Positions 1-64,000 of a stretch of DNA of 64,000 bases are shown here, one piece after another. Origin of the DNA: Peribacillus simplex. Lineage in GTDB: Bacteria; Bacillota; Bacilli; Bacillales; DSM-1321. Within the stretch, counting starts at the first letter, position 1; every line of letters starts with the position of its first letter. The DNA lies in the NCBI RefSeq assembly GCF_900156045.1, contig NZ_FTMX01000001.1, forward strand, positions 744,001-808,000, in the 5' to 3' direction. The translations under genes were made by a program, and so were the position numbers. The notes under the pieces are model-generated. The model was not told where the DNA came from, ran no database searches, and worked only from the letters and a program-made list of their open reading frames with translations.

Positions 1-90
1 AAAACCTTCCGCGTTTATATTGAATGGGTGGACGGATCAGGTTGGAAACCTGTAAAAGTCGAAGAGCTGAAGACAAACGATAAAAGGTAA
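1..90 (+). CDS. yrrS: C-terminal end of a YrrS-like (DUF1510) protein, partial
   Basis: The window opens inside a reading frame whose last 29 codons end at TAA (88-90); the tail reads FRVYIEWVDGSGWKPVKVEEL. I recall this kind of tail from the DUF1510 family (YrrS of B. subtilis), and YrrS lies next to yrrT/yrzA in B. subtilis, so position supports the name. Only the C-terminus is visible, so length, N-terminal anchor and start cannot be judged. The frame is followed by a strong hairpin terminator. Moderate confidence in the name, high that it is coding. Confidence 0.6.
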   Translation, partial: KTFRVYIEWVDGSGWKPVKVEELKTNDKR

Positions 91-110
91 TGGTCAAAAA
101 TTCATAAACG

Positions 111-149
111 AAAACCCCCGAAAGGAATTCCACTTTTCGGGGGTTTTTT
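111..149. terminator. Bidirectional intrinsic terminator between yrrS and yrzA
   Basis: A GC-rich stem (AAAACCCCCGAAA pairing with TTTCGGGGGTTTT) is flanked by an A-run on one side and a T-run on the other, so it can end transcripts of the convergent genes on both sides. Confidence 0.85.
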
Positions 150-157
150 CATGGTGA

Positions 158-370
158 TCATTTTTTTGCTTTAAAGTGGACGACTGCACTATAAAAACGT
201 CTGCCTTCTTCACTTACATACATTTGGTGTGACACGGATTCCACCTGAAGCATGATCGCTTTATTGATTTCAATTTGTGCTTGGATTTTTTCTTCAAGAT
301 TCTTAATGCTTTCTGCCTCGAAAAATTCTATTTTATCTTCGAATAAGTTTAAGTCGAGTTGAAAACTCAT
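158..370 (-). CDS. yrzA: YrzA-like small protein (DUF2536 family)
   Basis: A 70-residue protein starting MSFQLDLN and ending in FYSAVVHFKAKK, which resembles B. subtilis YrzA. The frame is open 29 codons further upstream, but GGAGGGG lies about 7 bases before the codon chosen here and nothing comparable precedes the longer start. Function is unknown in the family. It is a single gene, convergent with yrrS and divergent from yrrT, and has no signal peptide or membrane segment. Confidence 0.75.
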   Translation of the reverse strand: MSFQLDLNLFEDKIEFFEAESIKNLEEKIQAQIEINKAIMLQVESVSHQMYVSEEGRRFYSAVVHFKAKK

Positions 371-527
371 GACTGTTCCCCTCCAACATTTAGATACTGT
401 TAGTTTAACACCATTTTGGCCGAATCTGAACCGAATGAATGATTTGCCTAAAAACAAGAACTGTTTCTGTGTTTAATTCATATTATGCTTATAGGTTTTA
501 TTATCTTATCATAAAAGGTGATTAAAA

Positions 528-1166
528 ATGGGCAGAGAATTTATAGATTTATTTGAAGAATGGTCAAAATCGTATGATGATACGGTTGGTGGACACGATA
601 TTGAGTATCAAGAGGTTTTTAAACATTATGATAACATATTGGAAAGCGTCACGGATAGGGCTCATGGCCATGTGCTCGAGTTCGGAGTAGGTACCGGGAA
701 TTTGACGGAAAGGCTTTTGAAGAAAGGCCTGAAGGTATCGGGAATAGAACCTTCACCTGCGATGAGGGAAATAGCGGTATGCAAGCTCGGCGGAAAAACA
801 GAAATTGTCGATGGCGATTTTATCGATTTTCCGAAGCCGGAACAGGTTGATTCGATCGTGAGTACGTACGCTTTTCACCATTTAACCGATGAAGAAAAAG
901 AAAAAGCTATAGCCAACTATGGAAAGTTACTGAATACTGGTGGTAAAATAGTGTTTGCGGATACGATGTATCAATCAAGGGAAGCGCATGAACGAGCGAT
1001 TCAAGATGCAAGTCAGGCAGGCTTTCATAATTTGGCAAACGATTTGCAAACGGAATATTATACTACGATTCCTTTTTTGGAAAGTGTGCTTGAAGCAAAT
1101 GGATATAAAGTGAGCTTCGAGCGCTGCAATCAATTTGTCTGGATTATGGAGGCGGAAAAATTATAG
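528..1166 (+). CDS. yrrT: SAM-dependent methyltransferase YrrT
   Basis: A 212-residue class I methyltransferase. The SAM-binding motif I reads [12 protein letters not shown] near residue 45, followed by an acidic strand end (GIEPSP) and a DFIDF motif. The substrate is unknown. The gene opens the methionine-to-cysteine conversion operon; mtnN follows 16 bases downstream. The family link to sulfur recycling comes from B. subtilis, where yrrT is co-transcribed with mtnN-mccAB under CymR; I could not confirm a CymR operator here. AAAGGTG before the ATG serves as the ribosome site. Confidence 0.9.
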
Positions 1167-1182
1167 GAAGAGGTTTTTACTA

Positions 1183-1878
1183 ATGAAGGTAGCCATAATC
1201 GGAGCAATGGAAGAAGAAGTTACGATTTTACGTGATAAATTGGAAGGTTTGGAGCAGGTGACCATTGCCGGTTCCGAGTTCAATACAGGCAAACTGAATG
1301 GTGTCGAGGTCATTTTGCTTAAATCGGGAATCGGTAAAGTGAATGCGGCAATGTCCACTGCGATCCTGTTAGAAAAATTCAAACCGGATGCAGTCATCAA
1401 TACTGGCTCTGCCGGCGGTTATCATCCAGCACTTAATGTAGGGGATGTGGTCATATCCTCGGAAGTACGGCACCATGATGTCGATGTGACGATTTTCGGA
1501 TATGAATACGGTCAAGTCCCTCAGCTGCCTGCAGCTTTCATCCCGGATGAGAAGCTTTTCGCAATAGCGGAAGAAGCAGCAAAAGAAATCGAGGATATAC
1601 AAGTGGCCAAAGGGTTGATCGTGACGGGGGATTCTTTCATGAATGATCCTGACAGGGTTGAATTCGTCAGAGGGAAATTCTCCGATTTATACGCGGTGGA
1701 AATGGAAGCGGCAGCCATTGCACAGGTAGCCTTCCAATTCAAGACACCGTTTGTCATCATTCGTTCCCTTTCGGATATCGCAGGTAAGGAGTCCAATATT
1801 TCCTTTGATAAATTCTTGGAAACTGCGGCTCTTCATTCAGCGGCACTGATTTTGAAAATGGTTGAAAAAATGAAATGA
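1183..1878 (+). CDS. mtnN: 5'-methylthioadenosine/S-adenosylhomocysteine nucleosidase
   Basis: Hydrolyses MTA and S-adenosylhomocysteine to adenine plus the thioribose sugar, the step that feeds homocysteine recycling. The 231-residue product equals the B. subtilis length. Visible signatures are the start [13 protein letters not shown], the NTGSAGG phosphate/purine motif, the EMEAAAIAQ segment with the ribose-binding Met-Glu pair, and the catalytic Asp in SLSDIAG. A longer frame begins upstream inside yrrT, but the ATG at 1183 sits behind AGGAAGAGG and gives the family N-terminus. Second gene of the yrrT operon. Confidence 0.97.
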
Positions 1879-1972
1879 ATGGTAAGTGATCAGCGGAAGC
1901 CTTTCTGCTGATCATTCTTTATTGCATAATTCTTATTAAGTTGGTAGGATAACTATGAAAGGATGTCCGAAT

Positions 1973-4034
<2,062 letters not shown>

Positions 4035-4147
4035 CCGGAGAGGGACCGCTTCATAGCTGACTGCCATTATTTACACCCTGTCATTTGGAATAAATATGGT
4101 AGAATGAGATATCGATATCTTATTAGCTTGAAAGAAGGTGGAATGGC

Positions 4148-4411
4148 ATGAAAAACCGCAAAAAACAAACGGTTGCATTGCTGCGTTCGAAAATGGTCGA
4201 TTTTAAACAATTTGCGATCACTTTGTTATGTGTGGGTTCGTTCTTCTATTTAGGAACCATCCTTCCCTCTGGCGACAAAGCGATGATTGGCACGTATGTC
4301 TATATGGGAGCGACAATAACTTTCTTGGGCATGTCCATAGTCTTTTTCTCATTATCCAAAAAATACAAAAAGATCTTGGCCGATATGGATGACCAGGACT
4401 CTTTACAATAA
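4148..4411 (+). CDS. yrhC: YrhC-like small membrane protein
   Basis: An 87-residue protein with two predicted membrane helices (about residues 22-39 and 48-67) between basic N- and C-terminal ends. Position directly after mccB and general look match YrhC of B. subtilis, a family of unknown function. A 113-base gap separates it from mccB, so it may have its own promoter (TATGGTAGAATGAGAT lies upstream). Ribosome site AAGAAGGTGGA. Confidence 0.8.
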   Translation: MKNRKKQTVALLRSKMVDFKQFAITLLCVGSFFYLGTILPSGDKAMIGTYVYMGATITFLGMSIVFFSLSKKYKKILADMDDQDSLQ

Positions 4412-4420
4412 TAGAAGCAA

Positions 4421-4452
4421 ACCTGATTCTTTAATGGAATCAGGTTTTTTTG
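4421..4452 (+). terminator. Intrinsic terminator after yrhC
   Basis: Stem ACCTGATTC / GAATCAGGT with a 7-base loop followed by TTTTTTTG. Confidence 0.9.
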
Positions 4453-4570
4453 TTTCTAACGATGTTGCCCAATAGGGGCAGATTTATCATACTGCTTGCC
4501 TATTTAGGTAATAATGGCCCTTGAAAATGGGTAAAAAGATCGAAATTTTCAAATAAATAGGCAAAAGCCG

Positions 4571-4599
4571 TTTACAAATATCGAATTTGTGGATATACT
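4571..4599 (+). promoter_or_regulatory. SigA-type promoter for a tiny ORF
   Basis: TTTACA (4571-4576) and TATACT (4594-4599) are separated by exactly 17 bases. A Shine-Dalgarno sequence and a 31-codon ORF follow within 45 bases, so this is a complete transcription unit for a very short protein. Confidence 0.65.
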
Positions 4600-4639
4600 T
4601 ACCAAGTAATAAAAAATATTCCAAAGGAGGTCGGAGAAA

Positions 4640-4735
4640 ATGACATTGTATCTACATGGAGCCGTCGCAATCAGCCCGTCCGTTTCAAAAGACAATCATA
4701 TAAAATTCGACCTGTGCCAAGCGGAATATTTCTAA
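4640..4735 (+). CDS. Unrecognised 31-residue small protein
   Basis: I do not recognise this product. The ORF starts MTLYLHGAVAIS and ends CQAEYF. Support for it being translated is contextual: a 17-base-spaced SigA promoter just upstream, AAAGGAGGTCGGAG about 4-12 bases before the ATG, and a terminator hairpin 35 bases after the stop. The composition is soluble, with no membrane segment. The first three residues match those of YrzI encoded downstream, but the rest does not align. It could also be a leader peptide or an untranslated small RNA. Confidence 0.5.
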   Translation: MTLYLHGAVAISPSVSKDNHIKFDLCQAEYF

Positions 4736-4769
4736 AGCAATTTGGCTTTATTAATCATTCAGACATAAC

Positions 4770-4807
4770 GGCCGCAGGGAGAAGTGTTTTATCCTGCGGC
4801 CTTTTTA
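4770..4807 (+). terminator. Intrinsic terminator after the 31-codon ORF
   Basis: GGCCGCAGG / CCTGCGGCC stem with a 12-base loop followed by TTTTTAT. Confidence 0.85.
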
Positions 4808-4822
4808 TATTTTCTAAAAAAT

Positions 4823-4857
4823 CCCGCAGGAGGACGTAACTTTCTGCGGCCTTTTTA
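4823..4857 (+). terminator. Second, weaker terminator copy
   Basis: CCGCAG / CTGCGG stem followed by CCTTTTTAT. The right arm plus T-run (CTGCGGCCTTTTTAT) repeats the end of the preceding terminator, so the pair looks like a local duplication. Confidence 0.55.
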
Positions 4858-4897
4858 TGCCTTTTTGTTGGGCCGCTCCCTTAAAGGAGGTGATATT

Positions 4898-5038
4898 ATG
4901 ACACTGAATATGCTTTTTTTTACAATCACGATTAAAATGAAAAAAATGACTGCCGAGGAATGTTTGCAACAGGAGAGAATCCACAAGATTCGAGAAGAAC
5001 ATCTAGATAAAGCGTTGAAACATCGTCCTTTTTTCTAA
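4898..5038 (+). CDS. yrzI: YrzI family small protein
   Basis: A 46-residue protein starting MTLNMLFFTITI followed by a charged, probably helical tail. This N-terminus is the signature of the Bac_small_yrzI family (YrzI in B. subtilis), listed as a probable sporulation protein with no known function. The frame extends upstream through the terminator, but AAAGGAGGTGAT immediately precedes the ATG at 4898. Location after yrhC agrees with B. subtilis as I recall it. Confidence 0.8.
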   Translation: MTLNMLFFTITIKMKKMTAEECLQQERIHKIREEHLDKALKHRPFF

Positions 5039-5095
5039 AAAATATACGAGGTTGGTATTCCGTTTTAAAAAAAATTAAGAAAGGTGGAGGTTAAT

Positions 5096-5161
5096 ATGTT
5101 GAACTTGTTATATGTAAAAGGAGAGAAGCGTTGCTATTGGCAGGAGAAGGATACCGGCTAA
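5096..5161 (+). CDS. Possible 21-residue ORF (first of an overlapping pair)
   Basis: ATG preceded by GAAAGGTGGAGG; the product starts MLNLLYVKGEKR and stops after 21 codons. Not recognised. It overlaps a TTG-started ORF in the -1 frame whose ribosome site (AAAGGAG) lies inside this one. Alternatives are translational coupling, or one small gene of about 52 codons broken by a frameshift near 5145-5160: joining the two frames there gives an uninterrupted peptide. Confidence 0.35.
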   Translation: MLNLLYVKGEKRCYWQEKDTG

Positions 5162-5247
5162 CGGATCTAGCGGTGCATCTAGAAGCATTGTCATGGTATA
5201 CAGCGGAAAAAGGCCATTGGAAACATGATAAAGTGAAGGTATGGTGA
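5131..5247 (+). CDS. Possible 38-residue ORF overlapping the previous one
   Basis: Starts at TTG with AAAGGAG seven bases upstream, and reads through YRLTDLAVHLEALSWYT to a TGA. Rich in Trp and His; no family recognised. It overlaps the 21-codon ORF by 31 bases in the -1 frame. It could be the second half of a decayed gene instead of an independent protein. A terminator follows about 65 bases later. Confidence 0.35.
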   Translation: MLLAGEGYRLTDLAVHLEALSWYTAEKGHWKHDKVKVW

Positions 5248-5310
5248 TTAATGGTTATGACGCTGCTTAACTCGGAACTGCAACGTTGGAAGTGAATATG
5301 TAAATGGGAA

Positions 5311-5337
5311 AACTCGGCACTCGGGCCGAGTTTTTTT
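5311..5337. terminator. Intrinsic terminator (bidirectional)
   Basis: AACTCGGC / GCCGAGTT stem with a 6-base loop and a T-run on the plus strand. It lies between the tiny ORFs and the convergent YjcZ-like gene. Confidence 0.85.
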
Positions 5338-5348
5338 CTTTGCCTGTA

Positions 5349-5537
5349 TCAGCAGCACGGACCTGAACCTCCAAAACCAAATCCACATCCCGGCAACCAC
5401 CAAAACCCGAAAATGAGCAATAAAATCAGGAGGACAATAAACAGGCCATAACCAAAGCCGTAGCCGGACCCTGCATAACAAGGCGCAGGAGCCGGATAAC
5501 CATAGCTGCATCCGTATGGTCCATAGTTATATCCCAT
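5349..5537 (-). CDS. YjcZ-like glycine/tyrosine-rich sporulation protein
   Basis: A 62-residue protein in three parts: a Tyr/Gly/Pro/Cys-rich head ([17 protein letters not shown]), one hydrophobic helix ([19 protein letters not shown]) and a Gly/Cys tail ending GPCC. This is the layout of the YjcZ/YhfH-like small spore proteins of Bacillus. The start was chosen at 5537 because AGGGAAAGGGGG precedes it; the longer frame lacks a ribosome site. It is divergent from sigK, which fits a mother-cell role, but the function is unknown. Confidence 0.7.
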
Positions 5538-5730
5538 CGTAAAAAACCCCCTTTCCCTAAAAAATTCCCTATCATTATATGAACACTTTCCTTCGTTCGT
5601 TTGGGAATACAACCAGGCTGGATTGATCATTTTACACCATTCATTATTTCTTTTAGTGGGACAGACACGAACAAGCCCACTGTTGCATAGGTATGAAATA
5701 GGGAAGCCAAAGAAACGGGGGATGGAACCA

Positions 5731-6453
5731 ATGCCCGGAATACTTACAGTTGTCGGTTATATTATCAAAGAATTTTACTTCTTCGTTTCCTATGTGAAAA
5801 ACAACGCTTTTCCCCAGCCCTTGTCATCTCAGGATGAAAAGAGATATCTGAAGCTAATGAGCGAGGGAGACGGTGATGCCCGTAACATCCTGATCGAACA
5901 TAATCTCAGACTTGTTGCCCATATCGTCAAGAAATTCGAGAATACGGGCGAGGATACAGAGGATTTGATTTCGATTGGGACAATTGGTTTGATAAAAGCC
6001 ATTGAGAGTTATTCGGATGGGAAGGGTACGAAGCTGGCCACATATGCGGCGCGATGCATTGAGAATGAGATCTTGATGCATTTACGGGCGACAAAGAAAA
6101 CGAAGAAAGATATTTCCCTGCATGATCCGATCGGTCAAGATAAAGAAGGAAATGAAATCAGTTTAATCGATGTACTGAAATCGGAATCGGAAGATGTCAT
6201 CGATACGATTCAGCTTAATATGGAAATTGAAAAAGTGAAAAAGTATATTGATATTTTGGATGAACGCGAAAAGGAAGTCATTGTAGGCAGGTTCGGACTG
6301 GATTTGAAAAAGGAAAAAACCCAGAGGGAAATCGCTAAAGAGCTTGGCATTTCACGCAGTTATGTATCAAGGATCGAAAAACGTGCTTTAATGAAGATGT
6401 TCCACGAATTTTACAGAGCAGAAAAAGAGAAGGAAAAGAAAGCCAAAGGATAG
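5731..6453 (+). CDS. sigK: Sporulation sigma factor SigK (pro-SigK), uninterrupted
   Basis: Late mother-cell sigma factor, 240 residues, almost identical in layout to B. subtilis pro-SigK. The hydrophobic N-terminal pro-sequence (about 20 residues, up to FFVS|YVKNN) is the part removed by SpoIVFB. Region 2 ([37 protein letters not shown]) and region 4 ([28 protein letters not shown]) are complete. In B. subtilis the gene is split by the skin prophage; here it is continuous. ATG 5731 lies 9 bases after GGGGG; an ATG three codons earlier is too close to it. CATAGGTAT and GGGACAG upstream may be SigE and SpoIIID sites. Confidence 0.95.
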
Positions 6454-6471
6454 GAATGGTAAAAGGCAAAG

Positions 6472-6507
6472 AGAGTGCGGGAAAATTTCCCCGCACTCTT
6501 TTTTTAA
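6472..6507 (+). terminator. Intrinsic terminator after sigK
   Basis: AGAGTGCGGGG / CCCCGCACTCT stem around AAAATTT, followed by a T7 run. The T-run overlaps the stop codon of the convergent small gene. Confidence 0.92.
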
Positions 6508-6620
6508 TATTTATTTCTGATCATATCTGCAAAAGCGTGATAAATCTCGATTCCCTGAAAAAGGAACATGCGTGAAGCGGTTAAAGATAAGATCCCTATC
6601 ATAATAAAGCGAAACCACAT
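6504..6620 (-). CDS. Unrecognised 38-residue small membrane protein
   Basis: The ORF reads MWFRFIMIGILSLTASRMF and ends FADMIRNKY. GGAGGAG lies 7-8 bases before the ATG, an excellent ribosome site. One hydrophobic segment (about residues 4-14) is followed by an amphipathic stretch, typical of short membrane-associated peptides. No family recognised. It lies convergent to sigK and downstream of another small membrane protein on the same strand, so the two may be co-transcribed (27-base gap). Confidence 0.6.
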   Translation of the reverse strand: MWFRFIMIGILSLTASRMFLFQGIEIYHAFADMIRNKY

Positions 6621-6645
6621 ATGAATCACTCCTCCATTTTATTTT

Positions 6646-6948
6646 TTATAAAATGTCAGAGCGTAAGGCTACGTAATTCGCCTGGAAAAAAACAGGGCTG
6701 AGATATCGTCGGCGAAGATTTGAGTGAAAATAAAGAAAACTCAAAATGGAAAATTCGAAAAAGAGAATAATGATAAGTGTTTGCCATGAACTAAAGGAAG
6801 GCACGAAAGGCTGTTTCTTGTCGGCCTTATCCCAATGGTGAACATCGGTATGTTCCTCAATGGTTAGCTGCTGTGCATGATGATGGAACTGTATGGGCAG
6901 TGTCCAAAGGAGCAAGATGATGGCAGACATGTGAATGAAGAATTTCAT
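6646..6948 (-). CDS. Unrecognised small membrane protein with a His-rich loop
   Basis: A 100-residue protein with a hydrophobic N-terminal helix (about residues 5-21), a His-rich central stretch (FHHHAQQ, DVHHWDK) and a second helix (about 56-74), then a basic tail. GGGAAAGGGGCGG before the ATG supports this start over one 13 codons upstream. The histidines might bind metal, but that is only a guess. Family unknown. Confidence 0.55.
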   Translation of the reverse strand: MKFFIHMSAIILLLWTLPIQFHHHAQQLTIEEHTDVHHWDKADKKQPFVPSFSSWQTLIIILFFEFSILSFLYFHSNLRRRYLSPVFFQANYVALRSDIL

Positions 6949-7110
6949 ATGAATCAACCGCCCCTTTCCCAAGAATATATACATCATAACATGCTTTTAA
7001 TCTGGGATATAGAAAAATGTTCCGACAAAATACTGAAAATTCCTTTTAATTAGAAAAATATTGAATTTACCTCTATAATGGGATTATTGATAAAAAGGGG
7101 GCAATTTAGT

Positions 7111-8901
7111 ATGGGATATTCTTTGACGTGGGATTTGGATATCTTTTTTAAAGGAGGAAGCTCTTCTAAGGAGTTCCTGATTTTTTTAGATGAAATTAAC
7201 GGCGAGGTAAAAGAATTAGACCGAATTGTAAGCAATATCAATCCAGAAGGAAATGATGAAATCAGTTTAATCCAGGCATTTGATCTTTTTAAAGATACAA
7301 ATATGAAATCCACGCAGGCAAGTGCATTCATTGGCTGCCTAGAAGCTCAAAATGCACAGGATAAAAAGGCTGGTCAGCTGCGGATCAAACAAATGAAGAT
7401 AGTCGCTTCACTAAAAATGGTGTTAAGCAAGCTGGATGAAAAGTTGATACAGCTTGATGATGCTTCCTTTAAAAAAATCCTCGAAAAAGAACCATTGAAT
7501 GAATTGGAATTCGTATTGAATGAACGTCGGGAAAAGGCAAAGGAAAAACTTTCCGTGAAGGAAGAATCATTAATCACCCAATTGGCCATGGACGGTTTCG
7601 AAGGTTGGAGCCAAATGTATGATACGATCGTCGGTTCAATGACCATCCCTTATAAGGGTGAAAAGCTTTCTGTAGGCCAAGCGGCGAATAAATTTTCCGA
7701 TCCCGATGAAAGGACCCGGAAAGAATTATTTACTGCGTGGGAACAGGCTTGGGAGGAAAAAAGTGACCTTTTTGCCCGGACTTTGAACCACTTGGCCGGA
7801 TTCCGCCTCAGTGTGAATGAAAAACGGGGCTGGGATGATATTTTGAAAGAGCCTCTTGAAATAGGGAGGATGAAAAAAGAAACCCTCGAAAGCATGTGGA
7901 ATGTAATTGCCGATCATAAGGAGCCGCTTGTGAGGTTTTTAGAAAGGAAAGCGGAGTTACTGGATTTGGATAAATTAAGTTGGGCGGATTTGGACGCACC
8001 GCTCGCCGTTACAGCAGAGTCCAAAGTAATGGATTATCAAGAAGGTGCAGACTTCATCATACAGCAATTCTCTAAGTTCGGGTCTCAATTAGCAAACTTC
8101 ACCCAAAAAGCTTTTGAAGACAGCTGGATTGAAGCGGAGGACAGACCAGGTAAGAGACCAGGCGGTTTTTGTACCGGCTTTCCATTAAATAAGCAGTCAA
8201 GAATTTTCATGACGTATTCGGGCACACCATCCAATGTATCGACATTGGCCCATGAATTGGGACATGCATTCCATTCATATGCGATGAGGGATATCCATCC
8301 GTTGAATCGGTCATATGCCATGAATGTGGCTGAAACCGCCTCTACTTTTGCTGAAATGGTCGTTGCGGATGCAGCTGTGAAGGAAGCGGCCAGTGAGGAA
8401 GAAAAGCTGGTGCTTTTAGAAGATAAAATTCAGCGTTCCGTGGCATTATTGATGAATATCCATGCCCGCTACTTATTCGAAACAAGGTTTTATGCTGAGA
8501 GGAAACAAGGTTATGTCAGTGCCGAACGGTTGAATGAACTGATGGTCGATGCCCAAAAAGAAGCTTATGGCGATGCTTTAAGTGATTATAATCCAACGTT
8601 CTGGGCTTCAAAGCTCCATTTTTATATTACAAGTGTACCATTTTATAATTTTCCGTACACATTCGGATATTTATTCTCATTAGGCATATACGCGAATGCC
8701 CTGAAAGAACCAGCAGGATTCGAAGAAAAATATATCGCTCTATTAAAGGATACCGGTTCCATGAAGGTCGAGGATTTGGCGGAGAAGCATTTGGGCGTCG
8801 ATTTGAAGACCCGGGATTTTTGGAAAGAAGCGGTCAATGCCTGTATGGAGGATGTAGAAGAATTCTTGCGTTTGACCGACCCCCTAGTCCGAAAAGCTTA
8901 A
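7111..8901 (+). CDS. M3 family oligoendopeptidase (PepF-like)
   Basis: A zinc metallopeptidase of 596 residues that cleaves short cytoplasmic peptides. The active site HELGHAFH begins at H381 (H381, E382 and H385 as catalytic/zinc residues), and the downstream NVAETASTFAEM supplies the third ligand region. The N-terminal half is the helical oligopeptidase domain. The start at 7111 (MGYSLTWDLD) follows AAAAAGGGGG; a longer frame begins 11 codons earlier. Bacillus genomes carry more than one PepF paralogue, so no symbol is assigned. It is a single transcription unit ending at a strong terminator. Confidence 0.92.
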   Translation: MGYSLTWDLDIFFKGGSSSKEFLIFLDEINGEVKELDRIVSNINPEGNDEISLIQAFDLFKDTNMKSTQASAFIGCLEAQNAQDKKAGQLRIKQMKIVASLKMVLSKLDEKLIQLDDASFKKILEKEPLNELEFVLNERREKAKEKLSVKEESLITQLAMDGFEGWSQMYDTIVGSMTIPYKGEKLSVGQAANKFSDPDERTRKELFTAWEQAWEEKSDLFARTLNHLAGFRLSVNEKRGWDDILKEPLEIGRMKKETLESMWNVIADHKEPLVRFLERKAELLDLDKLSWADLDAPLAVTAESKVMDYQEGADFIIQQFSKFGSQLANFTQKAFEDSWIEAEDRPGKRPGGFCTGFPLNKQSRIFMTYSGTPSNVSTLAHELGHAFHSYAMRDIHPLNRSYAMNVAETASTFAEMVVADAAVKEAASEEEKLVLLEDKIQRSVALLMNIHARYLFETRFYAERKQGYVSAERLNELMVDAQKEAYGDALSDYNPTFWASKLHFYITSVPFYNFPYTFGYLFSLGIYANALKEPAGFEEKYIALLKDTGSMKVEDLAEKHLGVDLKTRDFWKEAVNACMEDVEEFLRLTDPLVRKA

Positions 8902-8927
8902 GAAGGGTTTCGGATGGAATATGAACG

Positions 8928-8967
8928 AAAAAAGCGGATGTCCGGTTTAGGACATCCGCTTTTCTTA
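8928..8967. terminator. Bidirectional terminator between oligoendopeptidase and pssA
   Basis: A 14-bp perfect stem (AAAAGCGGATGTCC / GGACATCCGCTTTT) around GGTTTA, with A and T runs on either side. Confidence 0.92.
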
Positions 8968-8968
8968 T

Positions 8969-9508
8969 TTAAACTTTCTTCAGTTTAAATGGACTGACCA
9001 TAAGTAATGATAATATAATCATGAGGGATAAGAAAAAGACCGGATGGAAATACGGGATGGCTAGATAACTTAAAGTAGCAATGCAGCCCGCAACCGTAAT
9101 TGGCACTCCTGTAAAATATCCATTGCTTTCACTTATATTGAAGCGGGCGAGACGAAATGCGCCACAGCCAATATAGAAAACCGTGAAGAGTGTGCCAGGT
9201 GCTCCGAATTCTATTAATATTCCTTGGTATAATAATAGAGCTGGTGCGACGCCAAAGGATATGATGTCACACATCGAATCAAGTTGCTTACCCAATTCCG
9301 ATTCAATGTTGAATTTACGTGCAACCATACCGTCAAAGCGATCTGCAAGGGCAGCCAGGAAAATTAATAGCAGGCTTAAATTCAATTGGCCGTGCATTAC
9401 GGCAATTATCGCAAATCCACCAAGGGATAAATTGATTAAAGTAAGTATATTTGCTGTTTGTGTTTTCACTTTTTTTATGGTTTGATCTAGGGCGTGTAAT
9501 AAAAACAT
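8969..9508 (-). CDS. pssA: CDP-diacylglycerol-serine O-phosphatidyltransferase
   Basis: Makes phosphatidylserine from CDP-diacylglycerol and serine at the membrane. The CDP-alcohol phosphotransferase motif fits exactly: D56, D59-G60, A63-R64, G73, D77, D81. 179 residues, with several membrane helices covering most of the remainder. Ribosome site AAGGAGGG. Divergently arranged with psd, whose product decarboxylates phosphatidylserine, so the pair makes phosphatidylethanolamine. B. subtilis has both genes elsewhere on its chromosome. Confidence 0.95.
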   Translation of the reverse strand: MFLLHALDQTIKKVKTQTANILTLINLSLGGFAIIAVMHGQLNLSLLLIFLAALADRFDGMVARKFNIESELGKQLDSMCDIISFGVAPALLLYQGILIEFGAPGTLFTVFYIGCGAFRLARFNISESNGYFTGVPITVAGCIATLSYLAIPYFHPVFFLSLMIILSLLMVSPFKLKKV

Positions 9509-9644
9509 CTTTTCCCTCCTTTCAAATGAAACAAATTAAAACAATATATAGTAAACATAAGCATTTATTATATAATAATATTTTACTTAACACAATTTAT
9601 GCAAGAGAATTTTAGAATAATTTTACAATTTGGAGTGGTTTTAT

Positions 9645-10430
9645 TTGTTTCAGTCTTTGTATCGCATTCTTATTGAACTGACGAATGGTCAGTATTCATC
9701 AGGTTTATTAAAGCATTTTAGCCAATCTCGCTGGAGCAGGCCTTTAATTTTACTTTATGTAAAAACATTCAACCTTAATCAACAGGAATTTGGTAAGGAG
9801 GTAAAAGCTTATACTAACCTGCACGAGCTATTTACCAGGCAGTTAAAGGCGGATGCCAGGCCAATTACGGCAGTTCCTTCTGCGGTAGCTTGTCCCGTGG
9901 ACGGTGTTCTTGAGGATTCAGGGGAAATACGTGCTGATAAAAATATCGTTGTTAAGGGAAAGGTATATTCAATGGAGGAAATGCTCGGGGATGAGCTTTT
10001 TTTGGAAAAGTACTTAGGGGGCAAATATCTCGTGCTATACTTAAGCCCGAGTCATTACCATAGGATCCATGCACCAATCAAGGGTTCAGTGGTCAAACGT
10101 TGGACCCTTGGAAGGAAATCGTACCCCGTTAATAAATGGGGGATGAAATTTGGAAAAGAGCCTTTATCAAAAAATTACCGGACAATAACTGAACTTCAAA
10201 ATGAAGCGGGAAGTCTGGCAATGGTGAAAGTCGGTGCCATGTTCATAAATTCGATCGTCATTACTGATGAATCGGATGAATTGGAAAAAGGACAGGAATT
10301 TTCTTATTTCAGCTTTGGTTCCACAGTGGTGCTTCTTTTTGAAAAAGGAAGTTTTGAACTTGAAGGAAACATATCCATTCCCGCAGATGTCCGTGTTGGT
10401 GAAACAATCGGATTCATGAGAGCCGTCTAA
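9645..10430 (+). CDS. psd: Phosphatidylserine decarboxylase proenzyme
   Basis: Converts phosphatidylserine to phosphatidylethanolamine at the membrane. 261 residues; the self-cleavage motif FGST (in FSFGSTVVLLFE) gives the pyruvoyl prosthetic group, the same variant I recall for B. subtilis Psd in place of LGST. VDGVLED and LSPSHYHRIHAP are the other family landmarks. The start was set at TTG 9645 because GGAGTGG lies 6 bases before it and the protein then begins like B. subtilis Psd (MFQSLYRILIELTN); a TTG five codons upstream lacks a site. Confidence 0.95.
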   Translation: MFQSLYRILIELTNGQYSSGLLKHFSQSRWSRPLILLYVKTFNLNQQEFGKEVKAYTNLHELFTRQLKADARPITAVPSAVACPVDGVLEDSGEIRADKNIVVKGKVYSMEEMLGDELFLEKYLGGKYLVLYLSPSHYHRIHAPIKGSVVKRWTLGRKSYPVNKWGMKFGKEPLSKNYRTITELQNEAGSLAMVKVGAMFINSIVITDESDELEKGQEFSYFSFGSTVVLLFEKGSFELEGNISIPADVRVGETIGFMRAV

Positions 10431-10447
10431 CTTCAAATGAAAATAAG

Positions 10448-10470
10448 AGGCTGACATTTGATGTCAGCCT
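10448..10470. terminator. Probable shared terminator between psd and sda
   Basis: A perfect 10-bp palindrome (AGGCTGACAT / ATGTCAGCCT, 3-base loop). The flanking T-tracts are weak on the plus strand and moderate on the minus strand. Confidence 0.55.
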
Positions 10471-10482
10471 ATGTATTTCATA

Positions 10483-10623
10483 TTAGAATATTGATCGGAT
10501 TTTATGTGTTAGGGATCTTCGATGAATTTCCGTTTCTATGAGGCGGATGAAATCGGTACTCAACTTTAAATTCTGTGCTTTAAAATAGGATTCAAGCAAC
10601 AGGTCATCAGATAGTTTTTGCAT
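10483..10623 (-). CDS. sda: Sporulation checkpoint inhibitor Sda
   Basis: A 46-residue helical-hairpin protein that inhibits the sporulation kinase KinA when replication is perturbed. [21 protein letters not shown] and [14 protein letters not shown] match B. subtilis Sda closely. Its position beside yqeG also matches. The initiation region is odd: the good GGAGGTGA site is about 23 bases from this ATG, but an ATG GCG TTC TGA mini-ORF lies between and its stop overlaps the sda start (TGATG), suggesting coupled translation. The promoter region carries DnaA boxes, as in B. subtilis where DnaA activates sda. Confidence 0.92.
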
Positions 10624-10721
10624 CAGAACGCCATTTGCGGCTGCTCACCTCCAGTAGGGATTACGTGGAATAATTTGGTGCTTTCTTGCATATATTGATA
10701 AGTCTTCCTTGATGTACCCCT

Positions 10722-10750
10722 ACTGTATCAGAAATAAACGTGGAGAACAA
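10722..10750 (-). promoter_or_regulatory. Probable sda promoter
   Basis: Reading the minus strand, TTGTTC (10750-10745) and TACAGT (10727-10722) are 17 bases apart. It lies about 100 bases before the sda start, and the DnaA boxes begin nine bases further upstream. Confidence 0.5.
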
Positions 10751-10758
10751 TCGTTCTG

Positions 10759-10857
10759 TTATCCACAGTTAAAAGTGGATAACTTGTGGTTAAGTTGTTT
10801 ACAAGGTGAGCGAAATGGTGCATGCCAGTATGGAAAATGTTAGTAAAGTTATCCACA
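10759..10857. promoter_or_regulatory. DnaA-box cluster upstream of sda and yqeG
   Basis: Two perfect TTATCCACA boxes (10759-10767 and 10849-10857) and two one-mismatch boxes on the opposite strand (AGTGGATAA at 10774-10782, TGTGGTTAA at 10785-10793). DnaA is known to bind upstream of sda in B. subtilis and raise its expression, linking replication status to sporulation. The region 10860-11020 holds nothing else that I can identify. Confidence 0.85.
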
Positions 10858-11020
10858 GATTGAATAAATGAAATTTTTGTCGAAATCTTTTATGAATAAT
10901 TAGTTCTTTGGTTATGGTCTGCCTGCAAATTCCCCATTATTTAATAAAAAATGCCTTTCCATATCAGAAAACATACATTATGATGTTTCTTTACCGTCAG
11001 CCCTTCTTTCCTAATTTTTT

Positions 11021-11049
11021 TTGAAAGTGTGCTGAAAATTCGATATGAT
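11021..11049 (+). promoter_or_regulatory. SigA-type promoter of the yqeG operon
   Basis: TTGAAA (11021-11026), 17 bases, TATGAT (11044-11049); the yqeG ATG follows 40 bases later. Confidence 0.7.
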
Positions 11050-11088
11050 GGAGACGGTAAATTTTAACGAAAATATAGAGGTGTCAAT

Positions 11089-11610
11089 ATGCTTAAATTA
11101 TTTTTGCCGAGTGAACATGTTAAAAGCATTTTTAATATAGATCCTCAAGAATTGAAAAAAAGAGGGATAAAGGGAGTCATTACCGATTTGGATAATACTC
11201 TCGTTGAATGGGACAGGCCAACTGCCACCCCCGATTTAATCAAATGGTTCGACAATATGCGGGATCATGGGATTTTAGTGACGATTGTGTCCAATAATAA
11301 TGAAAATCGGGTTCGGGCTTTTTCCGATCCGCTTCACATTCCGTTTATCTTCCAGGCCAGAAAACCGATGGCAAGAGCTTTCCATAAAGCCCGTAAGGCA
11401 ATGGGATTGAAATTGGAAGAAACGGTGGTAATCGGCGATCAGTTATTGACGGATGTATTGGGAGGGAACAGAGGCGGGTTTCATACGATCTTAGTGCTCC
11501 CAGTAGCACAAACCGACGAATTCAGAACGAGGATCAATCGTTATTTTGAAAGAAAGATCATGGCGTTTTTTAAACGAAAAGGAATGATAGAATGGGAGGA
11601 TCACAATTGA
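11089..11610 (+). CDS. yqeG: YqeG family HAD-type phosphatase
   Basis: A 173-residue HAD superfamily III protein. Motif I is TDLDNTLVEWD near residue 33, motif II VSNNNE, and the C-terminal motif VIGDQLLTDVLGGN. Physiological substrate unknown; the mitochondrial relative Gep4 dephosphorylates phosphatidylglycerophosphate, so a lipid or nucleotide substrate is possible. First gene of a conserved operon, overlapping yqeH by three bases. Confidence 0.93.
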   Translation: MLKLFLPSEHVKSIFNIDPQELKKRGIKGVITDLDNTLVEWDRPTATPDLIKWFDNMRDHGILVTIVSNNNENRVRAFSDPLHIPFIFQARKPMARAFHKARKAMGLKLEETVVIGDQLLTDVLGGNRGGFHTILVLPVAQTDEFRTRINRYFERKIMAFFKRKGMIEWEDHN

Positions 11611-12716
11611 ATAATCATCAAGAATTAGTGTGCATCGGCTGCGGTGTCAAGGTCCAGACTGAAGATCCGAAGGAATTGGGCTTTGCCCCTAAATCAGCTC
11701 TGGAAAAGGAGACCATCGTTTGTCAGCGCTGCTTTAAATTGAAACATTATAACGAAGTTCAGGATGTTTCCTTAACAGACGATGACTTCTTGAAAATCTT
11801 GAATAAAGTAGGCGAAACCGACTCTTTAATCGTCAAGATCGTCGATATTTTTGATTTCAATGGAAGCTGGCTGCCTGGCCTGCATCGATTTGTAGGAAGA
11901 AATGATGTTCTTCTGATCGGAAATAAGGTTGATTTATTGCCTAAATCCGTAAAACCGAACAAGTTGATCAATTGGATGAAGCAATCGTCCAAGGAATTGG
12001 GTCTTAACCCGGTTGATGTCCTGCTTGTCAGTGCGGAAAAGGGAAAGCACATACTTGAAGCGGCTGATGCGATCGAGCGGTATCGCAAAGGTAAAGATGT
12101 CTATGTGGTGGGCTGTACGAATGTAGGGAAATCGACTTTCATCAACCGGCTTATAAAAGAAGTGAGCGGAGAAAGTGATATCATCACGACTTCCCATTTC
12201 CCAGGGACTACCTTGGATATGATCGAAATTCCTTTGGATGATGAAAAGGCATTGATCGATACACCAGGAATCATTAATCATCATCAAATGGCTCATTATG
12301 TGGACAAGCGGGACTTCAAGGTGATCATGCCGAAAAAGGAAATCAAGCCGAGAGTGTACCAACTGAATGAAGCGCAGACGCTATTTTTCGGAGGGTTGGC
12401 CCGGTTGGACTATGTCTCAGGCGGAAGGCGTTCATTGACTTGCTACCTTTCGAATGAATTGAATATTCACCGTACGAAACTTGAAAATGCCGATGAATTG
12501 TATAAAAACCATGCCGGGGAATTACTTACGCCCCCACGGCCTGAACAAATCGAGGAGTTTCCGAAGCTGATTCCACATGAATTCTCCTTGAAAGATGGTA
12601 AAATGGATATTGTGTTTTCTGGTCTTGGCTGGGTGACGGTCAATGAGCCAGGAGCTAAAATCGTTGCACATGTTCCAAAGGGCGTCAATGTGATCGTTCG
12701 CAAATCATTAATCTAA
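11607..12716 (+). CDS. yqeH: Ribosome biogenesis GTPase YqeH
   Basis: A circularly permuted GTPase needed for 30S subunit assembly. An N-terminal zinc finger (CIGCG ... CQRC) is followed by G4 (GNKVD), then G1 (GCTNVGKST) and G3 (DTPG), the permuted order typical of the family, and a C-terminal RNA-binding-like domain ending GLGWVTVNEPG. The start is TTG 11607, 8 bases after GGGAGG, overlapping the yqeG stop (TTGA); this gives 369 residues and an N-terminus like B. subtilis YqeH. Confidence 0.95.
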   Translation: MNNHQELVCIGCGVKVQTEDPKELGFAPKSALEKETIVCQRCFKLKHYNEVQDVSLTDDDFLKILNKVGETDSLIVKIVDIFDFNGSWLPGLHRFVGRNDVLLIGNKVDLLPKSVKPNKLINWMKQSSKELGLNPVDVLLVSAEKGKHILEAADAIERYRKGKDVYVVGCTNVGKSTFINRLIKEVSGESDIITTSHFPGTTLDMIEIPLDDEKALIDTPGIINHHQMAHYVDKRDFKVIMPKKEIKPRVYQLNEAQTLFFGGLARLDYVSGGRRSLTCYLSNELNIHRTKLENADELYKNHAGELLTPPRPEQIEEFPKLIPHEFSLKDGKMDIVFSGLGWVTVNEPGAKIVAHVPKGVNVIVRKSLI

Positions 12717-12736
12717 ATATAGGGGTCGTCTAGTCT

Positions 12737-13579
12737 ATGAAAAAGATTTATGGGGTAATGGGAGATCCAATTGCACATTCGATGTCACCGGACATCCATA
12801 ATGATGCATTTGAAAAAGAAAATATAGAAGCGGTTTATCATCATTTCCATGTGACGAAAGAAGGTTTGAACGATGCCGTGAAAGGCATGAAAGCCCTTGG
12901 TATAGAAGGGTTTAACATCACGATTCCACATAAGACTTCAATCATCCCTTTCCTTGATGAAGTGGATGAACTGGCCCTTGCAATCGGGGCTGTAAATACG
13001 GTTGTTAACAAAAATGGTCGGTTTATAGGGTATAATACAGACGGAAAAGGATTTTTCAAATCCTTATGCGATGAAATATCAGGTGACATCAAGGCTAAAA
13101 AAACGTTAGTGATCGGAGCGGGCGGTGCTGCGCGTGCGATTTATTTTACCCTCGTAAAAGAAGGGGTAAAGCAAGTTGATATTGCAAACCGGACAAAGGA
13201 AAGGGCGGCCCAGCTTGTTTCTGATTGCCCATATGATAAAGTATCGAAGGCACTCTCGATTATCGAAGCGGAAGAAAGCTTATCACAATATGATTTAATC
13301 ATCCAAACGACTTCTTCAGGAATGAGCCCGGAATTGGATCATTCACCGTTAAAGGTCGACCAGCTTAAAACCGGTGCAATTGTCAGTGATATCATCTATA
13401 ACCCTCTGCAAACCAAACTGCTGCGTGAAGCGGGGGAAAAAGGGGCGGAAACGCAAAATGGTTTGGGGATGTTCATCAACCAGGCCGCGCTCGCATTTGA
13501 GATATGGACAGGCATTATGCCGGATACAGCAAGAATGACAGATATTGTCTTGAACAAACTAGGAGGTAACACATGTTAA
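12737..13579 (+). CDS. aroE: Shikimate dehydrogenase
   Basis: NADPH-dependent reduction of 3-dehydroshikimate to shikimate in aromatic amino acid synthesis. 280 residues: substrate domain with GDPIAHSMSPDIHN and NITIPHK (catalytic Lys), Rossmann motif GAGGAARAI near 127, and an NGLGMFINQAALAFE C-terminal signature. Called aroD in B. subtilis. AGGGGTCG precedes the ATG. It overlaps yhbY by seven bases. Confidence 0.96.
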   Translation: MKKIYGVMGDPIAHSMSPDIHNDAFEKENIEAVYHHFHVTKEGLNDAVKGMKALGIEGFNITIPHKTSIIPFLDEVDELALAIGAVNTVVNKNGRFIGYNTDGKGFFKSLCDEISGDIKAKKTLVIGAGGAARAIYFTLVKEGVKQVDIANRTKERAAQLVSDCPYDKVSKALSIIEAEESLSQYDLIIQTTSSGMSPELDHSPLKVDQLKTGAIVSDIIYNPLQTKLLREAGEKGAETQNGLGMFINQAALAFEIWTGIMPDTARMTDIVLNKLGGNTC

Positions 13580-13863
13580 CTGGAAAACAGAAAAGATTTT
13601 TACGATCAAAGGCCCATCACCTCAATCCAATATTTCAAGTTGGTAAAGGCGGCGTCAATGATAATCTCATCAAGCAAATTGGTGAGGCGCTTGAAGTACG
13701 TGAATTAATCAAGGTCAGCATCCTGCAAAACTGTGAAGAGGACCGCGATGATGTCGGACTTTCTTTATCAAAAGGTGCACGGGCGGAATTGGTTCAGATT
13801 ATCGGCAACACAATTGTGCTGTATAAAGAATCAAAAGAAAACAAACAACTTAAATTACCTTAA
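13573..13863 (+). CDS. yhbY: CRM-domain RNA-binding protein YhbY/YqeI
   Basis: A 96-residue protein that is a single CRM domain, associated with 50S precursor particles. The start LTGKQKRFLRSKAHHLNPIF and the GKGGVNDNL loop (GxxG-like RNA contact) are characteristic. AGGAGGT inside the aroE end is its ribosome site, so it is probably translated together with aroE. The downstream partner nadD starts 11 bases after its stop. Confidence 0.93.
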   Translation: MLTGKQKRFLRSKAHHLNPIFQVGKGGVNDNLIKQIGEALEVRELIKVSILQNCEEDRDDVGLSLSKGARAELVQIIGNTIVLYKESKENKQLKLP

Positions 13864-13874
13864 GGAACCTATCT

Positions 13875-14444
13875 ATGAAAAAAATTGGAATTCTTGGCGG
13901 TACATTCAATCCTCCGCATATCGGGCATTTAATTATAGCGAATGAAGTGCTGGATGCCCTTGAACTAGATGAAATCAGGTTCATGCCAAATCACGTTCCT
14001 CCACATAAGGAAAAATCGGAGGAAGTAACCGATATGGACAGGCTGGCCATGTTGGAAAACGCGATAGCCGGAAACCCATCTTTTTATATTGAGGGTATTG
14101 AAATAGAAAGAAAAGGCACATCTTATACGTATGACACAATAAAATTGCTGAAAGAACTTGAGCCAACCAATGAGTTCTATTTCATAATTGGCGCAGATAT
14201 GATTGAGTACTTACCGAATTGGCACCATATCGACGAGCTGGTGCATATGGTCAATTTCGTCGGGGTGAAGCGCCCTGGATATAACGAAAAGACCGTATAC
14301 CCAATCACGATGGTGAAAGTCCCCCAGATGTTCATTTCGTCTTCCATGATACGAAGGAAGTTAAGAACGGGGAAAACCGTGAAATATTTAATAGCAGATC
14401 CAGTGGTGAAGTATATTAAAGGGAATGGTTTATATGAATCGTGA
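13875..14444 (+). CDS. nadD: Nicotinate-nucleotide adenylyltransferase
   Basis: Forms deamido-NAD from nicotinate mononucleotide and ATP. 189 residues. The nucleotidyltransferase HxGH motif is at 15-18 in GGTFNPPHIGH, and the ISSSMIRRKL motif near the C-terminus contacts ATP. AAGGAACC before the ATG. Overlaps yqeK by 11 bases. Confidence 0.96.
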   Translation: MKKIGILGGTFNPPHIGHLIIANEVLDALELDEIRFMPNHVPPHKEKSEEVTDMDRLAMLENAIAGNPSFYIEGIEIERKGTSYTYDTIKLLKELEPTNEFYFIIGADMIEYLPNWHHIDELVHMVNFVGVKRPGYNEKTVYPITMVKVPQMFISSSMIRRKLRTGKTVKYLIADPVVKYIKGNGLYES

Positions 14445-15006
14445 GAAAGCATTGGCGCTGGTCAAAGAACAAATCACCGAGCGCAGGTACATTCATACCT
14501 TGGGTGTGGTCGAGTCTGCGATTGAACTTGCTGAACGGTATGGTGCCGACGTCAAAAAAGCCGAACTGGCAGCCATTTTCCATGATTATGCAAAATTTCG
14601 TCCAAAAGAGGAAATGGAGCAAATAATAATCGCTGAAAAAATGGACCCGCAGTTACTTGAATACAATATGGAGCTGTGGCACGCTCCTGTCGGGGCTTAT
14701 TTGGTGAAAAAGGAAGCTGGCATTCAGGACGCTGAAATCTTGGATGCGATTGCCTATCACACGTCTGGCAGGGTTGGCATGAGCCTATTGGATAAAGTCG
14801 TATACCTTGCTGACTATATTGAGCCGGGACGTTCTTTTCCCGGTGTCGACGAAGTCAGGCAGACGGCAAAGCAAAATTTGGATCATGCTGTCATTCAGGC
14901 TTTAAGGAATACAGTTGTTTTTTTAATGAAAAGAAATCAGGCAATTTACCCTGACACATTTAAGACATATAATGATTTGATCATGAATTTGAAGGAGAAG
15001 ATGTAA
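14434..15006 (+). CDS. yqeK: HD-domain diadenosine tetraphosphatase YqeK
   Basis: A 190-residue HD hydrolase; YqeK-type enzymes cleave Ap4A symmetrically. Metal-site residues are H21, H50-D51 (IFHDYAKF), and the downstream YHTSGRVGM and LADYIEP segments. Start 14434 gives the B. subtilis-like MNREKALALVKEQ; an ATG three codons earlier has no better site. The stop overlaps the rsfS start by one base. Confidence 0.94.
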   Translation: MNREKALALVKEQITERRYIHTLGVVESAIELAERYGADVKKAELAAIFHDYAKFRPKEEMEQIIIAEKMDPQLLEYNMELWHAPVGAYLVKKEAGIQDAEILDAIAYHTSGRVGMSLLDKVVYLADYIEPGRSFPGVDEVRQTAKQNLDHAVIQALRNTVVFLMKRNQAIYPDTFKTYNDLIMNLKEKM

Positions 15007-15362
15007 TGACTGAACGTGAACTTCTAGTAATTGCAGCAAAAGCGGCGGATGATAAAAGAGCGGAGGATATCGTGGCATTGAACATGCAAGGTATTTCCCT
15101 TGTAGCGGATTACTTTTTGATCTGCCATGGTAATTCTGAAAAACAAGTACAAGCAATAGCCCGTGAAATGAAGAGCAAAGCTGATGAATCAGGAATCAAT
15201 GTAAAACGTCTTGAAGGTTTTGACGAGGCGAAATGGGTGCTTGTTGATCTTGGCGATGTAGTGGCCCACATTTTCCATAAAGATGAAAGAAACTACTATA
15301 ACCTCGAACGTTTATGGGGAGATGCACCTTTTGAAGATCTAGAGAGTGAACTGACTTCATGA
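15006..15362 (+). CDS. rsfS: Ribosome silencing factor RsfS (YqeL)
   Basis: Binds ribosomal protein uL14 and blocks 30S-50S joining when nutrients are limiting. 118 residues with the DUF143 pattern: DKRAEDIVALNMQG, VADYFLICHGNSEKQVQAIA, WVLVDLGDVVAHIF, YNLERLWGDAP. Overlaps yqeK by one base and yqeM by four, so translation of the three is probably coupled. Confidence 0.95.
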   Translation: MTERELLVIAAKAADDKRAEDIVALNMQGISLVADYFLICHGNSEKQVQAIAREMKSKADESGINVKRLEGFDEAKWVLVDLGDVVAHIFHKDERNYYNLERLWGDAPFEDLESELTS

Positions 15363-16102
15363 CGTACGAACGCTTTGCCTATGTATACGATGAATTGATG
15401 AAGGACGCACCTTATGAAAAATGGCTGATGATCCTTACGGCGAAGCTGGAACAGTACGGAATTGGCGGAAGGAAAGTCTTGGATTTAGCGTGTGGAACCG
15501 GGGAAATGACCGTTGAATTGGCGCAACACGGATTCGAAGTCACCGGCGTGGATTTATCTGATGAAATGCTTCTTGTTGCCAATGAAAAAGCGGTTAAGCT
15601 TGGATTATCGATTCCGCTTTTCCAGCAGAATATGGCAGAACTCGAAGGACTTGGCCAATTTGATTGTGTCACGATTTTTTGTGATTCGCTGAACTACCTT
15701 CGCGATGAGGAAGATATAGTCAAGACGTTTAGCCGGGTTCATGAGCATTTGAAGGATGGCGGATTATTTTTGTTTGATGTCCATTCCATTTATAAAATGG
15801 AAGAAATCTTCCGTGATAATACGTTTGCTGTCAATGGTGAAGAAGTATCCTATATATGGGACTGTTTCCCGGGTGAAGAACCATACAGTGTGGAACATGA
15901 TTTAAGTTTTTTCGTAAGGGACGATGAAAGCGGCCTTTATGATCGATTTGATGAGTTGCATTACCAACGGACCTATCCGGTTGAACAATATAAAAAGTGG
16001 TTGGAGCAAGCAGGTTTTACGGTTTCTGAAATTCTGGCGGATCTTGAAGACGCACCGCTTGTAGCGGAAACCGAAAGAATCTTATTTGCAGCCAGTAAAT
16101 GA
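15359..16102 (+). CDS. yqeM: SAM-dependent methyltransferase YqeM
   Basis: 247-residue class I methyltransferase. SAM motif I is VLDLACGTGEMTVEL near residue 40, with the acidic VTGVDLS at the end of strand 2. Substrate unknown. It closes the yqeG operon, as in B. subtilis, before the comER/comE locus. Begins MTYERFAYVYDELM, where YDxLM is the usual start of this family. Confidence 0.92.
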   Translation: MTYERFAYVYDELMKDAPYEKWLMILTAKLEQYGIGGRKVLDLACGTGEMTVELAQHGFEVTGVDLSDEMLLVANEKAVKLGLSIPLFQQNMAELEGLGQFDCVTIFCDSLNYLRDEEDIVKTFSRVHEHLKDGGLFLFDVHSIYKMEEIFRDNTFAVNGEEVSYIWDCFPGEEPYSVEHDLSFFVRDDESGLYDRFDELHYQRTYPVEQYKKWLEQAGFTVSEILADLEDAPLVAETERILFAASK

Positions 16103-16103
16103 T

Positions 16104-16176
16104 AAAGAGGTCAAGAACCCCTGTTTTCGTACATCATACTGTACGAACGGAGGTCTGACCTCTTCTTTTTTATACT
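16104..16176. terminator. Long nested terminator between yqeM and comER
   Basis: Outer arms AAGAGGTCA (16105-16113) and TGACCTCTT (16156-16164) enclose a second perfect stem TTCGTAC / GTACGAA (16126-16147). A T-run follows on the plus strand. It can serve the convergent comER as well. Confidence 0.85.
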
Positions 16177-16209
16177 TTCAGAAGGAGTTAAAGATATTGA
16201 TTACGAATA

Positions 16210-17040
16210 TTAATAAGGATGGCCGAACTGCTTTTCAACTTCATGAAGATCCTCTGCAAACTTTTCATGTGTCGCTTGAAAAAGATGATGGAACATTTCC
16301 CCGGTTTCAGCTTCTAAAACCTTGATCCCTTCACCTGTTATTCCACCCTTTACACAAACCTTTTCCTGTAAAGTCGGCAATGTATAAACCCCTTTACCGA
16401 GCAGTTCCCCTAAGCCAACCAGCATATTCTCAGTCAAAGTCGTAGCCGTTTCTTTATCTATCTTCGTCGTTTGGCAAGCCGCGTCAATAAACGCTTGTGC
16501 TAAATAGCTGAAGAAGGCAGGACCGCAGCTGACGATATCGGAAGCTACCCGGGTGATATCATTTTCTATGATGACCGGTGCCGATATGGCGGAGGCCAAA
16601 TCAAATAAAGCTGACACTTTCTCCTTACTGCAGTTCTTGCTGAAACTCAGTAGTGATACCCCTGAACCCACACGGTTCGTTATGCTCGGGATAAAACGGG
16701 CACAAGGGGCATTCACGGCGGATTCAAGCTGGGAGACTGAAAGCGGACTTGTGATGGAAATAACCAGCTGATCCCTTTTTATATGATGTTTGATGCCCTG
16801 TAATAGGCTGTTAATTTGCAATGGTTTTACACAGAGAAAGATAAAGTCCGCTTGTTGGACGATTTCGGCTGCGCTTTCCGCAACCTTGATTCCAGGGTGT
16901 TTTTCTTTCAGCGCCAATGCTTTGGAAAGCGTGCGATTTGTAATGATTAAATCTGCTGGATTTAATATTTTTGCCTCCAGCCATGCCTCGATTAAAATGG
17001 TACCCATATTTCCGGTTCCGATAACACCGATTTTCTTCAA
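16210..17040 (-). CDS. comER: ComER, pyrroline-5-carboxylate reductase-like protein
   Basis: 276 residues with an N-terminal Rossmann motif (IGVIGTGNMGTILIEAW) and the ProC-like GPAFFSYLAQAFIDAA segment and C-terminal helices. In B. subtilis ComER lies divergent from comEA exactly as here; its role is unclear (reported effects on biofilm and sporulation) and it is not the main ProC. No ribosome-site ambiguity: GAGAGGAGTTGATCGGA precedes the ATG. Confidence 0.9.
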   Translation of the reverse strand: MKKIGVIGTGNMGTILIEAWLEAKILNPADLIITNRTLSKALALKEKHPGIKVAESAAEIVQQADFIFLCVKPLQINSLLQGIKHHIKRDQLVISITSPLSVSQLESAVNAPCARFIPSITNRVGSGVSLLSFSKNCSKEKVSALFDLASAISAPVIIENDITRVASDIVSCGPAFFSYLAQAFIDAACQTTKIDKETATTLTENMLVGLGELLGKGVYTLPTLQEKVCVKGGITGEGIKVLEAETGEMFHHLFQATHEKFAEDLHEVEKQFGHPY

Positions 17041-17150
17041 TTCCGATCAACTCCTCTCACTTAAAGCGATTGATTCTCCTAAAAACACTATGTATTTTTA
17101 ATCTGTCCTATGACAATGTATCGCGCGAAATCCAACAAGGAGGTAAAGAA

Positions 17151-17786
17151 ATGGAAGGGATTTTTAAAAAGAAATGGATGATGATAACCGTTGCCATGGG
17201 ATTTGTGGCAGCGGGCATTTACTTTTTTTTGCAACAAGGGGGGGAGCCGGCTGATACGGAAGATATATTTTCCATTACTGCAAAAGAAGCTGGAGTTAAA
17301 GAAAATGAAGATGAAACGCCTGCCGAACCTGAGATCATTAAAGTGGACGTTAAAGGAGCGGTCAAGTCCCCTGGCATATTCACTGCACACGCAGGTGACC
17401 GGGTGATCGATTTGATTTCGGCTGCGGGCAGTTTTACGGACAACGCTGATAAGGATAAAGTGAATTTTGCCCAAATCGTCGAGGACCAAATGGTCATTTA
17501 TGTACCGGAAATAGGTGAAGAAGACGAAGGGAAGTTGGAGAATATACAAGTCGGGTCGTCTGGTGATGCCGTCTCTGGGAGGACATCAGGAGGACTGGTG
17601 AACTTGAATACTGCTACACAGGAAGATTTGGAAACCTTGACGGGAATTGGACCATCTAAAGCGAATGCAATCCTCGAATACAGGGAAACGGTAGGGAAAT
17701 TCAAGGAGGTCGATGACTTGAAGAATGTAACGGGAATCGGAGAAAAAACGTTTGAAAGGTTACGGGATTCCATTTCGGTGAAATGA
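17151..17786 (+). CDS. comEA: Competence DNA receptor ComEA
   Basis: Membrane-anchored double-strand DNA-binding protein of the transformation machinery. 211 residues: N-terminal membrane helix (about 9-25), SLBB-type domain (VDVKGAVKSPGIFTAHAGDRV), a Ser/Gly linker and two C-terminal helix-hairpin-helix motifs (LETLTGIGPSKANAIL, LKNVTGIGEKTFERL). The frame is open 27 codons upstream, but AAGGAGGT before 17151 fixes the start. Head of the comE operon. Confidence 0.95.
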   Translation: MEGIFKKKWMMITVAMGFVAAGIYFFLQQGGEPADTEDIFSITAKEAGVKENEDETPAEPEIIKVDVKGAVKSPGIFTAHAGDRVIDLISAAGSFTDNADKDKVNFAQIVEDQMVIYVPEIGEEDEGKLENIQVGSSGDAVSGRTSGGLVNLNTATQEDLETLTGIGPSKANAILEYRETVGKFKEVDDLKNVTGIGEKTFERLRDSISVK

Positions 17787-17864
17787 ATGATTGAATATGC
17801 TACACAAATGGCCAGGAAGAGGGTAAAATTGAAGAAAATCAATCTAGTGGTTAGGGGATAAAAC

Positions 17865-18425
17865 ATGAACAGGATTAGTTGGGATCAATATTTCATGGCG
17901 CAAAGCCATTTATTAGCTTTAAGAAGCACATGTACACGCCTCACTGTAGGGGCGACCATCGTCAGGGATAACCGAATCATTGCTGGGGGATATAATGGGT
18001 CCATTGCGGGAGGGACGCATTGTATTGATGACGGCTGTTATGTAATTGATAATCATTGTGTCAGAACGATACATGCAGAAATGAATGCTCTTTTACAATG
18101 TGCGAAATTTGGGGTACCTACTGATGGGGCAGAAATATATGTGACGCATTTTCCGTGTCTTCAGTGTTGTAAATCACTCATTCAAGCTGGCATAAAGGCT
18201 GTTTATTACGCAGAGGATTACAAAAATCATCCATATGCCCTGGAATTATTCAAACAGGCTGGTGTTAAGACCGAGAAGGTTGAAGCAAAAGGGGCCATCG
18301 ATGTTAATGGAAAACAAAAAAAGGACTTTGTATTCTCATTGCTAGCTCAACTTGAACGAACAGACCTGAAAAAAGAAGATTTATTGGAGTTGGAAAAGCA
18401 GGCCAATCAGATATTTGAAAATTAA
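17865..18425 (+). CDS. comEB: ComEB, dCMP deaminase family protein
   Basis: 186-residue zinc deaminase fold. The site is complete: HAEMNALL (zinc His and catalytic Glu) and PCLQCCK (zinc cysteines). In B. subtilis ComEB helps localise competence proteins to the cell pole, and its deaminase activity is not needed for that. It lies between comEA (78-base gap) and comEC (18 bases). Confidence 0.95.
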   Translation: MNRISWDQYFMAQSHLLALRSTCTRLTVGATIVRDNRIIAGGYNGSIAGGTHCIDDGCYVIDNHCVRTIHAEMNALLQCAKFGVPTDGAEIYVTHFPCLQCCKSLIQAGIKAVYYAEDYKNHPYALELFKQAGVKTEKVEAKGAIDVNGKQKKDFVFSLLAQLERTDLKKEDLLELEKQANQIFEN

Positions 18426-18443
18426 ATAGGACGGGGGGCAGGC

Positions 18444-20749
18444 ATGGCTAGACATCTTATTTTACTAGCCGTTTCGGCTACATTTGGTGTTACGGCCCAT
18501 TCTTTTTTTAATGTGAGGCTGCTGATCATTATCCTTATTTTTCTCTGTTTCCTTTATTTTTCTGTGGGGTTAAGCGTGAAGGCCCTTAGTTTTCATTTGG
18601 TGATCATGGGGATATTTTTAGGGGCCGCCTCCTTCTCCGATCACCGAAATAAAACTGCCTATCATGGAACGGAAAGCCGCTTTATCATCACATTTACCGA
18701 CCAACCGAATATAGATGGAAATTCGTTAAAAGGATTCGTGCGCAGTGAGAAAGGTGAACGGCTCGTGCTTCGTTATAAAATCACAACCGAATTGGAACAG
18801 GAAAAGCTGAGTCGGTTTCTGCGAATCGGTTTATCTTGTCCGGCAGAAGGGACATTGCAAATTCCCGACAAAAATAGGAATGAAAACAGTTTCGATTACC
18901 AGCGTTATCTTTTCCGCCAAGGCATCCAATGGATATTCAAAGCGAATTCCATTTCATTTGAAGAATGCAAAAAGGCTGGAAACTCGATTCCAGTTTCGAT
19001 TCGTAATTTGCGCCTGAAGGGAATTACGTATATTAGGGAACACTTTCCGGAAGAATCGAGTGGTTTTGTCACAGCTCTCATATTCGGCGACCAGTCATAT
19101 ATAGATGAAGGTGACCTTACTAATTATCAGCGGTTGGGTCTTGTTCATTTACTGGCGATTTCCGGTCTCCATGTCAGTTTTTTAACGGGATGTTATTTTA
19201 CTTCGGCATCAGGGTTGGGATTACACGTGAAAGAATGATGGTGGCCATCTTAATCTTCCTTCCGGTTTACATGTTACTTTCAGGTGCCAGTCCATCTGTG
19301 GTGAGATCCTGTTTAATGGCTATGCTTTTCTTTCTAATCCTGCTATTCAAGAAGCGGATCTCGGCGGGTGCCGCAATCGGATCGACTTATATGGCATTAT
19401 TGTTTCTTCGGCCTAATATGATCTATGATATAGGTTTTCAGCTTTCATTCGCCGTCACTTTCTCCATTATCATGTCTTCAAGCATTTTCTTACAATATCC
19501 TAAGAAAACAGCGCAGCTATTCATCATCAGTTCCATCTGCCAATTGGCAGCCCTTCCGATTTTGCTTTTTCACTTTTTTGAAGTATCCTTTCTTGGTGTG
19601 TTTCTAAACGTATTGTATGTTCCGCTTTATTCCATCATATTGCTGCCACTCTCACTGATTTCCCTCCTTATCCATTTATTGCTGCCTCCCTTGGGGCAAC
19701 TCCTCATATCATTATTGAACTTCACATTCGTACTCTGCAATAAAGCCGCGGATGCAGCATCGGATTTGCCGCTGGCTTCCATTCCGTTTGGAAAACCACC
19801 TTTCATCATGATGGCATTACTCGTTATTTCCCTTTTAGGGCTATACCTGACTTGGGATGTATCTTTTGAAAAAAGTAAAACCTGGTGCGGAATAATGATT
19901 GTCCTTTTGCTTCTTCAATATAATTTACAAAGGTTCTCTCCTTTTGGTGAAGTACAAATCCTCGACGTTGGACAAGGTGACTCCATTTTAATTATCCTGC
20001 CGTTCAATCGCGGCAATTATTTGATCGATACGGGTGGGCAAATTACATTTCCAATCGACACGTGGGCAAAAAAGCGAAAGAAGTTCAACACCGCGGATGA
20101 TATCATTATTCCATTATTGAAAAGTAAGGGAATCCACCAATTGGACAAACTCATTTTAACCCATCCGGATGCAGATCATATGGGGAGTGCAAAAGAATTG
20201 ATTGGAAATTTCAAAGTTGGGGAGATCATCATTGGAGGCTGGAGTGAAGAGCAATATAGGGAAATGGATTTTGTATCCATGGCAAGAGATAAAAAAATGA
20301 AAATGACTGTCCTGAGAAGGGGGGACCATTGGGTGGCGGGCGGAGCGCCGTTTGCTGTGCTAAGTCCATATGAGAAAAAAGAAAATAAGAATGATGCATC
20401 CATAGTTCTATTCACGGAGCTTGGGGGATTGTCATGGTTATTAACCGGTGATATGGGAGAAGAAGGGGAAAAGGAACTATTGAGCACATTTCCGCAGTTG
20501 CATGCGGATATCTTGAAGGTTGGACATCATGGCAGTAAAACTTCTTCTTCCGCGGCCTTCCTTGAACAGATACAGCCGAAAGCGGCGCTTATTTCAGTTG
20601 GAAAAGATAATCGCTACGGTCACCCTCATGGAGATGTAATTGGGAATCTTGAGAAAAATGGCATAAAGGTGTTCAGGACGGACGAGGATGGTTCTATTAT
20701 TTACAAGTATTACAAAAGCAGTGGAACCTTTCGGAAGACACTCCCATAG
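18444..20749 (+). pseudogene. comEC: comEC, DNA uptake channel, interrupted by a -1 frame change
   Basis: ComEC forms the channel for single-stranded DNA import. The coding sequence lies in two frames. The first (18444-19238) covers the N-terminal DUF4131 part and the start of the Competence domain (HLLAISGLHVSFLTG); the second (from 19190) continues with MLFYFGIRVGITRERMM through the membrane helices to the metallo-beta-lactamase-like domain (LDVGQGDSILI, LTHPDADHMGS, GHHGSKTSSS). Together they make roughly 770 residues, the B. subtilis ComEC size, and the rest is intact. Explanations: a lost base near the GGG at 19187-19189, a sequencing error, or frameshifting at the T TTT TTA heptamer just upstream. 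Confidence 0.9.
19178..19184 (+). other. In-phase T TTT TTA slippery heptamer in comEC
   Basis: In the upstream comEC frame the codons read AGT TTT TTA ACG, so the heptamer T TTT TTA has the X XXY YYZ phase used for -1 ribosomal frameshifting. A -1 slip here gives AAC GGG ATG TTA, joining exactly the frame of the second half. This may be coincidence with a simple deletion. Confidence 0.5.
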
Positions 20750-20825
20750 TATGTAGAAAATCAAAAAGAAAGAGACTGCAGCGGCAGCCTCCATCAGGAA
20801 AAATAAGTGCATGTAGTTAAAGAAA

Positions 20826-20960
20826 TCAGGATCCGACAGCTTTAATGACGACCGCTATGGTGAACATGGCAGCGAAAAATACAAAAGAACCGATGAATCC
20901 TATAGCGGAATCAGCGACGTCATCTGTTTTTGACTGAACATTCTTTTCGAATTCGTTCAT
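20826..20960 (-). CDS. yqzM: YqzM family small membrane protein
   Basis: A 44-residue protein: acidic head MNEFEKNVQSKTDDVADS, one membrane helix (GFIGSFVFFAAMFTIAVVI) and the tail KAVGS. It resembles B. subtilis YqzM in sequence and position, between comEC and holA. TAGGAGGGG precedes the ATG. Function unknown. Confidence 0.9.
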   Translation of the reverse strand: MNEFEKNVQSKTDDVADSAIGFIGSFVFFAAMFTIAVVIKAVGS

Positions 20961-21302
20961 TATTTACCCCTCCTATTTCTGCTAATAGTATAAAACATTA
21001 CCAAAAAAAAATCTACAGGCTTCATTCCTTCATTTCCTTTACTGACAAGAGTTGACACAAATAGTTTGGGATTTTGAGGTCAAAATAAAAGTACAAACAA
21101 AGTAAGCGAAAGAGAAAAGCTCATTTTTTGTTCTACATGAATACTCTACCCGCTTTCAAGGGAGATTACCCGGGCCTTTCTTGAAAGTGTTCATATAGAT
21201 CCGGAACTAGCCCTTTTTAGGGCTAGTTCCCTTTATAGCTTGTCAAATGGTCCATCCACCTATACCATTAGAGAAGAATACATAGTAAAGAGGCGGATTC
21301 TA
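20961..21302. other. Gene-free stretch upstream of holA with two hairpins
   Basis: Holds the yqzM ribosome site and promoter region, a hairpin at 21153-21187 (CTTTCAAG / CTTGAAAG, large loop) and a very stable one at 21203-21230 (GGAACTAGCCC / GGGCTAGTTCC, loop TTTTTA). The second is followed by CTTTAT, a poor T-run, so it may be a weak terminator or part of the holA leader. No ORF with a ribosome site seen. Confidence 0.6.
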
Positions 21303-22316
21303 TTGGTATTAGACGTTTGGAAAAGTATAAAAAAAGGGCAATTCGCGCCGGTATACTTGTTATATGGGACAGAAGCCTATCTTATTAATGAAACGAAGCA
21401 GCTATTGATCGAGAATGTCCTTCACGAAGATGAGATGGATTTTAACTTTGCTCAATTTGATTTAGAAGAGACGCCTGTTGAAACTGCGCTTGAGGATGTC
21501 GAAACCCTCCCGTTCATCGGGGAAAGGCGCCTTGTTTTCATGCAAAACCCATTTTTTTTGACAGCTGAAAAAACAAAGTCAAGAGTTGAACATAATGTGA
21601 AAAGACTGGAAGCGTATTTGGCCGACCCGGTCCCTTATTCTATTGTCGTATTGACCGCACCTTATGAGAAACTGGATGAACGAAAAAAAATCACCAAGGA
21701 ACTGAAGCGTAAGGCAGTTCTTGTTGAAGCGAAGAAGCTTGGTGATCACGAGTTAAAGGGGTGGGTGAAGGAGAGGGTCGAAGCTTCTTCAGTCCAGATA
21801 GATGAGCAGGCAACAGAGCTTTTACTTGAACTTGCAGGAACGAATCTGATGATGCTGACGAATGAACTGGATAAAATGGTGCTTTATGCAGAAGCTGATA
21901 AACATATTACGGTTGAGATAGTGGAAAAGCTGGTCGCTAAATCCCTTGAACAGAATATCTTCACGCTTGTTGATCATGTGTTACAGCGAAAGATGGAGAG
22001 TGCCATGACGATTCTGCACGATCTTCTCAGGCAGAATGAAGAGCCCATCAAGATCTTGAGTGTCATTGCAGGTCAGGTCAGGCTCATGTATCAAGTGAAG
22101 GAGCTTTCCCGTCAGGGCTATAGCCAGCAAAAAATTGCGGGTCAACTGAAGGTGCACCCTTACCGGGTAAAGCTGGCACTTGAAAAGACGGGGAAATTCC
22201 AGGAACGCGAACTGTTGAGCATCATGAACGACTTGGCGGAAGCGGATTATAAAATGAAGACCGGCCAAGCAGATAAGGCAATCACGCTTGAACTGCTGCT
22301 TCTAAAAATTAGATGA
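21303..22316 (+). CDS. holA: DNA polymerase III delta subunit
   Basis: Clamp-loader subunit that opens the sliding clamp. 337 residues in the order AAA+-like N-terminal domain (PVYLLYGTEAYLI), ...LEQNIFTLVDHVLQRK, and the C-terminal collar (QNEEPIKILSVIAGQVRLMYQ, LKVHPYRVKLALEK), matching B. subtilis YqeN. The start was set at TTG 21303 because the resulting MVLDVWKSIKKG aligns with B. subtilis and AGAGGCGGA precedes it; the frame runs 21 codons further upstream with no good site. Confidence 0.93.
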   Translation: MVLDVWKSIKKGQFAPVYLLYGTEAYLINETKQLLIENVLHEDEMDFNFAQFDLEETPVETALEDVETLPFIGERRLVFMQNPFFLTAEKTKSRVEHNVKRLEAYLADPVPYSIVVLTAPYEKLDERKKITKELKRKAVLVEAKKLGDHELKGWVKERVEASSVQIDEQATELLLELAGTNLMMLTNELDKMVLYAEADKHITVEIVEKLVAKSLEQNIFTLVDHVLQRKMESAMTILHDLLRQNEEPIKILSVIAGQVRLMYQVKELSRQGYSQQKIAGQLKVHPYRVKLALEKTGKFQERELLSIMNDLAEADYKMKTGQADKAITLELLLLKIR

Positions 22317-22350
22317 TAAAAAAGGTGGCAGATATCCTGTCACCTTTTTT
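22317..22350 (+). terminator. Intrinsic terminator after holA
   Basis: AAAAAGGTG(G)CAG / CTGTCACCTTTTTT stem beginning directly at the holA stop codon. Confidence 0.85.
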
Positions 22351-22369
22351 ATGCATAAAACGGCACAAA

Positions 22370-22396
22370 AAAAACGATCCGATTGGATCGTTTATT
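22370..22396 (-). terminator. Intrinsic terminator after rpsT
   Basis: AAACGATCC / GGATCGTTT stem with loop GATT; on the minus strand it is followed by a run of eight T. Confidence 0.88.
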
Positions 22397-22404
22397 TTTT
22401 GTCA

Positions 22405-22671
22405 TTATGCGTTAAGAGCGTTAAGTCTTTTCGCTAAACGAGATTTTTTACGGGCTGCCGCATTTTTATGGATTAATCCTTTAGATGCAGCTTTGTCTAA
22501 TTTCACAGCAGCTGTTAAAAGAGCTTCTTTAGCAGCTTCAACGTTTTCACCAGCTAATGCAACCTCAGCGTTTTTCACTGAAGTACGCATAGTTGATCTA
22601 ACAGTAATGTTATGAACGCGTTTTTTGTCGTTAATTTTCACACGTTTAATAGCAGATTTAATGTTTGGCAT
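22405..22671 (-). CDS. rpsT: 30S ribosomal protein S20
   Basis: 88-residue basic ribosomal protein; MPNIKSAIKRVKINDKKRVHN and the Lys/Arg-rich HKNAAARKKSRLAKRLN end are typical. TAGGAGGTGAACGGA supports the start at 22671, not an in-frame ATG three codons earlier. Transcribed opposite to holA and gpr, as in B. subtilis. Confidence 0.97.
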   Translation of the reverse strand: MPNIKSAIKRVKINDKKRVHNITVRSTMRTSVKNAEVALAGENVEAAKEALLTAAVKLDKAASKGLIHKNAAARKKSRLAKRLNALNA

Positions 22672-22945
22672 TCCGTTCACCTCCTACAAAGAAATCGAGA
22701 TTATATGAACTCGACTTTTCAAATCCATATCAAATAGCACAAGTGATATTCTATCAGACTGCTCATAAATATGCAATACTTCAGATTGAGAATCGAAAAG
22801 GAATTATAATTTCGGGAATAAATTCATCTCGTCATCACTCATTGTACCAAAAAAATGAATAATAAAAAAGCAAAAATGACAGAATGTTTAAGAGAGACTA
22901 TTGAAAATACTAGATTAGATACAATTCAAACATCAGGAGGCCGTT

Positions 22946-24064
22946 ATGGAGAATAATTTGGACCTTAGTGAATACGGAATTCGTACAGATTTGGCGATAG
23001 AAGCAAAGGAAATTGCGCTTGAACATAAAGGTGTTGTAGAGGAAGTTGATGTATCCCGTATCGAAGGGGTCATTATTAAGGAAAAAGAAGTGGATGATCT
23101 GAAGGTATCCTTGGTAGAGGTCACGGCAGAGGGTGAAAAAGAAATCGGTAAGAAACAGGGCAGTTACTTGACCATCGAAGTGCAGGGCATCCGCCAGCAG
23201 GATACGGAAACGCAGCAGCGGGTGGAAAAGGTGTTCGCCAACGAACTGGCTTACTTCTTGAAACGGAATAAAATCACTAAAGAAAGCAGTTGTTTGGTTG
23301 TAGGTCTTGGTAATTGGAATGTTACTCCCGATGCTCTTGGACCAGCAGTCGTTGAAAACCTTGTAGTCACAAGGCATTTGTTCGAATTGCAGCCGGAGTC
23401 CGTCAAGGAAGGCTATCGGCCGGTCAGTGCGATTTCCCCCGGGGTGATGGGGATTACGGGAATCGAGACGAGTGACATCATTAAAGGAGTCATCGAAAAA
23501 AGTAATCCTGATTTCCTGATCGTCGTTGACGCATTGGCTGCGCGTTCGATCGAACGGGTGAATTCCACGATTCAAATTACGGATACAGGTATCCATCCAG
23601 GGTCTGGTGTTGGAAATAAACGAAAAGAATTGAGCCAGGATACACTGGGAGTTCCTGTTATAGCAATTGGAATACCTACCGTCGTGGATGCCGTATCAAT
23701 TGCCAGCGATACGATAGATTATATTTTGAAGCACTTTGGCAAGGAACTGAATGAAGGGGACAGACCATCACGATCGTTGGCACCCGCTGGATTCAGTTTT
23801 GGGAAACGCACGAAATTGACCGAAGAGGATATGCCAGGTGAAAAGGAACGCCAAACCTTCTTGGGAATGATAGGTGTCCTCCCTGATGAAGAGAAACGGA
23901 AATTGATTTATGAGGTGCTGTCACCGCTTGGTCAAAATTTAATGGTTACACCGAAAGAAGTCGATGTTTTCATTGAGGATATGGCCAATTTGATAGCCAA
24001 TGGTTTAAATGCAGCCTTGCATCATTCAATAAATCAGGATAATACCGGCTACTACACCCGTTAA
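22946..24064 (+). CDS. gpr: Spore germination protease GPR
   Basis: Aspartate-type protease that degrades the small acid-soluble DNA-binding proteins during germination. 372 residues; begins [17 protein letters not shown], where autoprocessing removes a short N-terminal peptide. Conserved blocks include [22 protein letters not shown] and [19 protein letters not shown]-like site (CAGGAGG) before the ATG. In B. subtilis it is made in the forespore under SigF/SigG; a matching promoter here (GAATG ... AATACTA) has imperfect spacing and I do not list it. Confidence 0.95.
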
Positions 24065-24150
24065 ATCACTTTCAGTGCCCAAAAATGGTGTTCTACCCTT
24101 TCTAGCAAAGTCATAGTTATTAATAGACAAGCTATAGAGAGGGTGGAAGG

Positions 24151-25350
24151 ATGAAAAGAAGAAATTCCCCAGGAATCATAACAGCCGTTCACGGATCAAC
24201 AATAATAAAAACTTTTCTAGGTATTCTCGCCTTGCTTCTTTTTGTTTTTTCAGTCAGTGGGGTCATGACTTCCCTAAGACCGGAGTATCGGATATCTTCT
24301 AATTCCGTACATACTGTAGCCAACCAATTCTCGGGAAAAATGCTGTTCTCGATGCTGGCCAATGAAAACCATTATCTTTTAAATGCCCTTCCGGAAGGTA
24401 AGCAGGAATCAGTGATCACGAATCAATTGATAAAAGTCGCGACAAACATTTCACTCGAGGACCCGCGAAGTTTACTTGGCAGGGAACTACCTGGCTTTTC
24501 GATTTTTGATAATGAGATCCTCGTTGCTGGGGAAGGAACGAATTATACGAATATGCCGTACGAATCCTCGCCGCCAGTAGACGTCCTGAATGAAGAAAGG
24601 GATGCATCCCTGCAAAATCTCGATGGGATTGAAGAACCGGAAAAAGGAGTGGCCAATCAGCCGAAACAAACGACCAATGGACGGAAGGTGGTCGAGATAT
24701 ACCATAGCCATAACCGAGAATCGTACCTTCCTTATTTAAAAGGCGTGACCAATCCGGATCTGGCCTACCATTCTAAAATCAATATTACGAAACTTGGGGA
24801 ACGGATGGTTGAAGATCTGGCTGATAAGGGGATTGGTTCCTCGCTCGATAAAACGGATATCATGGGAAATCTCAATAATAAAGGCTTGAATTATGCCAAA
24901 TCCTATCAAGAATCCCGAAAGTCTGTTCAGACGGCATTGGCCACTAACAAAGATCTAGAATATATGATTGATATCCATCGTGATTCGAAACGAAAAAAAC
25001 ATACGACCATTAACATTAACGGTAAAGATTATGCCAAGATTGCCTTCGTGATCGGGGGCAATAACCCGAACTTCGAAAAAAATGCCGCGCTTGCCAATAA
25101 GCTTCATAAAGCTTTGGAGAAAAAATACCCTGGGATTTCACGCGGGGTTATGAAACAAGGCGGAGCGGGGCAGAATGGAGTATACAATCAGGATTTATCA
25201 GGCAATTCCATGCTCATTGAAATTGGCGGTGTTGATAATACTTTCGAGGAAATGTACTTGACCGTTGATGCCTTTAGCGATGTTTTCAGTGAGTTTTACT
25301 GGGATGCCAAAGCAGTGGATAACCCGACCGGGGATTCGGAAGCGAAGTAA
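24151..25350 (+). CDS. spoIIP: Stage II sporulation protein P (SpoIIP)
   Basis: Peptidoglycan amidase and endopeptidase that with SpoIID and SpoIIM drives engulfment of the forespore. 399 residues: N-terminal membrane anchor (about 18-40), a variable linker rich in Glu/Pro (residues 145-180), then the catalytic domain with EIYHSHNRESYLPYL, MIDIHRDS and LIEIGGVDNTFEEM, holding the zinc His/Glu residues. AGGGTGGAAGG site. Follows gpr and is followed by yqxA, as in B. subtilis. Confidence 0.94.
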   Translation: MKRRNSPGIITAVHGSTIIKTFLGILALLLFVFSVSGVMTSLRPEYRISSNSVHTVANQFSGKMLFSMLANENHYLLNALPEGKQESVITNQLIKVATNISLEDPRSLLGRELPGFSIFDNEILVAGEGTNYTNMPYESSPPVDVLNEERDASLQNLDGIEEPEKGVANQPKQTTNGRKVVEIYHSHNRESYLPYLKGVTNPDLAYHSKINITKLGERMVEDLADKGIGSSLDKTDIMGNLNNKGLNYAKSYQESRKSVQTALATNKDLEYMIDIHRDSKRKKHTTININGKDYAKIAFVIGGNNPNFEKNAALANKLHKALEKKYPGISRGVMKQGGAGQNGVYNQDLSGNSMLIEIGGVDNTFEEMYLTVDAFSDVFSEFYWDAKAVDNPTGDSEAK

Positions 25351-25372
25351 TTTGAAAGGGGTTCTCTTAATC

Positions 25373-25696
25373 ATGGTTCGATTTTGGTTGAAATGTACAG
25401 GGATCGTGCTCGTATTATTTTTAGGTGTTCTAATCGGGATGCAGCAAGCGAACGACGGGATGAAAAAAATGAAGGGGTATGAAGATCCCTCTTTGAATAG
25501 TGCATTCATTATTAACCAATCGGACCAAGGGGAGATGGAAGCGGATATCCTTGGCGAAAAAGTAACAAGTCATGATTTGGAGACGAAAAAAGAGAAACTT
25601 GAAGAAATGAAGGCCTTCAACTTTTTTTCATCGATCGGCAAAACGCTTGGAGAGTCCATATCAGGTGCCTTTCAAGCTCTGATTAATATGATTTAG
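25373..25696 (+). CDS. yqxA: YqxA-like protein (DUF3679)
   Basis: 107 residues: one N-terminal membrane helix (about 8-23) followed by a soluble tail with NDGMKKMKGYEDPSL. The frame is open 36 codons upstream inside spoIIP, but AAAGGGG precedes 25373. Always found next to spoIIP/lepA in Bacillus; function unknown. Confidence 0.85.
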   Translation: MVRFWLKCTGIVLVLFLGVLIGMQQANDGMKKMKGYEDPSLNSAFIINQSDQGEMEADILGEKVTSHDLETKKEKLEEMKAFNFFSSIGKTLGESISGAFQALINMI

Positions 25697-25724
25697 GTAT
25701 GAAATAAGTTGAGTGGGCCCTGCC

Positions 25725-25763
25725 AAAAGGCTGCATCCGAATCCGGAATGCAGCCTTTTTTTA
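25725..25763 (+). terminator. Intrinsic terminator after yqxA
   Basis: AAAAGGCTGCATCCG / CGGAATGCAGCCTTTT stem followed by a T7 run. Confidence 0.9.
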
Positions 25764-25803
25764 TCCTTTGCCCTGCAATGATGCTTCTTTTGTAACTATT
25801 CTG

Positions 25804-25832
25804 TTGAATCTTGCATTTTCTATTGATATAAT
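25804..25832 (+). promoter_or_regulatory. SigA-type promoter of lepA
   Basis: TTGAAT (25804-25809), 17 bases, TATAAT (25827-25832). Confidence 0.75.
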
Positions 25833-25872
25833 AAAAAATAGTGTATTGTGTCGACTAGTGGGAGTGAACGTC

Positions 25873-27708
25873 ATGAATAGAGAAGAAAAATTAAAAAGAC
25901 AATCAAAAATTCGTAACTTTTCCATCATCGCTCATATTGATCATGGTAAATCTACATTGGCGGATCGTATCATTGAAAAAACGAACGCCATGACTCAGCG
26001 TGAAATGAAGAGTCAGCTGTTGGATTCCATGGATTTAGAGCGTGAGCGTGGAATTACGATTAAATTGAATGCGATTCAATTGAAATATAACGCGAAAGAT
26101 GGAGAAGAATATATCTTCCATCTTATTGATACACCGGGACATGTCGATTTTACGTATGAAGTGTCACGAAGCCTTGCAGCGTGTGAAGGCGCTGTCCTTG
26201 TTGTCGATGCGGCACAGGGTATCGAGGCCCAAACGCTTGCAAATGTGTATCTAGCTTTGGACAATAACCTTGAAATCATTCCGGTCATCAATAAAATTGA
26301 TTTGCCGAGTGCAGATCCGGAACGGGTGCGTGGAGAAATCGAGGAAGTGATCGGATTGGATGCTTCCGATGCAGTCCTGGCTTCGGCTAAAGCCGGAATC
26401 GGAATCGAGGAGATTTTGGAACAGGTCGTTGAATTGGTTCCAGCTCCACAAGGTGATCCAGAAGCTCCTTTCAAGGCGCTTATTTTCGATTCACTGTTTG
26501 ATGCGTACCGCGGTGTAGTTGCCTATATCCGTGTTGTCGAGGGGTCCGTTAAAGTGGGCGACAAAATCAAAATGATGTCCACTGGCAAGGAATTCGATGT
26601 TACCGAACTGGGTGTCTTCAACCCTAAGACCCAGCTGTTGGATGAACTGAACGTCGGTGATGTAGGTTTCCTTACTGCATCCATTAAAAACGTTGGTGAT
26701 ACGACTGTTGGTGATACGATTACAAGTGCCGTGAATAGTGCGACAGAACCATTGCCGGGCTACAGGAAGATGAATCCGATGGTATATTGCGGTTTATACC
26801 CGATTGACGCATCGAAATTCAATGATTTACGGGATGCATTGGAGAAATTGGAATTGAACGATTCAGCGCTCCAGTTCGAAGCGGAATCATCGCAAGCATT
26901 GGGCTTCGGTTTCCGTTGCGGATTCCTTGGACTCCTTCATATGGAAATTATCCAGGAACGGATTGAACGAGAATTCAAAATCGATCTGATCACCACTGCA
27001 CCTAGTGTTATTTATGATGTGGTCCAAACAGACGGAACGGTCCTGAAAGTGGATAACCCGTCTAATATGCCTGATGCTCAAAAGATCGAACGGGTCGAGG
27101 AGCCATATGTCAAAGCAACGATGATGGCACCGACGGAGTTTGTTGGGGCGATCATGGAGATCTGTCAAAATAAACGGGGTAACTTCATTGATATGGAATA
27201 TATCGATGAGACTCGTGTGAGCATTCATTACGAAATTCCATTATCGGAAATCGTGTATGATTTCTTCGATCAATTGAAATCCAATACAAGAGGCTATGCT
27301 TCATTCGATTATGAGTTGATCGGCTACAAACCGTCCAAGCTTGTGAAGATGGATATCTTATTGAATTCTGAAACTGTCGATGCTTTAAGTTTCATCGTTC
27401 ATAAGGACTTTGCTTATGAACGCGGTAAAGTCATTGTTGAAAAATTGAAGAAGCTGATTCCAAGACAACAATTTGAAGTGCCGATCCAAGCGGCAATCGG
27501 GCAAAAAATCATAGCCCGTTCTTCGATTAGTGCGATGCGCAAAAACGTATTGGCTAAATGTTACGGCGGCGATATTTCCCGTAAACGTAAGTTGCTCGAA
27601 AAACAGAAAGAAGGTAAAAAGCGGATGAAACAAGTAGGTTCCGTTGAAGTGCCGCAAGAAGCTTTCATGGCTGTTTTGAAAATGGATGATACGACACCCA
27701 AAAAATAA
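25873..27708 (+). CDS. lepA: Elongation factor 4 (LepA)
   Basis: Ribosome-associated translational GTPase thought to act in 30S maturation or back-translocation. 611 residues. G1 AHIDHGKS, G2 region ERGITIK, G3 DTPGH, G4 NKID are all present; then domain II, an EF-G-like domain III/V and the LepA-specific C-terminal domain ([23 protein letters not shown]). The frame is open 35 codons upstream, but GGGAGTGA precedes ATG 25873, whose product [10 protein letters not shown] matches the family. Confidence 0.97.
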
Positions 27709-27730
27709 ATAAAATAAACGATAGTTAGAA

Positions 27731-27763
27731 AAAAGAGGGTAGAGGAGATCTAGCCTCTTTTTC
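27731..27763 (+). terminator. Intrinsic terminator after lepA
   Basis: AAAAGAGG / CCTCTTTT outer stem with an inner GGTAGA-TCTAGCC pairing; T-run at the end. Confidence 0.75.
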
Positions 27764-27797
27764 TATCGACTCATTCGATTAAAAGGTTGTGAACACA

Positions 27798-28949
27798 ATG
27801 ATCAAAAGCGCCTACCTCCATATACCATTTTGTGAACATATTTGTCATTATTGTGATTTCAATAAAGTATTTTTGCAGGGGCAGCCGGTCGACGAATATT
27901 TACAGATGATGAAAAGGGAAATGGTGATGCAGCTTTCCAAATACCCGACTTCAGGTTTGGATACGGTTTTCGTCGGTGGAGGGACACCGACCTCACTAGA
28001 TGAAAAGCAGCTTGCATTCTTATGTGAAGCAATCAATGAAACCCTACCCTTTGATCCTAAAAAGGCTGAATATACATTCGAAGCCAATCCAGGGGATCTT
28101 TCGAGGGAAAAACTCCAGATACTTTTTGATTCAGGTGTCAATAGACTTAGCTTTGGCGTGCAAAGCTTCAATGATGAATTATTAAAACGAATTGGCCGGA
28201 CTCACCGGGCCTCTGAAGTATATGAAACGATTCAATTGGCCCAAGAGGTTGGCTTTACGAATATAAGCATCGACTTGATTTATGGATTGCCGGGCCAAAC
28301 GATGGAAGATTTCAAGGATACGCTGGATAAAGCGATTGCCCTTCAATTGCCTCATTATTCCAGCTACTCATTGATCGTTGAGCCGAAGACGGTTTTTTAT
28401 AATCAGATGCGAAGGGGTAAATTGAACCTGCCGCCGCAGGAGCTCGAGGCTTCGATGTATGAGAAGCTGATGGAAGAGATGGAGAAGCATGGTCTGCATC
28501 AATATGAAATCAGTAATTTTGCCCGAGCTGGGTTTGAAAGCAGGCACAACCTGACATATTGGGATAATGTGGAATATTATGGGATTGGTGCAGGTGCACA
28601 TGGCTATACTGGAGGTAAAAGGGTGGCCAATCATGGGCCTGTGAAGAAATATATTACGCCATTGCTGGTGAACGAGCTGCCTGTGTTGGAAGAACACCTG
28701 GTACCGCTTCATGAACGGATGGAAGAGGAGATGTTTTTGGGGCTCCGGAAAACGGAAGGAGTTTCATTGGAAATCTTTAAGGGTAAATTTTTTGTTGAAA
28801 TGACGGAGATTTTCAGGAAACCGCTCGAAGAAGGGTCGGTAAAGGGTCTGCTAAAGGTGGAAGACGGGTTTGTACGCCTGACTGAGCAGGGCAAACTGCT
28901 GGGAAATGAAGTGTTCCAATCATTTTTAGGCGTTATTGATTCCGACTGA
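27798..28949 (+). CDS. hemW: Heme chaperone HemW (HemN-like radical SAM protein)
   Basis: 383-residue radical SAM protein. The cluster cysteines are C12, C16 and C19 in CEHICHYCDF; the fourth cysteine of true coproporphyrinogen oxidase HemN (CxxxCxxCxC) is replaced by F21, which marks HemW, a heme-binding chaperone. FVGGGTPTSL and SFGVQSFND follow. A GTG three codons upstream is the alternative start. Called hemN or yqeR in older B. subtilis maps. Lies just upstream of hrcA. Confidence 0.9.
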   Translation: MIKSAYLHIPFCEHICHYCDFNKVFLQGQPVDEYLQMMKREMVMQLSKYPTSGLDTVFVGGGTPTSLDEKQLAFLCEAINETLPFDPKKAEYTFEANPGDLSREKLQILFDSGVNRLSFGVQSFNDELLKRIGRTHRASEVYETIQLAQEVGFTNISIDLIYGLPGQTMEDFKDTLDKAIALQLPHYSSYSLIVEPKTVFYNQMRRGKLNLPPQELEASMYEKLMEEMEKHGLHQYEISNFARAGFESRHNLTYWDNVEYYGIGAGAHGYTGGKRVANHGPVKKYITPLLVNELPVLEEHLVPLHERMEEEMFLGLRKTEGVSLEIFKGKFFVEMTEIFRKPLEEGSVKGLLKVEDGFVRLTEQGKLLGNEVFQSFLGVIDSD

Positions 28950-28993
28950 AGGAAATCTATGTTATTTTAACGGTGATTTAGCGGTTTTCATTG

Positions 28994-29058
28994 TTGACAT
29001 CATAAGCTTCATTTGATAATTTATTAGTATATTAGCACTCGATGAGACAGAGTGCTAA
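28994..29058 (+). promoter_or_regulatory. Heat-shock promoter with perfect CIRCE operator
   Basis: TTGACA (28994-28999) with a likely -10 around 29015-29022 (GATAATTT), then TTAGCACTC (29032-29040), nine bases, GAGTGCTAA (29050-29058). This inverted repeat is the exact CIRCE consensus bound by HrcA, encoded 15 bases downstream, so the operon is autoregulated. The -10 assignment is less sure than the operator. Confidence 0.95.
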
Positions 29059-29073
29059 CAGAGGTGATCATAC

Positions 29074-30102
29074 ATGCTAACTGATCGTCAATTATTGATT
29101 CTACAAGTGATAATCGAGGATTTCATCCATTCTGCCCAGCCAGTCGGGTCACGAAGCTTGTCGAAGAAAGATGAAATTACGTTCAGCTCTGCCACAATTC
29201 GCAACGAAATGTCTGATCTTGAAGAAATGGGATTTTTAGAAAAAACCCATACTTCTTCCGGTAGGATCCCTTCTGAAAAAGGGTATAGATATTATGTGGA
29301 TCATTTACTTTCTCCTCAAGCTCCGAAAAAGAATGAAATGAAGATATTAAAATCCGTTTTTGTAGAACGAATTTATGAATTGGAAAAGATCGTTCAGAAG
29401 TCAGCGAAAATACTTTCGGAACTGACGAATTATACGGCGATTGTACTCGGGCCAAAAGTGAATGAGCATAAGCTGAAAAAAATTCAGATCATTCCTTTAA
29501 GTCCTGAAACGGCAATAGCCATCATTATTACGGATACAGGTCATGTGGAAAATCGAATGATTTCCTTACCGCCTTCTTTTGATATAAACGAAATTGAAAA
29601 GATGGTGAACATATTGAATTCCCGCTTGGTCGATGTTCCGCTAGTTGATCTGAAGGATAAGATCTATAAGGAAGTTGCAGTTCTATTGAGCCGCCACATT
29701 CATAACTATGGATCGATGGTCTCGATCCTTGCGGAGACCCTGACGGACACAAAACCCGAAAAAATATTTTTCGGCGGGAAAACGAATATGCTGAGGCAGC
29801 CGGAATTCCATGATATTGCTAAAGTGAGCACGCTTTTATCGATGATTGAGCAGGAACAAGGATTTTATGAACTTATTACTCAAAATCCATCGGGCATCCA
29901 CGTCAAGATCGGCCGTGAAAATCAAAACACGGTGCTCGATGACTGCAGTTTGATTACGGCAACCTACTCAATCGGGCAGGAGCAAGTTGGCACATTGGCC
30001 ATATTGGGTCCGACGAGGATGGAATATTCGAGAGTGATCAGTTTGCTTTCGTTTTTCTCGAAAGATTTAACGGCCCTGATGACAAAACTGTATCAAAAAT
30101 AG
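29074..30102 (+). CDS. hrcA: Heat-inducible transcription repressor HrcA
   Basis: 342 residues: N-terminal winged helix ([33 protein letters not shown]) and a GAF-like core ending in a dimerisation segment ([16 protein letters not shown]). HrcA binds CIRCE and needs GroEL to stay active. GAGGTGAT precedes the ATG, immediately after the operator. First gene of the hrcA-grpE-dnaK-dnaJ-prmA-rsmE-mtaB operon, the same order as in B. subtilis. Confidence 0.97.
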
Positions 30103-30106
30103 TAGC

Positions 30107-30164
30107 AAAGGTAATATTGTTAAGGTGGCGGAGGAGTATATCCCGCGGCCTGGCATATTACTTT
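30107..30164 (+). other. Hairpin between hrcA and grpE
   Basis: AAAGGTAATAT pairs with ATATTACTTT across about 37 bases that include GTGGCGGAGG and CCGCGGCC. No T-run, so not a terminator. It may be a processing or stability element that sets the HrcA/GrpE ratio. Confidence 0.4.
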
Positions 30165-30201
30165 AGCATAAATTGTATAACCCTTTTAGGGAGGTGAGAT
30201 T

Positions 30202-30798
30202 GTGACAGAAAATAAAAATGAAGAACAAACATTGGAAAATGAAACAATCGAGGAAAGCGCTGCAGAAGCAGTTTTCGCTGAAGAAGAAATTCCAGCGGAA
30301 GAAAACCATGAGGGAACTCCGGTTGAAAAAGATGAACTTCAATTGGCTCATGAAAAGATTGCCGAACTAGAGGCGAAAATCGAAGAAATGGATAACCGTT
30401 ATCTTCGTCTGCAGGCCGATTTTGATAATTCAAGACGCCGTGCCAAGCTAGATATGGAGGCGGCTCAAAAATATAGAGTTCAAAGTATTGCTGGTGATTT
30501 GGTGGAGGCTCTTGATAATTTTGAAAGAGCTACAAAAATCGAAGCGGATAATGAACAGACAAAATCCTTGCTATCTGGCATGGAAATGGTCTATAAAGCG
30601 ATTACTGATGCATTGACTAAAGAAGGCATCGAACCGATCAGTTCGGTTGGCGAAGAGTTCGATCCGCGTTTGCATCAAGCGGTCATGCAAGTTCAAGATG
30701 AAAACTTCGGTTCAAACATCGTCGTCGAGGAATTCCAAAAAGGATACATTCTTAAAGACCGTGTGATTCGACCTGCAATGGTAAAAGTGAACGAATAG
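30202..30798 (+). CDS. grpE: Nucleotide exchange factor GrpE
   Basis: 198 residues starting at GTG after GGGAGGTGAG. An acidic, disordered N-terminus (about 1-50), a long coiled coil ([20 protein letters not shown]) and the C-terminal beta domain with HQAVMQV and [16 protein letters not shown]. It releases ADP from DnaK. Encoded directly before dnaK. Confidence 0.96.
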
Positions 30799-30816
30799 GA
30801 TTTTACATATAAATAA

Positions 30817-32667
<1,851 letters not shown>

Positions 32668-32727
32668 AAAGTGACCCAATCGGGACACTGATATATTGGG
32701 CAGTTTTTCTGCCTGCCATTGTAAAAA

Positions 32728-32764
32728 AGTCAAAGTCAGGTTATCTTGACTTTGGCTTTTTTTA
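32728..32764 (+). terminator. Terminator-like hairpin between dnaK and dnaJ
   Basis: AGTCAAAGTCA pairs with TGACTTTGGCT (one mismatch) and a T7 run follows. It probably reduces transcription into dnaJ and may protect the dnaK message end. Confidence 0.75.
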
Positions 32765-32967
32765 CAGTGTATGGAATCATTGTCTGGAAGTGTTGCAATC
32801 ACTGGTGGGGAATCGTTGAATTTTAGTGGGAAACGTATGCAAATTGGCACTGGCAATATCATTTGCAAAAATGTGTTAAAGCCGATTGTACTTTTCTAGT
32901 TGATTATTATCTTCGTTCAGTGATAATATTACCTTTATGTGAATCGAATCGGGAGTGGATTTTAGAT

Positions 32968-34083
32968 ATGAGTAAACGCGATTATTATGAGGTGTTAGGC
33001 CTTTCGAAGAGTGCTTCGAAGGATGAAATCAAAAAAGCGTATCGAAAGCTCTCCAAACAATATCACCCTGATATTAATAAAGCGGACGATGCTGCGGATA
33101 AATTCAAGGAAATCAAGGAAGCTTACGAAGTATTGAGTGACGAACAGAAAAAGGCCCATTATGACCAATTTGGACACACAGATCCAAATCAAGGCTTTGG
33201 CGGTCAGGACTTTGGCGGTTTCGGCGGTTTTGAAGATATTTTCAGTAGCTTTTTTGGTGGCGGCGGACGCAGGAGAGATCCTAATGCACCGCGTCAAGGG
33301 GCGGATTTACAGTATACGATGACGCTTTCTTTTGAAGAGGCTGCATTCGGAAAAGATACTGAAATCGAAATTCCGCGTGAAGAGAATTGTGATACTTGTA
33401 AAGGATCCGGTGCCAAACCAGGTACAAAAGTGGAAAATTGTTCACATTGCCATGGAACCGGTCAATTGAATGTAGAACAAAACACAGCGTTCGGAAGGAT
33501 TGTGAACCGGAGAGCATGTCACCATTGTCAAGGAACAGGAAAAATCATTCCTAATAAATGTTCAACATGCGGCGGTGACGGAAAAGTCCAAAAACGTAAA
33601 AAGATCCAAGTCAAGGTGCCAGCAGGAATTGATGATGGCCAGCAATTGCGTGTAACCGGCCAAGGAGAGCCAGGAATCAATGGCGGTCCGGCAGGAGACC
33701 TATATGTAGTCTTCCATGTGCGCAGCCATGAATTCTTTGAGCGGGATGGCGATGATATTTATTGTGAAATGCCGGTTACTTTTGCCCAGGCAGCATTAGG
33801 CGATGAAATTGAAGTTCCGACGCTTCATGGAAAAGTGAAGCTGAAGATTCCTGCCGGTACACAAACAAGCACACGTTTCCGTTTAAAAGGCAAAGGGGTT
33901 CCGAATGTCAGAGGATATGGCCAAGGAGATCAGCATGTGGTCGTATTAGTGGTTACGCCTAAGAAATTAACGGAAAAACAAAAGGACCTGCTTCGTGAGT
34001 TCAGTGATATCAGCGGACAAGGTGTAGATGAACAAGATGATGGCTTTTTCTCAAAAGTAAAGCGTGCTTTTAAAGATAGGTGA
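32968..34083 (+). CDS. dnaJ: Co-chaperone DnaJ
   Basis: 371 residues: J domain with HPD at 33-35, a Gly/Phe-rich linker ([15 protein letters not shown]), four CxxCxGxG zinc repeats ([32 protein letters not shown]) and two beta-barrel substrate domains. Stimulates the DnaK ATPase. The start at 32968 follows GGGAGTGG; the open frame upstream is untranslated leader. Confidence 0.98.
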
Positions 34084-34119
34084 ATAAAAGTAAAAGAACA
34101 AATTGGGAGTTGGTAGATT

Positions 34120-35061
34120 ATGAAGTGGTCTGAATTTGCAATCCAAACAACGAATGAAGCGGTTGAACCTGTTTCGAATATTCTTCATGAGGCAGGTGCG
34201 AGTGGTGTTGTCATTGAGGATCCTCTAGAATTAGTCAAGGAACGAGAAAATGTTTTTGGCGAAATCTACCACTTAAACCCAGATGATTATCCGAATGAAG
34301 GTGTAGTCATTAAGGCTTATCTGCCTGTTAACAGCTTCCTTGGCGATACCATTGATGCTATTAAGGAATCAATCAATAATCTCCTTCTTTTTGATATAGA
34401 CCTTGGGAAAAATGTTGTTTCTATTAGTGAAGTGAATGAGGAAGAATGGGCGACGGCTTGGAAAAAATATTATAACCCCGTCAAGATATCCGAACGTTTT
34501 ACCATCGTGCCAACATGGGAAGACTACACTCCAGTAAGCAGTGACGAATTGATCATTGAACTTGATCCAGGCATGGCTTTCGGAACGGGTACACACCCGA
34601 CGACGGTCATGTGCATCCAAGCGCTGGAGCGTACGGTACAGCCTGGGGATTTAGTCGTTGATGTAGGAACTGGTTCTGGTGTTCTGAGTATTGCAGCTGC
34701 ATTATTGGACGCAAAACGAATCCAGTCCTTGGATTTGGATGAAGTGGCAGTACAGTCAGCCAAACAAAATGTGGAACTAAATAACGTGCAGGATAAAGTG
34801 TCCGTCTCACAAGGCAATTTACTGGATGGTGTGAATGAACAAGCGGATATCGTCGTGGCTAATATTCTTGCCGAAGTGATCATGCGTTTTACGGATGATG
34901 TAGCGAAAGTGGTTAAACCTGGCGGATATTTCATCGCTTCCGGAATCATTCAAACTAAGAAACAAGATGTGAAAGAAGCGATAATAGCATCTGGATTCAC
35001 CGTTGAGGAAACGATCTTGATGGAAGATTGGGTGGCAATAATCGCGAAAAGAAATGATTAA
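34120..35061 (+). CDS. prmA: Ribosomal protein L11 methyltransferase
   Basis: 313 residues. N-terminal L11-recognition domain, then the class I methyltransferase with [14 protein letters not shown] and motif [19 protein letters not shown], and the catalytic-pocket VANILAEVI. Trimethylates lysines of L11. GGGAGTTGGTAG site. YqeT in B. subtilis. Confidence 0.96.
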
Positions 35062-35072
35062 TTGAAAAAGTT

Positions 35073-35115
35073 ACTCTGATTATCGGGTTTTTTGATAGTC
35101 AGAGTACCTTTTTTT
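35073..35115 (+). terminator. Hairpin with T-run between prmA and rsmE
   Basis: ACTCTGA(T)TATC / GATAG-TCAGAGT stem followed by ACCTTTTTTT. rsmE and mtaB may therefore depend on read-through or their own promoter. Confidence 0.75.
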
Positions 35116-35200
35116 AGCTTGAATCTTTGCACGGCTTGCATTCTGGAATCCTGACTGTTAGCCTGTGAGTTTTTTTAGACTAGACGAAGTAGGTGGCAGT

Positions 35201-35953
35201 GTGCAACGGTATTTTCTTAACGAAGCAGACATCAATGGAAACACGGTGAAGATATCAGGCGATGATTTTCATCATATCGCCAGGGTGATGAGAATGGGAC
35301 CAGGGGAACGGATCATCACGGTGAAAGATAATGGTATGACAGCTATCGCGGAAATTTCGGAAATAACTGATGATGCTGTTATAGGGACAGTTACCGAATG
35401 GAAGAATGAAGAAAAGGAACTTCCTGTAAGGGTTGTGATAGCGAGCGGTCTGCCTAAAGGGGATAAGTTGGAATATATCGTTCAAAAGGGTACTGAACTG
35501 GGTGCCGTTGAATTTATCCCTTTTATTGCTGCTCGTTCGGTGGTAAAATGGGACCACAAAAAGGTAGGCAAGAAATTGGAGAGACTCCAGAAGATTTCAA
35601 AAGAGGCGGCTGAGCAATCCCACCGCACGGTTATCCCTGCCATCAAGGAACCGATGACGGCAGATCAGCTAGCTGGGTATGCAACTGGTTTCGATCATAA
35701 ATTAATCGCTTTTGAAGAAGAGGCAAAACGGGGGGAAACTTCTGTACTCGCTTCTGTCTTGAAAGATATTACCGCTGGGCAATCCATCCTATTCGTATTT
35801 GGGCCTGAAGGCGGTTTAGCAGATAAGGAAATTGAAAAACTGACTGATGCCGGTTTTATGGCTTGCGGTCTTGGACCAAGAATATTAAGAACTGAAACAG
35901 CACCTTTATATGCACTTTCCGCTGTTTCTTATCATGTAGAACTTTTGAGGTGA
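35201..35953 (+). CDS. rsmE: 16S rRNA m3U1498 methyltransferase
   Basis: 250 residues of the SPOUT class: N-terminal PUA-like part (DDFHHIARVMRM), then SGLPKGDKLEYIVQKGTELG, FVFGPEGGLADKEI and GPRILRTETAPLYALSA forming the knotted SAM site. Start set at GTG 35201 (MQRYFLNEAD, as in B. subtilis YqeU) with AGGTGG just upstream; a GTG 12 codons earlier is open but not supported. Confidence 0.94.
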   Translation: MQRYFLNEADINGNTVKISGDDFHHIARVMRMGPGERIITVKDNGMTAIAEISEITDDAVIGTVTEWKNEEKELPVRVVIASGLPKGDKLEYIVQKGTELGAVEFIPFIAARSVVKWDHKKVGKKLERLQKISKEAAEQSHRTVIPAIKEPMTADQLAGYATGFDHKLIAFEEEAKRGETSVLASVLKDITAGQSILFVFGPEGGLADKEIEKLTDAGFMACGLGPRILRTETAPLYALSAVSYHVELLR

Positions 35954-35959
35954 TGAAAA

Positions 35960-37297
35960 ATGGCAACGGTCGCTTTCCATACATTAGGCTGTAAAGTGAA
36001 TCATTATGAAACAGAGGCTATATGGCAATTATTCAAAACTGGGGGATATGATCGTGTTGAGTTTGAAAATGCATCAGATGTATATGTCATCAACACATGC
36101 ACGGTGACAAACACTGGCGACAAGAAAAGCCGTCAGGTCATCCGTCGTGCCATTCGTAAGAACCCGAATGCCGTCATAGCGGTAACGGGATGTTATGCAC
36201 AGACATCGCCGGCAGAAATCATGGCCATACCAGGTGTGGATATTGTTGTAGGAACACAAGACAGGGTTAAACTCCTTGATTACATTGAGCAATTCAAGGT
36301 GGAACGTGAACCAATCAATGCCGTAGGAAATATCATGAAAAACCGTGTCTACGAAGAGTTGGATGTACCTGCTTTTACAGACCGTACACGCGCTTCACTT
36401 AAGATTCAGGAAGGTTGCAATAATTTTTGCACTTTCTGCATCATCCCTTGGGCTCGTGGCTTGATGCGTTCCCGCGATCCAAAAGAAGTCATTCACCAAG
36501 CTGAACAGCTTGTCGAGGCAGGCTATAAAGAGCTAGTCCTCACCGGAATTCATACTGGCGGCTACGGAGACGATTTAAAAGACTATAATTTGGCGATGCT
36601 GCTGCGGGACTTGGAAAAAGTCGATGGACTGAAGCGTATCCGCATTTCATCCATTGAAGCCAGCCAAATTACAGATGAAATCATTGAAGTGCTGACGAAT
36701 TCGAAAAAAGTGGTACGTCATTTGCATATACCAATCCAATCGGGTTCCGATACAGTTCTAAAACGGATGAGACGTAAATATACGATGGATTTCTTCGGTG
36801 ATCGAATCGAAAAGTTGAAAATTGCACTTCCGGGTCTTGCTGTTACCTCTGATGTCATCGTAGGTTTCCCAGGTGAAACCGAAGAAGAGTTCATGGAGAC
36901 ATATAACTTTATAGAAAAATATAAATTCTCCGAACTTCATGTTTTCCCTTATTCAAAACGGACAGGGACTCCGGCTGCCCGTATGGAAGATCAAGTGGAT
37001 GAAGATATCAAAAATGAACGCGTCCACCGCCTTATCGCGTTGTCGGATCAGCTGGCAAAAGAGTATGCCTCCCGATTCGAGGGGGAAGTTCTGGAAGTCA
37101 TTCCTGAAACGAAGTTGGAAAATGGCCTTTATGAGGGCTACTCCGATAATTACATGAAAATCATCTTTTCGGCTTCGGATGAAATGGTCGGTGAAATCGT
37201 CAAAGTGAAGATTACAAAGTCTGGCTATCCATCTAGTGAAGGTCAGTTCGTGACGGTCGTGAAGGATTTTCCGTTACAACAAGCATCCAATATCTAA
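35960..37297 (+). CDS. mtaB: tRNA (t6A37)-C2 methylthiotransferase MtaB
   Basis: 445-residue methylthiotransferase that converts t6A to ms2t6A at position 37 of tRNAs reading ANN codons. Three parts: UPF0004 domain with cluster cysteines (LGCKVN, NTCTVTN, GCYAQ), the radical SAM domain with CNNFCTFC, and a TRAM domain at the C-terminus. Start 7 bases after rsmE; AGGTGATG site. Last gene of the heat-shock operon, YqeV in B. subtilis. Confidence 0.95.
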   Translation: MATVAFHTLGCKVNHYETEAIWQLFKTGGYDRVEFENASDVYVINTCTVTNTGDKKSRQVIRRAIRKNPNAVIAVTGCYAQTSPAEIMAIPGVDIVVGTQDRVKLLDYIEQFKVEREPINAVGNIMKNRVYEELDVPAFTDRTRASLKIQEGCNNFCTFCIIPWARGLMRSRDPKEVIHQAEQLVEAGYKELVLTGIHTGGYGDDLKDYNLAMLLRDLEKVDGLKRIRISSIEASQITDEIIEVLTNSKKVVRHLHIPIQSGSDTVLKRMRRKYTMDFFGDRIEKLKIALPGLAVTSDVIVGFPGETEEEFMETYNFIEKYKFSELHVFPYSKRTGTPAARMEDQVDEDIKNERVHRLIALSDQLAKEYASRFEGEVLEVIPETKLENGLYEGYSDNYMKIIFSASDEMVGEIVKVKITKSGYPSSEGQFVTVVKDFPLQQASNI

Positions 37298-37328
37298 GAC
37301 AGCGGTTAATCGCTGTCTTTTTTTTATC
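37298..37328 (+). terminator. Intrinsic terminator after mtaB
   Basis: GACAGCG(G)TTAATCGCTGTC stem followed by eight or more T. Confidence 0.9.
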
Positions 37329-37454
37329 CTCTTTTTGATGTGTTTTCTTGGCGCTTTCGGGTAAAGACTATATATATCGTCAAAGTGGATAAACTATGGT
37401 ATCATGAGAGGTACGTACAACTAGGTATAGATTGTTTTTGAGGAGGATTTATAA

Positions 37455-38126
37455 ATGTCACAAAATGTAGCAGGTTTAATTGACCACACGTTATTAAAAG
37501 CAGATGCAACCAAAGAGCAAATAAAGGTGTTATGCGAAGAAGCGAGAGAGTATAACTTTGCTTCCGTATGCGTAAACCCAACTTGGGTGAAATATGCAAG
37601 CGAACTTTTGGAAGGTTCAGAAGTGAAAGTTTGTACGGTCATCGGCTTCCCTCTAGGTGCAACCACACCGGAAACCAAAGCTTTTGAAACGAAAGACGCC
37701 ATCTCCAATGGCGCTCACGAAGTCGATATGGTAATCAATATCGGCGCATTGAAGGACAAGGATGATGAGTTGGTGGAGCGGGATATTCGTGCTGTTGTAG
37801 CGGCATCCACTGGTAAGGCTCTTTCAAAGGTGATCATTGAAACTTCTTTATTGACTGATGAAGAAAAAGTCCGTGCATGTGAATTGGCCGTAAAGGCAGG
37901 AACGGATTATGTGAAAACATCAACTGGTTTTTCTACCGGCGGAGCGACTGTTGAAGATATCACGCTTATGAGAAAAACGGTTGGCCCGGATATCGGTGTC
38001 AAAGCTTCAGGCGGAGTCCGCAACACGAGTGATGCCCAGAAAGTGATTGAAGCTGGTGCTACAAGAATTGGAGCGAGTGCAGGTGTCTCCATCGTAAAGG
38101 GCTTAACGGCTGATTCCGATTATTGA
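37455..38126 (+). CDS. deoC: Deoxyribose-phosphate aldolase
   Basis: Cleaves 2-deoxyribose 5-phosphate to acetaldehyde and glyceraldehyde 3-phosphate in deoxynucleoside catabolism. 223 residues: [35 protein letters not shown] and the Schiff-base lysine in [22 protein letters not shown] site. Monocistronic here between two terminators; in B. subtilis deoC sits with nupC and pdp elsewhere, so this location differs. Confidence 0.96.
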
Positions 38127-38163
38127 TTTTAAGAAGGGACCGTATAATAAGTCCCTGAAAATA

Positions 38164-38208
38164 AAAAAGGCGGAGAAAAATATTTTATTTTTCTCCGCCT
38201 TTTTTTTT
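38164..38208 (+). terminator. Intrinsic terminator after deoC
   Basis: AAAAAAGGCGGAGAAAAAT pairs with TTTTTCTCCGCCTTTTTT. Its T-run provides the 8-bp target site of the adjoining MITE copy. Confidence 0.92.
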
Positions 38209-38211
38209 ATT

Positions 38212-38430
38212 GGCTCTTTTCGTAAAGATTGTTGTTTTTAAAACGAAACGAATTAAGGTTGATTGGAGCGGAAGTGCGAGACTCCTGCGGGAGCAGCGGG
38301 ACAGGTGAGACCCCACAGGCGTTTACGCCGAGTAGGCTCACCGCCCGCCCCGCGGAAAGCGAGCATCTGGATGGGAAATCAACCACACTGCACTACTTGG
38401 TAAATAGCAACAAAGTATGCGAAAACAGCC
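38212..38430 (+). mobile_element. MITE-like fold-back element, copy 1 (219 bp)
   Basis: Begins GGCTCTTTTCG and ends CGAAAACAGCC, an 11-bp terminal inverted repeat with one mismatch, continuing inward as an imperfect repeat (TTGTTG on both arms). It is flanked by perfect 8-bp direct repeats TTTTTATT (38204-38211 and 38431-38438). Inside, GGTTGATT / AATCAACC and GCGGGACAGGTGAG / CTCACCGCCCGC can pair, so the whole unit folds back on itself. No transposase is encoded, so it must move in trans. A second copy lies at 61513-61732 in the same orientation, differing at roughly a dozen positions. GC-rich core unlike the surrounding DNA. Confidence 0.88.
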
Positions 38431-38671
38431 TTTTTATTACTTCCATAAAAAAAATCGGTAATTGAACTGGTGATATCCCATGCCTTTTTATTCCATGAAA
38501 AAAGAGGACCCGTATCATTTTTGGAACCAATGAATTTGTGGATGTAATAAATATTAGGGGGTAATCAAACAGGGAGTTAACATCGTTCTCCAATAAAGGT
38601 TTGATGATTTTGAAATCAGCTGCTGTTAGATCGAGTGGTTTGAGCTTATTGAAAAACCTACCAGTAATCAT
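38393..38671 (-). CDS. Doubtful ORF running into MITE copy 1
   Basis: A 92-codon frame with AAGGATGA before its ATG (MITGRFFNKLKPLDLTAADF). Its last 12 codons and stop lie inside the MITE, so if it were a real gene its tail was changed by the insertion. No family recognised and no neighbour supports it; it may be chance. The rest of 38431-38754 holds only the hairpin listed next. Confidence 0.2.
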   Translation of the reverse strand: MITGRFFNKLKPLDLTAADFKIIKPLLENDVNSLFDYPLIFITSTNSLVPKMIRVLFFHGIKRHGISPVQLPIFFMEVIKRLFSHTLLLFTK

Positions 38672-38711
38672 TCATCCTTGCAGCTACATATGATATCCAA
38701 TCTTCCCACGA

Positions 38712-38762
38712 AGCTGTCCTAAATGAAAGTCTCTAATGACTTTTGGACAGCTCCTTATTTTT
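38712..38762 (+). terminator. Nested hairpin with T-run, convergent side of yqeW
   Basis: AGCTGTCC (38712-38719) / GGACAGCT (38745-38752) with an inner AAAGTC / GACTTT stem, followed by CCTTATTTTTTT on the plus strand. It would stop plus-strand transcripts before they enter yqeW from its 3' end. Confidence 0.6.
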
Positions 38763-39687
38763 TTAAGTGTGGCCGGTGCACCAAAAGAATGAGGTTGGAG
38801 AATTGCCTTGCGAATGGCAAGACGGCCAAAGAAGTCAAGATATTGAAAATGACACTGGCATGGGCCAGCTGTGTCCCCCTGTTTTCGGTAAAAAAGGCAG
38901 CAGTGCTTTCCAGGTTGTCCACAAAAGGCAGGAATGCGGCAACCCCGATGACGTTAAGCCAAATATGTGCATAAGCTGTGAAGGCAGCTTGTCTGCCGGA
39001 ACCGATGCTCGCCATGTATCCGGTGATGCAAGTGCCAATATTCGATCCGAGCATGATGACGATTGCGGAGGAGACGGATAACTCCCCATTCATCAAAAAG
39101 CTCATGGCTATCCCGATGGTTGCCGAACTGGAGTGAATGAGTGCTGTCAATAATATCCCGGCTAATAGGGCATAGCTCATGTGGCCCTCTATGTAATGGA
39201 TGAGCGTTTGTATGGATGGATAGGCAGCAATCGGCGTCGATAGCGTTTTAAAACCACTCATCGCCGCGAAGATGGCCGAGATTCCGATCAGGGACATCCC
39301 TATGCTTCTCGGTAATGTTTTTGGCATGAAACAAAGGAAAGCGCCGCTTACGACACCGGGAATGATCCAACGATCCAAAGAGAAGGTCATGAACTCTGCT
39401 GTAAAGGTCGATCCGATATTCGTTCCAAGAATAATCCCGATTGTTTGCGGGAATGTTAAGCTTCCTGCGGAAACGAGGCCGACCGTCATGACCATGACCG
39501 CCGAGCTGCTCTGCAGGATCCCGGTAAAGATGGTTCCGGCCATGAAGCCCTTCCATGGCTTATCCGTAACCTTTGAGAGAAAAGTTTTTAATGCTGCACC
39601 GGACATATTGAACAGTCCGATTCGTAAAACCGACATACCCGCCAAAAATATCGCGATGAATAAAAGGAATAAAAATAGCTCGTGCAT
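38755..39687 (-). CDS. yqeW: Na/Pi cotransporter family protein YqeW
   Basis: 310 residues, eight or more membrane helices. It carries the two inverted QSSSA/HSSSA repeats of this family (TGILQSSSAVMVMTVGL and TALIHSSSATIGIAMSF) and the GTNIGST / GSNIGTC companions that form the substrate and sodium site. Predicted phosphate uptake coupled to Na+. The ATG at 39687 follows GAGGTGACA; a GTG three codons upstream is the alternative. Opposite in direction to deoC and rpsU. Confidence 0.9.
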   Translation of the reverse strand: MHELFLFLLFIAIFLAGMSVLRIGLFNMSGAALKTFLSKVTDKPWKGFMAGTIFTGILQSSSAVMVMTVGLVSAGSLTFPQTIGIILGTNIGSTFTAEFMTFSLDRWIIPGVVSGAFLCFMPKTLPRSIGMSLIGISAIFAAMSGFKTLSTPIAAYPSIQTLIHYIEGHMSYALLAGILLTALIHSSSATIGIAMSFLMNGELSVSSAIVIMLGSNIGTCITGYMASIGSGRQAAFTAYAHIWLNVIGVAAFLPFVDNLESTAAFFTENRGTQLAHASVIFNILTSLAVLPFARQFSNLILLVHRPHLKK

Positions 39688-39827
39688 GACTGTCACCTCA
39701 TAGTAAGCTTATGGCCCAATGACGTGAGACATGCTATAAATTGGAATTTCAAGCAGGTTGAATCATCGTTTCGTGAAAAATTATGATAATAACATGATGA
39801 TATTCAAAATAAGTTTGATTTTATTGG

Positions 39828-39856
39828 TTGACCTGCTAAAGATGATATATTATAAT
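39828..39856 (+). promoter_or_regulatory. SigA-type promoter of rpsU
   Basis: TTGACC (39828-39833), 17 bases, TATAAT (39851-39856). Confidence 0.8.
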
Positions 39857-39923
39857 TGTTTAGTACATGTATAACATGTTGACAACTTGAGTTAGTGTGT
39901 TGTTTTCGGAGGGAGGGAAAGAG

Positions 39924-40097
39924 ATGTCTAAAACCGTCGTTCGTAAAAACGAATCGCTTGAAGATGCTCTTCGTCGTTTCAAACGTACTGTATCTAAAGC
40001 AGGATCGCTTCAGGAAGCTAGGAAGCGTGAATTTTATGAAAAGCCAAGCGTAAAACGTAAGAAAAAGTCTGAAGCTGCAAGAAAACGTAAATTCTAA
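39924..40097 (+). CDS. rpsU: 30S ribosomal protein S21
   Basis: 57-residue, very basic protein; [21 protein letters not shown] and the Lys/Arg tail [14 protein letters not shown] are diagnostic. GGAGGGAGGGAAAG precedes the ATG; an upstream in-frame ATG nine codons earlier lacks a site. Followed 14 bases later by yqeY. Confidence 0.98.
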
Positions 40098-40111
40098 GAG
40101 AGGGTGGAAAG

Positions 40112-40555
40112 ATGAGTCTTCTCGAGCGTTTAAATAATGATATGAAACAAGCGATGAAGAACAAGGAAAAGGACAAACTATCTGTTATTCGGATGCTGAA
40201 AGCTTCTATTCAAAACGAAGCTCTGAAGCAGAGACAAGATTTAACAGATGATGAAGAATTGACAGTGCTCTCTCGCGAATTAAAACAACGCAAAGACTCC
40301 CTCCAGGAGTTTGAAAACGCAGGTCGTTCAGATCTCGTGGATAAAGTCCGCACCGAACTAGTATACGTAGAGGCATATATGCCTGAGCAACTTTCAGAAG
40401 AAGACCTTTCTAAAATCGTTAAACAAACGATTGAAGAAGTCAATGCAACATCCAAAGCAGATATGGGCCGAGTTATGGGAGCTTTAATGCCTAAAGTTAA
40501 AGGTAAAGCGGATGGTTCACTAGTAAACAAATTAGTACAACAACATCTATCTTAA
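40112..40555 (+). CDS. yqeY: GatB/YqeY domain protein YqeY
   Basis: 147 residues made of the YqeY domain, the tRNA-contacting tail domain found in Gat[33 protein letters not shown] in outline, then [11 protein letters not shown] and [22 protein letters not shown]. Function as a free protein is unknown. Co-transcribed with rpsU (AGAGGGTGGAAAG site). Confidence 0.94.
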
Positions 40556-40580
40556 ACTCTAAACTTAAAACTCGAAACCT

Positions 40581-40608
40581 AACCGCAGGCAAATTGCCTG
40601 TGGTTTTT
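40581..40608 (+). terminator. Intrinsic terminator after yqeY
   Basis: AACCGCAGGC / GCCTGTGGTT stem with a 5-base loop and TTTGTGTATTT. Confidence 0.85.
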
Positions 40609-40690
40609 GTGTATTTCATGATTTTTATGCGTATATTATTGAAACGTAGCCCAGATAATGGGGGCACTTTTAATTTTATTTGCTTTTTTT

Positions 40691-40716
40691 TGAAACCTTT
40701 TTCATATACATACGTA
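40691..40716 (+). promoter_or_regulatory. SigW-type promoter of yqeZ-floA-yqfB
   Basis: TGAAAC (40691-40696) and CGTA (40713-40716) with exactly 16 bases between, the ECF SigW consensus. In B. subtilis the same operon is in the SigW cell-envelope stress regulon. The remaining leader to 40852 has no further signal that I can support. Confidence 0.88.
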
Positions 40717-40852
40717 ATAACTAAAGAACAGAGTAAAGGGTTGCTTCATTTGCTCCTTATTCGAATTTTAGTTGCGTGCTGAATTTACTGGTAGGTTTTC
40801 CTCTGAACATGGAGGCGCTTACCGCGTTTAATACGGGAAAGGGGGCGTTCCG

Positions 40853-42178
40853 TTGAAAATTTGGCGTTATTTATCTGTACTCTTATTTGGATTGCTGTTC
40901 ACCATGTCTTCTTTTGGGGGGGCGACGGCATCTGCAAACGAAAAGATCGTTTACCATGTTCCAATTGAAGAAACGGTGGAAAAGGGACTCTCGGCCTTTT
41001 TGGAACGCGCGCTGACCACTGCTGAGGCAGCTGATGCAGATCTTGTCGTTTTCGAGGTGAATACCCCTGGAGGTGCTGTGGATGCAGCAGGGGAAATTGC
41101 AAAGTTACTGTCGGATTCACCAATCAAGACAGTTGCCTACGTCAATAACAGGGCTTTATCTGCAGGTGCATACATTTCTCTAAGTGCAGATGAAATCTAT
41201 ATGGTTCCGAGTGCCACCATGGGATCTGCGGCAGTGATAGATTCAGCGGGGAATGCCGCAGGTAAGAAAGCGCAATCTTATTGGTTAGCTGCCATGAAGA
41301 CTGCTGCAGAACAAAATGGACGTGACCCCATATACGCCCAGGCGATGGCGGATGTTGACATCGATCTACCCGAATATGGAGCGGAAAAAGGGAAGTTGCT
41401 GACATTTACAGCTGAACAGGCAAAAAAGGCTGGATATAGTGAAGGCACCGTCTCTGGGAAAGCGGAGCTGTATAGTATACTTGGAGTTGAGGATGCTGAT
41501 ATTCGGTCAATCGAAGAAAGCTTTCCTGAGAAACTTGCCCGCTTTTTGACCAACCCGATCGTCGTTCCGATTTTGTTAACGATAGCGGGAATCGGGATTG
41601 TGATGGAATTGTTTTCACCCGGTTTTGGAATTCCGGGGGTCATTGGAATCACCAGCCTTATTTTATTCTTCTATGGTCATCTTGTCGCCGGTATCACCGG
41701 ATACGAATCGTTAGCGATGTTCATCATCGGGGTCATTCTCGTACTAATTGAATTTTTTATCCCAGGGGGGATCATCGGGCTGCTCGGATTTACAGCGATA
41801 GTGGGGAGTTTATTCCTCGCAACAGGTGATCCGGTCCATATGACGATATCCTTGCTAATTGCGGTCACCGTATCCATTTTGGTATTCATCCTACTTGTAA
41901 AGGTGTTTGGAAAACAGATGAAATTTTTCAGGAAAATGATATTAACCGATGCAACAAAAACGGAACAAGGATATGTCAGCAATCCGAATCGTTTGGATTT
42001 ATTAGGTGTAGAAGGGAAGGCCCTTACAGATTTGAGGCCTTCAGGAACAGCTTTGGTCAAAGAAGAAAGAGTGGATGTCGTGACCGAGGGAAGCTTTATT
42101 TCCAAAGGTTCGACAATCATCATCATTAAAGTTGAAGGATCAAGGGTAGTCGTCCGGGAAATTCCGGATTCAAATTAA
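40853..42178 (+). CDS. yqeZ: NfeD-type membrane serine protease YqeZ
   Basis: 441 residues, TTG start 10 bases after AAAGGGGG. Signal peptide or anchor (about 1-27), a ClpP-like domain (residues 30-215) with VNTPGGAVDAAG and the catalytic Ser in NRALSAGAYISLSADE, then four membrane helices and a C-terminal NfeD beta-barrel (VEGKALTDLRPSGTALVKEERVDVV in outline). Partner of the flotillin FloA encoded next, in membrane-domain organisation and envelope stress. Confidence 0.93.
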   Translation: MKIWRYLSVLLFGLLFTMSSFGGATASANEKIVYHVPIEETVEKGLSAFLERALTTAEAADADLVVFEVNTPGGAVDAAGEIAKLLSDSPIKTVAYVNNRALSAGAYISLSADEIYMVPSATMGSAAVIDSAGNAAGKKAQSYWLAAMKTAAEQNGRDPIYAQAMADVDIDLPEYGAEKGKLLTFTAEQAKKAGYSEGTVSGKAELYSILGVEDADIRSIEESFPEKLARFLTNPIVVPILLTIAGIGIVMELFSPGFGIPGVIGITSLILFFYGHLVAGITGYESLAMFIIGVILVLIEFFIPGGIIGLLGFTAIVGSLFLATGDPVHMTISLLIAVTVSILVFILLVKVFGKQMKFFRKMILTDATKTEQGYVSNPNRLDLLGVEGKALTDLRPSGTALVKEERVDVVTEGSFISKGSTIIIIKVEGSRVVVREIPDSN

Positions 42179-42210
42179 AATTAAAAGATACAGGAAGGAT
42201 GAATCATTAA

Positions 42211-43218
42211 GTGATAACTTCAGGAACGATATTTATTGTACTGGCAGTGATTGCTGCCATCATCGTATTGGCAGTGTTTTTCACATTCGTACCAGTAATG
42301 TTATGGATTTCCGCTTTAGCGGCAGGAGTCAAAATCAGTATATTTACATTAGTTGGGATGAGGCTTCGCCGTGTTATACCAAGCAGGGTCGTCAACCCGC
42401 TTATCAAGGCCCATAAGGCTGGAATCAATGTTTCAACGAATCAATTGGAGAGCCATTACCTTGCAGGCGGTAATGTCGATCGAGTGGTGAATGCATTAAT
42501 TGCTGCAGAACGTGCCAATATCGTGCTGCCTTTCGAACGGGGTGCAGCCATTGATCTTGCAGGCCGTGATGTACTGGAAGCCGTTCAAATGAGCGTTAAC
42601 CCGAAAGTGATCGAAACTCCGTTCATCTCTGGTGTGGCGATGAATGGTATTGAAGTGAAAGCGAAGGCAAGGATAACGGTCCGGGCCAATATTGAACGCC
42701 TGGTCGGTGGTGCCGGTGAAGAGACGATCATTGCCCGTGTAGGTGAAGGGATCGTATCGACGATCGGTGCTTCGAAAATGCATACGGATGTACTTGAGAA
42801 CCCCGATTTGATTTCAAGAACGGTTTTATCGAAAGGATTGGATTCAGGAACGGCATTCGAAATTCTTTCCATTGATATCGCTGAAGTGGATATCGGAAAA
42901 AATATCGGGGCCATATTACAAACGGACCAAGCCGAAGCTGATAAGAAAATAGCCCAGGCAAAGGCCGAAGAACGCCGTGCGATGGCTGTTGCACTTGAAC
43001 AGGAAATGGTTGCCCGTGTTCAGGAAATGAGAGCGAAGGTTGTTCAATCCGAAGCGGAGGTTCCATTGGCCATGGCCGATGCACTGAAAAGCGGAAACAT
43101 TGGAGTGATGGATTATATGAATATCCAAAATATCACGGCCGATACGGATATGCGCGATTCCATCAGTAAAATTTCAGACAATCCAAAAGATAACAACAAT
43201 AACCATAATAATAATTAG
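42211..43218 (+). CDS. floA: Flotillin-like protein FloA
   Basis: 335 residues, GTG start. N-terminal hydrophobic hairpin anchor (about 5-45), a SPFH-like domain, then an Ala/Glu-rich coiled coil ([20 protein letters not shown]) and an Asn-rich end. Scaffolds functional membrane microdomains. Called YqfA in B. subtilis, where it lies in the same SigW operon. Confidence 0.96.
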
Positions 43219-43240
43219 GTCAGGGAAGGAAGGTCTTTAA

Positions 43241-43744
43241 ATGGGAGATTTTATTGATTTCTTTCTCCAGAACCCATTCCTTATCATTGTCTTGATCGGT
43301 ATTTTAACGTCCATGTTGGGAAAGAAAAAGCAGCATCAGCAACATGATGATCCTAACGTGCCTCCGAAAAAGAAATGGCAGGAGGTCATGCGGGAGCTTC
43401 AAGGTGAAATGCAGCAAGGGAATCCGCAGCAAAGGCCTGCCCCTGCTCCCGTAAGGAAAGTCGAACAGCAGGAAGCTCAGGCTGTTGAAGTGATCGATGA
43501 GACGACGAACGAAGCGAACAAAAGGATCGCGGAGCTTAGAAGGCTTCAGCAGAAGTACGATCAGGAGCGTTTATATCAAAAAGCGAAGGCGGATCAGCTT
43601 ACATCGACTATTTCTGATAATAACAGTCCGGTCTATCGCAAAGGGCCGTCTTTTGGTAAAAAGCAGCTGATTGATGGCATCATCATGTCAGAAGTGCTGG
43701 GACCGCCAAGGGCGAAGAGAAGTCTTCAGAGGTCCAGAAGGTGA
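43241..43744 (+). CDS. yqfB: Third gene of the floA operon, YqfB-like
   Basis: 167 residues: one N-terminal membrane helix (about 6-24), then a Lys/Gln/Pro-rich hydrophilic region (QQGNPQQRPAPAP), a charged coiled coil (EANKRIAELRRLQQKY) and a basic end. The name rests on position after floA; sequence similarity to B. subtilis YqfB could not be tested. AAGGAAGG site 23 bases after floA. Function unknown. Confidence 0.65.
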   Translation: MGDFIDFFLQNPFLIIVLIGILTSMLGKKKQHQQHDDPNVPPKKKWQEVMRELQGEMQQGNPQQRPAPAPVRKVEQQEAQAVEVIDETTNEANKRIAELRRLQQKYDQERLYQKAKADQLTSTISDNNSPVYRKGPSFGKKQLIDGIIMSEVLGPPRAKRSLQRSRR

Positions 43745-43824
43745 TTCAAAGCCCCGTACTTTTTATGCCCGTCATTACATGTGCATAAAAAAATAGACTT
43801 TCATTCACTTATAATTTTGTGCTA

Positions 43825-43871
43825 GAACCCTCTTTCATTTCATACATTGAGATGAAAGGGGGTTCTTTTTT
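43825..43871 (+). terminator. Terminator-like hairpin that contains the yqfC ribosome site
   Basis: GAACCCTCTTTCAT pairs with ATGAAAGGGGGTTC and a T6 run ends directly at the yqfC ATG. The right arm carries AAAGGGGG, the only ribosome site for yqfC. The loop contains CATACATT (43841-43848), which matches the SigE -10 consensus. Confidence 0.8.
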
Positions 43872-44156
43872 ATGGCACGCAATTGGGGAAAAAAAGTGAA
43901 ACAGCTTATGACCAAAACAATGGACCTTCCGCAAGATGTCATGATGGACCTGCCGCGAATTACAATGATCGGACAATTACATATTTATATTGAAAACCAT
44001 CGTGGCTTATTGGCTTTTACAGACAGCGAAGTACGATTGATGCTAAAAAATGGGCAGTTGCTGATAAAGGGAAATGCCTTTGTCATAAAGACGATTTTGC
44101 CGGAAGAAATCATGCTCGAAGGCAAAATCGATAAGGTCTATTTTATCAATGAATGA
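43872..44156 (+). CDS. yqfC: Sporulation protein YqfC
   Basis: 94 residues, YabP/YqfC family: MARNWGKKVKQLMTKTMDLPQDVMM in outline, ITMIGQLHIYIENHRGLLAF and a final EGKIDKVYFINE. In B. subtilis it belongs to the SigE mother-cell regulon with yqfD. The start abuts the T-run of an upstream hairpin whose arm hides its ribosome site. It precedes yqfD by 15 bases. Confidence 0.92.
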   Translation: MARNWGKKVKQLMTKTMDLPQDVMMDLPRITMIGQLHIYIENHRGLLAFTDSEVRLMLKNGQLLIKGNAFVIKTILPEEIMLEGKIDKVYFINE

Positions 44157-44171
44157 TCCCGGGAGGTCTCC

Positions 44172-45359
44172 ATGAAAAACCAATGGACAAACTATTATAC
44201 AGGCTATGTAAAGGTGAAGGCTTATGGCAAAGGTGCAGAACGGCTGATTAATATGCTGACGAGAAGGGGGCTTCATATCTGGGATGTGAAGCGTGTCGGA
44301 AGTGAAGCCCTGATTTTCCATATGGATATCAGGGATATCCCCAAACTACGTCAGGTCATGCGTAAGAGCGATTGTAAAGTAAAGTTCATGCAGGGAAAGG
44401 GTTTCCCTTTCCTAATGAAGAGAGTCATGAAAAACAGCGGGTTTTTAGCGGGGATGATCGCTTTCCTGCTCTGCATATTTGTTCTTTCCAATATGGTATG
44501 GGGCATCGAGGTTCAAGATGCCAAACCGGCAACCGAGCATGCCATCCGGAAAGAATTGGACAAGATGGGCGTGAAGATCGGGAAAGTGCAATTCTTTGTT
44601 GATGATGTGGATACGATTCAGCGTAAGCTGTCGGACCGGATTGGTGCATTGACATGGGTAGGGGTTGAGCTTAAGGGAACGACATACCATTTTCGGGTTG
44701 TAGAAAAACGGCAGCCTAAGGAGGTCGAGAAAACATCTCCGCAAAATTTGGTAGCTTCCAAAAAAGCGATCATCACTGATATGTTCGTTGAAAAGGGACA
44801 ATCTATTGTTAATGTGAATGATTATGTAGGAAAAGGACAGCTTCTTGTTTCAGGATTGATTGGAAAAGAGGATAAACAGGAAATTGTATCCGCACAGGGA
44901 GTAATAAAAGGGAAAACGTGGTATAAAGCGAAAGTGGAAGTTCCGTTAAAAACCAAGTTTTCCGTTTTTAACGGAGATGAAACGACCAGGCACTTTTTGA
45001 AAATGGGGGGCTTTTCCCTTCCGGTATGGGGTTTCAAGGATCCGGGATACGAAAAACAGGAAAAAGAAACGACAGTGAGGCCTTTTCACTTTCTTCAATG
45101 GGAACTTCCCATTTCCTATAAACAAGTGACCTTGAGGAGCAAGGAAGATATTGTACGAAGTTATACGGAAAAAGAAGCGGTGAAGGAAGGCAAGAAAATG
45201 GCCAAAGCAGAATTGAAAAAGCATTTGGAAGAGGAAGATGAAATCGTCGAGGAAAAAATTTTGCACGAAAGCATGGAGAATGGTAAAGTTAAATTATCTA
45301 TACATTACCAAGTTATTGAAGATATAGCGATTGGACAGCCAATCATTCAAGGAGACTAA
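44172..45359 (+). CDS. yqfD: Sporulation protein YqfD
   Basis: 395 residues, YqfD family (conserved only in spore formers). A soluble N-terminal part (VKVKAYGKGAERLINMLTRRGL), a membrane helix near residue 90 (MIAFLLCIFVLSNMVWGI), and a large extracytoplasmic domain. SigE-controlled in B. subtilis; required for efficient sporulation but mechanism unknown. GGGAGGTC site. Confidence 0.93.
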   Translation: MKNQWTNYYTGYVKVKAYGKGAERLINMLTRRGLHIWDVKRVGSEALIFHMDIRDIPKLRQVMRKSDCKVKFMQGKGFPFLMKRVMKNSGFLAGMIAFLLCIFVLSNMVWGIEVQDAKPATEHAIRKELDKMGVKIGKVQFFVDDVDTIQRKLSDRIGALTWVGVELKGTTYHFRVVEKRQPKEVEKTSPQNLVASKKAIITDMFVEKGQSIVNVNDYVGKGQLLVSGLIGKEDKQEIVSAQGVIKGKTWYKAKVEVPLKTKFSVFNGDETTRHFLKMGGFSLPVWGFKDPGYEKQEKETTVRPFHFLQWELPISYKQVTLRSKEDIVRSYTEKEAVKEGKKMAKAELKKHLEEEDEIVEEKILHESMENGKVKLSIHYQVIEDIAIGQPIIQGD

Positions 45360-45362
45360 CGA

Positions 45363-46325
45363 ATGGCAGATGATGTGAAAGTAATTAAGCTAGAAATAGA
45401 ATCACCCAATGAAGCGATCGCATTATTGGGCAATGGAGATTCAAATGTAAAAGTGCTCGAAGAGGAGCTTGGCATTTCCGTCATAACCCGAGGTGAAGCG
45501 GTGAGTGTTGCCGGGGATATCGAGCGGGTAACGATGGGGGAGGAAATCCTCAATGCATTATTGAAAGTGGTCAGAAAAGGAATTGCAATCAGCTCCAGGG
45601 ATGTGCTTTATGCAATTGAATTGGCAAGAAAAGGCACATTGGAGTATTTCGGTGAATTATATGATGAGGAAATCGCTAAAACGGCTAAGGGGAAATCCAT
45701 TAAGGTCAAAACAATCGGGCAAAGATACTATATCCAGGCCATAAAGAAACAGGATCTTGTATTTGGAATTGGGCCTGCCGGAACCGGGAAGACCTACCTT
45801 GCTGTAGTGATGGCCATCAATGCATTGAAAAATGGACATGTTAAACGGATCATCCTGACACGGCCTGCCGTCGAAGCGGGGGAAAGCCTTGGTTTTCTGC
45901 CTGGTGATCTGAAGGAAAAGGTAGATCCTTATCTACGGCCGCTGTATGACGCTCTCCATGACCTTCTAGGGATGGAACAGACGCAAAGGATGATAGAACG
46001 CGGAACGATCGAAATAGCTCCTCTGGCTTATATGAGGGGCCGTACGCTTGAAGATGCCTTTGTCATATTGGATGAAGCCCAGAATACGACGGAAGCCCAA
46101 ATGAAGATGTTCTTGACCCGGCTTGGTTTCGGATCGAAAATGGTCATTACGGGAGATCGGACCCAGATTGACCTTCCGAAAGGGATGAAGTCAGGTCTGG
46201 TCCGGGTAGAAGAGATCTTGAAGAATGTTAAAGGCCTTTCCTTTGTTTATTTTGAACATAGTGATGTAGTAAGACATCCGCTTGTCGCCAAAATCATTAC
46301 TGCTTACGAGCAGGCGAAGTCATAA
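45363..46325 (+). CDS. phoH: PhoH family ATPase
   Basis: 320 residues. N-terminal KH-like part, then a P-loop domain with Walker A GPAGTGKT at 137-144 and Walker B VILDEAQN. Bacterial PhoH proteins are linked to RNA metabolism and phosphate response; the exact reaction is unsettled. It begins 4 bases after yqfD and ends at a strong terminator. Confidence 0.94.
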   Translation: MADDVKVIKLEIESPNEAIALLGNGDSNVKVLEEELGISVITRGEAVSVAGDIERVTMGEEILNALLKVVRKGIAISSRDVLYAIELARKGTLEYFGELYDEEIAKTAKGKSIKVKTIGQRYYIQAIKKQDLVFGIGPAGTGKTYLAVVMAINALKNGHVKRIILTRPAVEAGESLGFLPGDLKEKVDPYLRPLYDALHDLLGMEQTQRMIERGTIEIAPLAYMRGRTLEDAFVILDEAQNTTEAQMKMFLTRLGFGSKMVITGDRTQIDLPKGMKSGLVRVEEILKNVKGLSFVYFEHSDVVRHPLVAKIITAYEQAKS

Positions 46326-46326
46326 G

Positions 46327-46359
46327 AAAAAATCCGCCATTTCAATCGGCGGATTTTTC
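46327..46359 (+). terminator. Intrinsic terminator after phoH
   Basis: AAAATCCGCC / GGCGGATTTT stem, 9-base loop, T-run. Confidence 0.9.
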
Positions 46360-46503
46360 GTGATGTGTCTAAATGACAAACTTTATAGGGAAAAAGTGGA
46401 TATGAAGCTTCATTTATCAATACGAAGGTGAAAATTCACATGAAAACTGTTATGATTTTACATATCTAGAATAATAAACATCATTTTTTTAGGAGGACCT
46501 TCC

Positions 46504-48666
46504 TTGAATCGTATCCAGAAATTTTTCACTCAAATAAAAGGGCTGTTGGTCCATCGCTTTTTTCAAGTGCTTTTGTTCATCATACTTGGTTTGTTTGCGT
46601 ATGGGTTAATGTTCTCCAATGTTAAGCCGGAAAGGGTCCAGGTAGAGCTTTTTAAGCCTGCGGAACAAACAATCCGTTCAACCAAGACTGTGGAAGATAC
46701 CTATAAGACGGAACAGGAAAAAGAAGAGATTTCAAAACAGGTGGCGGATGTTTATTCTTTAAAAAAGGAATATGCCAAAAATAAAGTCGATCTGATCTCA
46801 TCCATTTTCGATTCAGCAATAGAAGTGAATAAAGAAACGGACCCCGATGAAGATCATAAAGAAGATGAAGAAAAAGAGCCCGTAAAGACGGATGCTCAAA
46901 AAGTTTCCATATTAAAAGAAAAATTGACTGATGAAGTGAATAAAAATATCGAGGAATCCGTTTTCCTGGCATTAGTGCAGGCGGAAGAAGATGAGTTGAA
47001 AATAGCGAAGGATTCAACCATTACAGCCGTGAATAATGTGATGAGCTCCCGGATTGCTGCAAGTGACGTCGAAAATGCCAAGAAGAAGGTTGTAGAGGAA
47101 TTGGGTTACATGAGCATTAGTGGCGATATGAAAAAAGCCTCCACTTCCCTTGCACGTACGGCAATCATTCAGAATGTTTTTTTTGATAAGGACAAAACCG
47201 AGGAACAGCGAAGGAAAGCGGTTGAAAGCGTGGAGCCAATCAGGATCCTTCAAGGTCAAATCATCGTTGAAGAAAATCAATTGGTGGACAGGGATGTATA
47301 TAGGCAGCTTGAACTGGCAGGCTTCTTAAATACGGAGTCTACCATTTACCCGTATATCGGCCTGCTGTTATTCATATTCCTGACTTTTGCCGCTTTTTAT
47401 TACTATTTCTACTATTCCATATCCAAAAAGGATAACAAGTACAATCAGTTATTGATCTTCAGTCTTGTCTTTATCCTTTCAATGGTTACCATGAAAACGG
47501 TCAGCATTCTGGCAGACCTGAAGAACTCGAACTTGGAATACATTTTCCCGGGTGCCATGGCGGCGATGCTCATCAAGATATTATTGAATGATAAGTTAGC
47601 GGTGGCAATGATCATATTGTTAGGTTCGTATGGTACGATTATATTTAATGGTGATACACCTGGAAATCTGGATTTCTCGATGGGGCTTTATATCATTTTC
47701 GGGGGATTGACGGCAATCATCATTCTATCCAGGCCAAATTTCAAATCAAAGGTGCTGGTAGCGGGGCTGCTATTGGCTTTAATCAATATGGCATTCGTTT
47801 TTTCGCTCATCTTTATTATGGACAGCCATTATACTAGAATGGAGTACTTGTATTATGCTGCTGCTGCCATAGGTTCTGGGGTGGGTTCAGCCGTTTTGAC
47901 AATGGGCCTGCTACCGTTTTTCGAGGCAGGTTTCGGGATCTTATCATCGATTAAGCTAATCGAGCTCGCGAATCCCAATCATCCGTTATTGCGGAGGATC
48001 TTGATTGAGGCACCGGGGACATATCATCACAGTGTAATGGTCGCCAACTTGGCGGAATCCGCTTGTGAAGCCATCGGGTCGAATGGATTGCTGGCAAGGG
48101 TGGGCAGCTATTATCATGATATCGGTAAAACGAAGCGGCCGCACTTCTTCATCGAAAATCAGATGAATGAAGAGAACCCGCATGATCGCCTGCCGCCGGA
48201 AACGAGCAGGGATATCATCATTGCCCATGCCGTAGATGGCGGGGAGATGCTGCGCAGTCACAAATTCCCGAAAGAGATTGTGGATATTGCAGAGCAGCAT
48301 CACGGTACTACTTTATTGAAGTTTTTCTACCATAAGGCAAAGAAACAGGATGAGTCCACACTTGAAGCGGCCTATCGATATCCCGGACCGAGGGCGATAA
48401 TGAAGGAAGTAGCCGTCATCGGCATAGCCGATAGTGTTGAAGCTGCAGTGAGATCGATGAAGCACCCAACTCCGGAGAAGATTGAAGAGCTGGTAAGTTT
48501 CATCATTCAGGACAGGATTTCTGATGGTCAATTTGATGAATGTGACATTACTATGAGAGAATTGAGTATCGTGAAGCATTCCTTATGTGAATCGCTGAAT
48601 GGTATCTTCCACTCCAGGATTGAATATCCGGAGCCGGATAAATTAGGACAGAAGGTGAAAGAATGA
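46504..48666 (+). CDS. pgpH: Cyclic-di-AMP phosphodiesterase PgpH (7TM-HD)
   Basis: 720 residues, TTG start after AGGAGGACC. N-terminal helix (about 17-38), a Glu/Lys-rich extracellular 7TMR-HD domain (residues 45-280), seven membrane helices (about 285-490) and a cytoplasmic HD domain with [24 protein letters not shown] and EQHHGTT carrying the metal-site residues. Hydrolyses c-di-AMP to pApA. YqfF in B. subtilis; overlaps ybeY by four bases. Confidence 0.95.
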
Positions 48667-49139
48667 TTTTAGCTATCGATTTAATGGATGAAACGAATGA
48701 AGTAACGGAGGAAGCCCAGCGGCTTGTTGAAAGCATTCTGCAATTTGCGGCAAGAAAAGAAAATATTGAAAAAGACACCGAGCTGTCCGTTACATTTGTA
48801 GACAATGATAGGATTCGGGAAATCAATAAAGAATATCGACATAAAGATTCAGCTACAGATGTCATTTCTTTTGCTCTTGAAGAAATGGGAGAAGATGAAG
48901 TGGAAATTGTCGGAGCGGAAATGCCACGCATGTTAGGGGATATCATCATTTCCATTGAACGCACGAAAGAGCAGGCTGAAGAATATGGACATTCTTTTGA
49001 CCGGGAACTAGGATTTTTAGCACTGCATGGTTTTCTGCATTTATTAGGATTCGACCACATGAATGAAGAAGATGAAAAAGTGATGTTCACTAAACAAAAG
49101 GAGATCTTGGAAGAATATGGACTTTCAAGAGAAGGATAA
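48663..49139 (+). CDS. ybeY: rRNA maturation endoribonuclease YbeY
   Basis: 158-residue single-strand RNase for 16S rRNA 3' maturation and ribosome quality control. The zinc motif [11 protein letters not shown] (HxxxHxxGxDH) is intact, preceded by [23 protein letters not shown] within the pgpH end is the ribosome site. Overlaps dgkA by 23 bases in another frame. Confidence 0.97.
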
Positions 49140-49494
49140 AAAAAGGTATCCTTTATTAAAAAGTTTCTCTTTTGCCTGTCAGGGTATTTTGGAGGCTGTT
49201 CGGACTGAACGCAATATCAAGATTCATTTCGCGTTAACGGCAATCGTCGTATTCTTTGGCTGGTACTTCTCATTGAATGGGATGGAGTGGCTTTTCATCT
49301 TGGCGGCCATAACCGGTACGATTACGTTGGAGCTCGTTAATTCAGCGATTGAAAGGGTAGTGGACCTGGTAACGGATCAAATCCATCCGCTTGCCAAGCA
49401 GGCAAAAGATATTGCAGCCGGAGCTGTATTCATATATGCTATATTTTCTATAATAGTTGGATTGATTATCTTTTTGCCCAAGTTTGGCCTGTAG
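49117..49494 (+). CDS. dgkA: Diacylglycerol/undecaprenol kinase DgkA
   Basis: 125-residue membrane kinase with three helices; in B. subtilis the enzyme prefers undecaprenol, so it probably recycles the cell-wall lipid carrier. The conserved catalytic segment is [14 protein letters not shown]. Begins inside the end of ybeY (AAGGAGATC site), so translation is coupled. Confidence 0.95.
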
Positions 49495-50854
<1,360 letters not shown>

Positions 50855-50953
50855 TTAACAAAATTTACGCGTCATGAAAGTTCGGAAAACGGTCAAGCTA
50901 ACCATATGGTCGGATATTCATATTGCTAGTTAAAAATGAAAGGTGGGCTTTAT

Positions 50954-51097
50954 ATGTTGGATTTTACCTGGGAGTTATTTACTGAAACGGGTAATGTGGA
51001 CACCTATTTGCTGTTTAAGGAGATAGAAGTCGAGAGACAGGAAAGACACTTGGTATTGAATGATGAGCTAGCAGAAATTGATTTTCCTGTTTCATAG
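50954..51097 (+). CDS. yqzL: YqzL family small protein
   Basis: 47 residues, MLDFTWELFTETGNVDTYLLFKE in outline, ending AEIDFPVS; both ends match B. subtilis YqzL, which also sits between era and recO. AAAGGTGGG precedes the ATG. Acidic, no membrane segment, function unknown. Confidence 0.9.
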   Translation: MLDFTWELFTETGNVDTYLLFKEIEVERQERHLVLNDELAEIDFPVS

Positions 51098-51130
51098 GTT
51101 AGCCTTGGCGAGCATGGGTGGTGTCTTGGT

Positions 51131-51883
51131 ATGCTCCAAAAATGTGAAGGCATTGTCATAAGGCGAACTGCATATGGAGAAAATAACAAAATCATTACTA
51201 TATATACCCGCGAGCTAGGAAAAATAGGCGTTATGGCCAGAGGAGCCAGTAAACCTAACAGCAGGCTTTCAGCCGTTACACAGCTTTTTTGCTCCGGGTA
51301 TTTTCTTGTAACCACATCAACGGGACTTGGTAGTCTTCAGCAAGGCGAAATGGTCGATTCACTCCGTTTCATAAGGGAGGATCTTTTTGCCACTGCTTAT
51401 GCTTCATATATTGTTGAATTGCTTGATAAAAGCGTCGAGGATAAGAAACCGAATCCATATTTGTATGAATTGCTTTCGCAAACCTTGCATTACATAAACG
51501 AGGAATATGACGCAGAGGTTTTGACATTCATTTTTGAAATGAAGATGCTGCCCGTCAATGGGATTAACCCTGTACTGAATCAGTGTGCTGTATGTGGTGA
51601 AACGGAAGGGGAATTCTCCTTCTCGCTTCGGGAAGCGGGTTTTATCTGTCACCGCTGTCTGGGGAAAGACCCTTATCATTATAAAATTTCACCTGCAGCC
51701 GTCAAATTGCTTCGAATCTTTTATTATTTCGATTTATCAAGGCTCGGAAACATTTCCGTAAAGCCTGAAACGAAAAAAGAACTTCGGAAGATCATCGATG
51801 CATATTATGAGGAATATTCCGGTCTGCATTTGAAATCAAAAAAGTTCCTGAAACAGATTGATACGATGAAAGATATGTTTTAG
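51131..51883 (+). CDS. recO: DNA repair protein RecO
   Basis: 250 residues: N-terminal OB fold ([21 protein letters not shown]), helical middle and a zinc finger ([11 protein letters not shown] ... CHRC). Loads RecA onto SSB-coated DNA with RecR. The start is weakly marked (GGTGTCTTGGT), but the protein start matches B. subtilis. Confidence 0.95.
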
Positions 51884-51893
51884 GATCTGACTA

Positions 51894-51922
51894 TTGACAT
51901 TCCATGCTAGTTTGTATAAAAT
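51894..51922 (+). promoter_or_regulatory. SigA-type promoter of the glyQS leader
   Basis: TTGACA (51894-51899), 17 bases, TAAAAT (51917-51922), directly after the recO stop. Confidence 0.75.
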
Positions 51923-51929
51923 TCTAATC

Positions 51930-52147
51930 ATCAAAATAAGAAGATTGCGTTGATGGAAAAGAGTATCTGTCATTCTCCATAAAAAGCGAACCCGGGACGG
52001 TGGAAGCCGGGATATGGATTTACAGGGAAGGGCGTTTCCGGAGCATGTAGCTTTGAAAAGAGGCCGTTTTATAAACGGCAATTAGGGTGGAACCGCGGGT
52101 ATACTCTCGTCCCTATGCATTTCGCATAGGGACGGGAGTTTTTTGTT
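51930..52147 (+). ncRNA. T-box riboswitch (tRNA-Gly) controlling glyQS
   Basis: The T-box core AGGGTGGAACCGCGGGT is at 52084-52100, followed by a terminator (CTCTCGTCCCTATGC / GCATAGGGACGGGAG, T6). In the TGGN position the sequence is TGGA (52088-52091), complementary to a tRNA ending UCCA, which fits the U73 discriminator of tRNA-Gly. Uncharged tRNA-Gly would favour the antiterminator and glyQS expression. I could not place the specifier codon with certainty. Confidence 0.92.
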
Positions 52148-52215
52148 TGCCAAAATGTAATGGGTTCCAATCCTTAATTTTAAAAAGAGCCGTTTAAATA
52201 ATCTGGAGGTGTACG

Positions 52216-53112
52216 ATGAATATTCAAAATATGATTTTAACGTTACAAAAGCATTGGTCTGAACAAGGCTGCATATTGATGAATGCTTATGATGTAGAGA
52301 AAGGGGCAGGAACGATGAGCCCATACACGTTCCTTAGAGCCATTGGACCTGAGCCTTGGAGCGTTGCTTACGTAGAGCCTTCCCGCCGTCCTGCTGACGG
52401 CCGTTATGGCGAGAACCCTAATCGACTGTATCAGCATCATCAGTTCCAAGTGATCATGAAGCCGTCGCCTGACAATATCCAAGAGTTATATTTGGATTCA
52501 TTACGCGCTTTAGGGATAAATCCGCTTGAGCATGATATTCGCTTTGTGGAGGACAACTGGGAAAATCCATCACTAGGGTGTGCTGGTCTAGGTTGGGAAG
52601 TATGGCTTGATGGAATGGAAATCACTCAATTTACCTATTTCCAACAAGTGGGCGGCCTTGAGTGTAAGCCGGTTTCCGTGGAAATTACATACGGGATCGA
52701 ACGTCTCGCATCTTACATTCAAGATAAGGAAAACGTATTTGACCTAGAATGGACAGATGGATTCACGGTTCGGGATATATTTGGTCAGCCGGAATACGAA
52801 CATTCGAAATATACGTTCGAAACCTCCGACCTTGATATGCTGTTTCAGCTTTTCTCGATGTATGAAAAGGAAGCGCATCGCCAAATGGAAGAAGGACTTG
52901 TACATCCTGCATATGACTATGTTTTGAAATGTTCACATACATTTAACCTTTTGGATGCCAAAGGTGCCATCTCGGTGACAGAAAGAACGGGTTATATTGC
53001 CCGGTGCCGTAACTTAGCGCGTAAGGTTGCCAAAACCTTCTATGAAGAGCGGGAAAAATTAGGCTTCCCGATCCTGAAAGTGAAAGGGGAGAATACAAAT
53101 GAGCAAGCGTGA
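52216..53112 (+). CDS. glyQ: Glycyl-tRNA synthetase alpha subunit
   Basis: Catalytic subunit of the bacterial alpha2beta2 GlyRS, 298 residues. [46 protein letters not shown] and the [10 protein letters not shown] segment form the active site. CTGGAGGTG site. Overlaps glyS by 14 bases. Confidence 0.97.
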
Positions 53113-55168
53113 TTTGTTATTGGAAATTGGATTGGAAGAGCTGCCTGCCCGTTTTGTGACAGCATCAATGAAACAGTTGTCAGATAAAGTACAGCAATGG
53201 CTAACGGAAAAAGCGATTGAATTCGGAACGGTTGAAGCTTTTTCCACACCAAGACGTTTAGCCGTATTGGTGAAAGACGTGGAAGAATCGCAAAAGGATA
53301 TCGAAGAAGAAGCTAAAGGCCCTGCCAAGAAAATCGCTTTGGACGGAGAAGGCAATTGGTCTAAAGCCGCATTGGGATTCGTCAGGGGTCAAGGGATGAC
53401 TTCAGAGGATATTTACTTTAAAGAAATCAAGGGTGTAGAATATGTCCATGTGAATAAATTCATAAAAGGACAGCAGACCGTTAAGCTTTTATCCGAGCTG
53501 CAGGATATCATCAGCGGCATGACGTTCCCAAAAAATATGCGTTGGGCCAATCAGGAGCTTCGCTTCGTCCGTCCGATTAAATGGCTGATTGCTTTATTCG
53601 GCAATGACATAGTGCCATTCAGCATTGCTGATGTGGAAACGGGCCGTGAAACAAAAGGACACCGCTTCTTGGGCGATAACGCAAGCATCGAGCTGCCGGA
53701 ACTGTACGAACATACGCTAAAAGAACAATTTGTAATGGCTGATCCAGATAAACGCCGACAAGTTATATTGGATCAGATTAAAGAGCTTGAGCAGGAGAAA
53801 GGCTGGATCATCCCAGTCGATGAAGATCTGCTTGAAGAAGTCAATAATTTGGTAGAGTATCCAACGGTGTTATTTGGACATTTTGAAGAAGAATTCCTAG
53901 AGCTTCCTGCTGAGGTACTTATCACATCAATGAAGGAACACCAACGTTATTTCCCTGTTAAAGATAAGGACGGGAAACTGCTTGCTTACTTTGTAACCGT
54001 GCGTAATGGCGATGACCGCCATTTGGATCAGGTTTCTAAGGGTAATGAAAAAGTACTGCGTGCCCGCTTATCGGATGCAGCATTCTTCTATCAAGAAGAT
54101 CAGAAAAAAGAGATTTCGGATGCTTTGAAAAAGCTTGACAGCATCGTTTATCATGAAGAAATTGGCACATTAGCCGAGAAAACTGCCAGGGTAACTGCAG
54201 TGACCGGTGCCCTTGCGGATGCTTTGAATTTAAAGGCGGAAAAAGAAATGGCGCTTCGTACGGCGGCAATTGCCAAGTTCGATTTAGTGAGTCATATGGT
54301 TTATGAATTCCCGGAATTGCAAGGGTATATGGGTGAAAAATATGCTCTCTTAAAAGGGGAAGCCAAAGAAGTGGCCGCGGCTATCAATGAACATTATATG
54401 CCAAGACATGCCGATGACAATATACCGCCTTCAGTCATTGGAGCGGTTGTGAGTTTAGCTGAAAAAATTGATACTTTGTCTTCATTCTTCGCTATTGGTG
54501 TCATTCCGACAGGTTCCCAGGATCCTTACGCATTGAGAAGGCAGGCGAGCGGGGTCGTCCAAATTCTAGCCGAGAAGAAATGGAATATTTCTTTAGAGGA
54601 GCTTATTGTTTTAGGCCTTAAAGGACTGGAATCAAAGGGCATCTTAAAACGTGATCTTGAAGAAGTTAAAGCGGATATGTTCACATTCTTTAAAGCCCGT
54701 GTCAAACACCTGCTTCAAGAACAGCAAATCCGTTACGATTTGATCGATGCAGTTCTGTTCAATGAGATCGGCTATATCCACTCAATCGTGGAACGTGCAC
54801 ATGTCTTGAATGCGAAAAAAGACGAAGCTGGCTTTAAAGAAAGCCTTGAAGCTTTAAGTCGGGTCATGAACATTGCCGTGAAATGTGACAATAAGGTGAC
54901 AGTCGACCCTAGCGCCTTTGAAAATGATCAAGAAAATGCGTTATACGTAAAATATCAAAAAGTGGCAATGCGTTATATGGAATCCAAAGATGAGAATGAG
55001 CGGTTTGAACAGCTTGTTTCGCTTCAAACGGAAATAGAGTCATATTTCGAGAATACGATGGTCATGGCAGAGGATGAAGCAATCCGCAATAACCGTTTAT
55101 CCTTAATGAAGGAAATCAGTGATTTGATTGCAGGTTTTGCTGCCATGAATAAGATCATCCTTACATGA
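53099..55168 (+). CDS. glyS: Glycyl-tRNA synthetase beta subunit
   Basis: 689 residues carrying tRNA recognition. Starts [18 protein letters not shown]; contains [19 protein letters not shown], the HD-like region and a C-terminal anticodon-binding DALR-like domain. AAAGGGGAG inside glyQ is its ribosome site. Works only with GlyQ. Confidence 0.97.
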
Positions 55169-55182
55169 TCGAAAGGATGTAT

Positions 55183-55222
55183 GGAAATCGGAAACACTTT
55201 GAATAAGGGTTTCCGATTTCTT
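55183..55222 (+). terminator. Hairpin after glyS
   Basis: GGAAATCGGAAAC / GTTTCCGATTTC stem; only TT follows directly, so termination may be weak. Confidence 0.65.
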
Positions 55223-55330
55223 AAAAAGATAAATGGTCAATAAATAGGACAAAAATGCCCTAATTAAATAATTTAGTATATAATTATTATATGAATAACT
55301 TTTGTTACTTTACTCTGCGAAAGCAGTGGG

Positions 55331-55969
55331 GTGGTGATTATAATCCAATTGAATAAGCGTCAGGAACAAATTTTACAAATCGTAAAAGAAAACGGACCGA
55401 TTACTGGAGAACATATTGCGGATAGATTGAACCTTACCAGGGCGACACTTCGTCCAGATCTAGCGATTTTAACGATGGCAGGTTTTCTTGATGCCAGGCC
55501 CCGAGTGGGGTATTTCTATACAGGCAGGTCAGGGACACAGCTTTTGACAGATAGCCTTAACCATCTTTATGTACGTGACTACCAATCGATACCTGTCGTT
55601 GTTGACGAGGGCATTTCCGTATATGATGCAATAGTCATGATGTTTTTGGAAGATGTCGGAACAATGTTCGTCGTCGATAAGCATGCATTGCTTGTCGGTG
55701 TCTTATCAAGGAAAGACTTGTTGCGTGCAAGTATTGGGAAACAAGAGCTTAACTCCATTCCAGTCAACATCATCATGACTAGGATGCCCAATATTACAAT
55801 GTGTTCAAAAGAAGACCTTTTGATTGATGTTGCCAAAAAATTGATTGATAAACAAATCGACTCATTACCGGTCGTCAAAGACACAGAAAAAGGCTATGAA
55901 GTAATTGGAAGGATTACAAAAACCAATATTACGAAAGCATTCGTAGCTTTGGCTGATGAAGGCTATTAG
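55331..55969 (+). CDS. ccpN: Transcriptional repressor CcpN
   Basis: 212 residues, the same as B. subtilis CcpN. N-terminal helix-turn-helix ([22 protein letters not shown] in outline, [13 protein letters not shown]) and two CBS domains ([28 protein letters not shown]). Represses gapB and pckA on glycolytic carbon sources. Start is one of two adjacent GTG codons at 55331/55334 after GTGGG; no better site seen. Overlaps the yqfL region, whose product is its known partner in B. subtilis. Confidence 0.94.
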
Positions 55970-55997
55970 GGGGCTTGCAAAAGGAATGACGGAGAAT

Positions 55998-56807
55998 ATG
56001 AACGGTTCTATTATATATGTTGTATCGGATTCAGTAGGGGAAACAGCGGAATTGGTTACAAAAGCCGCTGCAAGCCAGTTTTCGGGATCTGCTTTTTCCA
56101 TAAAGCGAATTCCGTATATTGAAGATGAACAAAACGTGGATGAAGTGATATCACTGGCTAAGCTGGACGGGGCGATCATTGCTTATACTCTTGTCAAGCC
56201 AGCCATTAGAGCGTATATGAAAGCACAGGTCGAGAAAGAAAACCTGTCTGCTTATGACATTTTAGGGCCGCTCATGGACATCCTACAGGAAAGGGCGCCA
56301 AAAGGGCCGCTTAATGAACCTGGTCTGGTGAGAAAGCTGGATGATGACTATTTCAAGCGTGTGGAAGCCATTGAATTTGCAGTAAAGTATGATGATGGAC
56401 GTGACCCTCGGGGCATTTTACGTGCAGATATCGTCCTTGTGGGTGTTTCGCGCACTTCCAAAACGCCATTATCACAGTATTTAGCCCACAAACGCTATAA
56501 AGTGGCGAACGTACCTTTAGTGCCTGAAGTGGAACCTCCAGAAGAGCTGTTCCTGGTGCCTCCTGAAAAATGCATTGGTTTAAAGATCAGCCCGGAGAAG
56601 CTGAACCATATTCGTAAAGAACGTTTAAAGTCACTTGGGCTCAATGATCATGCCATTTACGCAAATGTGGAGCGCATAAAAGAAGAATTGACATACTTTG
56701 ATACAATCATATCAAGGTTGAACTGTCCTATCATTGATGTAACCAATAAAGCTGTTGAAGAAACAGCCAATTTGATAATCAATATCCTTCAAAACAAAAA
56801 CCGTTGA
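55998..56807 (+). CDS. yqfL: PPDK regulatory protein family / CcpN partner YqfL
   Basis: 269 residues, kinase/pyrophosphorylase of the DUF299 family. Starts [21 protein letters not shown]-loop GVSRTSKTP and [10 protein letters not shown] are present. In B. subtilis (YqfL) it modulates CcpN. An in-frame ATG at 55986 is an alternative start; 55998 was preferred because it begins where family members begin. Confidence 0.93.
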
Positions 56808-56828
56808 TCCTTATAATTAAGGCAAAAC

Positions 56829-56868
56829 AAAATGTGAGCTAGACACTCTATGTGTCAGCTCACATTTT
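56829..56868. terminator. Intrinsic terminator after yqfL
   Basis: Perfect 12-bp arms AAAATGTGAGCT / AGCTCACATTTT enclosing a second stem GACAC / GTGTC; A-run and T-run on either side. Confidence 0.88.
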
Positions 56869-56869
56869 A

Positions 56870-57293
56870 ATGCCAAGGTCAAATTAGGGAATAACAAGAA
56901 TAAGTTCAAAATAATTACATATAATTCCTCTTGGTTTCCAAGTGTAAATCCGTTGATTTGCATGGGAAAACATTCGGAATTTAAATGTTGGCATCTTCTA
57001 ATCAAATAGACTATAATAAAAAATTGTGAGAAAAAAGTAATCTTAAGGTTTAGACTTAATTAATAAGGAATAAACTAAAGGTTAATGAGATGTCAAGGTT
57101 TTTATCATAAAAATAATTCGACATGTTCCGTATAATTCAGGAAGGGCTGGTCTTTTTCAAGGCAAAAGAGGTGCTTTCACTTAAATAAGCAGGTATTCTT
57201 TGAAGAATAATGTGTGCTCTTTTAGAGGGAATCCTCTGAATCAATGCTGAAAATTCACCATATCTTCATAAAGTTTAGGGGAGAAAAAGGATT
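56870..57293. other. Gene-free region upstream of yqxD-dnaG-sigA
   Basis: AT-rich, no ORF with a ribosome site on either strand. A TATAAT at 57131-57136 may be the -10 of the sigA operon promoter, but no good -35 lies 16-18 bases before it. A small hairpin (AGAGG / CCTCT) is at 57226-57239. A long leader is therefore possible. Confidence 0.5.
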
Positions 57294-57776
57294 ATGCAGA
57301 AAGATGTAGAATTAGAAGGTATGAATAATAAACCTACGATACACGTCGATGCCGATGCATGCCCGGTGAAAGACGAAATCCTTCATTGTGCAAGCTTGCA
57401 CGATGTTGAAGTCTGTTTTGTTGCATCATATAAAAATATGATGAATAACCCTGAAGGTAAATGGGTTTATGTCGATGCAGACAAAGAAGCGGCAGATCTT
57501 TATATAGTAAACTCAGTAAAAAAGGGTGATATTGTCGTTACTGCAGATATTGGTTTGGCTGGGACCCTGCTTCCTAAAAACGTTTATGTCCTTTCGCCAA
57601 GGGGAAAAGAATACACGGACGAGAATATTTTCATGCTCTTGGATATGCGTTATCAGTCGGCGAAGCTCCGCAGGCAGGGTAAGCATACGAAAGGGCCGAA
57701 AGCATTCACAAAGGAAGATCGTGCATGTTTTACAAATAAACTTATGAAAACATTGTCGAACTTTGCAGGGAATTAG
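57294..57776 (+). CDS. yqxD: YaiI/YqxD family protein (DUF188)
   Basis: 160 residues; VDADACPVKDE and VVTADIGLAG are the acidic motifs of this PIN-like family, so nuclease activity is possible but not shown. Start at 57294 after GGGGAGAAAAAGG. Directly upstream of dnaG as in B. subtilis. Confidence 0.9.
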   Translation: MQKDVELEGMNNKPTIHVDADACPVKDEILHCASLHDVEVCFVASYKNMMNNPEGKWVYVDADKEAADLYIVNSVKKGDIVVTADIGLAGTLLPKNVYVLSPRGKEYTDENIFMLLDMRYQSAKLRRQGKHTKGPKAFTKEDRACFTNKLMKTLSNFAGN

Positions 57777-57824
57777 GAAACAGTATCGAATTAGAAACTA
57801 TCACCAATATTGCAAGGTGGAAAA

Positions 57825-59633
57825 ATGATAAATGGCCGTATAGAAGATGAGAAAATTAATCAAATTCGTGAAGCTGTTGACATTGTTGATTTAATTGGGG
57901 AGTATGTCCAGCTGAAGAAGCAGGGGCGCAATTACTTTGGCTTATGTCCTTTTCATGGTGAAAACTCGCCCTCGTTTTCCGTTTCAACGGAAAAGCAAAT
58001 CTTTCACTGTTTTGGTTGCGGGGCAGGCGGAAATATTTTTACCTTTTTGATGGATATAGAAGGCTACAGCTTTGTGGAATCTGCAAAAGTTTTAGCTGAA
58101 AAAGGAAATGTTCCTTTGGATGTTGAAATCAATAAGGATTCCAAGCGATCTAACATGCCGGCAGGCTCTCAGCAAATGATTGAAGCCCATGACCTGCTGA
58201 GGAAGTTTTATCATCATCTCCTCGTCAATACGAAAGAGGGGCAGGATGCTCTCGAATATCTACTTAAACGCGGGTTTACTGAAGAGACAATAGAAAAGTT
58301 CCAAATTGGCTACTCTTTGGATTCATGGGACTTCGTGTCCAAATTCCTTTTAAAACGCGGGTTTCCAGCGGAATACATGGAGCAGGCAGGGCTTATTATT
58401 TACAGAGAAAAAGACGAGTCATATTTTGACCGTTTCAGAAATAGAGTCATGTTTCCAATTATGGATCATCAAGGAAATACGATTGCGTTTTCAGGAAGAG
58501 CGATGGGGGACGATGAGCCCAAATATTTGAATAGTCCTGAAACGCCAATCTTTAATAAAAGTAAAACTCTATATAATTTCCATCATGCAAGACCACACAT
58601 ACGAAAGAAAGAACAAGCTGTCATATTTGAAGGCTTTGCCGATTGCATTTCAGCAGTTGGCGCAGGTGTGGAGAATGCGGTCGCTACAATGGGTACTGCC
58701 CTGACGGACCAGCATATCCAGCTTTTAAAAAGAAATACTGACCAGATACTTATTTGCTACGATTCGGACTCTGCGGGATTGAACGCTGCCAATCGTGCAG
58801 TTGATATGTTACAGGACCATGAGTTTTCCGTGAAAGTCGCTCTCATGCCTGATAACTTGGACCCCGATGACTACATAAAGGAATTCGGTGAAAAAAGCTT
58901 TGTTTCTGAAGTAATAGGGGCCAGTTTAACCTACATGGCATTCAAAATGCATTATTTGCGTCGAGGGAAAAATGTAAATAATGAAGGAGATCGAATTCAA
59001 TATATCGAAGAAGTCCTTAAAGAAATTTCGCGATTGCCCAATGCAGTGGAGAGGGATCATTATCTCCGGCAGCTATCCTCTGAATTTTCCCTTTCATTGG
59101 ATGCGCTGGAACAGCAGCAGCGTCAGGTGTTCTTTACGGAACGCAAGAAAGGGACACTGCCGCAGCCAGCAGCTCCAAAGAAAATGGCCCTGCAATATGA
59201 GCATAAGTTAAAGCCTGCTCACCATAATGCTGAAACGAAGTTGATTGCCCATATGCTAAAAAGCAGGGAGATGACTTTCAAAATTCAGCAGTTGCTTGGG
59301 CAAACGGTCTTTCATGTAGATGAACATCAGGCAATCATCACCTATTTATATGCGTTCTATGAAGATGGACACGAACCGGATACAAGCTTTTTCCTTACTT
59401 ATTTACCGGATCCAAACTTGAGAAGGATCGTTTCGGAAATAGAAATGATGTCAGTGAATGAGGAAGTTACAGATAAAGAACTGACCGATTGTATAAATCA
59501 AGTGTTGAAATATGAAAAGTTGTTAAAGATAAAAGAAAAACAAGTTGAAGAAAAAGATGCAGTTAGACGAAGTGATTATGTTACTGCTGCACAAATTGCC
59601 ATGGAAATCATTAAATTGCGTAAAATGTTGTAG
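57825..59633 (+). CDS. dnaG: DNA primase DnaG
   Basis: 602 residues: CHC2 zinc finger (C41, H44, C62, C65), core with YLNSPETPIFNKSKTLYN, TOPRIM domain (VIFEGFADCISA, CYDSDSAGLNAA) and a C-terminal helicase-binding domain. Makes RNA primers for replication. Start 57825 after AAGGTGG; five upstream in-frame codons excluded. Second gene of the macromolecular synthesis operon. Confidence 0.97.
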   Translation: MINGRIEDEKINQIREAVDIVDLIGEYVQLKKQGRNYFGLCPFHGENSPSFSVSTEKQIFHCFGCGAGGNIFTFLMDIEGYSFVESAKVLAEKGNVPLDVEINKDSKRSNMPAGSQQMIEAHDLLRKFYHHLLVNTKEGQDALEYLLKRGFTEETIEKFQIGYSLDSWDFVSKFLLKRGFPAEYMEQAGLIIYREKDESYFDRFRNRVMFPIMDHQGNTIAFSGRAMGDDEPKYLNSPETPIFNKSKTLYNFHHARPHIRKKEQAVIFEGFADCISAVGAGVENAVATMGTALTDQHIQLLKRNTDQILICYDSDSAGLNAANRAVDMLQDHEFSVKVALMPDNLDPDDYIKEFGEKSFVSEVIGASLTYMAFKMHYLRRGKNVNNEGDRIQYIEEVLKEISRLPNAVERDHYLRQLSSEFSLSLDALEQQQRQVFFTERKKGTLPQPAAPKKMALQYEHKLKPAHHNAETKLIAHMLKSREMTFKIQQLLGQTVFHVDEHQAIITYLYAFYEDGHEPDTSFFLTYLPDPNLRRIVSEIEMMSVNEEVTDKELTDCINQVLKYEKLLKIKEKQVEEKDAVRRSDYVTAAQIAMEIIKLRKML

Positions 59634-59668
59634 TCGTTTAGGTGTAAGTCCTGGAAGGAGGGGAACTA

Positions 59669-60802
59669 ATGGCTGAAAAACCAGCACGTTCCAAACAAGT
59701 TGATAATGAATTTAGCCTTGAACAGGTGAAAGAAAAATTACTAGAGCTAGGTAAAAAACGGGGCTCTTTGACTTTAGAAAAAATTGCTGAAATGATTGGC
59801 GGTTTTGAGTTGGATTCCGATCAAATGGATGAGTTCTATGAGGTGTTAGCCGAAAACGGCGTCGAAATACTCACTGATGGTGAGGAAGACGAAGATGAAG
59901 ACGATCCAGATGAGAAGAAACTTGCAAAAGAAGAAGAGTTTGACTTAAATGATTTAAGTGTTCCTCCTGGCGTTAAAATTAATGACCCAGTACGCATGTA
60001 TTTAAAGGAAATTGGTCGGGTCGACCTTTTATCGGCAGAAGAGGAAATATCTCTGGCGACGAGAATTGAAGATGGAGATGAAGAAGCGAAACGCCGCTTG
60101 GCAGAAGCTAACCTTCGTCTTGTTGTCAGTATCGCCAAGCGCTATGTAGGACGCGGAATGCTTTTCCTTGATTTGATTCAGGAAGGTAATATGGGACTTA
60201 TCAAAGCAGTGGAAAAATTTGATTACCGCAAGGGATTCAAATTCAGTACGTATGCAACATGGTGGATTCGCCAAGCGATAACCCGTGCCATTGCCGACCA
60301 AGCAAGAACGATCCGGATACCGGTGCATATGGTGGAAACCATCAATAAATTGATCCGTGTCCAAAGACAGCTTCTTCAGGATTTAGGACGTGAACCTTCT
60401 CCGGAAGAAATTGCGGAGGATATGGACTTAACTCCTGAAAAAGTTCGTGAAATCTTGAAAATAGCACAGGAGCCTGTTTCATTGGAAACGCCAATAGGTG
60501 AAGAAGACGATTCACATTTAGGTGATTTCATTGAAGATCAGGATGCGACTTCCCCATCGGAACATGCAGCATATGAACTTTTGAAAGAACAGCTTGAAGA
60601 CGTATTGGATACTCTTACTGACCGTGAAGAGAACGTCTTGAGACTCCGCTTTGGCCTTGATGATGGCCGCACCCGCACTCTTGAAGAGGTAGGTAAAGTG
60701 TTTGGGGTCACCCGCGAGCGTATCCGTCAAATCGAAGCGAAGGCGCTACGTAAACTGAGACATCCAAGCCGCAGCAAACGCTTGAAAGATTTCCTGGAAT
60801 AG
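59669..60802 (+). CDS. sigA: Primary sigma factor SigA (RpoD)
   Basis: 377 residues. Region 1.1 with an acidic stretch ([12 protein letters not shown]), region 1.2 ([17 protein letters not shown]), region 2 ([34 protein letters not shown]), region 3, and region 4 ([39 protein letters not shown]). GGAAGGAGGGG precedes the ATG. It reads the many 17-spaced promoters listed in this window. Confidence 0.98.
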
Positions 60803-60820
60803 AATATATATGCCCTTTAC

Positions 60821-60864
60821 AGAGCCCTCTTGAATGCCCAGCGTTCGGGAGCGGCTCTTTTTTT
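60821..60864 (+). terminator. Intrinsic terminator after sigA
   Basis: AGAGCC / GGCTCT outer pairing with CTC / GAG and a TTCG loop; T7 run. Confidence 0.85.
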
Positions 60865-60992
60865 CAATTATGATGTAAAAATATCCTTGTATTTTTCGTA
60901 TAATGGAAATCGATTTTACAACAGAAACAATCTTACATAACTAAAAAGCTTAGCATTTAAAAAGAAATAGTCATCATGAGGATGTGAGATTC

Positions 60993-61526
60993 ATGGATGA
61001 GATGAGAAAGAAAATCATCATTCAAGAAATAAACTCCTGGAAGGAAAGTCGTATGCTTCCGGAGCAATATTGTAATTACCTGCTTGCATTATACTGTCAA
61101 GGAGAACTGCCGCCATCTAAATCGATTAAAACCGAGAGCAAAAATAGCGACATCTTCTCTGGGGTGCTGATTGGGGCCCTTTTTGCATTTATTGTATTTT
61201 TGAATTATTTTACTGAAATACCCATAAGAATGCAAATGCTTATGACAACAATTTCAATACTTGTCTTTTGGCTTGCGGTCCGCCGCTTTAACGGCAGGAA
61301 AATCATTTTTCAAATGTCGTTGATGGGAATGGCGCTATCATTGCTTTTATTAACTGTCAGTTTTGCGGAATTCATGGCACCTGGCAAAGTGGGAATCCTT
61401 TTTATCTTCTTGTTCATTAATTGCGGACTCTGGATTTTAATGGGCACTAAACTGAAGCTGCTTCATTTTTCCATAGCGGGAGGCCTGGGAGCACTTGTCA
61501 CTCTTTACTTTTGGCTCTTTTCGTAA
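60993..61526 (+). CDS. Unrecognised five-helix membrane protein with MITE-supplied stop
   Basis: 177 residues. A soluble N-terminal stretch (QEINSWKESRMLPEQYCNYL, about 1-45) precedes about five membrane helices; no family recognised. GAGGATGTGA precedes the ATG; GTG 60984 is an alternative. Its last codons TGG CTC TTT TCG TAA come from MITE copy 2. Removing the element and one target duplicate restores TTA TTA ATA TAA, so the ancestral end was probably TLYFLLI in place of TLYFWLFS. The change affects only the final residues, so the protein is likely still functional. Confidence 0.7.
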   Translation: MDEMRKKIIIQEINSWKESRMLPEQYCNYLLALYCQGELPPSKSIKTESKNSDIFSGVLIGALFAFIVFLNYFTEIPIRMQMLMTTISILVFWLAVRRFNGRKIIFQMSLMGMALSLLLLTVSFAEFMAPGKVGILFIFLFINCGLWILMGTKLKLLHFSIAGGLGALVTLYFWLFS

Positions 61527-61732
61527 AGATTGTTGTTTTTAAAACGAAACGATTTAAGGTTGATTGGAGCGGAAGTGCGAGACTCCTGCGGGAGCAAGCG
61601 GGACAGGTGAGATCCCACAGGAGTTTACGCCGAGGAGGCTCACCGCCCGCCCCGCGGAAAGCGAGCATCTGGAGGGGAAATCAACCACACCACTTTACTT
61701 GGAAAATAGCAACAAAGTAAGCGAAAACAGCC
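61513..61732 (+). mobile_element. MITE-like fold-back element, copy 2 (220 bp)
   Basis: Same ends as copy 1 (GGCTCTTTTCG ... CGAAAACAGCC) and a perfect 8-bp target duplication TTACTTTT (61505-61512 and 61733-61740), different from that of copy 1. Internal arms GGTTGATT (61558-61565) and AATCAACC (61679-61686) pair. It inserted at the 3' end of the preceding gene and provides its stop codon. No transposase inside; GGCTCTTT ends with 8-bp duplications would fit an ISL3-like transposase acting in trans, which is inference. Confidence 0.9.
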
Positions 61733-61832
61733 TTACTTTTTATTAATATAACCAGCGGTTTTAAATAATGATTTTAGGGTATCATGAACATATGTAAGAA
61801 AAAGTAAAATGTTTGGAAATATACATAAGTTT

Positions 61833-61860
61833 TTGACAATTTTAAGAAATTATATAATAT
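61833..61860 (+). promoter_or_regulatory. Possible cccA promoter
   Basis: TTGACA (61833-61838) with TAATAT (61855-61860, 16 bases) or TATAAT (61853-61858, only 14 bases). The spacing ambiguity lowers confidence. Confidence 0.45.
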
Positions 61861-61875
61861 CTTCTATTTTTGGGC

Positions 61876-61903
61876 TTTTACTTGAAACTCTTTTCAAGTA
61901 AAA
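61876..61903. promoter_or_regulatory. Perfect 12-bp inverted repeat upstream of cccA
   Basis: TTTTACTTGAAA / TTTCAAGTAAAA with a 4-base spacer CTCT, just after the putative cccA promoter. It could be a regulator-binding operator or an RNA hairpin; no T-run follows. Confidence 0.6.
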
Positions 61904-61972
61904 TAATATATAGCTGTTTGTATATAATATTAATTATGGTAAGTTTAGGTTCTACATAGGGGAGGAAATACT

Positions 61973-62341
61973 ATGAATCGCAATGCAGTAATGCCTTTTA
62001 TTATTATCATGGTTTTTGGTATTGGACTTATGTTTTTACTTTCGTTTAAAGGTTTGGGTGATGCCAAAGATCTTGCTAAGGAAAAAGAGGGCGGCGAAAA
62101 GACAGAAGAAACAGAAAATGCCTCAGCATCACCTGAGGACATTTATAAGCAAAACTGTATTTCTTGTCATGGTGATGCCTATCAAGGCGGTGTCGGGCCT
62201 GCTCTAAAAGGAGTTGGCGATCGTCTGTCGGTGGACGAGGTTAAAGAAGTAATCACTAATGGACGAGGTGCCATGCCACCAGGTTTAGTAGAGGAACAGA
62301 ATATTGACGCCATGGCCGAATATATTCATGGACTGAAATAA
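61973..62341 (+). CDS. cccA: Cytochrome c-550 (CccA)
   Basis: 122-residue membrane-anchored c-type cytochrome. N-terminal helix (about 7-24) is an uncleaved anchor, then a Glu/Lys linker, the heme motif CISCH (C62, C65, H66) and axial Met101 in GAMPPG. Electron carrier on the outer face of the membrane. GGGGAGGAAATACT before the ATG. Follows sigA in B. subtilis too. Confidence 0.95.
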   Translation: MNRNAVMPFIIIMVFGIGLMFLLSFKGLGDAKDLAKEKEGGEKTEETENASASPEDIYKQNCISCHGDAYQGGVGPALKGVGDRLSVDEVKEVITNGRGAMPPGLVEEQNIDAMAEYIHGLK

Positions 62342-62348
62342 GTCATGA

Positions 62349-62396
62349 AACTGACTCAAGAAATCGTTGGAAAGCGAGCTTTTTGAGTCAGTTTTT
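62349..62396 (+). terminator. Intrinsic terminator after cccA
   Basis: AACTGACTCAA / TTGAGTCAGTT stem with a large loop, then TTTCATTTTT. Confidence 0.85.
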
Positions 62397-62556
62397 CATT
62401 TTTCGGAAAAAGAAGATTCCAGATGGAAGGTTTCTTTTGCCCACTGATAGAAAGGGCCCTGTTTCTCCTTTCTGTAATTTTTCGATTGAACTTGGTATAA
62501 TCGAATGGGAAAGTAATTATAGTAAGACATTATTTGAATTAAGAGAGTTGATAAAT

Positions 62557-63264
62557 ATGAATCATGAAAAACTATCGATGAGATTAGAACGTGTTGCCAT
62601 ACATATACCAAAAGGAAGCATCCTTGCAGATATAGGTTCAGACCATGCTTACTTGCCATGCTATGCGGTGACTAACGGCTTGTGTGACAGCGCTATAGCA
62701 GGTGAGGTTGTAGAAGGTCCCTATCAGTCAGCACGCAAGCAAGTGGCAATGACGGGGCTTGGGGACAAGATAGAGGTCCGCAAAGGAAACGGGCTTGAAG
62801 TATTGAATCCTGATGAAGCGACATGCATTACGATTGCAGGCATGGGTGGGACGTTAATATCAAGTATATTGGAAAGCGGAAAAGGGAAACTCGGCAAGGC
62901 AGAAAGGCTTATCCTTCAGCCTAATGTAGGTGCGGCGAATGTTCGCAGCTGGCTAATCGAAAACGGCTGGGAACTTAGTGGAGAGGAAATCCTTGAAGAA
63001 GATGGGAAAATCTACGAGATCTTAATTGCCAAAAAAGGAGACCCGCTCCGCCCTTATGGGGTGAACAAGCAAGCCGGCCTCACTTTCGGTCCATACTTAA
63101 GAGAGCAATTCAGTGACATTTTCATAAAAAAATGGCAGCTTGAGAAAAAACATTTGGAAAGAATCATCGAACAATTGGATGAAAGCGGAAGAAGCGGACT
63201 GGAAACGAAGCGCAATGAATTAAAATCTCAAATTTCAGTAATTGAGGAGGTGCTTAAAGGGTGA
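62557..63264 (+). CDS. trmK: tRNA (adenine22-N1)-methyltransferase TrmK
   Basis: 235 residues. Starts MNHEKLSMRLERVAIHI; motif I ILADIGSDHAYLP, then AGEVVEGPYQSA, TIAGMGGTLI and LQPNVGAANVRSWL, the COG2384 pattern. Methylates A22 of bacterial tRNAs. The frame is open 58 codons upstream across the cccA terminator, so the ATG at 62557 is the real start. Stop overlaps the yqfO start. Confidence 0.94.
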   Translation: MNHEKLSMRLERVAIHIPKGSILADIGSDHAYLPCYAVTNGLCDSAIAGEVVEGPYQSARKQVAMTGLGDKIEVRKGNGLEVLNPDEATCITIAGMGGTLISSILESGKGKLGKAERLILQPNVGAANVRSWLIENGWELSGEEILEEDGKIYEILIAKKGDPLRPYGVNKQAGLTFGPYLREQFSDIFIKKWQLEKKHLERIIEQLDESGRSGLETKRNELKSQISVIEEVLKG

Positions 63265-64000
63265 AGACAGTGAATGGCCACGAAATCATTGAAACGTTTG
63301 AACGATTCTCCCCAAAGCAATATGCAATGGAGGGAGATCCAATCGGGCTGCATGTCGGGCAGCTCAATAAGCCGGTTACTAAAGTGCTGATTGCCCTTGA
63401 TGTGCTGGAAGAGGTTGTAGACGAAGCGATAGAACATGGCGTGGAATTGATCATCGCCCACCATCCGCTTATTTACCGACCATTGAAAAGGATCGATACA
63501 AACGCAGCTGGAGGCCGAATCATCGAAAAGCTGATCAAACATGATATCGCTGTATATGCTGCACATACCAATTTGGATGTTGCTAAGGGCGGAGTGAATG
63601 ATTTACTTGCCGAAGCGCTACAATTGCAGGATACAGAGGTATTGATTCCAACTTACGAAACAGCTCTAAAGAAATTGGTCGTATATGTTCCAAAGACCGA
63701 CGAACAAAAGGTGAGGGAAGCCCTAGGTAAGGCAGGGGCCGGAGCGATCGGGAACTACAGCAATTGTTCGTTTTCGGGAGAAGGTACCGGACGTTTCTTG
63801 CCAGGTGTAGGCAGTGAACCGGTAATTGGCTCTAAAGGAAAACTTGAAGAGGTAGCTGAAATGAGGGTTGAAACGATATTCCCGGAAAATATCGAGAAAA
63901 AAGTGCTAGCTGCGATGATTAAAGCCCATCCATATGAGGAAGTTGCTCACGATATATATAAACTGGAGAACAAAGGTGAGTCCCTTGGCTTAGGAAAGAT
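63261..64000 (+). CDS. yqfO: Nif3-like dinuclear metal centre protein YqfO, partial
   Basis: Open to the window end, 246 codons visible. GTG start with GAGGAGG 10 bases upstream, overlapping trmK by four bases. MKTVNGHEIIETFERFSP, VELIIAHHPLIYR (metal-site histidines) and YAAHTNLDV are Nif3/GTP cyclohydrolase 1 type 2 family landmarks; the following PII-like insert (KLVVYVPKTDEQKVREAL) begins near residue 130. Function in the cell unknown. The C-terminal part lies outside the window. Confidence 0.94.
   Translation, partial: MKTVNGHEIIETFERFSPKQYAMEGDPIGLHVGQLNKPVTKVLIALDVLEEVVDEAIEHGVELIIAHHPLIYRPLKRIDTNAAGGRIIEKLIKHDIAVYAAHTNLDVAKGGVNDLLAEALQLQDTEVLIPTYETALKKLVVYVPKTDEQKVREALGKAGAGAIGNYSNCSFSGEGTGRFLPGVGSEPVIGSKGKLEEVAEMRVETIFPENIEKKVLAAMIKAHPYEEVAHDIYKLENKGESLGLGK

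Follow-up and report, generated by a model that had tools for sequence, protein, structure and literature searches.

The 219-bp element at positions 38212-38430 of the window (the whole stretch of 64,000 nucleotides analysed here, from Peribacillus simplex) is a MITE; it transposes as a single unit and duplicates 8 bp of its target. Judged from sequence, it is a chimera, IS1595-type ends enclosing a core common to IS1182 elements, because its ends match IS1595 while its core occurs in IS1182 elements and is not IS1595 sequence. The best explanation, which we hold with good confidence, is a non-autonomous IS1595-ended MITE that is mobilised in trans and shares its hairpin core with IS1182 elements.

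The element breaks the T-run of a terminator, with a perfect copy of TTTTTATT on both sides (38204-38211 and 38431-38438, + strand). The terminator lies 3' of an ORF at 37455-38126 that, from reading alone, we take to be deoC. Its hairpin and T-run, the insertion target, occupy 38169-38211 (+ strand; arms GGCGGAGAAAAA at 38169-38180 and TTTTTCTCCGCC at 38188-38199) and are uninterrupted in relatives. Between the termini GGCTCTTTTCG...CGAAAACAGCC, the element comprises a left terminal region of IS1595 type (GGCTCTTTTCGTAAAGATTGTTG..., 38212-38246, + strand), the conserved hairpin core (38257-38383, + strand; 108 bits with covariance model R2), and a right terminal region of IS1595 type that reads GGCTGTTTTCGCATACTTTGTTGC inward (38390-38430, - strand). 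This end type is named T1. A 78-aa ORF spanning the element (38229-38465, + strand) is taken as spurious; variation in the core takes the form of compensatory base-pair changes and of single-base insertions or deletions. The second copy in the window, at 61513-61732 (+ strand; R2 match 61558-61685), has its own duplication, TTACTTTT on both sides. The earlier note had described the first copy as MITE-like, with a perfect 8-bp duplication in the T-run of the deoC terminator, and both that description and its status as one of two copies hold.

Mobility is seen in the copies of the same genome and in the empty sites of relatives. The genome (6.08 Mb) gave 40 scored element matches among 212 first-look candidates, and 800 kb of the window's contig holds 25 full T1 copies. 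Perfect 8/8 duplications flank 18 of the 25, 7/8 duplications flank three, and poorer ones flank four, of which three form one head-to-tail array. When left and right flanks were drawn at random from the copies as a control, 8/8 was reached in 1/25 and 7/8 in 3/25. A+T content is 93% in the 18 perfect duplications and 64% in intergenic DNA. A search with the left and right flanks of the window site joined together covered 36 genomes of the genus, and 14 loci were read over the junction. One of the 14, G061 of the same species, is filled by a diverged copy in the same place, and the element is absent at the other 13. Seven of these (G030, G026, G028, G022, G031, G034, and G020) have an intact empty site, in which the target, a single copy of TTTTTATT in G030, runs straight into a recognisable right flank. 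At the remaining element-free loci the right flank is diverged or a different sequence (G012, G016), and these show absence only. The flanking 8-mers and the empty sites thus both bear out the earlier view that the element transposes as a unit. With terminal inverted repeats, a target duplication, unit mobility, many copies, and no transposase of its own, it has the features of a MITE.

Contig C23 of genome G000 also carries head-to-tail arrays of core-bearing units with a spacing of ~212-220 bp (349376-349939, 369194-369694, and 676376-677019), which include three successive T1 elements. Elsewhere on this contig, two T1 elements (240759-240923 and 395878-396040) are without the apical half of the core, the loss lying near the same point in each. 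Because both have lost it yet retain 8-bp duplications (the second as judged by eye), the apical half may be dispensable for movement.

The source of the ends was sought among full transposons. IS1595 was searched in 150 genomes of the order, of which 36 had a match, and 30 loci were examined. GGCT-like paired ends with 7-8 of 8 bases duplicated were found at nine of the 30. T1-type ends are present in three full IS1595 elements (L406, L410, and L428), and sister-type ends, GGCT(C/G)TGTTAAA or a close variant, in L405, L409, L412, L417, L418, and L423. In L428, one end agrees with the window element's left end at 23/25 bases and the other at 22/25. The right terminal region equals one end of L410 at 22/25 bases, and the left end of a decayed insertion sequence in the own genome equally well. 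The proteins tested are IS1595 by Pfam and NCBIfam (L410, NCBIfam IS1595, E=2.6e-60). Since the end search also gave pairs of unrelated sequence (L402, L424, L426, L427, and L430), support for IS1595 rests on the GGCT-type ends and not on the search score.

The decayed element (C11:350185-352199) is the one IS1595 found in the own genome, with ATTTTAAA on both sides and no core. Its transposase is in two pieces, 61-62% identical to that of L410, with a gap and a stop, and its right end matches worse (15/25 bases, the first 10 exact). Apart from this copy, the match to IS1595 ends is one between different genomes, and a search of the 800 kb gave no long element that has T1 ends but lacks cores. 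The same ends and duplication length therefore occur in L406, L410, L428, and the C11 copy. To judge from these ends, the parent family is IS1595, and the one IS1595 copy of this end type found in the own genome is broken. Because that copy is broken, the family has probably ceased to move by itself.

An ISL3-like parent had been proposed in the earlier note, together with a full transposon of matching ends and 8-bp duplications. Such transposons do exist, but in IS1595 rather than ISL3, and descent from an ISL3-family element is now very improbable. ISL3 elements likewise have 8-bp AT-rich duplications, start with GG(C/T)TCT, and have TGTTG further in. However, those of the order with pairable ends read GG(C/T)TCT, nine bases, TGTTGGGGT (overall GGTTCTAAGTCAAATGTTGGGGT or similar), so that the spacing to TGTTG is unlike that in the window element, whereas IS1595 ends match the window ends over up to 23/25 bases. 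A PF01610 (ISL3) search of the own genome gave 0 matches. ISL3 transposase occurs in 11 of 36 genomes of the genus, and it is absent from all seven that have a T1 match of at least 95% among the matches listed (G000, G001, G005, G020, G024, G030, and G031). The core was found in 0 of 59 ISL3 loci. The ISL3 parent was rejected after these searches (PF01610 in the own genome, the genus, and the order), the reading of ends, and the search for the core.

The part of the element common to most distant genomes is the core, a GC-rich imperfect hairpin of ~128 nt (GTTGATT...AATCAAC). For alignment A1, 162 cores were reduced to 105 non-redundant ones and then to 99 rows, six badly aligned rows being left out (L120_2392, L152_3426, L152_5178, L129_7510, L130_6268, and L131_6147). 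The default consensus fold of A1 has 7 pairs only, and its covariation term is -0.29. The 41-pair structure used here comes from RNAalifold, run on gap-trimmed columns with RIBOSUM scoring; its pairs were then counted on A1, which is aligned by sequence only. This hairpin is 86.0% paired across the 99 non-redundant cores and 38-45% paired when slid. Its covariation score is 0.294, against 0.129 +- 0.005 in shuffled alignments (0/500 as high) and at most 0.094 when slid. Changes on both sides of a pair occur in 28 of 41 pairs compared with 24.4 in shuffles, a modest excess (3/500 as high). G-U and A-C cells number 143 and 101, excluding one conserved T-G pair; as these are not strongly different, they do not separate an RNA from a DNA hairpin. 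The earlier note had recognised the core as a scattered repeat but missed that it is a covarying hairpin common to IS1182-family elements and other MITE types.

Palindrome-correcting mutation perfects hairpins without selection. By cruciform formation or template switching it could have made the compensatory changes in a core of no function, and the similar folding of both core strands (z -3.1 and -3.3) agrees with this, as does the tendency of hairpins to become more perfect unselected. The core nevertheless keeps its internal mismatches, namely the motifs GACTCC...GGAAAGCG and a T-G pair present in 94 of 99 rows; we regard an origin by mutation alone as unlikely.

Far-diverged cores have compensated changes in the same helix, such as CTGCAGG/CCTGCGG and CTGGTGG/CCACCGG. 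They come from two bacterial families, f176 (L247-L253 and L265-L268; 2-53 matches per genome) and f182 (L226, L234-L236, L244-L246, L257-L259, and L262-L264; 9-20 matches per genome). Nothing in Rfam reached the gathering score in the region 37900-38800, and on eight core loci Rfam gave only a purine riboswitch in L140 of Halobacillus litoralis (2899-2999), which is near several cores and outside them.

The same core lies beside IS1182 transposase genes in three bacterial families. At L371, on a Peribacillus plasmid, a transposase of intact length (NCBIfam IS1182, E=1.5e-140) has its start codon ~85 bp from the core, and the termini read ...TTTGTCTACAGTCTG beyond the core and CAGTTTGTAGACAAA at the opposite end. 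Matches to this protein define 13 loci, nine of which have a core within 700 bp. The core turns its 5' side toward the gene or gene piece in eight of these nine, at a distance of 75-102 bp in seven and of 198 bp in L244. The nine loci are non-independent, most being of one genus and several having transposase pieces only (L058, a C-terminal piece; L049, also C-terminal, whose 3' end is toward the core). At L246 the nearer core is reversed, and a second core there fits the orientation. The same layout, with full-length genes, occurs in two other bacterial families of the class: L381 (f182, overlapping L246; IS1182 E=6.9e-146, 60.5% identical to L371) has the end ...TTGTCTACAGTCTG, and L393 (f176; 558 aa, NCBIfam IS1182 E=1.9e-135) has its core 89 bp off and the end ...ATGTCCCAGCCTC. 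In L371, L381, and L393 the core adjoins the start of the transposase gene and has its 5' side toward it. The end CAGACTG is common to L371 and L381, and that of L393, GAGGCTGGGACAT inward, is also the end of the core-bearing MITEs L071, L106, and L110, between inverted flanks. Cores were found at two of 30 IS1182 loci at large and at one of 30 IS1595 loci (L420, two weak matches). Because just 2/30 IS1182 loci at large carry it, the core seems not to be a general part of IS1182, and borrowing could have run in either direction.

Other MITE ends also surround the core. These are GAGGGCACTGAA, with a perfect 8-bp duplication (L126), GAAGACTCAGTTTCGAGA (L092 and L138), and GCGACGTAACT (L159 and L165). 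Of the 53 core matches in the 800 kb, 28 are outside full T1 elements, one of them in an internally deleted T1, and several non-T1 cores adjoin CTGTAGACAAAC ends. On a tree of the cores, labels of end type (each based on one or two matches to ends no more than 220 bp away, which leaves 132 of 268 cores unlabelled) change 24 times, where the least possible is 6 and the shuffled mean is 58.6; the tree has few columns and many unresolved forks. The pattern of labels suggests repeated exchange of ends around the core.

Across species, 39 of 42 pairs of adjacent cores less than 1 kb apart are divergent, three are tandem, and none is convergent, while 11 pairs more than 1 kb apart follow no orientation rule. 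Truncated or weak R2 matches (L083, L096 at 1-63, and L143 at 7348) were left out of this count. Divergent pairs with both 3' sides outward are seen in L081, L136, L092, L128, L159, L139, L100, L138, L165, L228, L263, and others. Core pairs in the own genome, counted from the match list, are divergent in five cases, tandem in nine, and convergent in one, the tandem arrays blurring the rule there. By eye, no transposase-like gene lies between divergent cores at eleven loci, and a locus layout like that of REP transposases was rejected on this ground. The distant core pairs of L069 and L111 have only other genes between them.

These orientations bear on another possible origin, in which the core would be a mobile hairpin in its own right and would insert into the ends of transposons. 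Its own arms, GTTGATT/AATCAAC, are present in many copies, and it is found with several end types, as such a hairpin would be. Its orientation is, however, nearly fixed both to the IS1182 gene (clear in 8/9 loci, and in L381 and L393) and to the partner core (the 39 divergent pairs among 42), and this origin is quite unlikely, somewhat more so than a functionless palindrome.

Some match is present in 50 of the 61 genomes searched, the own genome included. The earlier note had likened the core to sequence scattered between genes in many Bacillaceae and often mis-annotated as short ORFs. A pattern scan of public genomes agrees with the first part, giving at least 114 stretches that are by record title nearly all Bacillales, and at least one copy is indeed annotated as "hypothetical protein" (NZ_CP069400.1). 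The titles outside Bacillales among the stretches listed are Pisciglobus halotolerans (1) and Arthrobacter beigongshangensis (1); the latter (L164, NZ_JADHDX010000001.1) has a typical core, and its name or assembly may be wrong. Under strict filters, model R2 matched 4 of 398 genomes in a phylum sample, all of class Bacilli and the own genome included, and 121 of 398 in a class sample. Copy number reaches 121 to at least 150 in nine of 16 chosen genomes and at least 150 in seven of the 16. Within the window's genus the core is patchy, three genomes having 0, 0, and 1 matches compared with at least 137 in five others searched.

Plasmids carry the repeat as well. DNA related to the element is in 15 of 72,556 plasmid records, none covering more than 80% of it, and core matches also occur on Priestia plasmids. 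Plasmids of Bacillus subtilis (L368) and Paenibacillus urinalis (L369) hold a near-identical zwf-gnd-glucose-6-phosphate isomerase segment with an interrupted core. That nearly the same core-bearing segment sits in plasmids of two genera points to spread of the repeat by plasmid transfer. Viral carriage of the core has no support, since 0 phage records carry the element's DNA, and an IMG/VR pattern scan gave two matches, of which the sequence examined is G+C-rich and unlike the core.

The sites of T1 elements are biased in orientation. In the 800 kb, T1 is in the sense orientation at 10 of 12 sites between co-directional genes (12/14 copies, three of which form one array), and elsewhere in the genome in 10 of 13 cases. 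Overall, 20 of 25 sites are sense (one-sided binomial 0.002, with the tandem array as one site); the genes in these counts are mechanical ORFs. In Sutcliffiella horikoshii (L088, 3794-6601), three sense cores occupy successive gaps around glycolytic genes that, from their protein starts, we presume to be cggR, gapA, pgk, and tpiA of the glycolytic operon.

The bias could mean that the core is a host regulatory RNA (an attenuator, stabiliser, or RNase site), carried around by MITEs and retained by the host. The covarying structure, the sense orientation at 20/25 sites, and the three sense cores between the glycolytic genes of Sutcliffiella would all fit. Upkeep by the host is at odds with the patchy presence in the genus (0, 0, and 1 matches versus at least 137 in five others) and with the window site, where only one of the species read has the element. 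A host role of this kind has a small chance of being correct.

For the IS1595-ended chimera, the mechanism may be as follows. An IS1595-type transposase would move the MITE in trans, producing 8-bp AT-rich duplications. In its IS1182 setting, the core most likely serves as a structured leader and keeps down the expression of transposase from read-in transcripts: the complementary core strand would be the leader of transposase transcripts entering from outside, and may lower their expression. Within MITEs, the core would be a passenger or a transcription-tolerant filler. That the sense bias of the MITEs reflects avoidance of the complementary core strand upstream of host genes is a guess, possible but doubtful. 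A broader reading, to which we give slightly less than an even chance, is that the core is a structured module passed between unrelated transposon families across class Bacilli as a useful transposon part, where it might insulate the transposon from host transcription or control transposase expression. Its carriers are IS1182 elements, whose termini are of two kinds, IS1595-type MITEs, and MITEs that have at least three end types besides these.

IS1595 insertion sequences and the MITEs derived from them have the same ends, 8-bp AT-rich duplications, and a small non-coding derivative; the window element differs in its interior, which is the core shared with IS1182 and not IS1595 sequence. IS1182 insertion sequences have the same core between transposase gene and terminus, but their termini differ, with no 8-bp duplication at L371 (by eye) and 3/8 bases at L158. 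Intergenic stem-loop families named Bhal-1 (B. halodurans) and Sta-1, Sta-3, and Sta-4 (S. aureus) appear in an excerpt of one source (PMC2267715); by that description, they may belong to the core family as distant members. The bcr1 element of the Bacillus cereus group is, in excerpts, an intergenic MITE with secondary structure and, by the title of a paper cited there, specific to that group (PMC2267715, PMC3733652). As so described, it resembles the window element in being an intergenic structured Bacillus MITE. BOX and RUP elements are structured. They are repeats of Streptococcus pneumoniae (excerpt of PMC3049150). By description they are, like the core, intergenic and present in many copies, in a different genus. 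REP sequences and BIMEs often stand as inverted pairs in intergenic DNA. REPs are described in an excerpt as palindromic units of 20-40 bp tied to tyrosine transposases (PMC3733652). The core is like them in its palindromic and paired layout and differs in its length of ~128 nt and its DDE-type partners.

No description of the core family was recognised in the open-licence literature searched, including by core sequence. The MITE is of a known kind, and what is new is its chimeric make-up and the structured core shared between transposon families. MITEs are usually regarded as shrunken copies of a single parent; here, the ends and the interior match different transposon families. The core also accounts for a common repeat, which can enter annotation as a hypothetical protein, and with the covariance model R2 this repeat can be masked or studied. 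Should the hairpin benefit its carriers, transposons would share working parts.
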